From Myxococcales bacterium (lineage in GTDB: Bacteria; Lernaellota; Lernaellaia; Lernaellales; Lernaellaceae), in the NCBI GenBank assembly GCA_012517325.1, contig JAAYVF010000007.1, positions 1-64,000 on the forward strand: a stretch of 64,000 nucleotides of DNA, given 5' to 3'. The position numbers and the translations under genes were made by a program. Shown here piece by piece: positions 1-64,000 of the stretch (position 1 is the first letter of the stretch; the number at the start of each line of letters is the position of its first letter). The notes beneath the pieces were generated by a model. That model had not been told where the DNA came from. It saw only the letters and a list, made by a program, of their open reading frames with translations, and made no database searches.

Positions 1-285
1 GCGGCCGCGATCGACGCGGGGATAAAATTTCGCCTGCACGACCTTCGCGCCTCGTTCCACAACGAATTGCTCCGCGCCGGCGTGGATGAAATCTACCGCA
101 AGATTCTGATGGGCCACGGCAAGGACCTGGCGTTCGCTTCGACCGTGCAGGAACGGTATGCTCGGGTGCTTGATGCCGACCTAACCCGGATCATAAACTC
201 GCTGCCGTCTTGTCAACAGCTTGTCGCCGAAATTTTGGAAATGCCGGTAAACCGTAGCAATAAACACAAGTTAGAATCGAGCTAG
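1..285 (+). CDS. Tyrosine recombinase/phage integrase, C-terminal fragment (5' end outside window)
   Basis: This is the last 94 codons of a site-specific recombinase; the frame is open from base 1, so the gene starts left of the window. The fragment carries the C-terminal catalytic signature of tyrosine recombinases: HDLR (His-x-x-Arg) near codon 18, a GH pair in LMGHGKD, and a candidate nucleophile Tyr in QERYARV. The family cuts and rejoins DNA at attachment sites through a 3'-phosphotyrosine. The stop codon lies only 6 nt before a 3' tRNA half, the usual position of an integrase beside its own att site. I infer that the element lies to the left and that chromosomal DNA begins at the tRNA fragment. 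The subfamily cannot be assigned from so short a piece. Confidence 0.85.
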   Translation, partial: AAAIDAGIKFRLHDLRASFHNELLRAGVDEIYRKILMGHGKDLAFASTVQERYARVLDADLTRIINSLPSCQQLVAEILEMPVNRSNKHKLESS

Positions 286-291
286 TCGTGT

Positions 292-333
292 CTACGAATC
301 CGTGTGTCGGGGGTTCAAATCCCTCCAGTCGCG
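292..333 (+). other. Displaced 3' half of tRNA-Arg(ACG): attachment site of the integrated element
   Basis: The 42 bases fit canonical tRNA positions 32-73. They give anticodon loop CTACGAA (292-298, anticodon ACG), stem TCCGT, a 5-nt variable loop, T-stem GGGGG/CCCTC with loop TTCAAAT (309-325), acceptor strand CAGTCGC and discriminator G. CCA is not encoded. The bases immediately 5' (CGTGT) cannot pair with TCCGT, and no D-arm or acceptor 5' strand is present, so tRNA identity begins at the anticodon loop. This is the pattern left when an element recombines into a tRNA gene and displaces the native 3' end. A restored tRNA-Arg is expected at the far (left) end of the element. Confidence 0.75.
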
Positions 334-343
334 CGGCGGAGCG

Positions 344-377
344 AGCCCGGCGGCCATTGAGGTCGCCGGGCTTTTTT
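344..377 (+). terminator. Rho-independent terminator behind the tRNA-Arg remnant
   Basis: A 12-bp stem (344-355 with 361-372, one G-T pair) closes a 5-base loop and runs into six Ts (372-377). It is probably the native terminator of the interrupted tRNA gene and now also ends the integrase transcript. Confidence 0.85.
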
Positions 378-410
378 ATTGGCCGGGCCGGTTCAAACCG
401 CCGCCATCTC

Positions 411-439
411 TTGCGGGATGCGTTTCGTATTGCTATGAC
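411..439 (+). promoter_or_regulatory. Possible sigma-70 promoter for proBA
   Basis: TTGCGG (411-416), a 17-bp spacer and TATGAC (434-439) precede proB by about 90 bases, just after the tRNA terminator. The match is partial (3/6 and 4/6), so this is a suggestion. Confidence 0.35.
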
Positions 440-531
440 CCTAGGCAAGGCAAAAGGAAGGATTACTTTATTCGTTGCCGGCCACCCAACCCGGAGAGCG
501 GCTCCGGCTGATTCGAAACGAAGGGTTCTTC

Positions 532-1665
532 ATGCGAAAGCGAATCGCCAACGCGCGGCGTGTCATCGTCAAACTCGGTTCAAGCACGATCGGCGCCCCT
601 CACGGCGGCCTCGACGTCGCCTGCATCACGGGTTTGGCGGGTGAGATCGTCGCGGCCCGTCGCGCGGGCGTCGAAATCGTGATCGTTTCCTCGGGCGCCA
701 TCCTCGCCGGTCGCGGCAAACTGCGGATCACTACGCCCAATTCCCAACTCGACGTGGTCGCCAAACAGGCGATCGCCGCCGTGGGCCAGGTCGAGATCAT
801 GCGTTTCTGGCAGTACATTTTCGATTGGTACGGCGTCGTCGTCGGGCAAATCCTGGTCACGCGCGAAGTGATCGGTCAACGCAAGAGTTTCATCAACGCC
901 CGCCATACGCTGCAGGCGCTCCTCGCCCGCGACGTCATTCCCGTCGTCAACGAAAACGATTCCGTGGCCGTCGAGGAAATCCGGCTGGGCGACAACGACA
1001 ACCTCTCGGCAATGGTGGCCGGCCTGGTGGACGCGGAATTGCTGATCCTGCTGACCGACAAAGACGGGCTTTATTCGAACGACCCCGCGGTGGATCCGAC
1101 CGCCAAGCTGATCCCCTTCGTTTCCCTGCATGACGACGGCGGCGAATTCGTGACCGGCGATTCGCGTTCGGGGGTCGGCCTGGGCGGCATGAACACGAAA
1201 GTGGCCGCCGCCAAGACCGCCGCGCGCTTTGGCGTGCCGACGGTGATCGCCGCCGGGAAAAAGCACGGCATTCTCACCGAAATCCTGACCGGCCGCGAAG
1301 TCGGGACACTCTTCGAACCCTTCCTGGAACCGCTCAAGGGCCGCAAACGATGGATTTTGTGCCAGGACGCCCCGTCCGGCGAAATCGTCGTGGATGACGG
1401 CGCCCGGGCGGCGCTGGTCAAGGGCGGTAAAAGTCTGTTGCCGAGCGGCATCCTGAACGTCAAAGGCGAGTTTGACCAGGGCGATGCCGTTTTGATCCGC
1501 GCGGCGGACGGACACGACATCGCGCGCGGTCTGGCCAATTACACGGCGGATGAAATCCGGCGGATCAAAGGGTTGAATTCGGCCGCGATCGAATCCGTTT
1601 TGGGCTATACGGCGGGAGAAGAAGTCGTGCACCGGGACGATTTTGCGCTGCTCGAATCGCCGTGA
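532..1665 (+). CDS. proB: Glutamate 5-kinase
   Basis: Phosphorylates L-glutamate with ATP to gamma-glutamyl phosphate, the first and usually feedback-controlled step of proline synthesis; cytosolic. The 377-residue protein opens with RRVIVKLGSSTIG, the kinase-fold nucleotide loop, and has the SSGAI segment, NENDSV near residue 140 and GDNDNLSA (glutamate/ATP site), then LLTDKDGLY and GVGLGGMNTKV. The C-terminal 80 residues have PUA-domain features (ARGLANYTADEIRRIKG). Length is close to the usual 365-375. I chose the ATG at 532, preceded by AAGGG, because the frame upstream overlaps the promoter region and shows no kinase similarity. It is followed by proA after 49 nt. Confidence 0.95.
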   Translation: MRKRIANARRVIVKLGSSTIGAPHGGLDVACITGLAGEIVAARRAGVEIVIVSSGAILAGRGKLRITTPNSQLDVVAKQAIAAVGQVEIMRFWQYIFDWYGVVVGQILVTREVIGQRKSFINARHTLQALLARDVIPVVNENDSVAVEEIRLGDNDNLSAMVAGLVDAELLILLTDKDGLYSNDPAVDPTAKLIPFVSLHDDGGEFVTGDSRSGVGLGGMNTKVAAAKTAARFGVPTVIAAGKKHGILTEILTGREVGTLFEPFLEPLKGRKRWILCQDAPSGEIVVDDGARAALVKGGKSLLPSGILNVKGEFDQGDAVLIRAADGHDIARGLANYTADEIRRIKGLNSAAIESVLGYTAGEEVVHRDDFALLESP

Positions 1666-1714
1666 TCGAAGGATTGCCGGCGCGGCAGGCCGCCGATCGG
1701 GAGGATCCGACGAC

Positions 1715-2974
1715 ATGAAAAACGAATCCGTGGAATTGAAACAACTGGCCCTGGCGGCGCGGCGCGCCTCCCTGCGATTGGCCGACGCCGATCCGGCCAT
1801 GAAAAACCGGGCGCTACTGGAAATGGCGCGGCTGCTCCGCGACCGGACCGGCGCCATCCTCGCGGCGAACCAGAGCGACATGGAGCGCGGACGGGCCGGC
1901 AAGCTGTCCGCGGCGCTGCTCGACCGCCTGCTGTTGACCGAGGATCGCCTGGCGACGCTGGCCAAGGGCATCGAGGAAATCGCCGCCCTGCCCGACCCGG
2001 TGGGCGAAATCTCCCCGCTGACCAAGCGGCCCAACGGCCTGCTGGTTGGGCGGATGCGCATTCCCCTGGGCGTGATCCTGATGATCTACGAAGCGCGGCC
2101 CGGCGTCGCGGCGGACGCGGCGGCCTTGTGCCTCAAGGCGGGTAACGCGGTGATCCTGCGCGGTGGGTCGGACGCGGCCGACAGCAACCGGATGTTCGGC
2201 GATGTGTTGCGGTCGGCGCTGGACGAGACGGGGTTGCCGGTCGATGCCGTGACGGTCGTCGATCGCGGCGGCCACGAGAGCATCGCCGAGCTTTTGCGGT
2301 TCGATGAGGAAATCGATCTGGTCATCCCGCGCGGCGGCGAAGGTTTGATCCGCTTCGTCGCCGAGCATTCGCGCATCCCGGTGCTCAAGCACTACAAGGG
2401 CGTCTGCCACCTGTTCGTCGACCGCGACGCCGACCCGCAGATGGCGGTGGACCTGGCGCTGAACGGCAAGGTGCAGCGACCCGGCGTCTGCAACGCCGTC
2501 GAAACGATTCTTTTTCACGAGGACTGTGCTCCGGAATTGTTGCCGTTGGTTTGTCGCGAGCTGGCCGACCACGGGGTGCGGATCCGGGGCGACGCGCGGA
2601 CGCGGCAGCTCTACCCGCCGGCCGAAGCGGCGACGGAGGCCGACTGGCCGGCGGAATATCTGGATTTGATCGTCGCCGTGCGGGTCGTGCCAGACCTGGA
2701 CGAGGCGATCGCCCACATTCGGAAATACGGCTCGAATCACACCGAGGCGATCGTGACCGAGCATTACGAGAGCGCGATGAAGTTTCTGCGGCGGGTCGGA
2801 TCGTCGACCGTGCTGATCAACGCCTCGACGCGGTTCGCGGACGGGCAGCAACTCGGCCTCGGCGCGGAAATCGGCATCTCGACGACCAAGCTGCACGCCT
2901 ACGGTCCCATGGGGCTCGAAGGCCTGACAACGCAAAAGTTCATCGTTTTCGGCGACGGTCAGGTCCGGGAATAA
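1715..2974 (+). CDS. proA: Gamma-glutamyl phosphate reductase
   Basis: Reduces gamma-glutamyl phosphate with NADPH to glutamate-5-semialdehyde, the second step of proline synthesis. The product is 419 residues, the family norm. It shows the aldehyde-dehydrogenase-like fold landmarks: YEARPGVAADAAALC near residue 125, NAVILRGGSDA, and the catalytic cysteine in QRPGVCNAVETIL near residue 268. The C-terminal LGAEIGISTTKLHAYGPMG segment is diagnostic. The ATG at 1715 has GGAGG about 10 nt upstream. proB and proA products normally act together because the phosphorylated intermediate is labile. The stop codon overlaps the start of the next gene. Confidence 0.96.
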   Translation: MKNESVELKQLALAARRASLRLADADPAMKNRALLEMARLLRDRTGAILAANQSDMERGRAGKLSAALLDRLLLTEDRLATLAKGIEEIAALPDPVGEISPLTKRPNGLLVGRMRIPLGVILMIYEARPGVAADAAALCLKAGNAVILRGGSDAADSNRMFGDVLRSALDETGLPVDAVTVVDRGGHESIAELLRFDEEIDLVIPRGGEGLIRFVAEHSRIPVLKHYKGVCHLFVDRDADPQMAVDLALNGKVQRPGVCNAVETILFHEDCAPELLPLVCRELADHGVRIRGDARTRQLYPPAEAATEADWPAEYLDLIVAVRVVPDLDEAIAHIRKYGSNHTEAIVTEHYESAMKFLRRVGSSTVLINASTRFADGQQLGLGAEIGISTTKLHAYGPMGLEGLTTQKFIVFGDGQVRE

Positions 2975-5319
2975 TGAAGGTCCCAATCAAAAGCGTTCTG
3001 CGGCGTTGGGGATCGGCGAAAGGATTCTCCAAGCAAATTCACATCCGCCGGCTGGGGCTGCTGGTCGGCGTGGCCGCGCTGATCGCGATCGCGCTTTCAC
3101 CCAATCTGCTCAGTCGAGTGCCACGCTATAACGTCGGCGATTACCACGTCGGGGTCTACCGCGCCCCCTTCGCCCTGACTGTTACCGACGAGCTGGCCAC
3201 CGCCGCGGCCCAAAAACGGGCCGTGGCCGACGTGCCGCCGATTTTCGATTTCGACCCGGCCATCGGCGAGCAGGCGATCCGCCAGACCCAGCTTGCTTTC
3301 CGCCGGATCCAGGACCTCAACCAGCCGCTGGCGGACCTGCAAAGTGAAAAAATCGGCGCCAAGGAAAAGGCGCGCCGGTTGGCCGAACTGGAGCAAACCA
3401 TCCGCCGGAAAGCCGACCAACAGCGCGGCGATTTCGAAAAGCAGTTCGGCGTCGAAATGAAGGACGCCGAATTCAGTCTGCTGTCGAACGTCGAACTATC
3501 CGCCCAGCTCGCCGAACGCACGACGGCGCTGCTGCGCACCGCTTACGCCAAGTACATCACCTTCGACGCCGCCCAGGCCCGGCCGGCGATGGCAACGCCC
3601 GGCGAACCGGAAAAACCCCTACTCCTGCAATTGCAGACGAAAGGCAAGATCGCCACCGTCTCCGTCGCCGCCGCGGATCTCCTCGCGCCGAACCAGGCGG
3701 AGAAATTGCTGGCGCCGGAAGCCAGGCCGGAAAACGACGCCCTTCCCCCGGAAGCCGAGCGGCTGGCACTGCAAATCGCCTTGGCACAATTGAAACCAAA
3801 CTTGCTGTTCAATGCCGCCGCCACCGAGGAGGCGCGCCGCGCGGCGGCGCTGGCGGTGCTTCCGGTCACCTACAATTTCGAAAAGAACCAATTGATCATC
3901 GGCGACGGCCGCCAGGTGACCGAACAGACGATCGTCGTGCTCGACGAAATCCGCCGGCGGACTGAAACGCGCGGCTGGCTGGTCGTCGCGCTCGGCCTGT
4001 TGCTGTTGGTTTTCGCCACTCTGTTTTTATCGTTCTGGCTTTCCGACGCGAACCTCGACGCCTTCAACATCACCGACCGCGACGTGCTGATGATGAGCAT
4101 CCTCCTGGTCGCCACGCTTTTTCTGTTCCGCCTGGCCGGCTGGTTCGACGATCGGCTGAGCCTCTTGTTCCCGCGCAAGCCCGAAATGATGTTGATCTTT
4201 CTCTTCCCGCTCGCCGCGCCGGCGATGATCGTCCGTTTTCTGACGCGCTTCGAAATCGGCCTGATTTTTTCGGTCGTGTTGACCTTGCTGAGCGTGCTGG
4301 CGGCCAACGTCCCGACCCAGTCCGCCGCGCTGATCTTTCTTTTGCTGCTGGTCGGCTTGCATACGATGGGGCGCGTCAAGCGGCGCGGCGAGGTCTGGCG
4401 CGGCGGCCTTTGGGTGGGCCTCGCGGCCGGCGTCGCCGCCTTGCTCAGCGCCGTGCTCAAGCAGGATTTTTCCCTGGGCGGTCTACTGGGATTGCCCCTC
4501 GCCGGCATCTTCGGCGGCCTGTTGTGCAGCATGTTGGTTCTCGGCGTCACCCCACTGTTCGAATCGTCCTTCGATTACCTGACCGACCTCTCCCTGCTGG
4601 AACTGGCCAACATCGAGCACCCGCTGCTCAAACAGCTTTCCCACAACGCGCCGGGAACTTTCCACCATTCGCTCGCGATCAGTTCGCTGGCGGAAACGAC
4701 GGCGGAAGCGATCGGCGCCAACGCACTACTGGCGCACGTCGGCGCGATGTTCCACGATGTCGGCAAGAGTCTGCAGCCGGCCTATTTCGTCGAGAATCAG
4801 TTGGGCGACAATCCGCACGACCAGATCCGCTCGCCCGAGGAATCGGCGCGCATCCTGATCGCCCACGTGCCGGACGGCGTCCGCCTGGCGAAGGAACACC
4901 GGCTGCCGCCGAGTCTGATCGACTTCATCGAGCAGCACCACGGTACGCGTTCGGCGGCGTACTTTCTCGCGCAGGCGCAACAGCGCGCGGCGGCGGGCGG
5001 CGCGCCGGCGGACGAATCGCTGTTCCGTTACCCCGGCCCCAAACCGCAAACCAAGGAAACCGCGATCCTGATGCTCTGCGACGTGATCGAGGCGCGCAGC
5101 CGCACCCTGGAAAAGCGTACGCCGGAAATCGTCGGTGGCATGGTGCGCGAAATGCTGGACCGCATCCGCGCGGAAGGACAGCTCGCCGAATGCCCGCTCA
5201 CCGAAAGCGATCAGGAGAAGATCGTCACCGCGCTGACCGGCGCGATCATCGGCCTGCGCCACGAACGCATCGCCTACCCGGACCAGGTGCGGCATCCGCG
5301 CGAAGGGACGAATCGCTAA
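2974..5319 (+). CDS. 7TM-HD family phosphohydrolase (PgpH/YqfF-type cyclic dinucleotide phosphodiesterase)
   Basis: A 781-residue membrane protein. It has one N-terminal membrane helix (about 25-45), a roughly 290-residue extracytoplasmic 7TMR-HDED-type domain, seven membrane helices (about 335-545) and a cytosolic HD domain. The metal-site residues are visible in GTFHHSLAIS and FHDVGK near residues 567-594, followed by HGT in IEQHHGTRSAAYF. Characterised relatives (Listeria PgpH) hydrolyse c-di-AMP; the substrate here is inferred. The ATG shares its A with the proA stop (TAATG), so translation is probably coupled to proBA. This is unusual, since the family often sits beside ybeY. Its stop overlaps the convergent rlmN stop. 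Confidence 0.9.
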   Translation: MKVPIKSVLRRWGSAKGFSKQIHIRRLGLLVGVAALIAIALSPNLLSRVPRYNVGDYHVGVYRAPFALTVTDELATAAAQKRAVADVPPIFDFDPAIGEQAIRQTQLAFRRIQDLNQPLADLQSEKIGAKEKARRLAELEQTIRRKADQQRGDFEKQFGVEMKDAEFSLLSNVELSAQLAERTTALLRTAYAKYITFDAAQARPAMATPGEPEKPLLLQLQTKGKIATVSVAAADLLAPNQAEKLLAPEARPENDALPPEAERLALQIALAQLKPNLLFNAAATEEARRAAALAVLPVTYNFEKNQLIIGDGRQVTEQTIVVLDEIRRRTETRGWLVVALGLLLLVFATLFLSFWLSDANLDAFNITDRDVLMMSILLVATLFLFRLAGWFDDRLSLLFPRKPEMMLIFLFPLAAPAMIVRFLTRFEIGLIFSVVLTLLSVLAANVPTQSAALIFLLLLVGLHTMGRVKRRGEVWRGGLWVGLAAGVAALLSAVLKQDFSLGGLLGLPLAGIFGGLLCSMLVLGVTPLFESSFDYLTDLSLLELANIEHPLLKQLSHNAPGTFHHSLAISSLAETTAEAIGANALLAHVGAMFHDVGKSLQPAYFVENQLGDNPHDQIRSPEESARILIAHVPDGVRLAKEHRLPPSLIDFIEQHHGTRSAAYFLAQAQQRAAAGGAPADESLFRYPGPKPQTKETAILMLCDVIEARSRTLEKRTPEIVGGMVREMLDRIRAEGQLAECPLTESDQEKIVTALTGAIIGLRHERIAYPDQVRHPREGTNR

Positions 5320-6356
5320 TCCGTCGATTTTTCCGTTTCGCGCGCCGCCAACTGGCCGCAGGCCGCCAGGATATCCTGCCCCCGCGGTTTGCGAACAATG
5401 ACGGTCAGTTGATGATCGAGCAGAATTTGTTGAAAGCGGCGCACACGCTCCTCGTTCGGCGGCGCGCACTCCGATCCGCTGAAGGGATTGGCGGCGATCA
5501 GGTTGATCTTCGGGCGCAAATCACCGACCAGCCGCGCCAGGCGGTGAGCGTCCTCGTCGGAATCGTTGACCCCGGCCACCAGCGAGTATTCGAACGTGAT
5601 CCGTTTGCGATGCGGCACCGGAAAGCACCGGCAGGCGTCGATTAATTCCTTCAACGGGTATTTGCGGTTGGCGGGCACCAGGCGACTGCGCGTCTCGTCA
5701 TCCGCAGCGTGCAGGCTGACCGCCAGGCTGACGTCGACCCGCCTTCCCAGTTCCAACATTTGCGGCACCAGCCCCACCGTCGAGAGCGTCAGTTTGCGCG
5801 GGCTCAGGTTGTTGCCGTGATCGTCGTAAAAGATTTTCACGGCGGCGACGACGTGGTCGAGGTTGTCGAGCGGCTCGCCCATGCCCATCAGCACGACGTT
5901 GCTGATGCGCCGTGCGGGCAGAAGGCGCTGGGCCGCGTTGTACTGTTCGACGATCTCCCCGGGCGTCAGGTTGCGGGTCAGACCCAGGGTGCCCGTGCGG
6001 CAGAAGCGGCACCCCCAACGGCAGCCGACCTGCGAGCTGATGCACAGCGTCACCCGGCCTTCCTCCGGGATGTATACGCTTTCGATGCGCTGCCCGTCGG
6101 GCAATTCGAATAAAAACTTGCGGGTGCCGTCCGCGCTTTCCTGAACGTCCAGCACCGGAAACCGCAGGATGAAGAATCGTTCTTCCAACCGCTCACGCAG
6201 ATCCTTGGCGATATCGGTCATTTCAGCGAAGGAAGCCGCGTCCTTTTTGTACAGCCAGGTGAAAAGCTGTTGCGCGCGGAATGGTTTCTCGCCCATCTCC
6301 GTCAATGCGGCGACGAGTTCCTGCCGCGTCAGGCTTTTAATGCATTGCCGGCTCAT
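5316..6356 (-). CDS. rlmN: Dual-specificity 23S rRNA/tRNA adenine-C2 methyltransferase
   Basis: A 346-residue radical SAM enzyme expected to methylate C2 of A2503 in 23S rRNA and of A37 in some tRNAs. The iron-sulfur triad is in CRWGCRFC near residue 118. The motifs MGMGEPLDN, LSTVGLVP and SLHAADDE are typical of RlmN, and the C-terminal AACGQLA contains the methyl-carrying cysteine. The N-terminal RQELVAALTEMGEKPFRAQQ helix region is the rRNA-recognition accessory domain. The ATG overlaps the stop of the upstream flavoprotein gene (ATGA), implying translational coupling. The stop codon overlaps that of the convergent 7TM-HD gene. Confidence 0.96.
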   Translation of the reverse strand: MSRQCIKSLTRQELVAALTEMGEKPFRAQQLFTWLYKKDAASFAEMTDIAKDLRERLEERFFILRFPVLDVQESADGTRKFLFELPDGQRIESVYIPEEGRVTLCISSQVGCRWGCRFCRTGTLGLTRNLTPGEIVEQYNAAQRLLPARRISNVVLMGMGEPLDNLDHVVAAVKIFYDDHGNNLSPRKLTLSTVGLVPQMLELGRRVDVSLAVSLHAADDETRSRLVPANRKYPLKELIDACRCFPVPHRKRITFEYSLVAGVNDSDEDAHRLARLVGDLRPKINLIAANPFSGSECAPPNEERVRRFQQILLDHQLTVIVRKPRGQDILAACGQLAARETEKSTD

Positions 6357-7582
6357 CGCGCCCGCTCCGCCGCGGCTTCCCCGGCGACGAACCCGGTGGA
6401 AAACGCGGCCTGCAAGTTGTAGCCGCCCGTTACGCCGTCCACGTCGAGCACCTCGCCGCACAAATAAAGCCCCGGGCAAACCCGGCTGGCCATCGTGCGC
6501 GGGTCCACCTCGTCGAGCACGACGCCCCCGGCCGTCACCAGGGCTTCGTCCCAACCGCGGTTGCCGGTCACCGCGAAGCGCAAATCCTTGCACAATTTGC
6601 CCAGCGCCGTGCGCGTCACTTTGCCGACCTCGGCGCAGCGCTGTCGCGGATCGAGCTGCAACCGCGACACGAACAAGGGAATGATCGCCTGGGGCAACAG
6701 CCCGTTGAGCACGTTCTGCAGCGGCGCGCGGCCGTCTTTTTCCAGGTCGCGCCGCAGCCGGGCGTCGAGCTGGGCCGGATCGAGCGCCGGTTTGAAGTCG
6801 AGCGAAATGACGGGATCGGCCAGGTCGAGCGCCTGATAGGAAAGGTCCACCGGCACCGCCCCGCCGAGCGAGGTGTTTTCCAGCAGCGCCTCGCCGAAAC
6901 CGGCGGCGACCTTGCGTTTGCCGTCCAACAAGGTCACGCCGACGTTGTGCAGCAGGATTTTCAAGGGGGCCTGGGGATTATCGATGCTCAATGGAACGAG
7001 CGCGGGCCGCGGCGGCGTCAACTTGTGCCCCAGGCGGGAGGCGAAACGAAAACCGTCGCCGGTCGAGCCGGTGCGCGGATAGCTCTTGCCGCCCGTCGCC
7101 AGAATCAATCGATTGGCCTGGATCCTGCCCCCCGCCAACTGCAGCAAAAAGCCCTTTTCCAGCGCGTCGATGGCCCGCACTTCGGTTTCGGTCCGCACCG
7201 CGCCGCCTTCGCCGCGCGCGTAGCGATACAGGGCGTTGACGACATCCAGCGCCTTTCCCGACTGCGGAAAAACGCGCCCGCCGCGCTCGACGACGCACGG
7301 CACCTGACGCTTTTCCAGCAGTTCGATCAGATCGCGGGAAAAAAAGCGGGAAAAGGCGCCGCGCAGAAATTCGCCGCCGCTGCGGTAGCCCTCGACGAAC
7401 AGCTCGACCGGCTTGTCGTTCGTCAGGTTGCCGCGTCCCTTGCCGGCGATGCCCAGTTTGCGGCCCACCTGATGCATTTTTTCCAGTACCAGGACCTTGG
7501 CGCCGGCGCGCGAAGCGGCCCCCGCCGCCAGCAATCCCGCCGCGCCGCCGCCCACGATGACGATGTCCCACTGTTCCATCAT
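6353..7582 (-). CDS. HI0933/YhiN-family FAD-dependent oxidoreductase (BaiN-like)
   Basis: A 409-residue flavoprotein. The N-terminus has the dinucleotide-binding motif IVIVGGGAAGLLAAGAAS (residues about 6-23) followed by VLEKMHQVGRKLGIAGKGR. The middle has RLILATGGKSYPRTGSTGDG, and the C-terminus ends in the second FAD motif, GLYLCGEVLDVDGVTGGYN. This is the HI0933/YhiN architecture; most members have no proven physiological reaction. Three in-frame starts are close together (7591, 7582, 7579); I use the tandem ATGs at 7582. The stop overlaps the rlmN start, so the two genes form an operon. Confidence 0.9.
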   Translation of the reverse strand: MMEQWDIVIVGGGAAGLLAAGAASRAGAKVLVLEKMHQVGRKLGIAGKGRGNLTNDKPVELFVEGYRSGGEFLRGAFSRFFSRDLIELLEKRQVPCVVERGGRVFPQSGKALDVVNALYRYARGEGGAVRTETEVRAIDALEKGFLLQLAGGRIQANRLILATGGKSYPRTGSTGDGFRFASRLGHKLTPPRPALVPLSIDNPQAPLKILLHNVGVTLLDGKRKVAAGFGEALLENTSLGGAVPVDLSYQALDLADPVISLDFKPALDPAQLDARLRRDLEKDGRAPLQNVLNGLLPQAIIPLFVSRLQLDPRQRCAEVGKVTRTALGKLCKDLRFAVTGNRGWDEALVTAGGVVLDEVDPRTMASRVCPGLYLCGEVLDVDGVTGGYNLQAAFSTGFVAGEAAAERAR

Positions 7583-7680
7583 GGCGGGCATCCTAGCGAC
7601 GGCGTCCGCCCTTTTCAACGCCCCCGGTTCGATCCGCCCGCCAACCGTGCTAAGCTGGGCCAAACAGGAAAGGACGTCCC

Positions 7681-8460
7681 GTGCCGCTGCCCGACGATTA
7701 CGAAGCGAAAAAAAACCGGGAGATCGCCTGGCACGAACAGTCGCGGGATCCACACCCGGGCCTGCTCAAACGGATTTTGTTTTCGCCCCTGATCACCAAC
7801 GCGGCGCGCGATCGTTACACCTACGACGCCGCCAAGCGCGAAATGACCGCCTTCAGCCGCCGCTATCACCCGCGGCCGATCGAGTCCCTGCTGATCGCCC
7901 CCTGCGGCAGCGGCGAGGATTATCCCTATCTGCGGGCTCTGGCGCCGCGGATTCACGGGATCGACCTGGCCGCCGCCGCGACGGCCCAGTGCCCGCCGGA
8001 GATGATCACGCGGGCCGGCGACATTCTCGCCTCCGGCTATCCCGACGATTCGTTCGATCTGATTGCCAGTCCGCTCTTTTTTCACCATTTGCTGAAAATC
8101 GGCTTCGCGCCGTTTCTGGCGGAATTCCATCGGCTGCTCAAACCCGGCGGGTCGCTGATCATTCTCGAGCCGTCGCTGTATTACCCGCTGAACATCCTCA
8201 CCCGCCCGCTCAAGCGCCTCTTGCACAATCCCTACGGCGAAGTGGCCGACGAGGATCCGTTCCCTCCGGGTCGCCTGCTTTCCGCATTGGCCGCAAGCGA
8301 CTATCGGGATCTGCGCTGGCAAGCCGCGACTTACAGCCATCCGGCGATTTTCGTACCCCTGGCCAAAGCCGTCACCTGGCTCATGAGGCCCTTTTTGGCG
8401 GCGCGGCCGTTTCGTTATTTCGGTTGGTTGATTCTGTACGGCGCGCGCAAGCCCGGCTGA
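7681..8460 (+). CDS. Class I SAM-dependent methyltransferase (substrate unknown)
   Basis: A 259-residue protein with a GTG start, supported by AGGAAAGGA 6-12 nt upstream. The Rossmann methyltransferase motifs are LIAPCGSGEDYPYL (motif I, with Cys in place of the usual Gly, near residue 72), the acidic HGIDLAAA, then DDSFDLIASPLFFHH, and FHRLLKPGGSLIILEP (motif IV/V). The C-terminal half contains a hydrophobic, basic region (PLNILTRPLKRLL, VTWLMRPFLAA) that suggests a lipid or membrane-near substrate, but this is inference. Divergent from the flavoprotein gene. Confidence 0.85.
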   Translation: MPLPDDYEAKKNREIAWHEQSRDPHPGLLKRILFSPLITNAARDRYTYDAAKREMTAFSRRYHPRPIESLLIAPCGSGEDYPYLRALAPRIHGIDLAAAATAQCPPEMITRAGDILASGYPDDSFDLIASPLFFHHLLKIGFAPFLAEFHRLLKPGGSLIILEPSLYYPLNILTRPLKRLLHNPYGEVADEDPFPPGRLLSALAASDYRDLRWQAATYSHPAIFVPLAKAVTWLMRPFLAARPFRYFGWLILYGARKPG

Positions 8461-8481
8461 CGGGCCGCCGCCGGACCTCGG

Positions 8482-11400
8482 CTAGTCGTCCAAAACCTCG
8501 CGGACTTTACGCACCAACACCTCGATCGAAAAAGGCTTCGCGATGAAGTTCGTGTCCGGATCGAGCGCGCCCTGGTGCTCGATGATGTTTTCCGTGTAAC
8601 CGGACATGAACAGTACGCGCAATTCGGGGTCCCGTTCCCGCAAGCGATCATAAAGCTGGCGCCCGTTCATGTGCGGTATGATGACGTCGGTCAACAACAG
8701 ATGAACCCGTTCGGGCAGATCCTGCGCCAAGAGAAAAGCTTCTCCGCCGCTCGCCGCGGTTTTAATTTTGTAGCCCTGCCGCTCCAGAACCTTCTGCGCC
8801 AGGTTACGCACCATTTCCTCATCCTCGACCAGAAGAATCGTTTCCCCGCCGCGTGGCGTATCCCGCCGGACGGACGTCGCGTACGCCTCCGGCTGGCCGC
8901 TCGCCAACGGCAGGTAGATTTTAAAGCTCGATCCCTTTCCCGGGCGCGAGGCGACATCAATGAATCCCTCGTTTTGCTTGACGATGCCGTACACGGTGGA
9001 AAGTCCGAGGCCGGTGCCCTTGCCGATTCCCTTGGTGGTGAAAAACGGCTCGAACAATCGCGCTTGTACTTCTTCGCTCATGCCGCAGCCGTTGTCGGTG
9101 ACCCCCAGCATGACGTAATCGCCCGCTTTCACGTCGATGTGCCGGCGGCAGAATTCCTCGTCGATGATCCGATTCGCCGTTTCGATCACCAGCTTGCCGC
9201 CGCCGGGCATGGCGTCGCGCGCGTTGACCGCCAGATTGATCAGAATCTGCTCGATCTGGCTCGGGTCGGTGCGGACAAAACCGAGGTCGGGCGCCGGCCG
9301 AAACAGCAGCGAAATGTCCTCGCCGATCAGCCGTTCGATCATCCGGGTGGAATTGGCCACCAGTTCGTTCAAATCGATGATCTTGGGGTCGATGATCTGT
9401 TTGCGCGAAAAGGCCAGCAATTGCGCGGTCAGCGCGGAAGCGCGATCGGCCGCTTTTTTGATTTCCGACAGGTCGTTGTAGATCGGATCCTGCCGGCTGA
9501 CGGAACCGAGAATGATTTCCGCGTAACCGGTGATGCCGGTCAGAATGTTGTTGAAGTCGTGCGCGATCCCGCCGGCCAGCTTGCCGATGGAATCCATTTT
9601 TTGCGCCTGGCGCAACTGCTCCTCGAATTGCCGCTTTTCCTCCTGCGCCTTGACGATTTCGGTGATGTCCTTCATGGCGCCCAGCAGGCGATAGGGCTTG
9701 CCGGTCTCGTCTTTTAAAAAAGTACCTCGGCTTTCGATGTGCAAATAAACGCCGTCGCGGCGGCGGAAACGATAAACGACCCGCAATTCGCGGCTGTTCT
9801 GTTGGGCTTCCGCCAATTCCGCCAGGACATCTTCCAGATCGTCGGGATGAACCATTTCCCGCCAGGCATCGAAATCAAACTGTTGAAACTCCTCCGGCGG
9901 GTAGCCGGAGATCGCTTCGATCGCGCCCGACCATTGGATCCGGCGGGCCTGCGGCTGATAATCGTAAATCAACTGTCCGGTGGCTTGCGCCGCCACGCGA
10001 TACCGTGCCTCGTTCTCTTCAATGAGATCGCTCGCCCGCTTGCGTTGAGCCAACCGCCAGATGCCTTCCATCATCAAGGTCAACTGTTTCACGTCGGTTT
10101 CATCGTATTCGTCGACTTTGTTGCCGACCCCGGCCAGCAAGACGATTTTATCGCCGTCGAAAACGGGAATGTTCATGTGCCGTCGGATCGGCACGTGGCC
10201 TTTTGGATAGCCTTTTTTCCACGGATGCGGCGCCGGGTAATCGTTGGTGATGATCGGCCGCCGCTGGCGAACCGCTTCCCCCCAAAGGCCGGTATCTTCG
10301 AGCCGATAGACCTGCGGTTTATCGATAAGCGCGCACTGGGCCATCGCGCTTTTCGTCCAGGCGTACATGGTCAGTGTGGTCTCGGCATCATCGAGCAACG
10401 CCAGATAGCCGATCGGACTGTCGGTCAAGCGGGCTCCCTGTTCGAGGGCATAGAGCATCAATTCCTCGAAGGACAACCCGGTTTTCTGATTGACCTCCAG
10501 TAACGCCGTCAAACGGGCCTCGTTCAGATGAACCGCTGCCTCGCTTTTCTTGCGACCGGTGATATCGCGCGCGATGACAAAAATTCCCTTGATCTCGCCG
10601 TCCTCGAGATACGGCGTGGAATAAACCTCGAGCGGTATCCGCTTGCCGTGGCGGTCGAGCATCGTCACTTCGAAAATGAATGTGCTGAAATCGCCGGCAA
10701 ACCGTTTGGCCATGCGCTGTTCTTCGGCGGCGATTTCTTCCGGAGGAAAGAAGGACCGCAGATTCACTTCCTTGATTTCCTCGGCATCGTAGCCGCTGAC
10801 CGTGAGGCCATGGCGATTGATGTAAATGATGCGGCCTTGCAGGTCATGAATGAAAATGATCTCGTTCGCCGTTTCGGTGATCAGCCGGTACTTTTCCTCG
10901 CTGCGCCGCAAGGCTTCCTCGGCATTCTTCCGGGCGGTGATGTCGACCAGCGTCGATTGAACCGCCGGCCGACCGCCAAGCATGATCTTGACGGAATAGG
11001 TTTCCACCCAAAAAATCCCGCCGTCCCGATGAACCCCCCGATATTCATATCGACCGAGGACGGAGGCTTCGTTCAATCGCCGCTGGTGGCGCTCCTGAAC
11101 GGCGATTCGATCCTCCGGATGAATCAGTTCGCTCATTTGCCACGGCGCCATCGCCAACAATTCCGCGATGGAATACCCGGACAAATCCGCCGTCGCCTGG
11201 TTGGCGAAAACGATCCGCCCGTCCTGGATGATGATCAACGCCTGCAATGATTGATCGACCAGCGCGTGATAGACCTCGCCCGCCCGGTTATCGTCCGGGG
11301 CTTCACGGAAAAGAAACAAATAACCGCCGGTCTCGCCCGGCGCCGGCGCTAGGCGGTTCGCTTCGACCGCGAAAAAACGTCGTTCGCCGGTCGGCGATAA

Positions 11401-11667
11401 ACTGGTGATCGTGCCTTGCCAGGTATGTTCCCGCCGGAGTACCGACAACAGATCGGCCGATGTTTTTTCATCCGATTCCAGCAACGGCAAATCCGTCCAG
11501 GCGAATTCCCTGGAATCCGGATCAATCGCCAAGAATTGTCGGGCGGCGACATTCGCGTAACGGATCCGCCCATTCTCATCGAGTAAAAGCACCGGCTGGG
11601 AAAACGAGTCGAACAAGCGGGCCGCGTTTGTTTGGGCATTCGAACCGGACATTGAATCGCCTGACAT
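8482..11667 (-). CDS. Soluble hybrid histidine kinase: PAS-PAS-PAS-GAF-PAS-HisKA-HATPase-receiver
   Basis: A 1061-residue sensor kinase with no membrane helix. Domains in rough residue ranges: PAS 15-120, PAS 130-255 (ANQATADLSGYS), PAS 258-380 (INRHGLTVSGYD), GAF 395-545 (RLTDSPIGYLALLDD; GAF_2-like), PAS 553-675 and a HisKA/HATPase core 685-925. The phospho-accepting His is in GGIAHDFNN near 702, with ATP-lid motifs NARDAMPGGG and [15 protein letters not shown]-terminal receiver spans about 940-1060, with Asp in LLLTDVIIPHMNG near 993. The many PAS domains point to redox, gas or small-ligand sensing; the ligand is unknown. A partner phosphotransfer protein is not visible nearby. A second in-frame ATG lies at 11652. 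Confidence 0.93.
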   Translation of the reverse strand: MSGDSMSGSNAQTNAARLFDSFSQPVLLLDENGRIRYANVAARQFLAIDPDSREFAWTDLPLLESDEKTSADLLSVLRREHTWQGTITSLSPTGERRFFAVEANRLAPAPGETGGYLFLFREAPDDNRAGEVYHALVDQSLQALIIIQDGRIVFANQATADLSGYSIAELLAMAPWQMSELIHPEDRIAVQERHQRRLNEASVLGRYEYRGVHRDGGIFWVETYSVKIMLGGRPAVQSTLVDITARKNAEEALRRSEEKYRLITETANEIIFIHDLQGRIIYINRHGLTVSGYDAEEIKEVNLRSFFPPEEIAAEEQRMAKRFAGDFSTFIFEVTMLDRHGKRIPLEVYSTPYLEDGEIKGIFVIARDITGRKKSEAAVHLNEARLTALLEVNQKTGLSFEELMLYALEQGARLTDSPIGYLALLDDAETTLTMYAWTKSAMAQCALIDKPQVYRLEDTGLWGEAVRQRRPIITNDYPAPHPWKKGYPKGHVPIRRHMNIPVFDGDKIVLLAGVGNKVDEYDETDVKQLTLMMEGIWRLAQRKRASDLIEENEARYRVAAQATGQLIYDYQPQARRIQWSGAIEAISGYPPEEFQQFDFDAWREMVHPDDLEDVLAELAEAQQNSRELRVVYRFRRRDGVYLHIESRGTFLKDETGKPYRLLGAMKDITEIVKAQEEKRQFEEQLRQAQKMDSIGKLAGGIAHDFNNILTGITGYAEIILGSVSRQDPIYNDLSEIKKAADRASALTAQLLAFSRKQIIDPKIIDLNELVANSTRMIERLIGEDISLLFRPAPDLGFVRTDPSQIEQILINLAVNARDAMPGGGKLVIETANRIIDEEFCRRHIDVKAGDYVMLGVTDNGCGMSEEVQARLFEPFFTTKGIGKGTGLGLSTVYGIVKQNEGFIDVASRPGKGSSFKIYLPLASGQPEAYATSVRRDTPRGGETILLVEDEEMVRNLAQKVLERQGYKIKTAASGGEAFLLAQDLPERVHLLLTDVIIPHMNGRQLYDRLRERDPELRVLFMSGYTENIIEHQGALDPDTNFIAKPFSIEVLVRKVREVLDD

Positions 11668-11790
11668 TATTTTTATATACTTCCACCCGAGCTACATGAT
11701 CGTACTGAATTTAATATCGTCCTGTAGCGGAAAGAACTGTACAATTTTCTCCGGTGGAACCCAACGGTTGATTTTATCCGGGTTTTCCCG

Positions 11791-13875
11791 TCAATCGTTT
11801 TCGTCGAAAACCCCGTAATAACGCCCCAGCCAATAGGCATGCAGGAAATCCGCGCCGCCGCCGTCCATCCAGTCCGAGGCGCCGACCTGGAATTCCGAGG
11901 TCGAGGTGATCCACATGTTGGGATGCATCCGATCGAACATCGGCATGCCGAATACTCCCTGAAAACGGCCGCCCTGCATCCAGTCGAATTTCCACGGCAG
12001 GTCGGGCAGCGGCGAGGCGCACCAGGCCGGATCGATGCGCTTATCGATCGCCAGGGACTGCTTTGGATAGGCCAGTTCCCGCATACCCCAGATCGCGTTT
12101 TCGAATACCGCGTCCACGTCGGCGGGCGGATCGCCCAAGGCTTCGGCGGCGATCGGAAACAATGTCTGCGTCCAGCGATTGAGCCGCATGCCGTTGGTCC
12201 ACCCGCGCTCGATGATCGCCTGCGCCTCCTCGTCGCCGGTCGCCTCGGCCAGGAAATGGAGAATCAGCATCCCGATGGTTTCCAGATGCTGGCCGGACCA
12301 ATCGGTGATGCCGTAGACGTACCACTTTCCGTCGCCGGCCTCGACGTATAGGCGGAAAAACGGATTGGACCACAACTCCTGATAGTGCTGGCGATAGGTA
12401 TCCTCGCCGGTGGTCAGGTAGGCGAGCCAGTGGGCCTTGATCTCGTTGAACTGGCCGTCGTTGGCTACCGAACCGTAATCGGCCAGCCGGGCCGCCCGTT
12501 CGGCGATGCCGGCGCGGTACTCGTCGTACTGCGCCTCGGCGGGTAGAAAAATCCACGACAACAGGTAGCCGTAATAAAGCCCCTGGATCATGTCGTTGTT
12601 GCCGCAGCAAAGCCAATCGTAAGCCTCATACGGCGCCGCGCCTTGGATCCATTCCTTGCCGCCGCCGGCGACATGCGGTCGCACGGTGCGCGCGAACGAG
12701 GTCGGATCCTGAACGATGTCGTGCGAGAGGAACAAGCCGTCGAGCGCTTGCAGCCAGTTGTCCAGTGCCGCGGCGTCGCCCGTCGTCAGGTAGCGAAACA
12801 CCTGGCCGGCGAGATAACAACCGGTCCACAACAGGCCGTCGCCCGATTCGCTTTGCAACAGCGGATCGGACCCGGTCAACGCCGCGCTGAACATGCCCAG
12901 CGGGTTGACGTAAAAGCGCGGCATATCCTCGTCGAACCAGGCGGCTTTTTGCGCCAGGGTCGGACTGAATCCGCGCGCCCGCAGCATGGTTTCGGCCAGA
13001 CTGATGTCATCGAGCCATTTGCCGACGACCCGCAGCGCGCCCGGGTGCGCGCGGTACCACTCGAAGTCCGTGTGAAATTGCGCGATGTAATGCACCGCCA
13101 GGTCGAACTCCGGCCGGTCGCGGTAGGGGTCGAAAAACTCCAGCGCGTGGTAATCCCGCAAAAGCAAAAACAGGAGGTCGTGCAGGAAATCCGGCATCGG
13201 GTCGTGACCCGGGACGAAGGAATCCTCATCTTGGAAAATCGGCTGTTCCCCGCCGGGACCGCTGTAGGTCCAGGTTTCGTCGGCGGTCAATTGATGGGCC
13301 GCCGCCGCGACGGTCTGGAAATGAAGCGAATAGTTGCCGTTGCCCATCTCCGCCGCTTCACCGACCACCTCCACCGGCTCGCCGTCTTCCGCCTTGCGAA
13401 CGAGGCCGTTGTATTCGGTGATGGTGTCGGCGACTTTCAACGTTAATTCCACGCGCACCGGATCGGTGCTCGCCACCCGGCCGGTCCAGACCGAATGCAC
13501 TTCGTAATCGAGGTCGAGGAGCGGGTCCGGGAATGATAGATCGGCGTAGCGCACCACCCGAATGAAATCGGGATCCTCATCTTCCCCGCGGATTTCCACG
13601 GTGCCCTCGTAGGCGCCGGATTGCGAATCGGAACCGGTCACCTGATAAAGGCCTGGCTGCAGGCCGGTGGGAGCCGGTGAGGTATCATCATCGCCGCTAT
13701 CGTCGTCGCTCGGCGACGCGTCGTTGTCATCATTGTCGTCGTTGTCATCGTCCTCCTGCGGTTGTCCGGAATCCGCACCGGCGTCGTCGTCGTCGGAATC
13801 CGCGCAAGCGGGTAACAATGCCAACAAGAGAATAAGGCAAAATAACTTAAGACCCATCGTGGTCATATTTTTCAT
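11791..13875 (-). CDS. Asp/Asn-linker lipoprotein with a helical-barrel-like domain, function unknown
   Basis: A 694-residue predicted lipoprotein. The lipobox LLPAC gives a lipidated Cys at residue 24, followed by about 45 residues of Asp/Asn/Ser/Pro linker (EDDDNDDNDDNDASP and DDDTSP). A small beta-rich region (about 75-190) precedes a large alpha-rich domain resembling alpha/alpha barrels, rich in Trp and Tyr. The C-terminus (DFLHAYWLGRYYG) closely matches that of the lipoprotein at 15091-16854 (DYLLPYWMGRYYG), so the two are likely paralogues. Such barrels are often carbohydrate-active, but no catalytic residues can be named. I prefer the ATG at 13875; a second in-frame ATG is at 13887, where AAGGG would abut the start codon. 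Confidence 0.8.
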   Translation of the reverse strand: MKNMTTMGLKLFCLILLLALLPACADSDDDDAGADSGQPQEDDDNDDNDDNDASPSDDDSGDDDTSPAPTGLQPGLYQVTGSDSQSGAYEGTVEIRGEDEDPDFIRVVRYADLSFPDPLLDLDYEVHSVWTGRVASTDPVRVELTLKVADTITEYNGLVRKAEDGEPVEVVGEAAEMGNGNYSLHFQTVAAAAHQLTADETWTYSGPGGEQPIFQDEDSFVPGHDPMPDFLHDLLFLLLRDYHALEFFDPYRDRPEFDLAVHYIAQFHTDFEWYRAHPGALRVVGKWLDDISLAETMLRARGFSPTLAQKAAWFDEDMPRFYVNPLGMFSAALTGSDPLLQSESGDGLLWTGCYLAGQVFRYLTTGDAAALDNWLQALDGLFLSHDIVQDPTSFARTVRPHVAGGGKEWIQGAAPYEAYDWLCCGNNDMIQGLYYGYLLSWIFLPAEAQYDEYRAGIAERAARLADYGSVANDGQFNEIKAHWLAYLTTGEDTYRQHYQELWSNPFFRLYVEAGDGKWYVYGITDWSGQHLETIGMLILHFLAEATGDEEAQAIIERGWTNGMRLNRWTQTLFPIAAEALGDPPADVDAVFENAIWGMRELAYPKQSLAIDKRIDPAWCASPLPDLPWKFDWMQGGRFQGVFGMPMFDRMHPNMWITSTSEFQVGASDWMDGGGADFLHAYWLGRYYGVFDEND
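13681..13803 (-). repeat. Asp/Asn codon repeat (linker copy 1)
   Basis: A run of GAY/AAY triplets encoding the acidic linker just after the lipidated cysteine. It is broken by ASP and TSP tripeptides, as in the copies at 15172 and 57089. Confidence 0.8.
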
Positions 13876-13975
13876 CGTCCGCCCCATCCCTTTCTGGTTC
13901 GTCGGGCATTGTACCGAAAAATGGGTTCCCAGGGGAAACTCGGCGGGATAACTGTCTTTTTAAGCGATTCGGCGA

Positions 13976-14004
13976 TTGCATCGACCACGGGCGAGGGATA
14001 CTAT
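13976..14004 (+). promoter_or_regulatory. Weak sigma-70-like promoter before the second methyltransferase
   Basis: TTGCAT (13976-13981), 17 bp and TACTAT (13999-14004), in the 187-bp gap between the divergent lipoprotein and methyltransferase genes. The matches are 3/6 and 4/6. Confidence 0.3.
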
Positions 14005-14062
14005 CCGCCTCGTGAAATGGGGCCTTTTCACCTCGAAAGGCCGGCGGGTAGGGAAAAAAAAG

Positions 14063-15031
14063 ATGAATTCCAGATTTCAATTCGTGTATGACAATCCCGA
14101 TAGTGGCAAGTTTCCGCCGTACTCGGACGATTTCATGCGCGCGCTGGCCGCGCTGCTCAAGAGCCACGAAGGAACGCCCGAATTCGAACAATGGTTTCTG
14201 CTCAATTTAACGCGCGTCGCGGACAAACGACGCAACCTGATCCCGGCCCTGACCCGCTATACCACGCTGGCTGATAAGGAAATCCTGGAAATCGGGTGCG
14301 GCCTCGGGCCGGGCACCGTGGCCCTCGCCGAACAAGGGGCGCGCGTCACGGCGCTGGACGTGGATGCCAAGGTCATCGAGACGGCCCGCCTGCGGGTTCG
14401 CGATCACGGATTCGCCGACCGCGCCCAGGTGATGCACGTGCCCAACACGCGACACTTGCCGTTCGCGGATCAGGCGTTCGATTTGATCGTCTGCAACGGC
14501 GTGATGGAACACGTTTTGCCCTCGTTGCGCCATCCGCTGCTGAATGAAATGTGGCGGGTGCTAAAACCGGGCGGCCTGCTGTTCATCGGCGAAACGCCCA
14601 ACCGCCTCTGGCCGATCGACGGCCACACGACCGGCCTCTGGTGGATTCATTACCTGCCGTTGCCGCTGGCCGCCTGGTATGCCAAGGCGCGCCATCGCAT
14701 CCGGCCGGTCGACGACCTGAACGAACTGGGCGGCCTGGGCTGCACCTACGGTACGCTGGTTCGCGCCCTGCCGCGCCGCGAGACGGACGTGCTCAATCTG
14801 CGCCCGCCCTATTCCTGGATCAGTCGTCACCGGACCGTCACCGGCGGCCGGCCGATCGTTCGCCTCGGGAAAAAGTGCCTGATCTTCAGCGCGCGCCTGA
14901 CCGAGCAGGTCATTTTGCATCCGCTTTTTCATCGACCGATCGACATGTTTTTCCCCTACCTGACGCTCGGCGTGCAGAAAAAATCGCCGGCCCAATTGCC
15001 CGGACAGGCCGGCGGCCACGCCGTTCATTGA
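14063..15031 (+). CDS. Class I SAM-dependent methyltransferase (substrate unknown)
   Basis: A 322-residue protein. The methyltransferase core is clear: ILEIGCGLGPGTVALAEQGA (motif I, near residues 76-95), VTALDVDAKVIETAR, the segment FDLIVCNGVMEHVLPS, and WRVLKPGGLLFIGETPN. The C-terminal third is longer than the minimal fold and contains PNRLWPIDGHTTGLWWIHYL, seen in several lipid/polyketide-type methyltransferases; the substrate is not deducible. I chose the ATG at 14063, preceded at 8-12 nt by a purine-rich AGGG; a longer in-frame version would need a GTG at 14012. It lies between the two related Asp/Asn-linker lipoproteins. Confidence 0.85.
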   Translation: MNSRFQFVYDNPDSGKFPPYSDDFMRALAALLKSHEGTPEFEQWFLLNLTRVADKRRNLIPALTRYTTLADKEILEIGCGLGPGTVALAEQGARVTALDVDAKVIETARLRVRDHGFADRAQVMHVPNTRHLPFADQAFDLIVCNGVMEHVLPSLRHPLLNEMWRVLKPGGLLFIGETPNRLWPIDGHTTGLWWIHYLPLPLAAWYAKARHRIRPVDDLNELGGLGCTYGTLVRALPRRETDVLNLRPPYSWISRHRTVTGGRPIVRLGKKCLIFSARLTEQVILHPLFHRPIDMFFPYLTLGVQKKSPAQLPGQAGGHAVH

Positions 15032-15090
15032 CAGGCAAAGGCCGACCCATTACCGTTTAGCCGTTCGATCCATCCACCGCGAGGTTTGTC

Positions 15091-16854
15091 ATGTCCCCAT
15101 TGCTGAGACGTTTTTTGTTTTTCGCCCTCTACGCGCTGCTGGTCGCCGGCCTGTTTGCCTGCGGCGGCCAGGATGACGACGACGATGATGCCGCCGCCGG
15201 CGACGATGATGACGACAACGACGATAACGATAACGATGACGACAACGACAATGACGACAACGATGACAACGATGACAATGACGATGCCTCGCCGACGCCG
15301 GATCCGTTGCGCATCGTCTTCGAGTTTCCGCCCGTGGCCGAATCCGGTGAGGATTATTCCTACCAATTCCAGGCCGAAGGCGGGCAACCGCCCTATCGCA
15401 ACTGGCAGGTGACCAACGGCGAACCGCCGGCGGGCCTGACCTTGGACGCCGCGACCGGCGAGTTGTCGGGAACCGCGGCGAACGAGGAAAAGCTGTACTA
15501 CTTCGTGATCGACGTCGAGGACTCGGCGGCCGAGCCGGCCCGCGCCCGCGAAGCGTTCGGCATCCGCGTCGGCGATCCGTCGCAACCCGGCCCGCTCTAC
15601 CTCAAGGCCCAGCACTACCAGGAAATTTACGATACGCGCCACAACTGCGACGGCCTGTCGGTGACCGCCGACAACCCGGACGACCCGAACGGCGACTACT
15701 GGTTCACCGACCTGGGCGACGCCTGCTTCATCCACGGCAATTCGTCGGCCGGCGCGGCTTATCGCTACGCCGTCGAACCAAGCGCGGCGGCGCTGGCCGA
15801 CGCGCGGTTGCACACGCGGGGGCTGGATCTGCTCAACCGCGTCAACGGCATTCCCGGCTTGATGTCCCGCAGCTACGTGCCGCAGGACGCGCCTTACGGC
15901 CCCAACGAATTCCAGACCTTTTACCCCGACTCCGAGAACCACGTCGGCGAAGGCGAATTCGCCGATTACTACTGGAAGGGCGATGTCAGCATCGATCAAT
16001 ACTCCGGCGCCCTGGTGGGCTTGTCGTTGCTGTACGATCTCGTCCCCGACGACGAGGTGCGCACGACGATCCGCCGCAACATCGTCGAGATCGCCGATTA
16101 CCTCTGGGACGGCGGCCTGATCATATACGACGCCGACGGCGAACCGACCACCTACGGCGACTTCCGCGGCTATTGGCTGGAAGGCTGGCCCGTGCCCAAC
16201 GGCCTGGGCGCGGCGGCCTGCCTGGCGTGGTTCAAGCTGGCCCACCACGTTTCGGGAGAGTCCCGGTTTCTCGATTACTACAACGAGTTGAAGGACGAGC
16301 GGCACTACGACTGGGTCGTCGCGAACACGCTGCTATTGTATCTGGGCTATCAAACCAAGCATTACAACGTGTACATGGGATTCGAGAACATGTTCACGCT
16401 GACCCGGCTGGAGGAAGACACCGCGCAAAAGGAATTCTGGGCCGACGCGTTCGCCCGCTGGTTGTGGATTTCCGGCGAACAACTGGCCTGGCGGCGCGCC
16501 GACGTGGAAGCCAATCCGACCTACACTTCCTGGTATCTCTACTCGACGGGCCGCCGCGATCCCGACGCGATCATGAAGTCCATCTGGGAAATGGACGTCT
16601 TCGTCGACGCCCCGCTGCGCGATCGCTACATCCAAAACAGCATCAATCCGGACATCGAGAAAAATCCCGAACGCCCCGAGCTGGCGCTCTACCCCCTGCC
16701 CGCCAACCTGCGCGTCCCCGACATGTGCATCTGGCACCGCACGCCGTACGCGCTGGACGGCGGCGACGACAACGGGCGCGAGCGCACCGGCCACGATTAT
16801 CTGTTGCCCTACTGGATGGGGCGTTACTACGGTTTCATCAGCCCGGATTGGTAG
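15091..16854 (+). CDS. Asp/Asn-linker lipoprotein with a putative Ig domain and helical-barrel-like domain
   Basis: A 587-residue predicted lipoprotein. The signal peptide ends in VAGLFAC (lipid Cys24) and is followed by about 40 residues of almost pure Asp/Asn. Then comes a He_PIG-type putative Ig domain (about 75-165), recognised by PPAGLTLDAATGELSGT. The remaining ~410 residues are alpha-rich with many Trp/Tyr (YWKGDVSIDQYSG, YWLEGWPVPNG), suggesting an alpha/alpha-barrel enzyme, possibly polysaccharide-active. The C-terminal YWMGRYYG matches the lipoprotein at 11791-13875. RBS GAGG lies about 8 nt before the ATG. It is 59 nt downstream of the methyltransferase and may share its transcript. 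Confidence 0.82.
   Translation: MSPLLRRFLFFALYALLVAGLFACGGQDDDDDDAAAGDDDDDNDDNDNDDDNDNDDNDDNDDNDDASPTPDPLRIVFEFPPVAESGEDYSYQFQAEGGQPPYRNWQVTNGEPPAGLTLDAATGELSGTAANEEKLYYFVIDVEDSAAEPARAREAFGIRVGDPSQPGPLYLKAQHYQEIYDTRHNCDGLSVTADNPDDPNGDYWFTDLGDACFIHGNSSAGAAYRYAVEPSAAALADARLHTRGLDLLNRVNGIPGLMSRSYVPQDAPYGPNEFQTFYPDSENHVGEGEFADYYWKGDVSIDQYSGALVGLSLLYDLVPDDEVRTTIRRNIVEIADYLWDGGLIIYDADGEPTTYGDFRGYWLEGWPVPNGLGAAACLAWFKLAHHVSGESRFLDYYNELKDERHYDWVVANTLLLYLGYQTKHYNVYMGFENMFTLTRLEEDTAQKEFWADAFARWLWISGEQLAWRRADVEANPTYTSWYLYSTGRRDPDAIMKSIWEMDVFVDAPLRDRYIQNSINPDIEKNPERPELALYPLPANLRVPDMCIWHRTPYALDGGDDNGRERTGHDYLLPYWMGRYYGFISPDW
15172..15285 (+). repeat. Asp/Asn codon repeat (linker copy 2)
   Basis: A GAY/AAY triplet tract encoding about 38 residues, nearly all Asp and Asn, with one short Ala/Gly break. 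It is low-complexity DNA prone to length change and assembly error. Confidence 0.9.
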
Positions 16855-16869
16855 CCGGCAGCGCCCGGT

Positions 16870-18936
16870 TCAGCGGCCCAACAACTCGCGCACCAGATCC
16901 TCGCGCCCGTAAACCTTGGCGAGGCTTTCGAGGATCGCTTGCGGGCTGACCGTCAATGACCGGGCTTCCTTATCGTCGTAGACAAACTCGATGCCGAGCG
17001 ATTCCAGATTGCCGTCGAAGACCAACCCCACCAACTCGCCGTTTTGATCGACCAGCGGGCTGCCCGAGTTGCCGCCGAAGGTTTCCGCCGTGTTGACCTG
17101 GTTGTAGGGCGTCTCCAGCTTCAGCGAACCGGCTTTTTCGAGCCACCGGGCCGGCAGGTTGAAGGGCGCGCGGCCGGCGAAGTTGAAATGCCGGTCGAAC
17201 AACCCATAGAGCGTGGTCTGATACGGCAACCGATAACCGTTCGCCTCGTAACCGGCCATTTTTCCGTAGGCCAGCCGCAAGGTGAAGGTGGCGTCGGGGT
17301 ACACCTGATTGCCGCGAATGGCGAAACGGGCCTGGGCGATGCGCATGCCCGCACGCTCCTCGACGATCCGCACTTCCGATTCGTAGCGCTGCCGCATTTC
17401 GCGGAAATACGGATCGATCGCCAGAACGAGCCGGAGGAGCGGATCCTTGGCGGCGGCGATCGCCTTGACGCCGGCTTTCGCCCATTTTTTCCGTTCCGGC
17501 GCGGACAGCAATTTGGTTCCCCCGACGGCTTCCTTGGCGATCAGCTTCGGATCGCGGTTTTTCAAAACGGCCTTCACCAGCGGGTCGTCGCCGCCCAGTT
17601 CGTCACGCAATTGCGCCAAGGCGTCGGCGAGAATCGCCTCTTCCAGGTCGGGATAAATCGGCACCTCGGCGAACAAATCGTGGTAGAGCGAATCGAGATT
17701 GGCTTCCTGGTATTCCTCGAGACGCTGTTCGTTGGGCTTGGTCAGCTCGGTATTCAAACGGACGATATCCGCCGCCAGCGAAAATGCCTGGCTGTAGCGA
17801 ATCTGCACGAGCCGGTACCGCTTGAGAAATTGGGCGTGCGCCTGTTGCGCCTTGGCGATCTGTTCCCACGGGTCGCCGCCGGATTGAAACTCCGGCCGGG
17901 CGATCGCCACGCGGCGCAGCTCGGCTTCCTCTTTTTCCTTGCCGCTCATCAGGTCGGCGCGTTGCAACCCGGCCAGATTGCCCGTGTACGCCTTGATACC
18001 GTTCTGGATGTAGAAAGTCAGCGTTTTCGCCCGCCGGGTCGGTTCCTCGCCGGTCTTGGCGTAATCCTCCAGCAGCGCATTGAGGCGTTTCAACTGCTTG
18101 AGGCGGAAGGGGTAAGCCACGTCACGCAGGAATTTCAGTTGATCGAAGGTGAAAAACCGCTGGCTGCTGCCCGGGTGTCCGGAAATAAATACCGGTTCGC
18201 CCTCTTTCACCCCCGCCGGGTTGATTTTCAGGTGGTGCGGCGGATGCGCCGGCTTGCCGTCCGGTCCATACGCCCGCACCAGCGCGAAATCGAGGCAAAA
18301 GCGCGGGAAATTGAAGTTGTCGTCGTCGCCGCCGAAAAACGCCAGTTGCATTTCCGGGGCGAAAACCAGCCGGAGATCGCGGTAGATCTGATATTGATAG
18401 ATCCAGAACTGGCCGCCGCCGTGCAGCGTCACCGCCTCGCAGGTCAGCCCGGTGCGATCCTGACACTCTTTTTCCAGCCGCCCCAGGACCGCCCGTCGCG
18501 CCGTCGCCGCCGCGGTATCGTCGATCCCTTCCGGAATCGCCGCCTTGACCTGCCCGGTCACTTCCTCGGTCCGGTAGAGCACCCGCGCTTCCAGAGTCGG
18601 GCACTTTTTTTCGCCGCCGTCGAGCCGGCTGTCAAAGCCCGTCGCCAGGTAATCTCTTTTCTCGGTGGATAAATCGTCGATGCAGCCGGTGGCCACGTGA
18701 TGATTGGTGAGGATCAATCCGTCCGCGGAGATGAACGACGCCGAACCGCCGTCCAGCCGCACCGAGGACATCCGCAAATGCTCCAGCCATTCAGGAGAGA
18801 GTTTAACGCCATATTGTTTTTCGATCGCCGCGACCGGCGGATGATCGAAGGTCCACATGCCTTCATCGGCTTGGAGCAGCGAGGAAAACAACAACAGCAA
18901 CGACAGCGCGATCATCCAGCGGACGGGGTGTGCCAT
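16870..18936 (-). CDS. S46 family dipeptidyl-peptidase (DPP7/DPP11-like)
   Basis: A 688-residue exported serine peptidase expected to remove dipeptides from the N-terminus of oligopeptides in the periplasm or at the surface. A signal peptide (MIALSLLLLFSSLLQA) precedes ADEGMWTFDHPP, the typical S46 opening. The triad appears in TNHHVATGC (His, about 78), NFPRFCLDFALVR (Asp, about 210) and GGNSGSPLV (Ser, about 625). After the Ser, GLVFDGNLES has Gly where DPP11 enzymes have Arg (FDRN), which favours DPP7-like preference for hydrophobic P1 residues over acidic ones. The ATG at 18936 has an excellent AAGGAGAG; the frame continues open upstream but without signal-peptide character. Convergent with the lipoprotein gene, 15 nt away. 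Confidence 0.93.
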   Translation of the reverse strand: MAHPVRWMIALSLLLLFSSLLQADEGMWTFDHPPVAAIEKQYGVKLSPEWLEHLRMSSVRLDGGSASFISADGLILTNHHVATGCIDDLSTEKRDYLATGFDSRLDGGEKKCPTLEARVLYRTEEVTGQVKAAIPEGIDDTAAATARRAVLGRLEKECQDRTGLTCEAVTLHGGGQFWIYQYQIYRDLRLVFAPEMQLAFFGGDDDNFNFPRFCLDFALVRAYGPDGKPAHPPHHLKINPAGVKEGEPVFISGHPGSSQRFFTFDQLKFLRDVAYPFRLKQLKRLNALLEDYAKTGEEPTRRAKTLTFYIQNGIKAYTGNLAGLQRADLMSGKEKEEAELRRVAIARPEFQSGGDPWEQIAKAQQAHAQFLKRYRLVQIRYSQAFSLAADIVRLNTELTKPNEQRLEEYQEANLDSLYHDLFAEVPIYPDLEEAILADALAQLRDELGGDDPLVKAVLKNRDPKLIAKEAVGGTKLLSAPERKKWAKAGVKAIAAAKDPLLRLVLAIDPYFREMRQRYESEVRIVEERAGMRIAQARFAIRGNQVYPDATFTLRLAYGKMAGYEANGYRLPYQTTLYGLFDRHFNFAGRAPFNLPARWLEKAGSLKLETPYNQVNTAETFGGNSGSPLVDQNGELVGLVFDGNLESLGIEFVYDDKEARSLTVSPQAILESLAKVYGREDLVRELLGR

Positions 18937-19080
18937 GCGATCTCTCCTTGGGAAAAAAAACGAGGTTCCTGGTATCACCCAACATTGGATTTTGCAATGC
19001 AGGCGGGTTGAAAATTGGCCGTTGATAACGGCTCTCATTTATCTCGATTTTCACGACTTTTTGAAATTTGAATCCGATAC

Positions 19081-19109
19081 TTGCCAATATTCGCTATTTT
19101 TGTTAAAAA
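19081..19109 (+). promoter_or_regulatory. Sigma-70-like promoter for the membrane hybrid kinase
   Basis: TTGCCA (19081-19086, 5/6), a 17-bp spacer and TAAAAA (19104-19109, 4/6), about 40 nt before the start codon in an AT-rich gap. Confidence 0.45.
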
Positions 19110-19150
19110 GCGCCCGGGTTGGATGGGCAAAGAGAGAAGAAAAATAGTAT

Positions 19151-21304
19151 ATGGAAATGGTGACCCAAGCGATTCTCGTCTCCTGGACAACCACCCTGAT
19201 TGCCGCGCTGATCTACTGCTATCTGTACTTCGTTTATCGCGAACGCTTCATCGGATTTTTTGCCGCGTTCTGGGTTTTATACACCGTCAAACTGGCTTTC
19301 GACCTCACCATCGAGCTGACCGCGCCGAATTTTTTCTTCCTCGCGATCAATCACCTCAGCGTAATTTTCATGGGCTATGCGGCACTGGAAACGATCAACG
19401 CCTATGCCCGGCTGAAGACCTGGCGGCCGGTCTACTATTTCGCGTTCCCGATGGTCGTTTGGATCCTTTTCACCAGCCGATACCATCCGACAGTGACGCT
19501 GCTGACCTGGCCGGCCTACCTCTATTGCGCCGGTATCTTTCTTTACACCAGTGTGATTTTTTTCCGGCAGAAAGATTACTCGGCGTTTCTGAAGCCGGTG
19601 ACGGCGGTCGTCTTTTTCACCTGGGGCGGCGTTCAACTGGCCTATCCGTTCATCCGTTCCGACATGACCGGATCGGTCTTCGGCTATTCCGCGGCCTCGG
19701 TGATCAAACTGTTCGTCGCGCTGAGCGTTTTACTGGTCTACTTCGAAAAGATCCGCAAGGACCTGACCGACAGCGACACCCGTTTGCGCCAAATCATCAA
19801 TCTGGTGCCGCACCATATCTATGCCAAGGATTTGCAGGGCAAATTCATCCTGGCCAACGAAGCCGTGGCGCGAACATTCGACGTGCCGCTGGCCGAGCTG
19901 ACCGGCAAAACGGAAGCCGAGTTCCGGCGCGGCGAAATCGAACCGAAAACCCTACGCCAGGATGACCACGAAATCCTGCAAAGCGGCAAGGCAGAAGCGG
20001 TGGCCGAGGAAGTGGTGCTCGATGCCAAGGGCAAAACCCACTACTTCCAGACCACGAAAATCCCCTATACCGCCTTGAATTCCGATCAACCGGCGGTCCT
20101 GAGCGTCGCCATCGACATCACCGACCGGAAACAGGCCGAAAAAGAAAACGCCCGGCTGCAGGATCAATTGCAACAAGCCCAGAAACTGGAGGCCGTCGGG
20201 CAATTGGCCGGCGGGATCGCGCACGATTTCAACAACCTGCTGACCGGTATCGCCGGCAACGTCGAGTTGTCGCTGATGGAGATCGAGCCGGAACATCCGC
20301 TGGCGCCGGCGTTGCTCGACATCAAACACGCCAGCGAACGGGCGGAAGCGCTGACCCGCCAGTTGCTGGCGTTCAGCCGGAAACAACTGATCCAACCGCG
20401 CCTGGTCAATTTGAATCAAATCCTGGACAACCTGGCCAAGATGCTGGGCCGGGTGATCGGCGAGAACATCGAATTGAAGATGATCCGCGAGCCGAAGCTG
20501 CAGGCGATCAAGGCCGATCCCTCGCAATTGGAACAAGTGCTGCTCAACCTGGTCATCAACGCCCGCGACGCCATGCCCGAGGGCGGCAGGCTGATCATCG
20601 AAACCGCCAATCGACGGCTCAACGGACAACACCTGAAAAACTTTCCGCAGGCGAGGCCGGGAAATTACGTCCAACTTTCCGTTACCGACAACGGCATCGG
20701 GATGGACGAAGCGGTCCAGAAACACATTTTCGAACCGTTTTTCACCACCAAGCCCAAGGGCAAAGGCACCGGCCTGGGATTGTCAACCGTTTACGGCGCC
20801 ACCCGGCAAAACGGCGGCTTGATCGACTTCGTTTCGGCCCCGGGCAAAGGAACGACCTTCTTTCTCTATTTCCCGCAAGCCGACGAAACCGAAGACCCCT
20901 TGGCGATGCCGCCGGTGAAGAAAAATCTGCCGACCGGCACGGAGACCATTCTGCTCGCCGAGGACGATCCATTGGTTTTGGACATGACCTTGAAAATCAT
21001 CAAGCATCTCGGCTATCGGGTTCATTACGCGCGAAACGGCGCCGAAGCGCTCGCTCTCGGCGAGAAATACGGCTCGTCCATTCAACTGCTCATGACCGAC
21101 GTCATCATGCCGCTCATGAACGGCAAGGAACTGGCCGAGCGCCTGACCAAGGCCTTTCCGCACATCAAGGTGCTCTTCACTTCGGGTTACACGGATGATG
21201 TCATCGGCCATCACGGCATTCTGGAAGACGGCATCAATTTCCTGCCCAAACCTTTCACACCGCGACTGCTGGCCCAGAAGCTGCGCGAGGAACTCGATTC
21301 CTGA
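19151..21304 (+). CDS. Membrane hybrid histidine kinase: multi-TM sensor-PAS-HisKA-HATPase-receiver
   Basis: A 717-residue protein. Residues about 8-195 form roughly six or seven membrane helices with little extramembrane sequence, suggesting that the membrane itself or a small ligand is sensed. A PAS domain follows (about 205-325; [19 protein letters not shown]). The kinase core begins at about 340 with GGIAHDFNN (His near 358), then [10 protein letters not shown] and [13 protein letters not shown]. The C-terminal receiver (about 595-715) has its Asp in [13 protein letters not shown] near 650. It is 78 nt upstream of the tandem GTPase genes on the same strand, but those have their own promoter. 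Kinase and receiver closely resemble those at 8482 and 27251. Confidence 0.92.
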
Positions 21305-21346
21305 TCGTGCTCTAACCCACCGTCCGGACTTCTTTTTTTCACTTTT

Positions 21347-21375
21347 TTGGCATCGGTTCCAATCTGTGTTATGAT
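21347..21375 (+). promoter_or_regulatory. Strong sigma-70 promoter for the GTPase pair, suggesting a leaderless transcript
   Basis: TTGGCA (21347-21352, 5/6), a 17-bp spacer and TATGAT (21370-21375, 5/6). The predicted transcription start near 21382 coincides with the ATG at 21383. Earlier in-frame starts (21347, 21371) would lie inside the promoter, and no Shine-Dalgarno is present, so this site decides the start of the next gene. Confidence 0.6.
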
Positions 21376-21382
21376 TTGTTTG

Positions 21383-23056
21383 ATGGTCAACAATACCCCC
21401 ACGGCAATACCGGAAGCTTCCAGCGCGAGTTGGGCCGACCGCATCGATGAAGGTATTTCGCTGCTCGGCGAATTACTGATCGCGGACTTGCCCTTTCCAT
21501 TGAACGGCCGCGCCGAAACATTGCTCTGCCTTTGCCATCATCATCGATTCCGCCGACGCACCGGCGGGGAGCTACCGCTCATCGGCATTCTCGGCAGTGC
21601 CAGCAGCGGTAAATCGACCCTACTCAACAGCATCGCCGGCGCGCCGCTCGCCAAGGTGACGCCCATTCCGCACCAAACGACCGGCGCGATCGTCGCGCTG
21701 CCCGTCGAACAGACCGGTCTGGCCGCGGACGATTCGTTTCTCCGCCCGTCCGTCAAACAAATTCAAATGGAAGCGTCGGCGGTGCGCGGGCTTTCCGGCG
21801 AGCCGGAGACCGCCATGGTCGTGCCCGCCTGGAGTCACCGCGACAAGCCGTTCTTGCTGATCGACCTGCCGGATATCGGCACCCTGGAAGCGCGCGAAGA
21901 ACATTTGGTGGCGCTGCGTATCCTGCCGTGGCTGGATCGGGTGATTTTGCTGGTCACCGAGGAATCATTCGCCCAGGCGGAACACGAAACCATCCGCGAG
22001 GCCCTGCGCCTGTTGCGGCCCGAACGGGCGCGCGCCGATCTGTTCGTCGTGCTCAATCGATTGCACGCCCACACCAGCGACGAGGAATTTCACTCCCGTT
22101 TGGAAAACCTTAAGGAATTCTGGGGCGAAGCGACGATCAGCACCCTGCCGCACCTGACGGGGAATGACGGCTTCAAAGCCGCGGAAGTGCTGCCGCTCGT
22201 TGCCGAGTCGCATCCCCGCATCGGTCGCGCAATGCTCGCCGCCATCCGCAATCTGGCCCAAGAAGTCGCCACGGAAACCGAAAGCCTGGCCGTGACCCGA
22301 CAGCGCGAACAGGAACGGGTCGCCGACCGCTTGCGGGATGAAATCGTCCTGGCCGCGCGCTTCAAAAAGGCGTTCTTCAGCGATGAATTCCGTAGGCGGC
22401 TCGATACTTTTTCGCCGTGGCGCACCTCGTTGAACCGCTGGCGCAAACTGCTGGGCGACGAGGCCGCCGCGAGCGGCGGCCTGGTGGACCTGTTTTCCGA
22501 AAGCGCCGTGCAAAAACACGTCGCGCAATCTCTGGCCGCGATTCAAACAACCGTGGCGCGGCAGATCGCGACGACCGCGACCGGCGACCGGCCGGCCGAA
22601 GCGCCACCGCCGGCCCCGCTCGACCTCCGCTCGACGGCGGCGGAAATCACCTCGCTCGTCGAGCAAATCAATCGGGAAGCGCGCCAGGACGTGGCCACGC
22701 TTCTGGAGGCGTTGGAGGAAAGGCACCGGCTGAAAGACCCGGTTTGGGGCACCGTCACCGCCGTGGCCTCCACCCTCTTCTTGCTCGATCTGGTCGTGCC
22801 CAGCCTGGGAACGTTGAGTTCCCTGACGCTGCTCGGCGCGCTGTCCGCGCTGGGTTTGGGCGGCATCTTCACCAGCGACCTGTTGCGCAAGGTTCGGACC
22901 GGTCGTTTGCGCGAGATGTTCGAAAGCTCCTTGCAAGGCATTCTGACCAAGGCGACCGATCCCTTGTGGCGGACGCCGGCGCTGAAAAAACTGGAGCTGC
23001 GAAACCTGACCCGGCGTTTGCAAAGCTGGGAACGCTCACTGCCCGAGGTGCGATGA
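21383..23056 (+). CDS. Dynamin-like/GTPase-domain membrane protein A of a tandem pair
   Basis: A 557-residue P-loop GTPase. G1 is GSASSGKS (residues 71-78), G2 probably HQTTG (about 95) and G3 DLPDIG (about 160). The expected N/TKxD of G4 appears as NRLH (about 220), lacking the base-specifying Asp. A long helical stalk-like region (about 285-445) is followed by two adjacent hydrophobic segments (about 460-510; WGTVTAVASTLFLLDLVV and TLLGALSALGLGG). This layout (G domain, helical stalk, paired membrane segments) is that of bacterial dynamin-like or GBP-like GTPases acting on membranes. No closer family is recognised. The stop overlaps the start of the second GTPase (ATGATG), so the two are made together. 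Confidence 0.72.
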   Translation: MVNNTPTAIPEASSASWADRIDEGISLLGELLIADLPFPLNGRAETLLCLCHHHRFRRRTGGELPLIGILGSASSGKSTLLNSIAGAPLAKVTPIPHQTTGAIVALPVEQTGLAADDSFLRPSVKQIQMEASAVRGLSGEPETAMVVPAWSHRDKPFLLIDLPDIGTLEAREEHLVALRILPWLDRVILLVTEESFAQAEHETIREALRLLRPERARADLFVVLNRLHAHTSDEEFHSRLENLKEFWGEATISTLPHLTGNDGFKAAEVLPLVAESHPRIGRAMLAAIRNLAQEVATETESLAVTRQREQERVADRLRDEIVLAARFKKAFFSDEFRRRLDTFSPWRTSLNRWRKLLGDEAAASGGLVDLFSESAVQKHVAQSLAAIQTTVARQIATTATGDRPAEAPPPAPLDLRSTAAEITSLVEQINREARQDVATLLEALEERHRLKDPVWGTVTAVASTLFLLDLVVPSLGTLSSLTLLGALSALGLGGIFTSDLLRKVRTGRLREMFESSLQGILTKATDPLWRTPALKKLELRNLTRRLQSWERSLPEVR

Positions 23057-24762
23057 TGGAAAGCGGCCGTCGCCTGCGGCAACTCAACGACGAATTGCAG
23101 CGCTTTCTGGCGTCGCCGGAACCGGCCGCCGTTCAGCCGTTGCACGGTCCGGACGATTTGATGGTCTGGTTTCTGCTGGGCGGCAAGGACGTCGGCAAGT
23201 CTTCGTTCCTCAACGCTCTCTTTGGCAAAACGATTAACGCCGAGCCGCGCGGCAGCGCCGAAGGCACCGCCCGCTTCGTCGCCTATCTCCACGAAGCCTA
23301 TCGCGCCGAATTGCAGAAACGCCTGGACGGACTGCCGATCGACATCGAATTCCAGTTGCACCAAAGCGAAGCCCTGCGCCAGCTTTGCGTGATTGACAGT
23401 CCCGATTTCGACAGTCGATTCGATCGCCACGTCAACCAGGTCCGCCGCGTCATCCAGGCCGGCGTGACCGACGGGGCGGTTCTCCTGGCCAGTCCCGCCA
23501 AATACAAAGACCGGCAATTCTGGCAGGCCTTCGAGAAACTGGCCGACGCGATCTCGCCCCAGCATATCCTGTTCGCCCTGACCAAGGCCGACTCGCTCGG
23601 CGACTACCTGGCGGAAGTACGCGCCGATTTCACCGCGACGATCGCCCGTCGCCTGGGCCGCTGGCAGGATCAGACCGCGACGAGCCGCCGCGACGAACCC
23701 GCGACCGCCGTCTTCCTGATCGATTCCCTCACGAAGAACTTCGACTTTCCCCGCTTGGAAGATCGCTTGTTGAGCCGGATGACGACCGCCGAGGTGCGCC
23801 GTGTCCAGGACGAAAATCAACAGCACGCGGCGGAATTGGGGCTGAATCAAATCCGCCGGCATTACCAATTGGACGAATTCCAAACGGCATTGAATCGCGC
23901 CGCCGATCCGGAACGCCAAGAGGAAATCTTCGACAGTTACTTCCCCGCCCCCTATTTCCTCCTGCTCGGCGAACGCTTGCGCAACCGGGAGGAAATCGGA
24001 CTCCGCCTCCGCCGCGGGCTGGCGGCAAACGCGGAGCATACCTTGGCCGGGTTCCCGACGATTCTGGGTGTGGGGCGCTGGTTCGGCTCGCTGCTGCCGT
24101 TTCGCCAGGCCGGGGGACAATTCGCCGACAATTTTGACGAACTCCGCCTTCCCGCCTCCTTTTTCCAGTGGGGACAGGAAAATCTGACCGATCGTTTACT
24201 GGCCGCGCGTCGCGAGACCGGCGCCGAACTGTTGCGGCAATGGCCGGAAATGACGGAGCGTTATCTGCACGATGAACATTCGATCGAAATCGAGCTGGCG
24301 CAGTGCGTGGCCGACCAGTTGCCGGCCGCCGGAAGGCGGCTGTTTTCGCGCCCGTTTCAAATACTCCTCAATTTGCCGGTCTATCTCTACGCGCTTTTCT
24401 TTCTGGTGCTGGTGTTTTATCCGGCCTTTATTCTATTACAGGCCTGGTCGATCTTTCCGGCGCCGCGTCTGGCCGACTGGCTGACTCTCGACAACGTCCG
24501 GATGTCGTTTTTCGGTTTTTTTGGTTATTACACCATTGCATCGTTTTACGTGGCGCGTCGCCGCCGAATGCAGCTCGGTCAGGTGATGGATGCTTTCATT
24601 CAGGACTCGCTCGGCGCGCTGGAAGATCGGTTGAAAGCTATGGTAGCTTGGCCAATCACTAGAATTTCCAGGGATTTCACGGTACTCGCCGCGTCGCTGC
24701 CGCCGCCCGGTGACGGCCGTCCGGAAACCAGTTTGAATTCCGAGGAAAAACGAGTAACTTAA
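23053..24762 (+). CDS. Dynamin-like/GTPase-domain membrane protein B of a tandem pair
   Basis: A 569-residue partner of the preceding GTPase, starting within its stop codon (a second ATG follows at 23056). G1 is GGKDVGKS (about 41-48), G3 is DSPDFDS (about 118, without the usual Gly) and G4 is an intact TKAD (about 178), so this copy keeps the guanine-specificity motif that copy A lacks. A helical middle region ends in two membrane segments (about 440-510; YLYALFFLVLVFYPAFILL and MSFFGFFGYYTIASFYVA) and a basic tail. The pair recalls two-subunit bacterial dynamin-like systems, where two GTPases co-assemble for membrane remodelling; here that role is inference. Confidence 0.72.
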   Translation: MMESGRRLRQLNDELQRFLASPEPAAVQPLHGPDDLMVWFLLGGKDVGKSSFLNALFGKTINAEPRGSAEGTARFVAYLHEAYRAELQKRLDGLPIDIEFQLHQSEALRQLCVIDSPDFDSRFDRHVNQVRRVIQAGVTDGAVLLASPAKYKDRQFWQAFEKLADAISPQHILFALTKADSLGDYLAEVRADFTATIARRLGRWQDQTATSRRDEPATAVFLIDSLTKNFDFPRLEDRLLSRMTTAEVRRVQDENQQHAAELGLNQIRRHYQLDEFQTALNRAADPERQEEIFDSYFPAPYFLLLGERLRNREEIGLRLRRGLAANAEHTLAGFPTILGVGRWFGSLLPFRQAGGQFADNFDELRLPASFFQWGQENLTDRLLAARRETGAELLRQWPEMTERYLHDEHSIEIELAQCVADQLPAAGRRLFSRPFQILLNLPVYLYALFFLVLVFYPAFILLQAWSIFPAPRLADWLTLDNVRMSFFGFFGYYTIASFYVARRRRMQLGQVMDAFIQDSLGALEDRLKAMVAWPITRISRDFTVLAASLPPPGDGRPETSLNSEEKRVT

Positions 24763-24804
24763 AAGGAAAATGCGCGGATCCGATTTTTTGGGGAGGATTG
24801 GATC

Positions 24805-27141
24805 ATGGGAAGCATTTCATCTGAGGAAAATCAAAATCAAGAGAGAATGATTGCGATCGAGTTGCTTCGATTGCTCACCGAGCAGATGGATTTGCGTTCA
24901 TTCATCCAACTGGTTCTGACCCGAATTCAGGAATATCTTACTTGCGAAGCCGTGGGCATCCGCCTGCGCGAGGGCGACGATTTCCCGTATTTTAAAACAC
25001 AAGGCTTTCCCGCCGAATTCGTGGAAATGGAAAACTCCCTTTGCGCGCGCGACCTGAGCGGCCAACTGTTGTGCGATGAAATCGGCAATCCACTGCTCGA
25101 GTGCATGTGCGGCAACATCCTTTGCGGCCGCTTCGATCCGCAATTACCCTTTTTCACCCCGGCGGGTTCATTTTGGTGCAACAATACAACCCGGTTACTG
25201 GCCACGACCACCGAGGAAGAACGCCAGACCAAGACGCGCAATCGGTGTAATAGCGAAGGTTACGAGTCGGTGGCCCTGATTCCATTGCGCTCCAACGAAC
25301 AAACCTTCGGCCTGCTGCAACTCAACGACCGCCGTCCCGACATTTTTACCCGCGAAAAAGTCGAATTCATCGAATCGCTGGCGTCTCTCCTGTCGATGGG
25401 GCTGGCGATCAAACAACTGAACGAACGAATCGCGGGACGCGAACGTTTTCTCCGGCTGGTGATCGACAACGATCCGAATTGCATCTTCGTCAAGGATCTG
25501 AACGGCCGCTACCTGCTGGCCAATCGGGCCTTGGCCGAACTGTATCAGGTCGACGTACGGCATCTGGAAGGTCACACCGACCTGGAAATGACCGTCGACA
25601 TCCCTTCCTTACAGCTGGACACCGAGATTTATCGCCGGGATGACCGGGAGGTAATCGAAACCCAGCAAATCAAGCGCATTCCGATCGAGCCGTTCACCGG
25701 TAAAAACGGTGAAACCCGTTGGCTGAGCACGGTGAAAATCCCCCTGGAATTCGATCAGCGCGGCGATTGCGTCCTGGGCGTCGCGGTCGACGTGACCGAG
25801 GCGCAAAAAGTCCTGGCGGCGAAGGAGGAATCCGAACGGCGCTACCGGACCATTTTCGAGAATGCCGCCGACGCCATTTATATCGTCTCGAAAACCGGCT
25901 GCATTCTGGATGCCAATCGCCTGGCTTGTGAACGGCTGGGTTATACCAAGCAGGAAATGACGTCCCTGACGCTGGCGCAAATCGACACGCCGGAATTCTA
26001 TCAAGATGTGCCGGCCCATATGCAAGAATTGGAGCAAACCGGGGCGACATTCTTCGAAACCGTGCATCGTGCCAAGGACGGTCGCCTCTTTTCGATCGAA
26101 CTGAGCGCGCGGCACATCGATTACTACGGCGAGATCGCCATTCTGAGCATCGCGCGAGACATCACCGAACGGAAAAATCGCGAACAATCCTTGCGACTGG
26201 CGCGGGAAGAACTGGAAAAACGGGTCGAAGAACGGACCCGGGAGCTTTACCAGACCAACCTTCAGCTCTTACGCGAAATCGACAAGCAAAAACGAATCGA
26301 GCGCTCGCTTCGTTTTCGCGAGGATCATTTCAAACGCACCTTCGACCAATCGCCGATCGGCGCCGCGATCGTTTCGCTCGAATTCCGGTTTGTGCGGGTA
26401 AACGAGGAATTTTGTCGAATCACCGGCTACCAGGAGATCGAACTGTTGTCCATGGGCTTTCCCGAAATCACCCATCCCGACGATCTGGAACAGGACGTTC
26501 GCTACTGCCGGCAGTTGGCCGCCGGGGAAATCGATCACTATCAAATGGAAAAGCGCTACATCGCGAAAGACGGGAATGTGGTGTGGGTGCGACTGTCGGT
26601 GCGGCTGATGCGCGACGCCCAAGGCGACCCGCTCTACTTTCTGCCGATGGTTCAGGACATCGACAACCGCAAACAAATGGAAAAGGAACTGGCCGAAAAA
26701 CAGCGCAGCCTGGTCGAAAACAACTACCTGTTGGAACAAAAAAATACCGCGCTTCACGAACTGATGCAGCAAGTCAAGGATGAAAAAGAGCGAACCGAAA
26801 AGCAGATCCGGCAGCACTTGGAGCAATTCGTTTTCCCGTTGATTCAACGGCTCAAGACGGAGGATCGCCTTCCCAGTACACCGACGCTGGAATTGTTGGA
26901 AGATAATTTACACAACCTGGCCAAGACCCTGCCGCAAGACAAACAAAATCAGCTTCGGTCGCTCTCACGCCGGGAAATCGAGATCTGCAACATGATTCGC
27001 GGCGGTCTTGCCACCAAGGAAATCGCCGGCATCCTGAGTATCTCGCCGCGCAGCGTGGACACGCATCGCAACAAAATTCGCAAAAAACTGGGCTTGACGG
27101 GGAAGACGATCAACCTCGAGTCCTATTTGACGAATATCTGA
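24805..27141 (+). CDS. GAF-PAS-PAS-PAS sensor with C-terminal LuxR-type HTH
   Basis: A 778-residue one-component regulator with no kinase or receiver. A GAF domain (about 15-210) carries a cysteine-rich insertion (CARDLSGQLLCDEIG, LECMCGNILCGRFDP, then single Cys in SFWCNN and NRCNSEG). Three PAS domains follow (about 215-330, 345-455, 505-625), with a coiled coil at about 460-500. After another helical linker comes a LuxR/FixJ HTH (about 718-775) with LSRREIEICNMI and LSISPRSVDTHRNKI. The arrangement predicts a soluble, probably redox- or ligand-responsive DNA-binding protein. The RBS GGGGAGG is strong. It lies 42 nt after the GTPase pair on the same strand and could belong to that operon or control it. 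Confidence 0.9.
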   Translation: MGSISSEENQNQERMIAIELLRLLTEQMDLRSFIQLVLTRIQEYLTCEAVGIRLREGDDFPYFKTQGFPAEFVEMENSLCARDLSGQLLCDEIGNPLLECMCGNILCGRFDPQLPFFTPAGSFWCNNTTRLLATTTEEERQTKTRNRCNSEGYESVALIPLRSNEQTFGLLQLNDRRPDIFTREKVEFIESLASLLSMGLAIKQLNERIAGRERFLRLVIDNDPNCIFVKDLNGRYLLANRALAELYQVDVRHLEGHTDLEMTVDIPSLQLDTEIYRRDDREVIETQQIKRIPIEPFTGKNGETRWLSTVKIPLEFDQRGDCVLGVAVDVTEAQKVLAAKEESERRYRTIFENAADAIYIVSKTGCILDANRLACERLGYTKQEMTSLTLAQIDTPEFYQDVPAHMQELEQTGATFFETVHRAKDGRLFSIELSARHIDYYGEIAILSIARDITERKNREQSLRLAREELEKRVEERTRELYQTNLQLLREIDKQKRIERSLRFREDHFKRTFDQSPIGAAIVSLEFRFVRVNEEFCRITGYQEIELLSMGFPEITHPDDLEQDVRYCRQLAAGEIDHYQMEKRYIAKDGNVVWVRLSVRLMRDAQGDPLYFLPMVQDIDNRKQMEKELAEKQRSLVENNYLLEQKNTALHELMQQVKDEKERTEKQIRQHLEQFVFPLIQRLKTEDRLPSTPTLELLEDNLHNLAKTLPQDKQNQLRSLSRREIEICNMIRGGLATKEIAGILSISPRSVDTHRNKIRKKLGLTGKTINLESYLTNI

Positions 27142-27250
27142 TCGCCTCGCGAAGAAGACCCGACCGATCGGTGGGTCGCGACTGAAAACGGCGAAACGCT
27201 CCGTCGCTTGATCAGCCGCCGCCACCGTGAATCCTTTTGGGAGCGGACGG

Positions 27251-29956
27251 ATGTCGGCGGAAAGAAAAATCCGTGTCCTGATCGTCGAAGACGACAACCT
27301 GGCGGCGGAAGCGGCGAAAATCCTTCTGGAAGATACCGGGTATCTCGTGATCGGCCGGGCGGAAAACGGCGCCCGTGCGGTCGAGCTGACCCAATCGTTA
27401 AAACCCGACGTGATCCTGCTGGACATTCAAATGCCGGGGATGGACGGCCTGGCCGCCGCCCGGCGAATCAATGAGGTGCGACCGACCCCCCTCGTCGTGC
27501 TGACGGCTGACGACCGGCCCGAATTGGTGGCTGAGGCCGGGCGGGTCGGCGTCGGCGCCTTTCTGCGCAAACCGCCGAACGCCGAGGAAATGAATCGGGC
27601 GATTATCGTGACCCTGGCCCGCTTCGCCGACCTGACCGCCCTGCGTGAGTTGAACGAGCGAATCGTCGCCGAGATGGAGATCAGCGCCAAGCGGGAAAAT
27701 CAATACCATTCCATCATCCGGACCACGGTGGACGGTTTCTGGATGATGGATCTTGACGGGCGGATTCTGGAGGCAAATCAGGCGCTCGTCGAAATGCTGG
27801 GCTATTCCATTCCCGAGCTGCTCGCGCTGCGAGTTCAGGACATCGAAGCGCCGGAGACGGCCGGCGAAACGCGAGAACACATCGCCGCGGCCGGCCGATC
27901 GGGAAAGGCCCGTTTCGAGGCTCGCCTGCGGCACAAGGATGGACGAATTCTCGCCGTTGAAATCAGCATGAATATCCTCGCCGGCGAGGAAAAGTACATC
28001 GTCTTTGCCCGGGACAGCACCGATCGGCGGCGGGCCGAACAGGCCTTACGGGAAAGCGAGCAGCGTTATCGCGAGCTGTTCGAAAACGCGCCGGTCGGCA
28101 TCTTCGCCACGACCTCCGATGGCCGGGCGATCCTGATCAATCCGATGATGGCGCGCATTCTGGGTTACTCCTCGATCGCGGAAACACTCGCGCATTACAC
28201 CGATCTGGCCCGGCAGTTGTACGTGCGACCGGAACGCCGCGCGGAGTTGGTCCGACAACTGGCGCAAGATGGGAAAGTGGAAAATTTCGTCTATGAGGCC
28301 CTCACCGCGGACCGGCGGCGCATCTGGATCGGAATGAATGCGCGCATCGGCCGGCGACAACCCGACGGCAGTTTCATCATCGAGGGTTTCGCAACCGAAA
28401 TCACCGACCGCGTCAAAGCCGAAGCGGCGTTGAAAAAGTCCGAAACCAAATTTATGAAAATATTTCAGTCCAGCCCGATCATCATGGCGTTATCGACCAG
28501 CACCGACGGGATTTTTATCGAGGTGAACCAGACATTTCTGGATAAATTGGGCTATCGAAAAGAGGAAGTCATCGGCCATTCGTCGGTGTCGCTGGGGATC
28601 CTGGGGCCGGAAGATCGTCAAAACACCTTTCGTTTTCTTTCCACCACCGGTACGTTGAAAAACCTGGAGCTTTCGGTTCGCGGAAAGAGCGGCCAACTGA
28701 TCCCAGGCTTGTTTTCAGCCGAGTTCATCAAATTCGATGAGGAAAAAGTACTTTTGACCAGCTTTGTCGATCTTTCCGACCGCAAACGCGCCGAGGAAGA
28801 AAAGGCGAAATTGGAAGTTCAACTCCAACAAGCCATGAAAATGGAGGCGGTCGGCCGCTTGGCCGGCGGCGTCGCTCATGACTTCAACAATTTGTTGACG
28901 GGGATTTTGGGTTACGCGGACATGTTGCTGGCCGGCCTGGACCCGGGAAACCCGATTCATGAGGATCTGACCGAAATCCGCAAAGCGGCGGAAAGCGCCG
29001 CGAACCTGACCCGACAATTGTTGGCCTTTTCACGCAAGCAGTTGATCGAGCCGCAAATCATCGATCTCAACGAGTTGATCGCCAGTTTGCATAAAATGCT
29101 GGCCCGCCTGATCGGCGAAGATATTGAACTGGTCATCACCGCCGGAGACAAAATCGGACCGGTGAAAATCGATCCGGGCCAATTCGAACAGATTCTGATC
29201 AACCTGGCGATCAACGCTCGCGATGCCATGCCGGACGGCGGTCGCTTGACCATCGAAACAGCCAACATCGACCTGGATGAAGAATATTGCCGTCGGCAAG
29301 CTCAAATCTCGCCCGGACCTTTTGTGAGGTTGTCGATCAGTGACACGGGACACGGCATGAACAATGACGTGAAAGAACACCTTTTCGAACCGTTCTTCAC
29401 CACCAAACCGAAAGGCCGGGGAACGGGCCTGGGATTGGCGACGATCTACGGCGCCGTAAAACAATCCGGCGGCGCCATCGAAGTCGATTCCGAGGAAGGC
29501 CGGGGAACGACTTTCACACTATATCTGCCGCGCTTATCGGAGACGGCGGTACCGCTGAAGATGAACAAACCGCCGCTCGAAATTTCGGGCGGCGAGGAAA
29601 CGATCCTGGTGGTCGAGGACGAGAATATCGTTCGCGAACTGGCGATCAAATTTTTATCCAGTCTGGGTTATCGGGTATTGCACGCGCCGGACGGGAATCA
29701 GGCGTGCCAACTGGTTGAGAAATTCGCGGCGCCGATCGATTTGCTGATTACCGACATCGTCATGCCGGGAATGAACGGGCGACAATTGGCCGAAATATTG
29801 GTAAAAATTCATCCGGAGATGAAAGTGCTTTTTACCTCCGGTTATACGGAAGATGCGATTGTCCGCCATGGGATTATCGAAGAGGGTTTGAATTTTCTCG
29901 CCAAACCATACTCCCCTTATTCATTGGCAATTAAAATTCGGAAATTGCTCAAATAG
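27251..29956 (+). CDS. Hybrid histidine kinase: receiver-PAS-PAS-PAS-HisKA-HATPase-receiver
   Basis: A 901-residue soluble protein with receivers at both ends. The N-terminal receiver (about 5-122) has its Asp in VILLDIQMPGMDG near 57, so it likely accepts phosphate from an upstream kinase. PAS domains lie at about 145-265, 270-390 and 400-515. The kinase core has GGVAHDFNN (His about 542), NARDAMPDGG and GRGTGLGLATIYG. The C-terminal receiver (about 780-900) has its Asp in LLITDIVMPGMNG. I prefer the ATG at 27251 (GGGAG 8-12 nt upstream) to an in-frame GTG at 27227, which has no visible ribosome site. This looks like a phosphorelay integrator. Confidence 0.9.
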   Translation: MSAERKIRVLIVEDDNLAAEAAKILLEDTGYLVIGRAENGARAVELTQSLKPDVILLDIQMPGMDGLAAARRINEVRPTPLVVLTADDRPELVAEAGRVGVGAFLRKPPNAEEMNRAIIVTLARFADLTALRELNERIVAEMEISAKRENQYHSIIRTTVDGFWMMDLDGRILEANQALVEMLGYSIPELLALRVQDIEAPETAGETREHIAAAGRSGKARFEARLRHKDGRILAVEISMNILAGEEKYIVFARDSTDRRRAEQALRESEQRYRELFENAPVGIFATTSDGRAILINPMMARILGYSSIAETLAHYTDLARQLYVRPERRAELVRQLAQDGKVENFVYEALTADRRRIWIGMNARIGRRQPDGSFIIEGFATEITDRVKAEAALKKSETKFMKIFQSSPIIMALSTSTDGIFIEVNQTFLDKLGYRKEEVIGHSSVSLGILGPEDRQNTFRFLSTTGTLKNLELSVRGKSGQLIPGLFSAEFIKFDEEKVLLTSFVDLSDRKRAEEEKAKLEVQLQQAMKMEAVGRLAGGVAHDFNNLLTGILGYADMLLAGLDPGNPIHEDLTEIRKAAESAANLTRQLLAFSRKQLIEPQIIDLNELIASLHKMLARLIGEDIELVITAGDKIGPVKIDPGQFEQILINLAINARDAMPDGGRLTIETANIDLDEEYCRRQAQISPGPFVRLSISDTGHGMNNDVKEHLFEPFFTTKPKGRGTGLGLATIYGAVKQSGGAIEVDSEEGRGTTFTLYLPRLSETAVPLKMNKPPLEISGGEETILVVEDENIVRELAIKFLSSLGYRVLHAPDGNQACQLVEKFAAPIDLLITDIVMPGMNGRQLAEILVKIHPEMKVLFTSGYTEDAIVRHGIIEEGLNFLAKPYSPYSLAIKIRKLLK

Positions 29957-30742
29957 CCCACTTTTGGGACGTTCCAATCTGCAGGATAGAATAATCATAA
30001 TTAACAGAAGCACTTTGAATTTTTCACCCCGCCTTATAAATGATCTCAAGTCTCGTTTATTCAAATTTTGACCCTGAGTGACACATTTTTTGCGTATTTT
30101 TCATACGCATTGAATACGCATTCTTTCCGTGTTTTGCTTTAAGCGAATAAACCGATATGAAGAACAAGAAAGAAAAAAATTTTTAACGCGGCAAAGTCAG
30201 TGAAAAAAGGAAATAAAATTTTTCAATCCGAATTTTGGCTACTTTTCTTGTCCATTGACGGGTGAAAGCTCCAGTGGATTGTGGGGCTAAGGGATTGCAA
30301 ACTAATTATTTTTCCTGTGCCTTTCCATCGGATGCGGCAATCCATCGGAGGTTCAACGCGGGTACGGGCTGGTTTGATCTCGTGATCGGACACATCGCCG
30401 GTAAAATTGGAAACAGCGGCGGAGATCGGCAAAAAGCGAATCGGATTCTTGGGCCGTCAATCGGAAGGAACAGGCGACGTTTTTGAATCGGAATCGCCGT
30501 GGGGAAAAATCGGAATTGGCAAAATCCCGCGATGTGACGGGTGGATCGGTCAGTACGAAAAAGAAAAGCCAATAAAATAGCGACACCCCGCTGGCTTTCG
30601 GCTCGAATTGATCGGTCCTCTCCTCACATTCCAACCGGCAATAGGAACGCCGGTGTTTTTTCGACCGGAGTGAAAATGGATTGCCGGTCGTCCAATCGGC
30701 CGGCTTCGCCTTTCCTGCGGAAGAAATGGGGGCCAAGAGCGA
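29957..30742. other. 786-bp gene-poor, partly AT-rich intergenic region
   Basis: No credible gene, tRNA or clear terminator is seen. The first 300 bases are much richer in A/T than the flanks and contain the ATACGCA repeats at 30091-30120. The remainder has only short open frames without recognisable protein character. It could hold a small RNA or regulatory region, but nothing can be assigned. Confidence 0.5.
30091..30120. repeat. Three copies of a 7-base motif (one inverted, two direct), possible operator
   Basis: TGCGTAT (30091-30097) is the inverse of ATACGCA, which recurs at 30103-30109 and 30114-30120. The first two can form a 7-bp hairpin with a 5-base loop; the last two are 11 bp apart, one helical turn. 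This fits a repeated binding site in an otherwise AT-rich gap. Confidence 0.45.
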
Positions 30743-31144
30743 ATGAACGCGGAAAAACAAGACAAAATCAGGGAAACGGTCTTACTCGTCGAAGACGAGG
30801 ATATCGTCCGCAAACTCACCCACAAAATCCTGACCCGGTTGGGTTACCAGGTTTTGGTGGCTTGCAACGGTTGCGACGCTTTCACCCAATACCAGAACCA
30901 TGCCGAGCCCATCGATCTGCTGTTGACCGACATGATCATGCCGAAGATGAACGGTCGAGATCTGTACACCAAGCTGAAGGAACAGCATCCCGACCTGAAG
31001 GTCCTGTTCATGTCCGGGTACAACGAAAGCATCCTGGCTCAACAGGACTCGGTGGCCGCCAACTTTTTCATTCAAAAGCCCTTTTCTTACGAATCGCTCG
31101 CGCTGAAAGTCCGCGAAGCGATCGAACAACCGGCGACCGCCTGA
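30743..31144 (+). CDS. Stand-alone receiver (CheY-like) response regulator
   Basis: A 133-residue single receiver domain with no output domain. It has the acidic pocket LLVEDED (about 14-20), the phospho-accepting Asp in LLLTDMIMPKMNG (about 62), the Ser/Thr-containing FMSGYN and the Lys in FFIQKPFS. The sequence is strikingly close to the C-terminal receivers of the neighbouring hybrid kinases (same ETVLLVEDED opening and PxMNG loop), so it probably arose from one of them. It may act as a phosphate shuttle or sink for these kinases. No clear RBS; there is only a purine-rich stretch upstream. Confidence 0.92.
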   Translation: MNAEKQDKIRETVLLVEDEDIVRKLTHKILTRLGYQVLVACNGCDAFTQYQNHAEPIDLLLTDMIMPKMNGRDLYTKLKEQHPDLKVLFMSGYNESILAQQDSVAANFFIQKPFSYESLALKVREAIEQPATA

Positions 31145-31254
31145 CCGAAACCATCCGCTCACTTGTGATCGTTTCGCCAAAGGTGTAATGAAAATCCAGC
31201 CGAACCGTTCCCGGCAGCGGCCTCAGGCGCCGGCTTGATCGCGAGGGGATCCCG

Positions 31255-31764
31255 TTGCTGCTGATCCGAAACGAAACCGCCGCGGACATCGAAACGATCC
31301 GTCGCATCAACGACCTGGCTTTTTGCCAGCGCAACGAATCGGCGCTGGTGGAAGCCTTACGCCGGCGCGGCGCCTACACGTTATCGCTGGTCGCCGAATT
31401 AAACGGGAAATTGATCGGTCATGTCCTGTTTTCGCCGGTGACGATCGACGCCTCCGACCGCCAATTGTCCGCGCTCGGCATGGGGCCCATGGCGGTGCTG
31501 CCGGAACATCAGAAAAGTGGCGTCGGTTCCGCCCTGATCCGGCGCGGCCTGGAGATCAGCCGCGCGGACGGCTATCGGATCGTCGTCGTGGTCGGCCACC
31601 CGGATTTTTATCCGCGCTTCGGGTTTCAGGTCGCCAGCCGGTACGGCATCCGCTTCAGTTACGAAGGGCCCGATGAGCTATTCATGGCTGTGGAATTGGT
31701 CCCCGGCGCTTTGGCCGAAACCCGGGGTATCGTCCGTTACCAACCGGAGTTCGATCTGGTCTGA
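31255..31764 (+). CDS. GNAT-family N-acetyltransferase (YhbS-like)
   Basis: A 169-residue acyl-CoA-dependent acetyltransferase. The fold's acetyl-CoA loop is visible as HQKSGVGSALIRRGLE (about 84-99), preceded by the beta strand LGMGPMAVLPE. VVVGHPDFYPRFGFQ (about 110-124) is typical of the YhbS-type subgroup. The substrate is unknown. The start is a TTG at 31255 with a good GAGGGG 6 nt upstream; there is no nearby ATG that preserves the N-terminal strand. It ends just before the flavodoxin gene and may be co-transcribed with it. Confidence 0.85.
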   Translation: MLLIRNETAADIETIRRINDLAFCQRNESALVEALRRRGAYTLSLVAELNGKLIGHVLFSPVTIDASDRQLSALGMGPMAVLPEHQKSGVGSALIRRGLEISRADGYRIVVVVGHPDFYPRFGFQVASRYGIRFSYEGPDELFMAVELVPGALAETRGIVRYQPEFDLV

Positions 31765-31785
31765 TCATTGATGGGAAATTCACCG

Positions 31786-32742
31786 ATGAATCGTCGCCAA
31801 TTTCTGTTCTGCACCGCCGCCACCCTCGCCGGAACCGCCTGTTCGGGCGGCATCGTTTCCCGCGCGGAATCCGCCGAGACCTGGCCGACCGCGATCCGGG
31901 CCACCACGCCGCAAAAGGCTTTGGTGACGTGGTACAGCCAGACCGGCCACACACGCCGAATCGGCCGCTTGATCGGCAAAGTGCTCGAAAAAGAAGGTCT
32001 ACAGGTCACCGCGCTGCCGCTCGCCGAAGTCGACACCACCGCCCTGCCCGGCTACGACCTGCTGGTTCTCGGCACGCCGGTTTACTACTTCGACGTGCCG
32101 GTGAACGTCGCGGCCTGGCTGCGGCGCCTGCCCGCCCTGACCGGAATCCCCGCGGCTTCGTTCGTCACTTTCGGCGGCGAGGGATCGAACCCGCACAACA
32201 CGGCGGTCCGCTTGCTGCGGCTACTGGCCGACCGGGGCGCCGTTCCAGTGGGCCTGTCGATCTACGCGAACATGTCCACCTACGCGCCGACCTGGTCGAT
32301 GGGAAGCGCCGCACGGACGCTGGCCTATCGCGATCTCCCCGACGAAAAGACCTTCGAACGAGCGCGGGCCGAGGCCCGGGCGATCGCCGATCGCGTGCGG
32401 CGCGGCCAGGCCATCAGGCCGGACAAGGAATTCAACGCCGGGGAAATCTGGCGACTGCTGGACAGTCAGGATTGGACCCGGATGCTCATCAGCGGGCACC
32501 GGATCAACGAGCAAAAATGCATCCGCTGCGGCACTTGCGTGCGAACCTGCCCCGCCGGCGCGATTCGGCTCGATCCGGCGCGGATCGATCATCGCGCCTG
32601 CCTGGCTTGTTTCGGCTGCGTCAACAACTGCCCCGCCGACGCGCAGGAAATGCGGTTTCTGCGTTACCCCGTGCAGGGCTTCGAAAGTTTCAAGAAGGCG
32701 CACGCGGTCACGACCCGGGAACCGGCCGAACTGCTCGGTTGA
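31786..32742 (+). CDS. Flavodoxin-2[4Fe-4S] ferredoxin fusion (EFR1-like) with a Tat-type signal
   Basis: A 318-residue redox protein. Residues about 45-200 form a flavodoxin-like domain beginning ALVTWYSQTGHTRRIGR (FMN phosphate loop), and about 240-290 hold two [4Fe-4S] motifs, CIRCGTCVRTCP and CLACFGCVNNCP. This is the EFR1 arrangement, in which the domains pass electrons to one another. The N-terminus MNRRQFLFCTAATLAG has a twin-arginine motif and hydrophobic stretch with Cys19 in a weak lipobox (GTAC), so export by Tat is likely, unlike most relatives. Alternative starts at 31768 (TTG) and 31771 (ATG) add a few residues. The partner enzyme is unknown. Confidence 0.85.
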   Translation: MNRRQFLFCTAATLAGTACSGGIVSRAESAETWPTAIRATTPQKALVTWYSQTGHTRRIGRLIGKVLEKEGLQVTALPLAEVDTTALPGYDLLVLGTPVYYFDVPVNVAAWLRRLPALTGIPAASFVTFGGEGSNPHNTAVRLLRLLADRGAVPVGLSIYANMSTYAPTWSMGSAARTLAYRDLPDEKTFERARAEARAIADRVRRGQAIRPDKEFNAGEIWRLLDSQDWTRMLISGHRINEQKCIRCGTCVRTCPAGAIRLDPARIDHRACLACFGCVNNCPADAQEMRFLRYPVQGFESFKKAHAVTTREPAELLG

Positions 32743-32758
32743 CCGCTCCGGGTCTTCG

Positions 32759-33019
32759 TCAGGAATGAGTGAAAACCATCTTTTGCACCTGCACACCCTC
32801 CAGGCTCTGCAGATCCTTTTCCATGGCCTCCAACTCAGCGTCGGGGCCGCAAAGCTCCAGCAGGAGCAGGCCGGTTGGCGAGCAGATATTGCCGCTGACT
32901 TCGTGCAAACCCAAGCGGGTTTTGATGTTGCAACCGAATTGGGTCAGGATTTTTTGCACATCCGGGACTTTCTTCACACGGTCGGTGACGTGAACGCCCA
33001 AAATGACATGCTTTTCCAT
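32759..33019 (-). CDS. Small ferredoxin-fold protein resembling TM1266/iron-hydrogenase-system regulators
   Basis: An 86-residue protein with a beta-alpha-beta pattern typical of ACT/NikR C-terminal-like domains. Strands HVILGVHVTD, CNIKTRLGLH and GLLLLELCGP alternate with two helices, ending VQVQKMVFTHS. It resembles the TM1266-type proteins annotated as iron-only hydrogenase system regulators, although no hydrogenase or its maturases are in the window. The start has a strong AGGGAGG. It is convergent with the flavodoxin-ferredoxin gene, 16 nt apart. The family assignment is moderate; a small effector-binding protein is the safe statement. Confidence 0.7.
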   Translation of the reverse strand: MEKHVILGVHVTDRVKKVPDVQKILTQFGCNIKTRLGLHEVSGNICSPTGLLLLELCGPDAELEAMEKDLQSLEGVQVQKMVFTHS

Positions 33020-33144
33020 GTGGGCCTCCCTCTGTGTTCGGCGGGCCTGCCCGGCCCCCGGTTTGCGTCGCGCGGATCGATCGGTCTATTAATGAATTAC
33101 TCGCGTCACAATGATTAGTCAAACATCACGGAGCGACTGAGACG

Positions 33145-33933
33145 ATGCATCCGATCTTGTTTCACCTGGGCGGCCACCCTATTTATACCTATGGATTTTT
33201 TTACGGCCTGAGCATTTTCCTCGGCACGGTTTTGGGCTTGCGCCGCTTCGAGCGGGAAGGCCATGACGGCGCCTTTTACCTGAAGTCGATCCTGGTGGCC
33301 ATCATCGGCGCCTTTTTCATGGGCAAGCTGTTGCACGTGGTCACCAATTGGCCGTGGTATCAAGTAAAGTGGAGCCGGCTTTGGGACCTGAGCACCGGCC
33401 ACGTTTTTTACGGCGGTTATATCGGCTCGATCCTGTTCCCGTTTTTCTATTCGCGGTGGGCCAGACAGCCCTTTCTGCCGGTGCTGGACGTCACGGCGAC
33501 CTACATGCCGCTGGGCCTGGCCCTGCACCGGACGTTCGCCTGCCTGATGGCGGGCTGCTGCTACGGCCGGCCGACCGACCTGCCGTGGGGCATCGTCTAT
33601 CCGGCCGATGCCCTGGCGAGCCAGGCTTACGGCATGGTGCCGGTCCATCCGACGCAGTTGTACGAATCGACCTGGGCCCTGGGGATGTTCGCCGTGTTGA
33701 TTTTCTACCGCCGACATTACCGCAAGGTCCCCGGCGAGCTGATCGCTCTGCAAATCGCCCTCTATTCGCTCGGGCGTTTTTTCATCGAATTTTTCCGCGG
33801 CGACGCCGACCGCGGCTCGTTCGTAGGCCTTTCCACCTCGCAATGGATCAGCCTCATTCTGGCGGCGTGCGTCGCGCTCGCCGGCATTTACCTGCGGCGC
33901 GAACGAAAAAAGGCGGCGCTCGGCGCCGCCTGA
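33145..33933 (+). CDS. lgt: Phosphatidylglycerol-prolipoprotein diacylglyceryl transferase
   Basis: A 262-residue inner-membrane enzyme that attaches diacylglycerol to the lipobox cysteine of prolipoproteins, the first step in lipoprotein maturation. It has about seven membrane helices. Family motifs are FYGGYIGS (about 90), RTFACLMAGCCYGRPT (about 129-144; essential Arg region and GCCxG), VHPTQLYES (about 171) and GRFFIEFFRGD (about 211). Length fits the family. It probably serves the several lipoproteins in the window. The 3' end contains a hairpin that also serves as a terminator for the opposing gene. Confidence 0.95.
   Translation: MHPILFHLGGHPIYTYGFFYGLSIFLGTVLGLRRFEREGHDGAFYLKSILVAIIGAFFMGKLLHVVTNWPWYQVKWSRLWDLSTGHVFYGGYIGSILFPFFYSRWARQPFLPVLDVTATYMPLGLALHRTFACLMAGCCYGRPTDLPWGIVYPADALASQAYGMVPVHPTQLYESTWALGMFAVLIFYRRHYRKVPGELIALQIALYSLGRFFIEFFRGDADRGSFVGLSTSQWISLILAACVALAGIYLRRERKKAALGAA
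33905..33931 (-). terminator. Terminator of the EF-hand gene, embedded in the lgt 3' end
   Basis: A perfect 9-bp stem (33911-33919 with 33923-33931) with a 3-base loop. Read on the minus strand it is followed by about six Ts (A-run at 33906-33911), 30 nt beyond the EF-hand gene stop. Confidence 0.65.
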
Positions 33934-33960
33934 CGGATCGGCAATGAGCCGGGGTTTGTT

Positions 33961-35103
33961 TCAGGTTTTCAGATCGACCTGCTGAATCGTCTGCGCTTGG
34001 CCGTCTTCGGTCAAATAAACGCCGGTGCTGCGGACTTGACCTTCCTTGTCGTTCTGGCTGTCGTAGAGGCCGATCTGGGTGCCGGCCTTTTGCAGGTAAA
34101 TGGCGCCGACGTTCTTGCCCGCCAGCGTGTCGTATTGGTCCTGCCCCGCGGCGTTTTTCGACCATACCCGCAGATCGCCGAATACCGAGTCGCCTTCGTC
34201 GATCCAGCCGTTGGCGTCCTCGTCGAAAGTCGCCAACTCCTTGAAACCGTCGCCGGTGGTCGGGCCGAACAATTCGGTGCCGTCGGTCGCCTGGCCGTCG
34301 CCGTTGCGGTCCAGCACCAGGAAGCCGCTGCCGGACTTCACGAAGGAAACCTTCTCCGAAGTTCCGTCGGCGTCGAGGTCGAAATCGTATTTCTGATCGG
34401 TCAATTCCGCGGCGGTGCCGCCGTAGTTGATCACCAGCGGATCGGTGAGCGCATCACCGGCCCGCAGGAAGATATCGTTCACGGTGATTCGCTCGTGGTT
34501 CATTTCCAGTTCGGCCCGAAAGGCGATTTCCTTGCCGTCGGCCGTCTTCACCACGCCGTCGGTGGTGAACCGGGTGCTTTCGCTTTGCTTGGTTTCCTCG
34601 TGCCGCTGATAACTGATGCCCCATCCGAGGCGGGCCGGTTCGCCGTTCGCCGCGTTCCGGTTTTGATCGGCATCCTTGGCGGGCGCCTCGGCCGGCGCAT
34701 CGTCCGCCGAACGGCGAGAGCTGAACAACAACACCTTATGGCCGGTCAGCGCCTCGATCAGCAGGATTTTCAAACTGAATTTGGCGTCCAAGGACAGGCC
34801 TTCGAACTCGTCCGTTTCTTTCTTTTTTTGCGCCGCTTTGATTTGCTCAACCGCGTCGGCCAGGGCTTTTTCCGTGTCGGTCAGCGGCTGTTCGGTTTCG
34901 AGTTTCTTGGCCAGATCCTTGGCGGTCGCGGAGAGATCGACTTGATCGCCGCTCGCCATCGCGGCGGCGCTGCTGAATTTCTCCTCACGATTGTAGTCGA
35001 TCCGCGCGGACCCCGCCCAGGCGGCAAGGCTTTCGCGGACATAGGCGCTGGTCGAACGCGCACTACGGCCGGTCAGGGACACCTGTGATTCGAGGATCCT
35101 CAT
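33961..35103 (-). CDS. EF-hand-like calcium-binding protein, function unknown
   Basis: A 380-residue protein without an obvious signal peptide or membrane helix. The N-terminal half is helical and charged, ending in an Ala/Asp-rich linker (about 125-150). The C-terminal half has calcium-loop motifs of the DxDxDG type: DFDLDADGTSEK (about 243), LDRNGDGQATDGTELFG (about 265) and FDEDANGWIDEGDSVFG (about 293). Similar modules occur in many proteobacterial proteins of unknown role, followed as here by LRVWSKNAAG. A strong AAGGAGG precedes the ATG. A terminator lies 30 nt past the stop, so it may be monocistronic. Confidence 0.75.
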   Translation of the reverse strand: MRILESQVSLTGRSARSTSAYVRESLAAWAGSARIDYNREEKFSSAAAMASGDQVDLSATAKDLAKKLETEQPLTDTEKALADAVEQIKAAQKKKETDEFEGLSLDAKFSLKILLIEALTGHKVLLFSSRRSADDAPAEAPAKDADQNRNAANGEPARLGWGISYQRHEETKQSESTRFTTDGVVKTADGKEIAFRAELEMNHERITVNDIFLRAGDALTDPLVINYGGTAAELTDQKYDFDLDADGTSEKVSFVKSGSGFLVLDRNGDGQATDGTELFGPTTGDGFKELATFDEDANGWIDEGDSVFGDLRVWSKNAAGQDQYDTLAGKNVGAIYLQKAGTQIGLYDSQNDKEGQVRSTGVYLTEDGQAQTIQQVDLKT

Positions 35104-35249
35104 CGACGCCTCCTTGCGCCTCGGAAAATAGGCAGGCCCTCGCCGGCATCAGTTCCTTCTTGTCCGGCGATCATCTTTGTTATCGGTCGGCGAGAGAGGA
35201 TACTTGAGAGCCGCGGAATAATTCTGATACGAACCGTGACAAACGCCGC

Positions 35250-35930
35250 TCAGGCCGCGCGCCGCCGCTGCGGTGCCCAGACCGGCCGGTTCCGCCGCCG
35301 CGCAAAACGCCAGGCCCAAAAAACGCCGTAGATGAAACCGCCGATATGCGCGTACCAGGCGACGCCCGCCGCGCCGGCCGCGGCGCCGATCGATGAAAAA
35401 ACCTGCAGGATGAACCACAAGCCGAGGAAAATCGCCGCCGGCAGGGTAATGATTTTCGGGATGACGATGATGATGAACAGGGTTTTGACCCGCGCGCCGG
35501 GAAAGAAGACCAGATAGGCTCCGAGTACGGCCGAGATCGCGCCCGAAGCGCCGACGACCGGCACGGCGGAAAACGGACTGACCGCCACCTGGCACGCCGA
35601 GGCGACGAACGCGCCGGCCAGATAAAACAGTAAAAAGCGCGCGTGGCCCAACCGATCCTCGACGTTGTCGCCGAAAACCCACAAAAAGAGCAGATTGAAG
35701 CCGATGTGCAGCAGGCTGCCGTGTAAAAAGGTTCCGGTGATCAAGGTGAAAAACGGCCAGAGCGAGCCGCCGTGGAAAAATCCCCACAGTTGGCGCGGCA
35801 CCATGGCGAAGGCCAGGCCGTTTTGCGAATCGAATAGCTGAAAAACGTAAACCGCGATGTTCGCAAGCACCAAACCGCCGGTGACGATCGGCAGGCGCGT
35901 GGTCGGGTTGAGGTCTTTATAGGGAATCAT
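35250..35930 (-). CDS. Rhomboid-family intramembrane serine protease
   Basis: A 226-residue protein with about six or seven membrane helices. Rhomboids cleave transmembrane segments of other proteins. The catalytic Ser is in VVGASGAISAVLG (GxSG, about residue 128) and the catalytic His in WYAHIGGFIYG (about 193). The HGSLLHIGFNLLFLWVFG segment (about 70-87) carries the conserved HxxxN element. The ATG lies 13 nt after the mntP stop with only a weak ribosome site, so it is probably translated from the mntP transcript. Natural substrates are unknown. Confidence 0.92.
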   Translation of the reverse strand: MIPYKDLNPTTRLPIVTGGLVLANIAVYVFQLFDSQNGLAFAMVPRQLWGFFHGGSLWPFFTLITGTFLHGSLLHIGFNLLFLWVFGDNVEDRLGHARFLLFYLAGAFVASACQVAVSPFSAVPVVGASGAISAVLGAYLVFFPGARVKTLFIIIVIPKIITLPAAIFLGLWFILQVFSSIGAAAGAAGVAWYAHIGGFIYGVFWAWRFARRRNRPVWAPQRRRAA

Positions 35931-35943
35931 GGCCGCGTCTCGA

Positions 35944-36513
35944 TCAATACACGCCGTGATCGTACAGGATCCGCAGACCGATCAGGAGCAGGACCACGCC
36001 GCCGGCCAGTTCCGCCCAGCGGCCGATACGGGCGAATCCCTTGATCACCCGCCCCAGTTGCATGCCGAAGGCGGTCAACACGAAAGCCATGACGCCGATG
36101 ATCAGCGCTGGGGTCCAGATCTCGATTTTCAACATCGAGAAGCCGATGCCGACCGCGAGCGCGTCGATGCTGGTCGCCACGGAAAGCATGACCAACGTGC
36201 CGCCCTTGGTCGGATCGGCGGTCGGTGCTTCTTCCTTTTTCGGGATCAGCGAGTTGTAGATCATCCGCCCGCCGACCATACCCAAGAGGCCCATCGCCAG
36301 CCAATGATCGACATTTTCCAATAAGGCGCGAACCGACAAGCCGGCGCTCCAGCCGATCAGGGTCATGCCGGTCTGAAAAAGCCCGAAGTGCCAGGCCAAA
36401 CGAACGGTTCGCCGCACGCCGACGGCCTGCAGCGACACTCCGCCTGCCAGCGCGACCGTGAAGGCATCGATCGCCAGCGCGAAGGAAATCATCAGGATTT
36501 CGCCCAGACTCAT
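35944..36513 (-). CDS. mntP: Manganese efflux pump MntP-like
   Basis: A 189-residue membrane protein with six predicted helices arranged as two repeats, each with a conserved acidic site: ALAIDAFTVALAGG (about 10-23) and ATSIDALAVGIGF (about 107-119). This matches the MntP/YebN family that exports Mn(II). Length equals the E. coli protein. The ATG at 36513 has GGGAG upstream; a longer frame would add 18 non-hydrophobic residues. I see no yybP-ykoY-type manganese riboswitch in the 243 bp upstream. Forms an operon with the rhomboid gene. Confidence 0.9.
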   Translation of the reverse strand: MSLGEILMISFALAIDAFTVALAGGVSLQAVGVRRTVRLAWHFGLFQTGMTLIGWSAGLSVRALLENVDHWLAMGLLGMVGGRMIYNSLIPKKEEAPTADPTKGGTLVMLSVATSIDALAVGIGFSMLKIEIWTPALIIGVMAFVLTAFGMQLGRVIKGFARIGRWAELAGGVVLLLIGLRILYDHGVY

Positions 36514-36651
36514 GAGTCGCCCACTCCCAGCCGGTTTCTCCGTTGCGCCAGCATAGCGTTTTTTCAAAGGAATGAAAGGCTAGCGGAAATCAGGATTTCC
36601 CCAATCATTACGCTAAAATACTGAATAATTAGGCCACCCTTACGAAAGTAA

Positions 36652-36680
36652 TTGCTTTTACCAAACGGTAGGATTAGCAT
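36652..36680 (+). promoter_or_regulatory. Possible promoter for the clostripain gene
   Basis: TTGCTT (36652-36657), 17 bp and TAGCAT (36675-36680, 4/6), about 77 nt before the start codon in the AT-rich gap between divergent genes. Confidence 0.3.
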
Positions 36681-36756
36681 TTTTCTTCAACGCAGGATTT
36701 TCATCCATACCATTGACGTGAAAAAAAACCAATCCTTCCACTGGAGGGCCAGAGAA

Positions 36757-38280
36757 ATGAAAACTAAGTTCCTTTTTTCCCTCCTATCAGCATTGATTTT
36801 CATCGTGCTGGGCGTCGCCTCGATCGGCCTTGCCGCGTCAATCGGTTCGCCGGTGATGATGCTCAACGACCCCGAGGACGCCATTTTGAGCGATCCGGAA
36901 GCGGATTTATCCACGGTAGTCGATGAGGAAGTGACGCTGCACATCGTCCAGCCGGCCCATGGCCTGCGGATCAACCAAAACGAGACGCTCGAGTTGTCCG
37001 CTAAAGTGCTGATCGACAACGAGACGCTGGACGATGCCGATGTGCAATGGTTCAGCGACCTGGACGGCTATCTCGGGCGCGGCGGCGATTTGCCCGTGGA
37101 CGGCTTGTCGACCGGCGTGCACGTCATCGAAGCCAAGGCAGGCGGCCTGACCGCTTCGATCGCGGTCGGCGTGTTTGCCAAGTCCTGGACGGTCATCGTT
37201 TACATGTGCGCCGACAACAATCTGGAAAGCTACGGCATCGCCGATGTGAACGAAATGGAGCAGATCGGCTCCGACGCCAACGTCAATATCCTGGTTTTGC
37301 TCGACCGCATCACCGGATACGACACGAGCAACGGCAACTGGACCGATACGCGCGCCTTCTACGTCACCGCCGACACCAGCACCACCGTCCTCAACAGCCA
37401 ATTGCTCGGCTCCTGGGGCGAGCGGGCGATGGACGATCCGGAGACGCTCCACCAATGGGTGACCTATTCGATCCAGAATTACCCGGCGGCGCATTACGCG
37501 GTCATTCTCTGGAACCACGGCAGCGGCTGGCCCAAGGGCGTGCGGCAAGTGACCAAGGGCGTCGGCTACGATGACACCTCCGGCTCGGGCAAGCACATGG
37601 ACATCTGGGGTGTGCGGCAGGCGCTGCGCGCTTCGTTGACCGACACGGGCCTGAGCAAGATCGACGTGCTCGCCTACGATGCCTGCCTGATGGCGATGGC
37701 TGAGGTCGGCTACGAAACGCGGAACGAAGCCTCTTATTTCGTCGCCTCCGAGGAAACCGAACCCGGCGACGGTTACGAATACCAGCGCTGGTTGGCCAAC
37801 CTGAAAGCCAATCCGGCGGCGACCGGTCTGCAAGTCAGCCAATACCTGGTTTCCGCCTATTACGGCACCAGCTACGCCACCTTGTCCGCCGCCGACATGG
37901 GGCAAACGGCGAATCTGGTCAGCGCGATGAACAGCCTCTCGTCCGCCTTGATCAGCGCCCTGCCGACCTATAAAAGCAAGATTTCCTCGGCGCGCTCCAA
38001 GACCAAGAAATTCTACGAGCCGACCTATCTGGATCTGTACGATTTCTGCACCAACTTGAAGAGCCAGTCCGTGCCGACCGCGGTCAAAACGGCCGCCACC
38101 AACGTGCAGACGGCGATCACCTCGTACATCAAGTACAAGGGCGGCAAGGCCACCAAGAGCTACGGCGTTTCGATCTGGTTCCCGTCCGCTTATGACGCCA
38201 CGTTGTTCGCGTCCTACGCCAACAACACCCAGTGGGGCCTGGATGTGAACTGGTTCGATTTCCTCGACACGTATTATTGA
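36757..38280 (+). CDS. Exported clostripain-family (C11) cysteine peptidase
   Basis: A 507-residue secreted protease. A signal peptide (FLFSLLSALIFIVLGVASI) is followed by an Ig-like beta domain (about 50-140) and the C11 caspase-fold catalytic domain (from about 145; WTVIVYMCADNNLESY). The catalytic His is in LWNHGSGWP (about 250) and the Cys in AYDACLMAMAEVGYE (about 310). Clostripains cut after basic residues and often self-activate. The ATG at 36757 has GGAGGG about 10 nt upstream. A strong terminator follows the gene, so it is transcribed alone. Confidence 0.92.
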   Translation: MKTKFLFSLLSALIFIVLGVASIGLAASIGSPVMMLNDPEDAILSDPEADLSTVVDEEVTLHIVQPAHGLRINQNETLELSAKVLIDNETLDDADVQWFSDLDGYLGRGGDLPVDGLSTGVHVIEAKAGGLTASIAVGVFAKSWTVIVYMCADNNLESYGIADVNEMEQIGSDANVNILVLLDRITGYDTSNGNWTDTRAFYVTADTSTTVLNSQLLGSWGERAMDDPETLHQWVTYSIQNYPAAHYAVILWNHGSGWPKGVRQVTKGVGYDDTSGSGKHMDIWGVRQALRASLTDTGLSKIDVLAYDACLMAMAEVGYETRNEASYFVASEETEPGDGYEYQRWLANLKANPAATGLQVSQYLVSAYYGTSYATLSAADMGQTANLVSAMNSLSSALISALPTYKSKISSARSKTKKFYEPTYLDLYDFCTNLKSQSVPTAVKTAATNVQTAITSYIKYKGGKATKSYGVSIWFPSAYDATLFASYANNTQWGLDVNWFDFLDTYY

Positions 38281-38304
38281 TCGCTCCGCGCGAACGATCG
38301 CGAC

Positions 38305-38334
38305 GCGGCGCCGCCTCCGGCGCCGCTTTTTTTT
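38305..38334 (+). terminator. Rho-independent terminator of the clostripain gene
   Basis: A perfect 9-bp GC stem (38305-38313 with 38318-38326), a 4-base loop and eight Ts (38327-38334), 24 nt after the stop codon. Confidence 0.92.
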
Positions 38335-38417
38335 AACGTCGGCCAATCCTTGACACCTTTTTCCGCCCGGCTCAGAGTATCAATCGGCGACTTAATCATT
38401 CCCCGGAGGTCGAATCC

Positions 38418-40607
38418 ATGACCAGGCGACTGCAACTGATCGCGTGGTGTTTTGCGTCGTTGGCAATTCTGGCACCGAGTGCCATTATGGCCGATTCGCT
38501 GCCGATGACTTTCGATCTGGAACTGGCGAACGGCGCCTACGTGCCACTGCAAAGCGGCCGGCCGCTCGTCTCCTTCGACCCGCAGGATCGCCCGCAAGTG
38601 GATCTGGCGGGCAACTGGAAAAAACTGCGCCTGGGCATCAGCCACGATCTATCCCTGCAGCCGCGTGACTCCGCCTGGTTCACCGCCGTCGCGGTGGAAA
38701 ACGGCGGCGCCACACTCGCCGACTTCGACGATTCTTCTTGGGACGACCACACCCTGCCCGGCGTCGAAAACGTCATGCCCGCCACACCGGAAGATCCGGC
38801 CGGAGCGGAGGTCTGGTCCGGCGGCATTTATTATCGCCGGCACATCGACGTGCCCGCCGACTGGGACGGCCGGGTCGTACGCCTGGTTTGCCTGGCCGCC
38901 GACTACATCGCCGACCTGTGGGTCAACGGCACGTGGGTCGGCTACCACGAAGGCGGCTATGCGCCCTTCGCCTTTGATCTCTCGCCTTATCTAGTCTACG
39001 GCGGCGACAACGTGATCGTCTGGCGCATCGACGCGATGCCCTGGGCTATCCGGATGGATATCCTCCCCAACCTGTTCGCCACCGACTGGCAGCACTACGT
39101 CGGCGTGATCCAGGACGTTTACCTCGAGGCTTCGCCGCCGGCGCATCTCGTGCGCGCCGACGTGCTGCCGCAAAACCTTGCCGGCGACCTGGACGTTTCG
39201 CTGGTGGTCGAAAACCGCGGCGACGCCGACCGCAAAATGACCGTCCGCCTCGCGGCCTACGAACTGGATGCCGAACATCCCGATTACCTGAGCGATCCGG
39301 TCGCGGCCCATTTGCTCGGCGAACCGGCGGAGCTGCGGCGCGAGACGGAAGCCTTCGCCATCGTGCCCGCCGGGCAATACCGGCGCGTTGAGTTGGCGCC
39401 GCGCCTCGTCACCCCCATGCCGTGGACCCCAGCGGAACCGCACCTGTATGCGCTGGTCGTCGAACTGGTCGGCGGCAAAGAAGTGCTCGACACCTTCGTG
39501 ACGCAGTTCGGCGTGCGCACCGTAAGCGTGGGCGAAGGCGCCAAGGTGTTGCTGAACCGGCGGCCGGCCTTCTTTACCGGCGTCGCGCGCCACGAGGATT
39601 GGCCCGACAGCGGTCGCACGGCAACGGTCGCCAAGATCGCCGCGGATTTGCAAATCGTCCGCGACACCAACGTGCGTTTTCTGCGCACCGCGCACTACCC
39701 CAATCACCCCGCGACCTACCTGTTGACCGACCGCCTGGGGATCGCGGTCTGGGAAGAAATCCCGGCGTGGTGGATCAACCAGATCTCGATTCCGATCCTG
39801 CTGGAGCGCGGCCTCGCCAAGCAAATGTGGCGCGAGATGATCTGGAACCAGCGCAACCGGCCGTCGATCCTCTTCTGGAGCCTGTGCAACGAACCGATGT
39901 GGTATTTCGTTTTCAACCTGCGCACCTACGTGCGGGATTTGCACGCCGACCTCGACGACAACTTCCCCGACGGCCGGCTGGTTTCGCAAAGCCTCGCCGC
40001 CGACGGCGCGGCGCTGACCGGCGCGTCGCAACAGGACGTCGACGTGGCCGGCTGGACGATGTATTTCGGCGTGTTTTACGGCGACGATCCCACCGTCGAA
40101 TCGGCGGCGTTCCTGCGGCAACAGCACGAGAAGTACCCGGAGATCCCGCTGCTGGTCACCGAATTCGGTTACTGGAGCAACACCGACGGCGGCGCGGAAG
40201 CCGATCAGGTGGTGATCGCCCGGCAGACGCTGGCCGGGCTGTTGCCGCTCGCGGCGGTAAACAAAAACGGTCACACGACCGCCGGCTATCTGGCGGCGGC
40301 GACCTGGTGGTGCCAGTTCAATTGGTATCGCGTGCAAGACCCGCACAACCAGACGATGGGCCTGATGCACCAGGATCGCGTCACCGCCAAACCGGTTTAC
40401 GGCACGCTGAAAGAGCTGTACGCGCCCTATTTCGCCATGGGCGGCCTCGGCGAGGAAATGCCGGCCGACGACGATACCGCCGATGACGATACGGTCGATG
40501 ACGACAGCAGCGACGATGACGACGACAACGACGATAACAACGACAACGACGATCGGGCGGCGGACGACGATGACGACAACGACGACATTGGCGGGTGCGG
40601 TTGTTAG
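38418..40607 (+). CDS. Exported glycoside hydrolase family 2 enzyme with an acidic tail ending in GGCGC
   Basis: A 729-residue secreted glycosidase. It has a signal peptide (LIAWCFASLAILAPSAIMA), a GH2 sugar-binding beta domain (about 55-235; GIYYRRHIDVP, ADLWVNGTWVGYHEGGY), an Ig-like domain (about 240-380) and a TIM-barrel domain (about 385-670). The acid/base Glu is in SLCNEPMW and the nucleophile Glu probably in LLVTEFGYW. GH2 enzymes act on beta-galactosides, glucuronides or mannosides; the substrate is not clear. The last 50 residues are an Asp/Asn-rich tail ending in IGGCGC. This mirrors the lipoproteins, whose identical type of linker sits between the N-terminal lipid-Cys and the globular domain. 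RBS CGGAGG is good. Confidence 0.9.
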   Translation: MTRRLQLIAWCFASLAILAPSAIMADSLPMTFDLELANGAYVPLQSGRPLVSFDPQDRPQVDLAGNWKKLRLGISHDLSLQPRDSAWFTAVAVENGGATLADFDDSSWDDHTLPGVENVMPATPEDPAGAEVWSGGIYYRRHIDVPADWDGRVVRLVCLAADYIADLWVNGTWVGYHEGGYAPFAFDLSPYLVYGGDNVIVWRIDAMPWAIRMDILPNLFATDWQHYVGVIQDVYLEASPPAHLVRADVLPQNLAGDLDVSLVVENRGDADRKMTVRLAAYELDAEHPDYLSDPVAAHLLGEPAELRRETEAFAIVPAGQYRRVELAPRLVTPMPWTPAEPHLYALVVELVGGKEVLDTFVTQFGVRTVSVGEGAKVLLNRRPAFFTGVARHEDWPDSGRTATVAKIAADLQIVRDTNVRFLRTAHYPNHPATYLLTDRLGIAVWEEIPAWWINQISIPILLERGLAKQMWREMIWNQRNRPSILFWSLCNEPMWYFVFNLRTYVRDLHADLDDNFPDGRLVSQSLAADGAALTGASQQDVDVAGWTMYFGVFYGDDPTVESAAFLRQQHEKYPEIPLLVTEFGYWSNTDGGAEADQVVIARQTLAGLLPLAAVNKNGHTTAGYLAAATWWCQFNWYRVQDPHNQTMGLMHQDRVTAKPVYGTLKELYAPYFAMGGLGEEMPADDDTADDDTVDDDSSDDDDDNDDNNDNDDRAADDDDDNDDIGGCGC
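40467..40586 (+). repeat. Asp/Asn codon repeat (linker copy 3, C-terminal)
   Basis: A GAY/AAY triplet tract encoding the acidic tail of the GH2 protein. It is the only copy placed at a C-terminus, directly before the GGCGC end. Confidence 0.88.
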
Positions 40608-40619
40608 GCGGGTCGGCTC

Positions 40620-41195
40620 TCAGTATCGAAACAGCGCCTTGATCGCCTCGAACCGCGTGCGGAAAAACGCGAAAAAACCTTCTTCATGTTTCGCCGCCAG
40701 GCGACGCAGAAAATGCAAAACGACCAAGGCCAGCGCCAGGCCGAAGAAGATCGCAAACAAAAGCGGCGCCTCCTCGCGGGCGATCGACATCCCGAGCGAA
40801 ACGCCGAGATAGGTCTGCAGCAGCCAGCCGAGCGTCACGATGCCCACCACGACGAACATCATCCAGAGCACAAAATACAACAGCGCGAAGGCGACCAGCG
40901 GCAGGATGATCAGGATGAACAGCAACTCCAGGAACAGGGAAACGTACTCGGCGATGTAAATCCGCCAGAACAACGTTACGCTGAACCGCCGTTCGCCCTG
41001 CAAAAAAGTCTGCACCGCCGGGAAAAGCGGCACGATCATCACCAGGAGCGACCAGGCGACGGCCTGCGAGGGCGAGCGGGCGAACAGGTAGGGAATACCC
41101 CAGACGATGCCGGCGACGGTTCCGGCGATCGAGGTCAGGTAACCGGCCAGGCGGATCCATCCGGCGGCCGAGTCTTTTCCGGGATCGTGGCTCAT
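40620..41195 (-). CDS. Integral membrane protein of unknown function
   Basis: A 191-residue protein with about four or five hydrophobic segments (LAGYLTSIAGTVAGIVWG, WSLLVMIVPLFPAV, two long adjacent helices in the region about 82-135, and LLFAIFFGLALALVVLHFL) and a basic C-terminus. No conserved family motif is recognised. I use the ATG at 41195, which has GGGAG about 12 nt upstream; an in-frame upstream ATG at 41228 adds 11 residues. Convergent with the GH2 gene, 12 nt apart. Confidence 0.7.
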   Translation of the reverse strand: MSHDPGKDSAAGWIRLAGYLTSIAGTVAGIVWGIPYLFARSPSQAVAWSLLVMIVPLFPAVQTFLQGERRFSVTLFWRIYIAEYVSLFLELLFILIILPLVAFALLYFVLWMMFVVVGIVTLGWLLQTYLGVSLGMSIAREEAPLLFAIFFGLALALVVLHFLRRLAAKHEEGFFAFFRTRFEAIKALFRY

Positions 41196-41328
41196 CGGCG
41201 TCCCGCTCCCTTGACGGGCGAAGAACAATTTTATCGAAATCGGCGCGGCGACCCATCCGAAAAACGCTGAACGCGCCGGCTGATCCGCCCGTTTTCACCC
41301 GCATCGCGGATCGGTAGAATGACGCCAC

Positions 41329-43197
41329 ATGCATGAAATCGGCGCAATGGCCTTCAGCCTGTTTTTTCTACTCCTGACTTGGGGTGTGGGCGAAATCATT
41401 TTACCGCTACGTTTGCCGTTGCCCAACGGCACACGCGGCGTGACGGCCACGGCCATCGGCGGCGCGATCGTTTCTTTTTGGCTGACCATCCTCGCCGCCT
41501 TTCACCTATTCAACGCGACCGCGATCCGGTTGGTGATCGCCCTGGCGGGAGTTGCGTTGCTGTGGGCGATCATCCGCCGCCTCCGCCGGAAAATCGCGTT
41601 TGCCGCGCCGGGCCAGGCGGAAGCGGCGCTGCTGGCCGGCCTGTTGATTTTTTATTTGCCGGCCTTGTTGATGGCCGCCGCCCCGCCGTTCATGCGCGAC
41701 GGGCTGGTTTATCACCTGGCGTCGGCGCGCCGTTTTCTGGCGGCCGGCGGGCTCGTCTACCAACCGGGAAATTTCTTTTTCGCCTTTCCCAAGGCGCAGG
41801 AAATGCTGGCCGCGCTGCTGCTGGGAACCGGCGGCGAAACCGCCGCGCAAGCCTTCGGAGTCTGGCAGCAGTTGGCGGCGACCTGGGGTCTTTACGCCCT
41901 GGCGCGGTCGCAATACGGCAAAACGCCCGCGTTGGTGGCCGCCCTATCGTTCGCGACCCTGCCCACGGCGGTCTGCTTCAGCGGCTGCGGGTACGTCGAG
42001 CCGGCCATTTCGTTAGGGCTGGTCGCGGCGCTGATCGTTCTTTTCGGCCGGCGGGATAGCAAGGATCCGGCCCTGGTTCTCTGCCTGGGGCTGCTGGCCG
42101 GGTGGCTGGTCGCCCTGAAATACACCGGCCTGCTCTATGCCGGGATTTTTGGGTTGATGCTGCTTTTCGGCTTGCGACGGCAAGGCTGGCATAAGGCGCG
42201 GCGGGCCATCGGATTGTATGTTCTGGCGTTGACACCCGGGCTTTTCTGGTACGCGCGCAACTGGCTTTTACTGGGCAACCCGGTTTTTCCGTTCGCCTAT
42301 TTATTCTTCGGCGGCACCGGTTGGGACGCCGGACGCGCGCTGGCTTACGGCGAATATCTGCGCGCTTACGGCCTGGGACGCGGACCGGCCGATTATCTGT
42401 TGCTGCCTTGGCGGATGGCGATGGACGGACGCTTCGACAGCATGGTTTTCGACGGCTACCTGGGGCCGATCGTTCTGGTGACGACGCTTTTCGCGCTCGG
42501 CTCCCTGGCGACGTGCCGGGACCGCCGCCTGCCGGGCGCGCTGGCGGCCGTCGCGCTAAGCTTTTTGTTTTTCGCCGTCGGCTCGCAACAAACCCGGTTT
42601 TATTTGCCAACCCAGATTTTCGCGGTGGTAGCCGGTCTGCCGTCGTTGGCGATTTTTCTGCAATGGCTCGAGGAAAAAGCGCCTCGACGCCGCGTATTTG
42701 TCGCCCTTTTGTTTTGCGCGCTCGTCGGTTGGAACCTCTACGTCTGGCTCGCCGAAGCGCGGCAACTGAATTTTTACCGGGTCGTTCCGGGGTTTGAACG
42801 CCGCGAAGAGTTCCTGGCCCGCCATGTTCCCGGTTATCCGGCGTTACGCTGGATCAACCAAAACCTGCCGCCGTCGGCGCGCCTGCTTTACGTCCTGACC
42901 GGCAATTATGCCTACTATTCGCATCGTCCTTACGTCGCCGACAGTTTCATCGAAGACTTCACCCTGCGCCGCTACCTGCGGTTGAACCCCGCCCCCGAAA
43001 CGGCGGCGACCGCTTTGCTCGGGGACGGCTTCACCCACCTGCTCGTCAACCAGAACCTGCTGGAAAAGAGTTTACCGCCGGAGGAAAAGAAACTTTTCTC
43101 CTTACTGAAGCGTGACTATCTCCGCGGGGTTCGCGGCGATGATAAATTGTCCTTGTATCAAATCATCCCGTCACCCGCCGCTAAAACGTCGCGCTGA
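41329..43197 (+). CDS. Multi-pass membrane protein, GT-C-type glycosyltransferase-like
   Basis: A 622-residue protein with at least ten membrane helices and a C-terminal soluble portion of about 140 residues (about 480-620). The first periplasmic loop has PPFMRDGLVYHLASARRFL, with an Asp and a following aromatic/His region as in GT-C mannosyltransferase-like enzymes. GYVEPAISLGL and ALKYTGLLYAG resemble later loops of this fold. Such enzymes move sugars from polyprenyl-phosphate donors; donor and acceptor are unknown. No convincing ribosome site precedes the ATG at 41329; an alternative ATG is at 41347. Confidence 0.75.
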   Translation: MHEIGAMAFSLFFLLLTWGVGEIILPLRLPLPNGTRGVTATAIGGAIVSFWLTILAAFHLFNATAIRLVIALAGVALLWAIIRRLRRKIAFAAPGQAEAALLAGLLIFYLPALLMAAAPPFMRDGLVYHLASARRFLAAGGLVYQPGNFFFAFPKAQEMLAALLLGTGGETAAQAFGVWQQLAATWGLYALARSQYGKTPALVAALSFATLPTAVCFSGCGYVEPAISLGLVAALIVLFGRRDSKDPALVLCLGLLAGWLVALKYTGLLYAGIFGLMLLFGLRRQGWHKARRAIGLYVLALTPGLFWYARNWLLLGNPVFPFAYLFFGGTGWDAGRALAYGEYLRAYGLGRGPADYLLLPWRMAMDGRFDSMVFDGYLGPIVLVTTLFALGSLATCRDRRLPGALAAVALSFLFFAVGSQQTRFYLPTQIFAVVAGLPSLAIFLQWLEEKAPRRRVFVALLFCALVGWNLYVWLAEARQLNFYRVVPGFERREEFLARHVPGYPALRWINQNLPPSARLLYVLTGNYAYYSHRPYVADSFIEDFTLRRYLRLNPAPETAATALLGDGFTHLLVNQNLLEKSLPPEEKKLFSLLKRDYLRGVRGDDKLSLYQIIPSPAAKTSR

Positions 43198-43253
43198 ACC
43201 CGCTTGGCGTCTTTCTCCCATTCCCGGCCTTTTCGGACTATTCATTTCACTTC

Positions 43254-43281
43254 TTGACAGACGCCGCGATTTACGAAAAAT
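43254..43281 (+). promoter_or_regulatory. Possible sigma-70 promoter for the acyl-CoA synthetase gene
   Basis: A perfect TTGACA (43254-43259), a 16-bp spacer and AAAAAT (43276-43281, 4/6), about 50 nt before the ATG. Confidence 0.4.
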
Positions 43282-43329
43282 GCGCTACGGACGCAGGGCG
43301 ACTTTTGATTGAGCAACCGGGAGAGAAAA

Positions 43330-45042
43330 ATGAACAGACAAAAATTAAGTTACGAGCACGGCACCAGCGAATTTCCCCTCTTGCACCTGACCATCGGCGA
43401 GCTTTTCGACCACATCGCCGAGACCTTTCCCGATAACGAATGCGTGGTTTCCGTCTATCAAAAAGCGCGCTTTACGTACCGCGAATTCAACGATCTGACC
43501 GATCGCCTGGCGAAGGGTTTGCTGCTGCTGGACGTCAAACACGGCGACCGCGTCAGCCTCTGGGCGATCAATCGTTGGGAATGGGTGGCGATGCAGGTCG
43601 CCACGGCCAAGATCGGCGCGGTGCTCGTGAACATCAACCCCGCCTATCGCACGCACGAATTGAAATACGCGTTGCAGCAATCCGAATCGAGCACCCTGGT
43701 GCTGATGGATTCCTACAAATCGTCGAAATACCGCGAGATGCTGTTGGAAGTCTGCCCGTCGATCGCGCTGGACGCGCCGGGCCGGACGAAGATCGACGAC
43801 CTGCCCAATTTGCGCAACGTCATTCTCATGGACGGCGAATCGGCCGGCATGTTCCCGTTCAACGACATTCTCGAATCGGGCGGGCCGGTGCCGCAGGAGG
43901 AACTGCGCCGGGTTCAGGCCGAGCTCGATCCCGACGATCCGGTCAACATCCAATACACCTCGGGCACGACCGGCTTCCCCAAGGGCGTGACGCTGACCCA
44001 CTTCAACATCATGAACAACGGCCACCACGTGGCGCACATCATGAATTTCACCGACCGCGACCGCCTCTGCATTCCGGTCCCCTTCTACCATTGCTTCGGC
44101 ATGGTGCTTTCGAACCTGGTGTGCATGTCGCAAGGCGCGACGATGGTCATTCCCAGCCCGACCTTCGAGGTCGAGGCCGTGCTGAAAACCATCCAGGAAG
44201 AGAAATGCACGGGGCTCAACAGCGTGCCGACGATGTTCATCTCGCTGCTGGCGAGCCCGAACTTCGACCAATACGATTATCGCACCCTGCGCACGGGCAT
44301 CATGGCCGGCGCGCCCTGCCCGATCGACACCATGCGCGAACTGATCGACCGCATGAACATGCGCGAGATCGTCATCGGCTACGGCCAGACCGAAGCCTCG
44401 CCGATCACCACGATGACCCGCCCGCAGGACTCGCTGGAAAAGCGCGTCGCCTCCGTCGGCCGCGTCGTCCCGATGCAGGAAATCAAGGTGATCGACCCGG
44501 CGACCGGCCTTACCGTGCCGCGCGGCGTCCAGGGCGAAATCTGCTTCCGCGGCTACCAGATCATGCGCGGCTATTACAACAATCCCACCGCCACCGCCGA
44601 AGCCATCGACGCGGCCCGCTGGCTGCACAGCGGCGACCTGGGCGTGATGGACAACGCCGGCTACCTGAAGATCACCGGCCGCATCAAGGAAATGGTGATT
44701 CGCGGCGGCGAGAATCTCTACCCGCGCGAAATCGAGGAATTCCTCCGCGGCCACGACAAGGTGCTTGACGTGTACGTGATCGGCGTGCCGGACGCGAAAT
44801 ACGGCGAGGAACTGATGGCCTGGGTGTTGCCGCGCGACGGCGAAACCCTGACCGAGGAAGAAATGCGGGCCTACTGCAAAGGCAAGATCACCCACTTCAA
44901 GGTGCCGCGTTACTGGAAGTTCGTCACGAGCATGAACGAATTTCCGATGACGGTCACCGGCAAGATCCAGAAGTTCCGCATGCGCGAGCAGGCCATCGAT
45001 GAACTGAACCTGCACGACGCCGCGAGCATCAAGACGGCGTAG
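43330..45042 (+). CDS. AMP-binding fatty acyl-CoA synthetase (FadD/ACSF2-like)
   Basis: A 570-residue adenylate-forming enzyme that activates a carboxylic acid with ATP and CoA. Core motifs: A3 IQYTSGTTGFPKG (about 203-215), YHCFGMVLSNLV, A5 GYGQTEASP (about 352), WLHSGDLGVMD (A7, about 437), GRIKEMVIRGGENLYPREIE (A8 hinge, about 453-472) and the catalytic Lys in TGKIQKF near the C-terminus. The sequence type is that of medium/long-chain acyl-CoA synthetases. The ATG at 43330 has GGGAGAG; an in-frame TTG at 43309 is less likely. Monocistronic by position. Confidence 0.93.
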   Translation: MNRQKLSYEHGTSEFPLLHLTIGELFDHIAETFPDNECVVSVYQKARFTYREFNDLTDRLAKGLLLLDVKHGDRVSLWAINRWEWVAMQVATAKIGAVLVNINPAYRTHELKYALQQSESSTLVLMDSYKSSKYREMLLEVCPSIALDAPGRTKIDDLPNLRNVILMDGESAGMFPFNDILESGGPVPQEELRRVQAELDPDDPVNIQYTSGTTGFPKGVTLTHFNIMNNGHHVAHIMNFTDRDRLCIPVPFYHCFGMVLSNLVCMSQGATMVIPSPTFEVEAVLKTIQEEKCTGLNSVPTMFISLLASPNFDQYDYRTLRTGIMAGAPCPIDTMRELIDRMNMREIVIGYGQTEASPITTMTRPQDSLEKRVASVGRVVPMQEIKVIDPATGLTVPRGVQGEICFRGYQIMRGYYNNPTATAEAIDAARWLHSGDLGVMDNAGYLKITGRIKEMVIRGGENLYPREIEEFLRGHDKVLDVYVIGVPDAKYGEELMAWVLPRDGETLTEEEMRAYCKGKITHFKVPRYWKFVTSMNEFPMTVTGKIQKFRMREQAIDELNLHDAASIKTA

Positions 45043-45117
45043 GCCGGTCGGTACTACCAACGGCTGTGAATTCCAGCTTGCGCACGGAAAGACCGTGACG
45101 CGGATCGCGCCGCGGAT

Positions 45118-47676
45118 TTATTTCTCCGGTTCCAGGATCAACACGCCGGTCGCGTTTTTCTCCCAATCGGCGAAGCCCAGCTTCATCGAGGCGCCCTGCC
45201 CCTTGAACCACAGCGGCAACAGGTCGTCGTAATGGTTCGAGCTGGGCCGGCCGCTCTGCCCGCCGGGCAGGCACATCCGCGACGCGGCCAGATCGTTCAA
45301 GTCGGCGTTGACGCGCAGCACCGGGCCGTACTTGATCGGGAAGCGCCACATCTCCGAGCGCATGAACTGATGTTTGTTGACGCCGTTGCCGGTGCCGTCG
45401 GTGGGCAGCGGGCCGCGGTTCAGATAGCCGGCCAGCACCTTCTGATCGCCGAAGTTGTGCTTGAGCACGAACGGCGCCACCGTCGTCCACTTCCAGTCGT
45501 CCACTTCCTCGCCGTAATTCTCGACCAGCGCCTTCACCGCGTCCCGGAACGACGCCGCGATCACCTCGGCCGCCGTTTCCCGCCGCTCGGTGCGGCGATC
45601 ATCCCAGGCCGGGTTTTCAGGGTCGGCAAAAATATTGAAAACGAACGGTTCGGCGTTGAAGAAGCCGAGAATGAACGACAACGATTCCGGCCGCATTTCG
45701 TCGGCCAGCGTATTTTCGAGAATGAAGGCGTTGAGCGTCTGGAACAGGCTTGAACCGGCCTCGTTAGGCCCCGCGTGACCGTCCCAGGCCGACAAGGCCT
45801 TGGCCGCCTTGGCGACAACCGGATCGGCATCTTTGAGCAGCGGTTGGAGCGCCTGGGTATAAAGCGGCTTCACTTGCAACCAGCCAAGATCCATGTCGTC
45901 GCGCTGCAAATCGGCCATCTGCTCGACGATCGGCCGGCCGTCGTTGCCGGCGCCGAGCACCTGCCAGATGCGGCCGATGCGTTGCGGCACATCGCCGTCC
46001 AGCGCGATCGGCGCGGCGAACGACTCGGGTTGGATGACCTGGTTGTTCGCGGTGCCGAGGAAATGCTGCGGCGGATTGAGGATCCACGGCAACTCGGCCG
46101 GCGAATAAAAGCTTTCCCATTCGTAGGTGCCGGTCCAGCCGGGAACCGGGATCGTGCCCAGGTGGCGGGTGCGTTTCGGCAGGCGGACGCTGCCGACGTA
46201 AAGCAGGTTGCCGCCGTCGTCGGCCAGCGACCAATGGCCGATCATCGCGGTGAAATCGAGCAGCGCGGTGCGCGCCTCGGTGACGTTGCGGGAAAGGTAC
46301 AGGTTGCGCAGGGCGGAAATCGGCTTGCCCCATTCGTTATCACGCCGCAGCACGACGATCGGGAACTCCGGCGGCAGCCGGTCCATAAAATCGTTGATCA
46401 CCACGCCGTGGCGGGTCGTGCGCACCTGGTGTCGCTCCTCGCGGAACTGGCCGTTCTTCAGCCTAATCTTGAAGACTTCTTCGCGGGTTTCGAACGGCAT
46501 GGCCTGGCCCTGGTAATAATAATGGCCGGGCTTGTCGGGCACGAGTTTTTCCACGTACACGTCGGTGACGTCGGCCCAGTTGGACGTCGGGCCCCAGGCG
46601 GTATGGCCGTTGGTGCCGAAGGCGATCGCGGGCAGGCCGACGAACGCGCCGCCGATCACTTCGTAGGAGCCGGCCTCGCAGTTGTCGCATTTGAGGTGCG
46701 CCAGATAGCCGAGCGACGGCAGGAAATGCGGCATGTGCGGATCGCCGCAAAACGCGGCCTTGCCGGTGCCGGTCCAGACGCCGTCCACCGCCCAGTTGTT
46801 GCTGCACGAGAAGCCGCGGCCCCAGCCTTCCCACGGCGACTCGGACACCGGCGCGGGCGGATTCGCCGTCACCTTCAAAGGATATTGCTTGGCGTAATCG
46901 GCGAGGAATTCCTGCAGTTCCGGCGCGACGGGCGGAATGCCGGCAAAGGGATCCTGGGCCGGTTTTTCGCCGATCAGATGCGGGCCGAGATCGTATCGCG
47001 CCGGCCAGACCCGCAGCGCGCGGTCGAGGTTGGCGTTGGTCTGTACCTGGTAAATCAGAAATTCCAGGCGCGAGAGTTCCAGTTCCCAGTTTTTGCACAA
47101 GCCGAACCGGATCATCGCGATCACCAGGCCGGTATCGGTCGTCGTCCAGGGCTCGGGTTCGTAATCGAGCAGCCGAAACTCCATCGGCAGCGGCTCGCGG
47201 CGCGCGGCCTCGTTGATGCCGTCGGCGTAAGCCTGCAGTAGCCGGCGATCCTGGGGCGAAATGTCGGCCAACAAGGCTGCCGCGTCTTTGTACAAACCGA
47301 TCATGCGGCTCAAGATTTCCAGCCGTGTCATCACGCCGGATTCGTCGCGGTCGCCGATCAATTCGCGCAACCGGCCGGCCGCGGCCATTTTGAGCGTTTC
47401 CAATTGAAACCGGCGGTCCCGACCCTGAATGTAACCGAAGGCGTAGTACAGGGAATATTCGTCGCCGGCCTGAATGTGCGGAATGGCGTATGGATCGAGG
47501 TAAATCTTCACGGGGCCGGGCAATCCCTGCACCGGAACGCGAACCTCGCCTTCCGTGGCCACCCGGTCGGGAGACACGCGGTAGTTGACGTAGCGCACAG
47601 CGGCCGAGCCGCAACCGCCGACCAGAATTCCAAGCACCCCCGCCAGCGCCAACCAGAGAACCGCTCGTTTGCTCAT
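45118..47676 (-). CDS. Penicillin acylase-family (S45) N-terminal nucleophile hydrolase lipoprotein
   Basis: An 852-residue exported precursor. Lipobox LVGGC (lipid Cys22) starts the mature protein without an Asp/Asn linker. The alpha-chain opening (IYLDPYAIPHIQAGDEYSLY) and FGYIQGRDRRFQLE are typical. Self-cleavage should occur before the Ser in FSCSNNWAVDG (about residue 292), freeing the Ser as nucleophile; the residue before it is Cys rather than the usual Gly. The beta chain has GDPHMPHFLPS and GLPAIAFGTNGHTAWG. Family members hydrolyse amide bonds of acylated amines, including acyl-homoserine lactones and beta-lactams; the substrate is unknown here. RBS AAGGGCGG. Confidence 0.9.
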   Translation of the reverse strand: MSKRAVLWLALAGVLGILVGGCGSAAVRYVNYRVSPDRVATEGEVRVPVQGLPGPVKIYLDPYAIPHIQAGDEYSLYYAFGYIQGRDRRFQLETLKMAAAGRLRELIGDRDESGVMTRLEILSRMIGLYKDAAALLADISPQDRRLLQAYADGINEAARREPLPMEFRLLDYEPEPWTTTDTGLVIAMIRFGLCKNWELELSRLEFLIYQVQTNANLDRALRVWPARYDLGPHLIGEKPAQDPFAGIPPVAPELQEFLADYAKQYPLKVTANPPAPVSESPWEGWGRGFSCSNNWAVDGVWTGTGKAAFCGDPHMPHFLPSLGYLAHLKCDNCEAGSYEVIGGAFVGLPAIAFGTNGHTAWGPTSNWADVTDVYVEKLVPDKPGHYYYQGQAMPFETREEVFKIRLKNGQFREERHQVRTTRHGVVINDFMDRLPPEFPIVVLRRDNEWGKPISALRNLYLSRNVTEARTALLDFTAMIGHWSLADDGGNLLYVGSVRLPKRTRHLGTIPVPGWTGTYEWESFYSPAELPWILNPPQHFLGTANNQVIQPESFAAPIALDGDVPQRIGRIWQVLGAGNDGRPIVEQMADLQRDDMDLGWLQVKPLYTQALQPLLKDADPVVAKAAKALSAWDGHAGPNEAGSSLFQTLNAFILENTLADEMRPESLSFILGFFNAEPFVFNIFADPENPAWDDRRTERRETAAEVIAASFRDAVKALVENYGEEVDDWKWTTVAPFVLKHNFGDQKVLAGYLNRGPLPTDGTGNGVNKHQFMRSEMWRFPIKYGPVLRVNADLNDLAASRMCLPGGQSGRPSSNHYDDLLPLWFKGQGASMKLGFADWEKNATGVLILEPEK

Positions 47677-47819
47677 TGAACCGCCCTTCCGTTATGTACA
47701 TTTATTGCGGTTTAGAGAATGTAAATCCCTTTTTCATCATTTGATGCGATTTGTCAAATTCCCTCAAGGCGCGCGGCATCGTAACGACTTGATAACGCTT
47801 GTTTTCGCTCATTGTTTGC

Positions 47820-47848
47820 TTGCCCGAGCCATTCGATCCATCTATGAT
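47820..47848 (+). promoter_or_regulatory. Sigma-70-like promoter for the AOR-family gene
   Basis: TTGCCC (47820-47825, 4/6), exactly 17 bp and TATGAT (47843-47848, 5/6), 30 nt before the ATG. Transcription would start near 47855 and include the AGGAAA ribosome site. Confidence 0.55.
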
Positions 47849-47878
47849 GAAATCGGTAAAAAAAGAAGGTAGGAAACA

Positions 47879-49753
47879 ATGTTTTACAAGGTCCTGCATA
47901 TCAGCGCCGCCAGCGGTTTTTACCGCGTTGAACGCTATCCGATCGGTGAAGTGGTAGGGCCGCTCGACATCGGCATCGAGTTGTACGACAAAACCGGCGG
48001 CCTGACCATCGGCGCCGGGTTGCTGGCCGGGTCCATCCTTCCCGGCACCAATCGGTTGATCGTTTGCGGCCGTTCGCCGGCTTGGGGCGGTTTTTATGTT
48101 TCGACGATGGGCGGCGCGGCGCTAATCTTCGACAATCTCGGCTTGAACGCGATTCATCTCACCGACCACCATCCGATTCCCGCGGTGCTGCTGCTCAACC
48201 GGGAGCATGGCGAGGAGATCCAGGTGCGACTGCTGCCGTTGCCGCTGGAAGCGATCTGGCGCGGCTACCGGGATTACCACGGCTTCTACGCCCTGTCGCA
48301 TTGGGTTTGGGATCAATTCGCCGGCGAATACAAAGAAACGCCGCGCATCCTGGCAACCGGTCCGGCCGCGCTGGCAACCGATTTCGGCGCTCTCGGTTCG
48401 CTGGTGCCGCATGCCGACGGCCTGTCGCCCGTCGATACCTGGGCGGGACGCGGCGGTTTCGGCACCAAGCTGCTGCGGGATCACGGCATCGCCGCCGTCA
48501 TCTACGGCGGCAGCGTCGTGGACGAGGATTTCCGCGACCGCAAGGTGGCCGACCAATGGTTCGAGAACCGCTACCTGAAAAAAATGAAAATCAAGGATCT
48601 CGAGGCGACTACCAAGTACCGGTACGATCCGCTCGTCGACACCGGCGGCACCTTCGGCGTCAATTACGCCAAAATGGGCGGCCGCTTGCTGGCGTTCAAT
48701 TACCGTTCGGTATTGCAGGGCGAAGCGGAGCGCGAAGCGCTGCAGAACCAACTGATCAAGGATCATTACCTACGGCAATTCAACGAGGAAACCATCCAAG
48801 GCAGACAGTTCAAAACGTGCGGCGAGCCCTGCGCGGCGGTCTGCAAAAAAATGATGGGGGAGTTCAAAAAGGATTACGAACCCTATCATGCCATGGGACC
48901 GCAAATCGGCGTGTTCGATCAGCGGGCGGCGGAACAGGTAGTGCATCATAGCGACGCCATGGGCTTCGACGCCATTTCCCTGGGCGGCATACTATCCTGG
49001 ATCGGCGAATGCCTGGAAACCTCGCTGTTAACGCCGGACGAGTTGGGGTTGCCCGGCAAATTCAAATTCACCGCCGGGAATTTCGACCGGGAAGCCGACT
49101 CCCGCGATAACGCCGACCTGGCGATCCGGCTGATTGATAAAATAATCGCTCGACATCCGTTGCTGGATTTATGGGACGGCGCCCGCTCCCTGGCGCGCCG
49201 CCTGGCCGCGGAACGCCACGAGCCCCGGATTGCGGACTGCCTGGTTGTCAACGCTTTCGGCAATCGCGGCTGGATGGTGCCGAACCAATATTGGACCCCC
49301 GGCGTCTTCAGCCCGATGGCGGTGATGGGGAAATACTATCAGCATTACGGTGAGGATTATCTGCCGCCAAGGAAATTGGGCGCCGCCAACGCGGAACGCA
49401 TGATCCGGGAAATGATGGTGGACAATTCCGGCATGTGCCGTTTTCACCGCGCTTGGTCGGAGGATTTGATCCCCGACATATTTCGGGAACTCTACGGCGA
49501 ATCAATCGACATGCTCGCGCATCACCGGCGCCTGGCCCAGCGGCTCACGGCTCGAAACCAGTCCAATCCATGGGAAGGCCGGCGGATCGTGGAAATCATC
49601 GCCGCCTTCCTGCGGCGCAAAATCGAAGTGGAAGGCCAAACCGACCCGGAGCTGTCGGCCTGGCACGATCGTTTTCTCGCCGAGCCGAAAATCGCGGCGC
49701 TCGACTTCTGGTACGAAATTCACAAAGGGGTACGGATGGCGCTGGTCGATTAA
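47879..49753 (+). CDS. Aldehyde ferredoxin oxidoreductase family protein (tungsto-/molybdopterin)
   Basis: A 624-residue enzyme of the AOR family, which oxidises aldehydes or related compounds with a bis-pterin W/Mo centre and a [4Fe-4S] cluster. The N-terminal domain shows LLAGSILPGTNRLIVCGRSP and STMGGAALIFDNLGLNAI (about 50-95), matching the AOR N-domain. The cluster ligands appear as KTCGEPCAAVCKK (about 309-321), spaced C-x3-C-x3-C, with a distal Cys in NSGMCRFHR (about 521). GPQIGVFD and MGFDAISLGGILSWI are AOR-typical. It stands alone, with no ferredoxin or pterin gene beside it. Its stop overlaps the convergent radical SAM gene by 4 bases. Confidence 0.88.
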   Translation: MFYKVLHISAASGFYRVERYPIGEVVGPLDIGIELYDKTGGLTIGAGLLAGSILPGTNRLIVCGRSPAWGGFYVSTMGGAALIFDNLGLNAIHLTDHHPIPAVLLLNREHGEEIQVRLLPLPLEAIWRGYRDYHGFYALSHWVWDQFAGEYKETPRILATGPAALATDFGALGSLVPHADGLSPVDTWAGRGGFGTKLLRDHGIAAVIYGGSVVDEDFRDRKVADQWFENRYLKKMKIKDLEATTKYRYDPLVDTGGTFGVNYAKMGGRLLAFNYRSVLQGEAEREALQNQLIKDHYLRQFNEETIQGRQFKTCGEPCAAVCKKMMGEFKKDYEPYHAMGPQIGVFDQRAAEQVVHHSDAMGFDAISLGGILSWIGECLETSLLTPDELGLPGKFKFTAGNFDREADSRDNADLAIRLIDKIIARHPLLDLWDGARSLARRLAAERHEPRIADCLVVNAFGNRGWMVPNQYWTPGVFSPMAVMGKYYQHYGEDYLPPRKLGAANAERMIREMMVDNSGMCRFHRAWSEDLIPDIFRELYGESIDMLAHHRRLAQRLTARNQSNPWEGRRIVEIIAAFLRRKIEVEGQTDPELSAWHDRFLAEPKIAALDFWYEIHKGVRMALVD

Positions 49754-51165
49754 ACCGGACCGTTTTCGGGCGAAGAGAAAACGAATTTCGCGAGGAAATA
49801 TCGCAGGTCGCGGCCCAGGCTGCCGCGGCGAAGCCCGCGGTAAAGCCGCTGGGCGAAATACCCCACCCGCCAATAGAAGCCGCGATAAAATCGGCGATAG
49901 GCGTTTTGAATCGTCACGGCGTCGAGGCGCGGATGCCGAAAAGCGATTGAATACTGGTGAAAATTGAATTGGCTCCAGTCGGTGGTCGTCAGGCGGCCCT
50001 CGTTTTTCCACTGCTGATAGATCGCGGTCCCCGGGAACGGCGACAGAATGGAAGCGCGGGCGAAATCGGGCCGTAAGCGCCGGGCAAAACGCGCCGTTTT
50101 TTTCAACGAAGCTTTGGTATCCTCCGGCAGTCCGAGGATGAAGAGCGCCAACGATTCGATGCCGGCCTGGCGGCAGAGCCGGACAGCCGTTTTGAATTGA
50201 GACAGCAGTTCGTGTTTGCCGATCGCTTCCAGGACCAGCGGATCGCCGGTTTCGATGCCGAATTGAATGCGGTAGCAACCCGCCCGGCGCGCCAACCGAA
50301 AGAATTCCCGATCCGTTCGCTCGGCGCGAATGCCGTTTTTCAGCTCCCAAACCAATTTCAGCGGCTGGTTTACCAACAAGCGGCAGATTTCCTTGGCGCG
50401 CTCCAGATCGGTCGTAAAACCGTCGTCTTGAAAATGCACCTCCTCGAATCCGATCGCCGCCAATCGCCGGAGTTCTTCGATCACGCGTCCCGGGCTCTTC
50501 GCCCGCCAACGGCGGCCGAAGACTGCGTTACTGGAACAAAAGGTGCAGTGAAACGGACAGCCGCGGCTCGTTTCGCAATTCGCGATGCGCCGTTTTTTCC
50601 AGAACAATTGCGGGCGGTCGTACCGCTTCAGGTTGAAGGCGGAATAATCGGGAAACGGCAATTGGTCCAGGTCGGCGATCCGTTCGCGCGGCGGATTGGT
50701 AACGATTTTCAGGCCATCGCGCCACAGCAAGCCGGGAATGTCCCGCCAGGCGACGCCGCGCAGCAAATCCTGCCAGGTGCGCTCGCCCTCGCCGATGACG
50801 ACGGCGTGAGCGCCGGATTCGATCAACGACGCCCGCGGCAAAACCGTGGCGTGAACGCCGCCAAGGACGATTTTCGCGTTCGGGCTGAGCGCCGCGACCC
50901 GGGCGACGATCTTTGGCACGCTCGGAAACGCCGCGGTATAAGCGGTGAGACCGACGATTTCCGGTGGATCATTAATCAATTGATCGGGCAGTGCCGATTC
51001 ATCCGCGACGAACGGCGAGCAATCGACGATGCGCGGCGAATGCCCGGCCTCGACGGTCGCGCCCGCCAGCGCCGCCATTGCCAGGGATGGCGCCACCGGA
51101 GCCGCGGCCAGCGTTCGCCGATAAATATCGAAAGGCATGGCCGACTGGATAAGCAGCGAGCGCAT
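49750..51165 (-). CDS. B12-binding-domain radical SAM protein
   Basis: A 471-residue protein. Residues about 1-150 form a B12-binding-like Rossmann domain (IVGLTAYTAAFPSVPK, KIVLGGVHATVLP). The radical SAM core (about 190-400) has the cluster motif CPFHCTFC near residue 200, then FQDDGFTTDLERAKEIC and FGIETGDPLVLEAIGKHE. A basic C-terminal region (YRRFYRGFYWRVGYFAQRL) follows. This group includes methyltransferases and ring-forming enzymes of lipid, hopanoid and natural-product pathways; the reaction is unknown. GAGGGAAG abuts the start codon. Divergent from a second enzyme of the same type. Confidence 0.9.
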   Translation of the reverse strand: MRSLLIQSAMPFDIYRRTLAAAPVAPSLAMAALAGATVEAGHSPRIVDCSPFVADESALPDQLINDPPEIVGLTAYTAAFPSVPKIVARVAALSPNAKIVLGGVHATVLPRASLIESGAHAVVIGEGERTWQDLLRGVAWRDIPGLLWRDGLKIVTNPPRERIADLDQLPFPDYSAFNLKRYDRPQLFWKKRRIANCETSRGCPFHCTFCSSNAVFGRRWRAKSPGRVIEELRRLAAIGFEEVHFQDDGFTTDLERAKEICRLLVNQPLKLVWELKNGIRAERTDREFFRLARRAGCYRIQFGIETGDPLVLEAIGKHELLSQFKTAVRLCRQAGIESLALFILGLPEDTKASLKKTARFARRLRPDFARASILSPFPGTAIYQQWKNEGRLTTTDWSQFNFHQYSIAFRHPRLDAVTIQNAYRRFYRGFYWRVGYFAQRLYRGLRRGSLGRDLRYFLAKFVFSSPENGPV

Positions 51166-51365
51166 CTTCCCTCACTAAAATAATATAATTTTCGTTCGGT
51201 GATGACTCATGCCAATGGTGAAATCCTGCCCACTTTTCGGTTATACCTCGTTCAACAAATAAAACAAGTCCATTCTTTTGATTTACTTCGCGGACGGCAT
51301 TGATTAATCTAACGCGAATATTCGAGACAACCAGTTTACAGCCGCGAGTCGGGCAGTAGAGGCGG

Positions 51366-52826
51366 ATGAACAACAAGGCCGAAATTCTCCTGATCAATCC
51401 GGCGGGAAAGCACATCGTCGGCGACCGCACGCCGCCCTACGGTTTACTCAGCCTGGCCGCCGCGCTGCCGCGCGAAACGCCGCTGCGCCTGCTGGACCTG
51501 CGGTTTGAAAAGCATTCGGCCGTCGAATCCGCCTTGCGGTCGCCGGAATTACGCCTGGTGGGTATCTCCTGCCTGACCGGAAAGCAGGTCGGCCAGACCG
51601 CGGAATTAACGCGCCTCGTTCACGCGAGGACGAAAGCGCCGGTCGTCTGGGGCGGCATTTTCCCCACGCAGATGACCGAAATGTCCTTGCGGCAAGGCGG
51701 CGCGGACGGCGTGGTGCGCGGCGAAGGCGAAGTGGTCTTTCGCGCGCTCGCCGCTTTGCCATCGTTGCCCGCGGCGGCCGAACCAGCGGGGTTCGCACGG
51801 CTGACCACTTCCGGTGAATTGAGCGGCGAAAAATCGCTCGGCGTGCGCCTGGATTTGGCGGAACTCCCCGACCCGCGATTCGACCTGGTGGATGTCCGGC
51901 GTTACATCGAACACGGGCCCTACGGCCCGGCGTTTTCCCTGCTCACCTCGCGCGGCTGCCCCTGCGAATGCGCCTATTGCTACATGAAATCCATTTACGA
52001 CCGCCATTGGCGGGGGCACACGGCGGAATGGGTGGTCGAGCTGGTGCGGCGGCTGCACCGCGATTACGGCATCCGCCATTTTCAATTCATGGACGACAAC
52101 TTCATGACCAGCCTGGAGCGGGTGCGCGAAATCGCCCGCCGACTGATTGAGGCGCGCCTCGACCTGACCTGGGCGGTTTTCGGCGCCACCGTCGTTTCCT
52201 TGAACAACCTGGGCCTCGAAGGCCTGCGCCTGCTGCGCCGCGCCGGCTGCCGGATCGTCAACATCGGCACCGAATCCGGCTCCGAGATCATTCTGCAGAT
52301 GATTCACAAAAACGTCGATCTCCCCACGTTGCTGAAGGTCAACGGCTGGATGAAGGAAGCCGGCCTCAAGCCTTCCTACAATTTCATGTCCGGCTTCCCC
52401 GGCGAAACGGATGCGGACGTGCGGGCGTCGGTCGACCTGATGCTGCGGCTGAAGAACGAGAATCCCGCCGCCGATTGCGGCACGATCAAGCTGTTTCTGC
52501 CCTATCCCGGCACCGAGTTGTACGAGGTCGTGCGGCGCGATTACGGTTTTCAACCGCCGGCCGAGCTGTCGTTCTGGAGCCGTTACAGTTGGTCGGAGGC
52601 CGACGGCCTGGACATGCCGTGGTTGGAGCCGCGCCGCAAGAAACGCCTGCTGTTGCTCTACTACCTGTCGATCCTGATGAATCCGCGTTACCTGTTCATC
52701 CGGTCGCGGTTTTTCCGTGCCGCGGCGTTTGTGCTCTACCCGCTGACCCGTTACCGTTTTCGGCGGATGCGCGTCGACACGGCGCTGCTGCCGCGGCTGC
52801 TGCACTGGATCTACAAAAAGCTCTGA
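51366..52826 (+). CDS. B12-binding-domain radical SAM protein
   Basis: A 486-residue protein with the same architecture as its divergent neighbour. The B12-binding-like domain (about 1-140) starts ILLINPAGKHIVGDRTPPYG, with VVWGGIFPTQMTE. The radical SAM cluster motif CPCECAYC lies near residue 199, followed by HFQFMDDNFMTSLERV and NIGTESGSEIILQMIHKN. The C-terminus (about 415-486) is basic and hydrophobic. RBS GAGGCGG. It is followed after 16 nt by rhaM on the same strand, suggesting co-transcription; whether it has any link to rhamnose is unclear. Confidence 0.9.
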   Translation: MNNKAEILLINPAGKHIVGDRTPPYGLLSLAAALPRETPLRLLDLRFEKHSAVESALRSPELRLVGISCLTGKQVGQTAELTRLVHARTKAPVVWGGIFPTQMTEMSLRQGGADGVVRGEGEVVFRALAALPSLPAAAEPAGFARLTTSGELSGEKSLGVRLDLAELPDPRFDLVDVRRYIEHGPYGPAFSLLTSRGCPCECAYCYMKSIYDRHWRGHTAEWVVELVRRLHRDYGIRHFQFMDDNFMTSLERVREIARRLIEARLDLTWAVFGATVVSLNNLGLEGLRLLRRAGCRIVNIGTESGSEIILQMIHKNVDLPTLLKVNGWMKEAGLKPSYNFMSGFPGETDADVRASVDLMLRLKNENPAADCGTIKLFLPYPGTELYEVVRRDYGFQPPAELSFWSRYSWSEADGLDMPWLEPRRKKRLLLLYYLSILMNPRYLFIRSRFFRAAAFVLYPLTRYRFRRMRVDTALLPRLLHWIYKKL

Positions 52827-52842
52827 GTCCGGAGGGAAAGAG

Positions 52843-53166
52843 ATGAAGCGCGTCGGTTTCATTTTGAAGGTCAGAGCGGAGAAGCTGGCCGAGTACAAGC
52901 AACACCACACGAAAGTCTGGCCGGAAATGCAGGAAGCGTTGCGCCGGCACGGCTGGCACAACTATTCGCTGTTTTTGCGCGACGACGGCCTGATGTTCGG
53001 CTATTTCGAAACCCCCGTCGACTTTCAACACGCGCTGGACGGCATGGCCGGCGAGGAAGTGAACGCGCGCTGGCAGCAAATGATGGCGCCCTATTTCGAG
53101 GCGCTCGGCGGCCGCAACCCCGACGAGGGCATGGCCGAATTGACGGAAGTTTTTCACCTCGATTAA
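52843..53166 (+). CDS. rhaM: L-rhamnose mutarotase
   Basis: A 107-residue enzyme interconverting alpha and beta anomers of L-rhamnose. It fits the RhaM family in length and motifs: RVGFILKVRAEKLAEYKQHH at the N-terminus, KVWPEMQEALRRHGWHNYS (about 25-43), LMFGYFETP, and NARWQQMMAPYF near residue 75. RBS GGAGGG is 8 nt before the ATG. It is oriented against rhaDBA and apparently shares a transcript with the radical SAM gene. Confidence 0.93.
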   Translation: MKRVGFILKVRAEKLAEYKQHHTKVWPEMQEALRRHGWHNYSLFLRDDGLMFGYFETPVDFQHALDGMAGEEVNARWQQMMAPYFEALGGRNPDEGMAELTEVFHLD

Positions 53167-53177
53167 CGGGTCGGCGG

Positions 53178-54443
53178 CTATCGCCTTTCGCGGAGGCGCG
53201 CCTCGTCGGCGCGAATCGCCTCGATCCACTCCGTCCCGGCGGGTACCCGTCCGCGCGAACAGAATTCGTTCCAGACGGCGCCCAGCGGCAGGGCCTTGCA
53301 CTCTTCCAGCCACGCCAGGCGGCCGAAGCCGTCGCCGGCCGCTTCCCGCTCGCGCAACCGTTCGGTCGGTTCTAGCAAAGCGAAGAGCAAAGCCTTGAGG
53401 GTCGCGCGCGCGCCGGTCACCCAGGCGCCGACGCGGTTGATCGACGCATCGAAAAAGTCGAGTGCCAGGTGCACGCGGTCGAGGCCGTCGGCGCGGACGA
53501 TTTCCTGCATCAGCGTCACCAACTCGTCGTTGAACAGCACCACGTGATCGCTGTCCCATTTGACGCCACGGCTGACGTGAATGAGCAGTTCCTCGCGGAA
53601 GGTCAGCAAGGCCGAGATTTTTTCGGCGACTGATTCGGTCGGGTGATAATGGCCCATGTCCAGGCACATCATCACGTCCTGATTGCGCGACCAATCCAGA
53701 TAGAATTCGTGCGAGCCGACGACGAAACTTTCCAGGCCGATGCCGAAGAGCTTGCTTTCCACGCTGTCCTTGAGCGCCGCGCGCGGGAACGTCGTCGTGT
53801 AGATTTCGTCCAGGCTCTCGCGCAGGATTTCGCGGCGCAGCCGGCGGCTGACGGTCTCGTCCTTCGAGCCGTCGGGAATCCAGAGGTTGTGACCGCACGG
53901 CGTGCCCAGTTCCTCGCCCATCCAGGCGCCGATTTCGCGGCAACGTTTGACGTGCTCGATCCAGAACCGGCGGACTTTCTGATCGCTGTGGCTCAGCGTA
54001 TAACCCGATTCGGCGAGCGGATGCGCGAACAAGGTGGCGTTGAAATCCAGCCCGAGCCCGCGTTCGCGGGCCCAATCGACCCAGCCCCGGAAGTGGTCGG
54101 GGCGAAAGCTGTCGCGCGGCACGTACTCGCCGCCGAATTCGCCGTACGTCGAATGCAGATTCACGCGATGCCGGCCGGGAATCAACGCCAGCGCCTTTTC
54201 CAGATCGTCGCGCAGCTCGCGCGGCGTGCGCGCCCGCCCCGGATAATTGCCGGTCACGGCCAGGCCGCCGCCCGACAGGGCCGCCCCGGCGAGCTCGAAA
54301 CCGCCGACGTCGTCGCCCTGCCAGCATTGCAGCGAAAGCGGAACCGTTTCGAGGGCGGCCAGCGCCGTTTCGGTATTGACGCCGCAATCGGCGTACACCT
54401 TTCGCGCCGCCGCATAGGCTTGTTCGATCTCGCGCGCGTTCAT
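53178..54443 (-). CDS. rhaA: L-rhamnose isomerase
   Basis: Converts L-rhamnose to L-rhamnulose in the cytosol. The 421-residue protein follows E. coli RhaA along its whole length: LSLQCWQGDDVGGFE (about 35-49), GNYPGRARTPREL, NLHSTYGEFGGE, LGLDFNATLFAHPL, VESKLFGIGLESF, CLDMGHYHPTE (metal ligands, about 265-275) and LALDFFDASINRVGAWV. The ATG at 54443 is set by AAAGGAG 5-10 nt upstream. Third gene of rhaDBA, 10 nt after rhaB. Confidence 0.96.
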   Translation of the reverse strand: MNAREIEQAYAAARKVYADCGVNTETALAALETVPLSLQCWQGDDVGGFELAGAALSGGGLAVTGNYPGRARTPRELRDDLEKALALIPGRHRVNLHSTYGEFGGEYVPRDSFRPDHFRGWVDWARERGLGLDFNATLFAHPLAESGYTLSHSDQKVRRFWIEHVKRCREIGAWMGEELGTPCGHNLWIPDGSKDETVSRRLRREILRESLDEIYTTTFPRAALKDSVESKLFGIGLESFVVGSHEFYLDWSRNQDVMMCLDMGHYHPTESVAEKISALLTFREELLIHVSRGVKWDSDHVVLFNDELVTLMQEIVRADGLDRVHLALDFFDASINRVGAWVTGARATLKALLFALLEPTERLREREAAGDGFGRLAWLEECKALPLGAVWNEFCSRGRVPAGTEWIEAIRADEARLRERR

Positions 54444-54453
54444 TGCTTCTCCT

Positions 54454-55944
54454 TTACGGGTGATCGCTTTCGTTCGCTCGCGACAACAGTGCGCGGAACC
54501 GCGCCAGCGCCTCTTCCCAGTCGTCTCGCCCACGCGGCTCGTAACGTTCCATCTTGCAGGACCGCTTGACCACCGAGCGCAGTTCGGCCGGCGACCCGAT
54601 CGTTCCGTCGGCCATCGCCTGCACGAGCAGGTTGCCGATCGCCGTCGCTTCCGCCGGTCCGGCGTAAACCGGTACGCCGGTGGCATCGGCCGTCAGTTGG
54701 CAAAGCAGGCGATTTTGCGAGCCGCCGCCGATCACGTGAATCCGGTTGATCGGCCGGCCGGACAATTCGCGTATCTGCTCCAACACCAGCCGATATTTGA
54801 GCGCCAGGCTCTCCAGCACCAGCCGCGCCGTCGCGCCTTTATTTTCCGGCGCCGGTTGGCCGGTGCGGCGGCAGTAAGCCGCGATCGCCGCCGGCATGTC
54901 GGGCGGAGCGAGAAATGCCGGATCGTCCGGATCGACGAACGACCCGAACGGCGGCGCGGCCGTGGCCATTTGCGCGACCGTCGCGTAATCGAGCGGCGTT
55001 TCCGGCGCCCAGGCGCGGCGGCATTCCTGCAACAGCCATAGTCCCATGATGTTTTTCAGCACGCGGAAGGTGCCGCCGATGCCGCCTTCGTTGGTGAAAT
55101 TAGCGGCTAGCGAAGCGGCCGAGATCACCGGCTCATGCGCTTCGAAGCCCATCAGCGACCAGGTGCCGGAACTCAGAAACGCCCAGTCCTCGCCTTCCGC
55201 CGGCGTCGCCGCTACCGCCGACCCGGTGTCGTGCGTCGCGACTGCCGCCAAGGGGATACGCCCCAGCCCCGTCGCCGCGGCCGTTTCCGCGTCGAGCCGT
55301 CCCACCATAGTGCCGGGCGGCACGACCGGCCGCAACAACGACCGCGACAGGCCCAGCGCCGCGAGCAGGTCCGCGTCCCAATCCATCGTCAGCGGATTGA
55401 ACAATTGCGAGGTCGTGGCGAAAGTGAACTCCGTCTGTTTTTCGCCGCCCAGCAGGTAATAAAAAAGATCGGGGATGAACAACAGATCGGTCGCCGCCGC
55501 CAGGAGCGGCGAACGGTCGCGCACCATGGCTTCGAGCTGAAACAGCGTGTTGATCGGTAGGAGTTGAATGCCGGTGCGGTGGTAGACCGCCGCGCGCGGC
55601 ATCTTGCGGAAAAACGAGTCCATCGCGCCGTCGGTGCGGCGATCGCGGTAGGCGTACGGCAGGCCGAGAATTTCCTCGCCGGCCAGCAGCGCGAAATCCA
55701 CGCCCCACGTGTCGATGCCGATGCTGCGCAACTCGGCGTTATCTCGTTGGGCCGCAGCGCGCAGACCGTCCCGCAAATGCGCGAGCAAGCCCGGCACGTT
55801 CCAATGGCGATGGCCGCGCAGCGCGATCATGCCGTCGGGAAAACGATGCAGTTCCTCGATCGCCAGCCGGCCGTCGGCCAGGCGGCCGAGAATCGCGCGA
55901 CCGCTTTCCGCGCCCAAATCGAAGGCCAGGTAAGACGTCGTCAT
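54454..55944 (-). CDS. rhaB: Rhamnulokinase
   Basis: Phosphorylates L-rhamnulose with ATP to L-rhamnulose-1-phosphate. The 496-residue protein is an FGGY-type kinase: AFDLGAESGRAILGRL at the N-terminus, IGIDTWGVDFALL (about 75), HDTGSAVAATPA and LSSGTWSLMGFE (about 250-272), and IHVIGGGSQNRLLCQLTAD (about 415-433, ATP-site loop). The GTWSLMG segment is characteristic of rhamnulokinases among FGGY enzymes. It starts 5 nt after the rhaD stop. Confidence 0.95.
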   Translation of the reverse strand: MTTSYLAFDLGAESGRAILGRLADGRLAIEELHRFPDGMIALRGHRHWNVPGLLAHLRDGLRAAAQRDNAELRSIGIDTWGVDFALLAGEEILGLPYAYRDRRTDGAMDSFFRKMPRAAVYHRTGIQLLPINTLFQLEAMVRDRSPLLAAATDLLFIPDLFYYLLGGEKQTEFTFATTSQLFNPLTMDWDADLLAALGLSRSLLRPVVPPGTMVGRLDAETAAATGLGRIPLAAVATHDTGSAVAATPAEGEDWAFLSSGTWSLMGFEAHEPVISAASLAANFTNEGGIGGTFRVLKNIMGLWLLQECRRAWAPETPLDYATVAQMATAAPPFGSFVDPDDPAFLAPPDMPAAIAAYCRRTGQPAPENKGATARLVLESLALKYRLVLEQIRELSGRPINRIHVIGGGSQNRLLCQLTADATGVPVYAGPAEATAIGNLLVQAMADGTIGSPAELRSVVKRSCKMERYEPRGRDDWEEALARFRALLSRANESDHP

Positions 55945-55949
55945 GGCCC

Positions 55950-56783
55950 CTATTCCGGCAAGTGGAAAGTTTGGACGAGTTCCGCCAACTGCGTCTCGTT
56001 CAAGCCCGTCGGCTTATGGCCGGCCGACCGGCAAAGCAAGATCAGGCGCGCGGCTTTGTTGAGGGTGTCGATCAGGTCGAAGGCCTCGCCGACGGTTTCG
56101 CCGATCGCCACGCAGCCGTGCCATTGCCACAGGGCTACCGAAAAGCCTTGCCGAAATACCTCGACGGTCCGTTCGGCCAGCGCTTCGGTGCCCGGCACTG
56201 TATACGGCGCCAGGCCCAGGCCGCGCGGCAGGGTCACCTTGACCTCGGGGTGGATGCTCCATAAGGCGCGGTTGATGGCATCGCCGTTACGATAGCGCGG
56301 CAGATGCGTAAGGACGATCAATTCCGTTGGATGGGTATGTAACACCACGGTCTGGCGCGCCCGCGATTGCCGGAGGAATTCATGGATACGCAAATGCGCC
56401 GGGAACTCGGACGTGGGCCGAAAAGCGGGATCGCCGGAACCGGCGCCGAGCAATTCATAGCCGCAACCGTCCGCGTCCATCCGCAATACGCCCGTGTGCG
56501 CGGCGGCGTTTTTAGCCAGATCGCGGTAACGGCGACCCGTACCGGTAACCAGGAAGCTCCGCCCGGCCAGATCCGGATAGGTGTACTCGGTCGCGACCCG
56601 GACGCCGCCGCCGACAACCAGTTCCCGTTCGGTGAAAAGGTCGGTCACTTCGATCGACAAATTGCCGGCATTTCGTTCCGCCCAGCCTTTTTCCCATAAA
56701 TACCCTGAGATTTCGGTGATTTCAGCCAACAGCGGCGACAATTTCGAAAAAGCGGAAAGTAGCTCGTTCACCTGATCCCCCAT
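55950..56783 (-). CDS. rhaD: Rhamnulose-1-phosphate aldolase
   Basis: Splits L-rhamnulose-1-phosphate into dihydroxyacetone phosphate and L-lactaldehyde. It is a 277-residue class II aldolase. Residues expected from the family are present: GNLSI (substrate loop, about 40), TGTGRR, the catalytic Glu in TSEFPAHLRIHEF (about 124), Zn ligands in HTHPTE (about 149-151) and the third His in WQWHGCVAIGE (about 220). First gene of rhaDBA, with a near-consensus promoter about 40-65 nt upstream of the ATG. Confidence 0.93.
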   Translation of the reverse strand: MGDQVNELLSAFSKLSPLLAEITEISGYLWEKGWAERNAGNLSIEVTDLFTERELVVGGGVRVATEYTYPDLAGRSFLVTGTGRRYRDLAKNAAAHTGVLRMDADGCGYELLGAGSGDPAFRPTSEFPAHLRIHEFLRQSRARQTVVLHTHPTELIVLTHLPRYRNGDAINRALWSIHPEVKVTLPRGLGLAPYTVPGTEALAERTVEVFRQGFSVALWQWHGCVAIGETVGEAFDLIDTLNKAARLILLCRSAGHKPTGLNETQLAELVQTFHLPE

Positions 56784-56819
56784 TCACAGTGGTGCGAAAT
56801 TTTTGTTTTGCGGACGCTG

Positions 56820-56848
56820 ATTGTACCCGCCCCCTCTCGGCCTGCCAA
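56820..56848 (-). promoter_or_regulatory. Strong sigma-70 promoter of rhaDBA
   Basis: Minus-strand TTGGCA (56848-56843, 5/6), a 17-bp spacer and TACAAT (56825-56820, 5/6). Transcription would start near 56813, giving a 30-nt leader. Confidence 0.65.
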
Positions 56849-56849
56849 C

Positions 56850-56879
56850 CGCCGACGACCGAATGAACATTTGTCGGCG
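56850..56879. promoter_or_regulatory. Inverted repeat between divergent promoters, candidate operator
   Basis: CGCCGAC (56850-56856) and GTCGGCG (56873-56879) are perfect inverted arms around 16 bases. The repeat abuts the rhaDBA -35 box and lies 16 bases before the -35 box of the divergent lipoprotein gene, where a regulator could act on both. No regulator gene is in the window. Confidence 0.45.
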
Positions 56880-56894
56880 TCACCGAAATATCCA

Positions 56895-56924
56895 TTGAAA
56901 AGCGGTCCTTTTGGATGGTATTAT
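56895..56924 (+). promoter_or_regulatory. Sigma-70-like promoter of the beta-propeller lipoprotein
   Basis: TTGAAA (56895-56900, 5/6), an 18-bp spacer and TATTAT (56919-56924, 5/6), 47 nt before the start codon. Confidence 0.5.
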
Positions 56925-56971
56925 CTTGGCCGGGTTGGGCCGATCTTTGTGAGGAGAAGGGAGGATGACCG

Positions 56972-59146
56972 ATGAGAGATTATTCCACCCTTGCTCTGAT
57001 CATACTCGCTTTACTGCTGATGCCCTTGTTTACCTTCGGTTGCGATTGCTGCGGCGACGACTGCGACGAGTGCAAATCCTGCCCTGCCGATGACGACGCT
57101 TCGCCGGACGACGACACTTCGCCCGACGACGACGCCTCGCCGGACGATGATGACGACAGCGGCGACGATGACAACGACGACGACAGCGGCGACGACGATG
57201 ACGATAACGACGATGACAACGACGACAATGACGACGATCTCGCCTCCAGTTATGACTATCTCGCCGGAGGCACCTTCTCCGGTGCGGCTGTCGTAATGAA
57301 CAACGCCGGACTGGCGAGCGTCATCAGCAGCAAGTCGCGTTATCTGCTGGCCTATCGCGAGAGCGCCACCGCCGATTACAACACCGTCATCGCGGCGTTC
57401 GGCATCTACGCCAATCCGTCGGCCGCCGTCGGTCCGGACGGATCCCTGCACCTGGCCTTTTACGATTGGTACGCGCAGACCCTCTGGTACGCCACCAACC
57501 ACGGCGGCAGCTGGCATAGCGCGGCGGTGGACGAGGACGGCGACGTCGGCCATTACAGCGCGATCGCCGTGGACGGCGACGGCGTCGTGCACATCGCCTA
57601 CACCGAGGAATCCTCGCGGACGCCGATCGGCCTGCGCTACGCCAACAACGCCGCCCGCGCCTGGTCGACCGAATCGGTGACCACCGGCAACGGCATCGGC
57701 GCCTTCCCTTCCCTCGCCGTGGACGGCGACGGGGTGCCGTACATCACCTTCAACACCGGCGGCGCGGTCCGGTTGGCCGTGCGCACGGCCAAGGGCTGGT
57801 CGATCGACGATCTGTCCGACAGCGTCTCGATCGGGCGCGCCAGCGGCGTGGCGATCGACGGCAGCGGCGTTTGCCACGTGATCTATCACGCCACCGACGC
57901 GTCATCGAATTTGCGCCACGCGTACGGCGAGGCCAAGGCGCTGACGAGCGAATTGATCCCCGGCGCGACTGGCGTCGGCGACACCCTCGCCATGACCGTG
58001 GACGACGACGACGTGGTGCATTTCGTCTATTACAACTCGTCCCTCGGCGCGCGCTACGGCAACAACGCCGCCAAGGATTGGCAGATCGCGACGATCGGCA
58101 GCGCCTATCCCGTGTATATCGCGGCCCGGTCGGTCGACAACGTCGCCATTTCCATCGCCCGCCTCGGCGTTTACCGCCAGACCGGCTGCGGCTGGCAGCA
58201 GCTTTATCTCGATAACGGTTTCGTAGCCCAGGACACGGCGCTGGATCGCGACGCGGCCGGCCACTTGCAACTGGCCTACATCGACGACGCCCAAACCATC
58301 TGGCACATGACCGACGCCGGCGGGGAATGGACCCGCGATCAGGTGACCGGGGTGATCGGCAATACGGCGCTGAACATCGATCTGAAAACCGACGGCAACA
58401 ACCACGCGCACATCTGTTACTACAACGGCGTCGCCTTCCAACTGGAATACGCGACCAACGCGACCGGCTCCTGGGTCAGCGAAGTGGTCGACGAGGGCGA
58501 TCTGTCGGGCCGCCACTGCGCCATGTTCATTTCGAACGACAACGTCGTCCACCTCAGCTATTCCGATGAGACCAACGGCACCCTGATGTACGCCAATAAC
58601 GCCGGCGGCGGCTGGACCTCCACCAGCGTCGACGACGAGGGTTACGTCGGCACGTGGTCGGATATCGTGGTCAAGGCCAACGGCGAAATCGCCATCGCCT
58701 ACGTCGACTTGACCGACAACGACATCAACCTGGCCCGCGGCGACGGCACCGACTGGACGATCGCCACCGTCGATCCGGAGGGCGGCGACAACGTTTCGCT
58801 CGCGGTGGACGACAGCGGTCACTACCAGTTGGCCTACATCGGCGCCGGCTTGCGGCACGCGCAACAAATCGACGACCAGTGGGTGCTATCGACGATCGAC
58901 GCGGTAGCCCAGGACGAGGAAACCGGGATCGTCGCCGGCGACCCGGACCACGTGATGATCGCGTATCAAAGCATCGGCACGGATTTGAGCATCGCCTGGC
59001 GGCTGGCGACCGCCTGGCACCTGACCGTCGTGGACCAGCTCGGCTCGATGGGCGACCATCTGTCGATCACGGCCGGCGGCGCCGATCAGGCCTACGTCAG
59101 TTACCTGGGCCAGGAAGCGATCTGGCTGGCCACGGTGGGGTTTTAG
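56972..59146 (+). CDS. Asp/Asn-linker lipoprotein with beta-propeller-like repeats, function unknown
   Basis: A 724-residue predicted lipoprotein. The lipobox is LFTFGC (lipid Cys24, the same position as in two other linker lipoproteins). It is followed by a cysteine cluster (CDCCGDDCDECKSC) and about 50 residues of Asp/Asn with ASP and TSP spacers. The mature domain (about 95-724) consists of about ten or more repeats of roughly 50-60 residues of the pattern AVDGDGVVHIAYTEES, LRYANN and a Trp-containing strand, suggesting a beta-propeller. Asp follows the lipid Cys; in enterobacteria this retains lipoproteins in the inner membrane, but the rule may not apply here. RBS AGGGAGGA. Confidence 0.82.
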   Translation: MRDYSTLALIILALLLMPLFTFGCDCCGDDCDECKSCPADDDASPDDDTSPDDDASPDDDDDSGDDDNDDDSGDDDDDNDDDNDDNDDDLASSYDYLAGGTFSGAAVVMNNAGLASVISSKSRYLLAYRESATADYNTVIAAFGIYANPSAAVGPDGSLHLAFYDWYAQTLWYATNHGGSWHSAAVDEDGDVGHYSAIAVDGDGVVHIAYTEESSRTPIGLRYANNAARAWSTESVTTGNGIGAFPSLAVDGDGVPYITFNTGGAVRLAVRTAKGWSIDDLSDSVSIGRASGVAIDGSGVCHVIYHATDASSNLRHAYGEAKALTSELIPGATGVGDTLAMTVDDDDVVHFVYYNSSLGARYGNNAAKDWQIATIGSAYPVYIAARSVDNVAISIARLGVYRQTGCGWQQLYLDNGFVAQDTALDRDAAGHLQLAYIDDAQTIWHMTDAGGEWTRDQVTGVIGNTALNIDLKTDGNNHAHICYYNGVAFQLEYATNATGSWVSEVVDEGDLSGRHCAMFISNDNVVHLSYSDETNGTLMYANNAGGGWTSTSVDDEGYVGTWSDIVVKANGEIAIAYVDLTDNDINLARGDGTDWTIATVDPEGGDNVSLAVDDSGHYQLAYIGAGLRHAQQIDDQWVLSTIDAVAQDEETGIVAGDPDHVMIAYQSIGTDLSIAWRLATAWHLTVVDQLGSMGDHLSITAGGADQAYVSYLGQEAIWLATVGF
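57089..57238 (+). repeat. Asp/Asn codon repeat (linker copy 4)
   Basis: A GAY/AAY tract encoding about 50 acidic residues, beginning with a regular DDDASP/DDDTSP unit repeated four times and passing into Asp/Asn-only sequence. Confidence 0.9.
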
Positions 59147-59152
59147 CCGCCC

Positions 59153-59923
59153 CTACTTGGCCGAGTAATTGTAAAGCACGGTTTTCGTGCGGCTGATGCC
59201 TTCCAGGCCGTCGAAGCGCACGCAGTGGTGCGGCGCTTCCTTGGCCATGTAAATGTACAATTTGGTCGGCAGCATCCCGACCAGGCCGGTCGGCTTGAGT
59301 TCGAGTTTGTAAACAGCGATCGTGCCTTGCGGGGTCGCCAGGTTTTCCTCGCCGCGGTGAATGATTTCGCCTTTCAGCACGGTGCCGTCGCCGTTGACGA
59401 CCTCGCCCTTCATCGACGTGCCGGCCCCCTTTTCGAACGGGAAACCGCGCAACACCAGGTAGAGGGCGTCGCCCGGGATCGCCGCGTCGCCGAAGGACAA
59501 CGTCTTGCTTTCCTTCTTGCCGGTCGCGCGGTCCGCGTATTTGTAGTAAGCCTTGTGAGCCGCCCAATCGTACTTCAATTCCCAATCCATCTGTTCGGCG
59601 CCGGTGGAGGATTTCTTCCAGTACAACGTGCGGTAACCGGTGGGCACCTCCTCCAGTTTGGCGTCCTCGGTCCAGTCGATGCGGTCGGCGCCCTTCTTGC
59701 CGTTATCGCCCTTGAGTTGATAAACCAGGACGTTCTTGCCGCCCTCGGTCGTTTTCGTATAGGTCCACGACATGTTGTAGAGCAACTCGTCGTTCTTCAT
59801 CAGCAGGTCCTTGTAGACGCCCGATTCCTGCGCGAAGACCTGCGGTCGCGCCATCTGCGCGCGCGCGTTCGAGGAAAACAGCAGCGAAACCGCAACGAAC
59901 GACAACAAGACCAACAGTTTCAT
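59153..59923 (-). CDS. Exported DUF3108-like protein
   Basis: A 256-residue protein with a signal peptide (LLVLLSFVAVSLLFSSNARA) and a beta-rich mature domain resembling DUF3108: NDELLYNMSWTYTKT at the start, ALYLVLRGFPFEKG in the middle and TKLYIYMAKEAPHHCVRFDG near the end. The family is periplasmic and of unknown function. The ATG at 59923 has AAGGGG about 10 nt upstream; the frame extends further upstream without signal character. Convergent with the propeller lipoprotein, 6 nt apart. Confidence 0.75.
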   Translation of the reverse strand: MKLLVLLSFVAVSLLFSSNARAQMARPQVFAQESGVYKDLLMKNDELLYNMSWTYTKTTEGGKNVLVYQLKGDNGKKGADRIDWTEDAKLEEVPTGYRTLYWKKSSTGAEQMDWELKYDWAAHKAYYKYADRATGKKESKTLSFGDAAIPGDALYLVLRGFPFEKGAGTSMKGEVVNGDGTVLKGEIIHRGEENLATPQGTIAVYKLELKPTGLVGMLPTKLYIYMAKEAPHHCVRFDGLEGISRTKTVLYNYSAK

Positions 59924-60064
59924 GAAAAGCCCCTTTTTCGGAAGGACAAACGGTGCCGGCATCGGTCTTCCCTCGTTGGTAAATGGAATCGACAAGCGGT
60001 GAACGGGCTTATCCTAGCAAAGGTCGGCGGCGGAGGAAAATCGCCCCCGGATTTGAACGCCGGA

Positions 60065-62089
60065 TCAATAATCCAATTGATATACGTATCCGTGATGCCC
60101 GACGGCCACGACCATCAGGATGAAAACCGCCGTCACCGCCAGCCAGCCGATGGTTTTAAGCGCGAAGGTTCTCTTTTCAGCAGGCAGCGCCTGCGCCAGC
60201 AAAACCAATCCCAGCGGCAGAATCACCAAGGCACGGAACGCATTGCGGGCGTGGGTTGCCGGCGAGAGTTCACCCCAGTAAACCAGATCGATCAGGGGCA
60301 ACAGACAAAACAACGCGGTCAGCGGCGTGCTGCCCTCGGCGAGCATCCGGCCGATGAACCACGCGCCGGCGATCGCCAGCCAGGGCACCAACGGGATGCG
60401 GTACCAACCGAAGGAACGGTCCGAACTGATGGTCAGCGCCATGAAGAGCAAATAGATCACGACGGGCCAGATCAGCAGGTTGGCCTTGCCGGCGGGCTGT
60501 TCCGTGGCCCGGTCCCGCTCCATCCAGAAAAGGCCGAACGAGAACCAAAGCCAGAGAAACGTCAGGGAAAGGTATTTTTTCGAGGCGACGGCGATCTGGG
60601 TCAACAGCGACCACATGCCGCGGGTGCTGATCGAAAGGCCTTTTTCGACCGCATCCATCTGCCGGGCCTGTTGCGCTTGAAATACCGCCCAGAAGGTGTG
60701 CCAGTCGTAATAGGCCCCGTAAAGAAAATAGAGGCTTAAAAACGCCAGCCCGCCCCCAACAACCCACAGCGCTTCCCGCCAGCGCCGTTCGGCCATGAAA
60801 ACCGCGGCGGTGCCGCCGACGATCGCCAGGCCGGTGACCTTGAACAGGCAGCTCATTCCGGCGAACACCACGGCCGCAGCCAAGGCTTTTTTACGACCGT
60901 TGTCGAGGTAGCGCGCCGCCGCCAGTAGACTGGCCAGCGAAAAGGCGATGAGAAAATTCTCTTCCTTGAAGAGCCGGCCGGAATACACCGCCACCGGATA
61001 CAGCGCGTAAAACAGCACCGCCGTCAACGCCAGGGCACGGCGGCCCAAAATCCGTCGCGCCAGGAAATAGAGCAGGACGGCGTTCAGGACGAACATCCCG
61101 ATCGGCAGCCAGCGTGTTTTGTCGTTGAAGAAGCTTTGGTAGCGATCCTGGTAGCGCACTCCCAACAGCCGCAACCAGATTCCGCCGAGCAGCGACAGGC
61201 CCGGCGGATGGTCGAAAAACGGCTCAACGATCGTGAACGGTTCGCCGAAAATCCGGCGCGGCTCCTTCGACTGATAAACGTAAAACTGCGACCACGAGCT
61301 CGGGACGCCGCGATAAACGAGGTTGATCCCGTTCAGGGCGTAATTGTACTCGTCGGCCGTTTCATTCGGGTACGGCAGGCGATCGTATCGATATAGACGC
61401 GCCGCCAGCCCGGCCAGAATGATCAGCGTCAACAACAGGGCGACGCGCCGCGCCGATAGAAAACCCAGCAATGCTTCGGTGACGGCCGGCCGATACCGAG
61501 CCAGCAGCACGATTTCCACGCCGAGGAAAAGAATGAACAGACCCGCGCCGAGCCAACCACCGCCCGGCAACGCCCGACGACGGTAAAAATCGGCCCAGGT
61601 GATCGGCCGGAAGTCGGCACCACTTTTCCATTCCAATTTCGGTCCGGCCTGCCCCTGGAAGGACGCGCGGAAGCGATGCCAGCCCGCTGATAACTGCAGC
61701 GCGGCGCGTTGCGACGGATCGGTCAGGGAAATCGGTTGCGAATCGACGGTCACCGTCAACTTGCCCGGATTGGCGTTCTGGAATACATAAGCGCCGTTCG
61801 CCGGGATCTTGAGCCAGCCGCGCCAGGCAACCTCCAGGCTCGACAACGCCTGATTGGATCCGAAGCGGGCTTCATTCCAGTGATAGATCACCGGCGCTTG
61901 AAAGAGCAGCCGATGAGCAAAGTACAAATCGCTATCGGTCGTTCGGGTCGCTCGAACGGCCTGACCTTTCACCAGCACACGGTAATCGGCCCGCAGGCCG
62001 TGACGAGGAAAAGAGACGAGGATCGCCACCGTGGGAAGCGCCAGGCATCCCAGCAAAATCAGCAACGGGAAAAAAGTCGATTTTTTCAT
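60065..62089 (-). CDS. GT39/ArnT-like membrane glycosyltransferase with an N-terminal PA14-like domain
   Basis: A 674-residue protein. The first membrane helix (about 8-28) is followed by an extracytoplasmic beta domain of about 150 residues with PA14-like features: SLEVAWRGWLKIPANGAYVF, VTVDSQPISL and LQLSAGWHRFRASFQG. From about 180 come ten or more membrane helices. The catalytic acidic pair of GT39/GT-C enzymes is likely NETADEYNYALNG (about 250), with VEPFFDHPPGLSLLGGI after it. It should transfer a sugar from a polyprenyl-phosphate donor in the periplasm. A carbohydrate-binding-type PA14 insert before the catalytic core is uncommon. No ribosome site is visible before the ATG. Confidence 0.83.
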   Translation of the reverse strand: MKKSTFFPLLILLGCLALPTVAILVSFPRHGLRADYRVLVKGQAVRATRTTDSDLYFAHRLLFQAPVIYHWNEARFGSNQALSSLEVAWRGWLKIPANGAYVFQNANPGKLTVTVDSQPISLTDPSQRAALQLSAGWHRFRASFQGQAGPKLEWKSGADFRPITWADFYRRRALPGGGWLGAGLFILFLGVEIVLLARYRPAVTEALLGFLSARRVALLLTLIILAGLAARLYRYDRLPYPNETADEYNYALNGINLVYRGVPSSWSQFYVYQSKEPRRIFGEPFTIVEPFFDHPPGLSLLGGIWLRLLGVRYQDRYQSFFNDKTRWLPIGMFVLNAVLLYFLARRILGRRALALTAVLFYALYPVAVYSGRLFKEENFLIAFSLASLLAAARYLDNGRKKALAAAVVFAGMSCLFKVTGLAIVGGTAAVFMAERRWREALWVVGGGLAFLSLYFLYGAYYDWHTFWAVFQAQQARQMDAVEKGLSISTRGMWSLLTQIAVASKKYLSLTFLWLWFSFGLFWMERDRATEQPAGKANLLIWPVVIYLLFMALTISSDRSFGWYRIPLVPWLAIAGAWFIGRMLAEGSTPLTALFCLLPLIDLVYWGELSPATHARNAFRALVILPLGLVLLAQALPAEKRTFALKTIGWLAVTAVFILMVVAVGHHGYVYQLDY

Positions 62090-62275
62090 AAATATTTCAA
62101 GATTGATCGTCTGGCGGTTTCATACCGGTCCGGCCGGCGGGTGTCAAGTGATCGCCCGTCGATTTTTCACCATTCAATTGCCTTTTCAGGGGTGATGATT
62201 AAATTTTTATCAGAGCCTTCTGGGATATGAGTGTATCGGATTGTGCGGCTTATATCACCGACCAAGGGGGCGATC

Positions 62276-62968
62276 ATGCCGAAAAGCAAACCGACGATCA
62301 AACAGATTCTCGGCAAACAACCCGGAAAATCAGGCGGCGGCGGCGGGAAAAAGCCGGAGGCGGCGCCCTCCCCGCTGATCATCGCCTTTTCCCGCGAGAC
62401 CGGCAGCGGCGGCGACCTGATCGCCCAGCACGTGGCGCGGGCGTTGCACTACCCGATCTACGATCACGAGTTGATTCAAAAGGTGGCGGAAAGCGCGAAT
62501 ACCAGCGCTTCCGTCGTGGCCGCCGTGGACGAGAAATGGCGCTCGGTCATGGAGGATTGGATCGCGGACTGGGCCAATCGCCGCCGGTTGTGGCTCGACG
62601 ATTATTTAAAACACCTCATGAAGGTCATCGGCGCGATCGCCCAGAAGGGACACAGCGTCATCGTCGGGCGCGGCGCCAATTTCATTCTCAGCCGGGACGA
62701 TTTTTTCCGGGTCTTGCGCGTCCGGATTCTGGCCCCATTCGACGAACGGGTGGCGGCGATCGCCCAGGAGAAAAACCTGTCGCCGGAAGAAGCGACCAAG
62801 TACGTCAATCGCACCGACGCCGATCGCCGGGCGTTCATCCGCAAATATTTCAACGCTGCCATCGACGATCCGATGAACTACGACTTGCTGATCAACATGG
62901 AGAAAATGACCATCGAGGATGCCGTGGCGATCATCATCGCGACGGCGCGGGAGATGGAAAAATCCTGA
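62276..62968 (+). CDS. Cytidylate kinase-like family protein
   Basis: A 230-residue P-loop protein. After a 35-residue Gly/Lys-rich N-terminus, LIIAFSRETGSGGDLIAQHV (about 36-55) is the nucleotide-binding loop, followed by YPIYDHELIQKVAE (about 64). HSVIVGRGANFILS (about 128) and the basic VNRTDADRRAFIRKYF (about 181-196) complete the pattern of the family related to cytidylate kinases. Family members are distinct from Cmk, and their substrate is generally unproven. RBS AAGGGGG is 6 nt before the ATG at 62276. Convergent with the lipid-kinase-like gene. Confidence 0.85.
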   Translation: MPKSKPTIKQILGKQPGKSGGGGGKKPEAAPSPLIIAFSRETGSGGDLIAQHVARALHYPIYDHELIQKVAESANTSASVVAAVDEKWRSVMEDWIADWANRRRLWLDDYLKHLMKVIGAIAQKGHSVIVGRGANFILSRDDFFRVLRVRILAPFDERVAAIAQEKNLSPEEATKYVNRTDADRRAFIRKYFNAAIDDPMNYDLLINMEKMTIEDAVAIIIATAREMEKS

Positions 62969-62980
62969 TCGGGGCTTTCT

Positions 62981-64000
62981 CTATTTCCGAAAGTCGAGCA
63001 CGTCGACGGTAAAATCCGACACCTGGAACCGGACCTTGTTGCGGTAACCCTCGGGGTCGCCGCCCAGTTGAAACGGCATGTCGGCCTCGGTCTCGATGAT
63101 GACGTCCTGGACCAGCCAGTCCTTGATCCCGTCGTAATTCCAGACACCCTTCCAAACCTTGCGGATATTCCAGATCGTCGCCGGAATATTGACCAGCGCC
63201 GTCCGCAGGTTCATGTAGCCGGGTTTCAGGCAGGCATACGGATAGGTCTTGAGGTTGAAGCCGTAGTTGGACGTGGTGGCCGCGCCGACCAACATGACCG
63301 GCCCTTCGAAAATCGTCTCGCCCTTCTTCAGCGTCAGTTGCTCCAACGGACGATGCGGATAGGCGCGATAAATCGGCCCGTCGGCGTTGTTGATGACCCG
63401 CGCTTTCACCTCGTACTTATGCCGGAGCAGGCGCGGCGCCGCCTGGAAGAACGTCGCGTACAGGTAGCCGGCCATGCTGTTGCTGATTTTCCACATAAAT
63501 CCTTTGCTGAACCGGTTTTTCAGCTCGATGTAGTTGTTCAGAATCATCGCATCCAGGCCGAATCCGCCGAAGTGAAACAGCCGTTCGTCGCATTGGATCA
63601 TGTTGAACGCCGTGAACTTAAGCTCGTCCTCGCGCCGCTGGCGCAATGTCCAGATCGGTTCCACCTTCGGCGGCGTCTCCAAAAGGCCCGCCCAACCGTT
63701 GCCGGTGCCGAGCTTGAGCAAGCCGAAGCGCGGCATGCGGTAGTCGCCGCCGGCCTGATTGAGCCGGCCCACCTTGTGGCGCATCTGCTCGATGATGCGC
63801 ATCGCGGTGCCGTCGCCGCCGCCGCAGAGCACCAGCGGATAGCGTTTCTGGATGATCTCATCCAGGCTCTGGTCGGATTGCTCGATCGTTTTGGTGATGT
63901 AGATATCGTCGACATCGACATGCTTGGAAATCATGTCGAGCGTGGCTTGCCTGACTTTACGCGCCCGCATATTGACCGCGATGGCAAAGTTCTTAATTTT
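62981..64000 (-). CDS. Diacylglycerol kinase-family protein, 5' end beyond window
   Basis: The visible 339 codons read without a stop into the window edge (FAIAVNMRARKV precedes the first internal Met), so the true start is to the right. The nucleotide-binding motif LVLCGGGDGTAMRIIE lies about 65 codons into the visible part, with GLLKLGTGNGWAGLLETP about 35 residues later, as in DAGK catalytic domains of diacylglycerol, sphingosine and NAD kinases. FGGFGLDAMILNNY and FEGPVMLVGAATTSNYG follow. It presumably phosphorylates a lipid alcohol; the substrate is unknown. The stop is 12 nt from that of the convergent kinase-like gene. Confidence 0.87.
   Translation of the reverse strand, partial: KIKNFAIAVNMRARKVRQATLDMISKHVDVDDIYITKTIEQSDQSLDEIIQKRYPLVLCGGGDGTAMRIIEQMRHKVGRLNQAGGDYRMPRFGLLKLGTGNGWAGLLETPPKVEPIWTLRQRREDELKFTAFNMIQCDERLFHFGGFGLDAMILNNYIELKNRFSKGFMWKISNSMAGYLYATFFQAAPRLLRHKYEVKARVINNADGPIYRAYPHRPLEQLTLKKGETIFEGPVMLVGAATTSNYGFNLKTYPYACLKPGYMNLRTALVNIPATIWNIRKVWKGVWNYDGIKDWLVQDVIIETEADMPFQLGGDPEGYRNKVRFQVSDFTVDVLDFRK

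Follow-up and report, generated by a model that had tools for sequence, protein, structure and literature searches.

Tandem dynamin-like GTPase genes with an unequal G4 motif and an aspartate at the G3 glycine position

Bacterial genes for dynamin-like proteins are described as coming mostly in pairs (PMC6104087). In Campylobacter jejuni, GTP hydrolysis by Cj-DLP1 and Cj-DLP2 is negligible when each protein is alone and becomes significant once they form a 2:2 tetramer (PMC6104087). The cyanobacterial Tandem A and Tandem B dynamin-like proteins (BDLPs) are encoded by consecutive genes of strongly different sequence, for which regulation through a hetero-oligomer has been proposed (PMC5827413); the two units are fused in a single protein in DynA of Bacillus subtilis, which delays phage lysis (PMC8844932). 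We describe here a pair of this general kind whose asymmetry is written in the sequences themselves.

The gene pair and its fold

The window, i.e., the whole stretch of 64,000 nucleotides that was analysed, carries two dynamin-like genes, called A and B below, in the following setting:

Up to 21304: gene for a PAS hybrid histidine kinase, the next gene upstream of A
21347..21375, + strand: promoter-like sequence TTGGCA-17-TATGAT, directly before the ATG of A; chance expectation 0.9 per 4 kb
21383..23056, + strand: gene A, dynamin-like protein of 556-557 aa, ending with TGA at 23056
23053..23056, + strand: ATGA, stop-start overlap of A and B (4 bases; translational coupling)
23053..24762, + strand: gene B, dynamin-like protein of 568-569 aa; alternative start ATG at 23056
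From 24805: gene for a GAF-PAS protein with a C-terminal LuxR helix-turn-helix, the next gene downstream of B

The open reading frames confirm the two genes and the 4-base ATGA overlap reported in a preliminary description of this DNA, and the neighbours are those it had named, a sensor kinase gene on one side and a LuxR gene on the other. Gene A has three possible starts, namely, TTG at 21347 (the mechanical start of the open reading frame), ATG at 21371, and ATG at 21383; the last (or the one at 21371) is likelier than the TTG. Both genes are real, as relatives carry them free of stop codons, with identities of 46-48% for A and 40-43% for B. An ATGA or TGATG overlap is found in all four pair-bearing genomes of the window's phylum and in most pairs from Planctomycetota.

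Assigning the two proteins to a family from sequence profiles was not straightforward. The Pfam family Dynamin_N matches A with 29.8 bits, above its cut-off of 27, and B with 19.1 bits, below it; across the family, 18 of 19 members match it at E<=0.01. The best Pfam match of A is MMR_HSR1, NCBIfam returns matches restricted to the P-loop (Era and similar GTPases), and a joint sequence profile of the A and B families aligns with mitofusin 2 across and past the G domain, and with Nostoc BDLP1 over the helical region. Weak matches to NB-ARC, DnaB, and ABC_tran were set aside as P-loop or chance matches. We built AlphaFold2 models from each window protein together with 19 or 21 relatives. Mean pLDDT is 61 for A, whose model is poor outside the G domain, and 73 for B; both models are all-helical after the G domain, with good confidence in B at residues 240-310 and 510-550 and poor confidence in A after residue 340. 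When both models were searched against the PDB with Foldseek, the top matches were dynamin-superfamily proteins (E down to 2e-8 for A and 3e-6 for B), among them MxB, DRP1, mitofusin, EHD, IniA, and the Campylobacter pair 5oxf/5owv. Compared with known dynamins over their full length, both models have low TM-scores (0.2-0.3), so that the evidence, coming mainly from the G domain, supports the family and not the detailed architecture.

Hydropathy places a single long hydrophobic stretch at residues 453-501 of A, which could form a hairpin, and a strong segment at residues 434-470 of B followed by a weaker one near 484-503 that is clearer in relatives; by the same measure, the window pair and almost every relative have C-terminal hydrophobic segments. 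A and B thus look like membrane-associated members of the dynamin superfamily as far as the models go, in line with their preliminary description as large P-loop GTPases of dynamin type. The helical stalk and paired membrane segments that were also proposed hold in part: the hydrophobic segments are there, and a stalk is predicted with good confidence in B only.

One could also read A and B as soluble GTPases with a housekeeping role, akin to Era and Der, that lie side by side by chance. Indeed, when the PDB is searched by sequence without structure, Der/EngA, Era, and EngB-like GTPases match best, over the P-loop, and the MMR_HSR1 match of A points the same way. However, those matches span about 40 residues, and each protein continues for roughly another 300 residues, which include helices and conserved hydrophobic segments; the structure matches are dynamins, and the pair is missing from most of the genomes sampled. 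We give this reading almost no credence.

Unequal G4 motifs and a shared G3 change

The two G domains differ from each other, and from those of known dynamins, at defined positions:

21593..21616, + strand: A, G1 (P-loop) GSASSGKS, intact
21863..21874, + strand: A, G3 DLPD (DLPDIG), Asp where Gly is usual
22055..22066, + strand: A, G4 site NRLH, without Asp
23179..23202, + strand: B, G1 (P-loop) GGKDVGKS, intact
23395..23406, + strand: B, G3 DSPD (DSPDFD), Asp where Gly is usual
23581..23592, + strand: B, G4 TKAD, canonical

The loss of the G4 Asp in A and its retention in B, as first described, are borne out by both sequences. The initial remark that B lacks the G3 Gly was correct and incomplete, as it implied B only and A lacks this Gly as well. 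We then counted both positions in the A and B proteins of related loci; kinship among the sequences makes these counts non-independent, although a number of deep lineages are covered. None of the 33 A proteins has the G4 Asp, vs 35 of 36 B proteins, and the G3 Gly position is occupied by Asp in all 69 (33/33 A and 36/36 B), so that the DxPG usual in bacterial dynamin-like proteins is absent from the window pair and its relatives and DxPD stands in both partners. The sole B protein with a replaced G4 Asp (ETKAT) is encoded at L074:1410-3056. Among the controls, IniA, Cj-DLP1, and Cj-DLP2 carry DxPG together with the G4 Asp, and BDLP1 carries DxPG. The combination of DxPD with a one-sided G4 loss was not found in the known proteins checked, nor did we find a description of it in the open-access literature searched.

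The A-then-B order and the one-sided G4 loss recur together in more than 30 loci, which is more than chance. From these sequences, the G4 asymmetry is an old property of the A-B family, kept over deep time, and it fits a hetero-oligomer with one non-canonical subunit. Protein A is not decaying, since all A proteins examined retain the P-loop and conservation among relatives is no lower for A than for B.

Several readings of this signature have to be weighed. In the plainest one, A and B would be an ordinary dynamin pair in which the G4 change of A is neutral, the base being recognised through other residues, and the two subunits would be GTPases of equal standing, like Cj-DLP1/2. Altered G4 motifs are tolerated by some large GTPases, e.g., the GBPs, and the universally intact P-loop of A would suit such a reading, as would the fact that pairing is normal for bacterial dynamin-like proteins (PMC6104087). 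Against it, the G4 loss falls on one partner and is complete there in lineages far apart, and Cj-DLP1, Cj-DLP2, and IniA all retain the Asp; we consider it unlikely, with a modest chance of being right. The other one makes the pair a two-fuel machine, with A running on another nucleotide such as ATP, in the manner of the EHD proteins, which are ATP-using dynamin relatives. Protein A does retain the P-loop and the switch-I Thr and never has the guanine-reading Asp, and EHD structures are among the fold matches; a relaxed or absent specificity, however, accounts for the same data, and we regard a second fuel as decidedly improbable.

The reading we favour, and find rather probable, is that A and B would form a heteromeric membrane-remodelling machine in which B is the GTP hydrolase and A a regulatory partner with relaxed nucleotide specificity. 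A more far-reaching version, possible and put forward tentatively, would make this widespread branch of paired dynamins an asymmetric heterodimer, where A no longer recognises guanine and acts either as an activator of B built into the pair or as a partner that runs on a different fuel. As DxPD is found in both subunits, it could also be that neither A nor B hydrolyses GTP in the usual way.

Occurrence, co-inheritance, and gene neighbourhood

The pair is present in four of the seven genomes examined from the window's phylum. One of the three genomes without it is 99% complete, so that the pair is not universal in the phylum. Scanning genome contigs with a single B protein gave no match; a profile built from four B proteins brought up another 22 loci, most of them in Planctomycetota and largely in Phycisphaerae, by a scan that used the peptide LGGKDVGK, so that the uniformity of the B P-loop in this set is partly selected by the search. 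Nineteen of the 22 have A directly upstream of B (in one case 0.8 kb away), in two B lies where the contig ends, and in one no A could be detected. In this last locus (L038), the B gene lies at 7641-9020 with 7.6 kb of DNA upstream; its B is possibly solo, or its A very diverged.

In a wider sample, B was found in 18 of 386 genomes at E<=1e-6. In ten loci from this sample, the first gene fits the A profile better and the second fits the B profile better; one of the ten (L067) apparently comes from the genome that also gave L021, as the contigs are equally long and the G domains identical. Every genome with an A match above 50 bits is also among those with B; A-only matches below about 40 bits, which resemble small GTPases, were left out of the counts. 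Altogether, the pair extends over several bacterial phyla; it is found in about 20 Planctomycetota loci and in at least seven further bacterial families, always as A then B.

In trees of the G domains, 24 A proteins form one clade (support 99) and 26 B proteins another (97). The deeper members sit on long branches that the trees do not resolve; an AU test does not reject one common ancestor for all A proteins (p = 0.445). Path distances in the A and B trees correlate with r = 0.97, a value that 0 of 2000 permutations reached. The pair is inherited as a unit; this mirror-tree correlation is a measure of co-inheritance and says nothing on physical contact. Of the A-B-LuxR order, whose conservation in relatives had been proposed as a check, the A-B part is kept, and a LuxR gene beside the pair does not recur.

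From its position between kinase and LuxR genes, the system had been proposed as possibly signal-controlled. The window region 24805-31144 is a signalling cluster made of the GAF-PAS-LuxR protein, a response-regulator/PAS/kinase hybrid, and a lone receiver-domain protein. Beyond a few loci, no other gene is found repeatedly next to the pair. The promoter-like site ends 7 bases before the ATG of A, so that the message would be leaderless, and in a relative (L011) a TATGAT stands 6 bases before the ATG; this weakly suggests that the pair has its own promoter and is not obligatorily co-transcribed with the kinase gene. With kinase and LuxR genes that do not recur beside the pair and a promoter-like site just before A, the proposal of signal control is not upheld; since these neighbours are not kept elsewhere, we rejected a signal-controlled operon as a trait of the family.

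A separate observation concerns lipoprotein-like proteins with long Asp/Asn tracts (DDDDNDDNDND...) directly after the signal peptide, found at these positions:

15091-16854 of the window: Asp/Asn-tract lipoprotein-like protein
12527-14137 of L012: Asp/Asn-tract lipoprotein-like protein
5677-7647 and 11623-13332 of L013: Asp/Asn-tract lipoprotein-like proteins

The window and L012 copies are homologous, and the tract may be a lineage-wide surface linker.

The neighbourhoods of the pair also bear on another reading, in which the pair would be an anti-phage system delaying lysis. One has to keep in mind that such a role has a precedent in a fused dynamin pair, DynA (PMC8844932). Against it, PADLOC gave no convincing match for A or B (one weak P-loop match for A), and the 88 neighbour proteins are mostly metabolic or housekeeping, with few and non-recurring matches to defence models. 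Related copies were not found in viral contigs and plasmids, and co-inheritance is steady, not patchy as in islands. We thus hold an anti-phage function to be very improbable, and the link to phage protection drawn in the preliminary description finds no backing here.

Proposed working of the pair and comparison with known systems

We picture the favoured machine as follows. Two diverged paralogues of the dynamin superfamily would be made from one coupled message and, most likely, assembled together on the cytoplasmic membrane. B, which keeps the full set of base-reading residues, would probably be the subunit that hydrolyses GTP; A, which retains the P-loop and a switch-I Thr and has lost the G4 Asp, would probably bind nucleotide weakly or with no preference for guanine. 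The G domain of A may complete and regulate the active site of B, comparable to the heterotypic G-domain contact proposed for Cj-DLP1/2. Nucleotide-binding cycles would then move the helical stalks, with the C-terminal hydrophobic segments sitting in the membrane, and the outcome might be a membrane tethered, bent, or repaired by the pair. As guanine reading is lost in one subunit and kept in the other, the division of labour within a dynamin heteromer becomes directly testable, and the replacement of the G3 Gly by Asp in A and B alike suggests that the catalytic cycle is altered. Besides Planctomycetota, the family is found in phyla that have been little studied, and membrane remodelling is of special interest in these groups.

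The closest parallels are with other paired dynamins. Like Cj-DLP1/Cj-DLP2 (5oxf, 5owv; PMC6104087), A and B are encoded by adjacent genes and have a predicted dynamin fold; unlike them, with their DxPG and G4 Asp, the window pair has DxPD in both proteins and no G4 Asp in A, and sequence similarity between the two systems is low. The Tandem A/B proteins, including Nostoc BDLP1 (2j68), are likewise encoded by two consecutive, strongly diverged dynamin-like genes, whereas G3 of BDLP1 is DSPG, and a one-sided G4 loss is not reported for Tandem A/B in the accessible part of the source (PMC5827413). The mycobacterial IniA/IniC (PMC6715688; 6j72) also come from two dynamin-like genes in one operon, and IniA is a fold match of A; IniA differs in having DTPG and TKTD, and the ini operon is drug-induced and includes iniB, with no such neighbours here. 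With DynA, the window pair would share two dynamin units acting together on a membrane; DynA is fused, and its role in phage and antibiotic stress has no indication here.

A contrast also exists within the same genome, which encodes a separate canonical dynamin-like protein (contig C132 of G000, about 101468-103141; L087:3469-5142) of similar length, with a Dynamin_N score of 77.8 bits, DTPG at G3, and SKAD at G4, which does not belong to an A-B pair of this family. Calling the pair an undescribed system was, in the end, too strong, as paired bacterial dynamins are already known (PMC6104087, PMC5827413): the pairing itself is familiar, and the new part is the DxPD in both proteins together with an A protein that lacks the G4 Asp.
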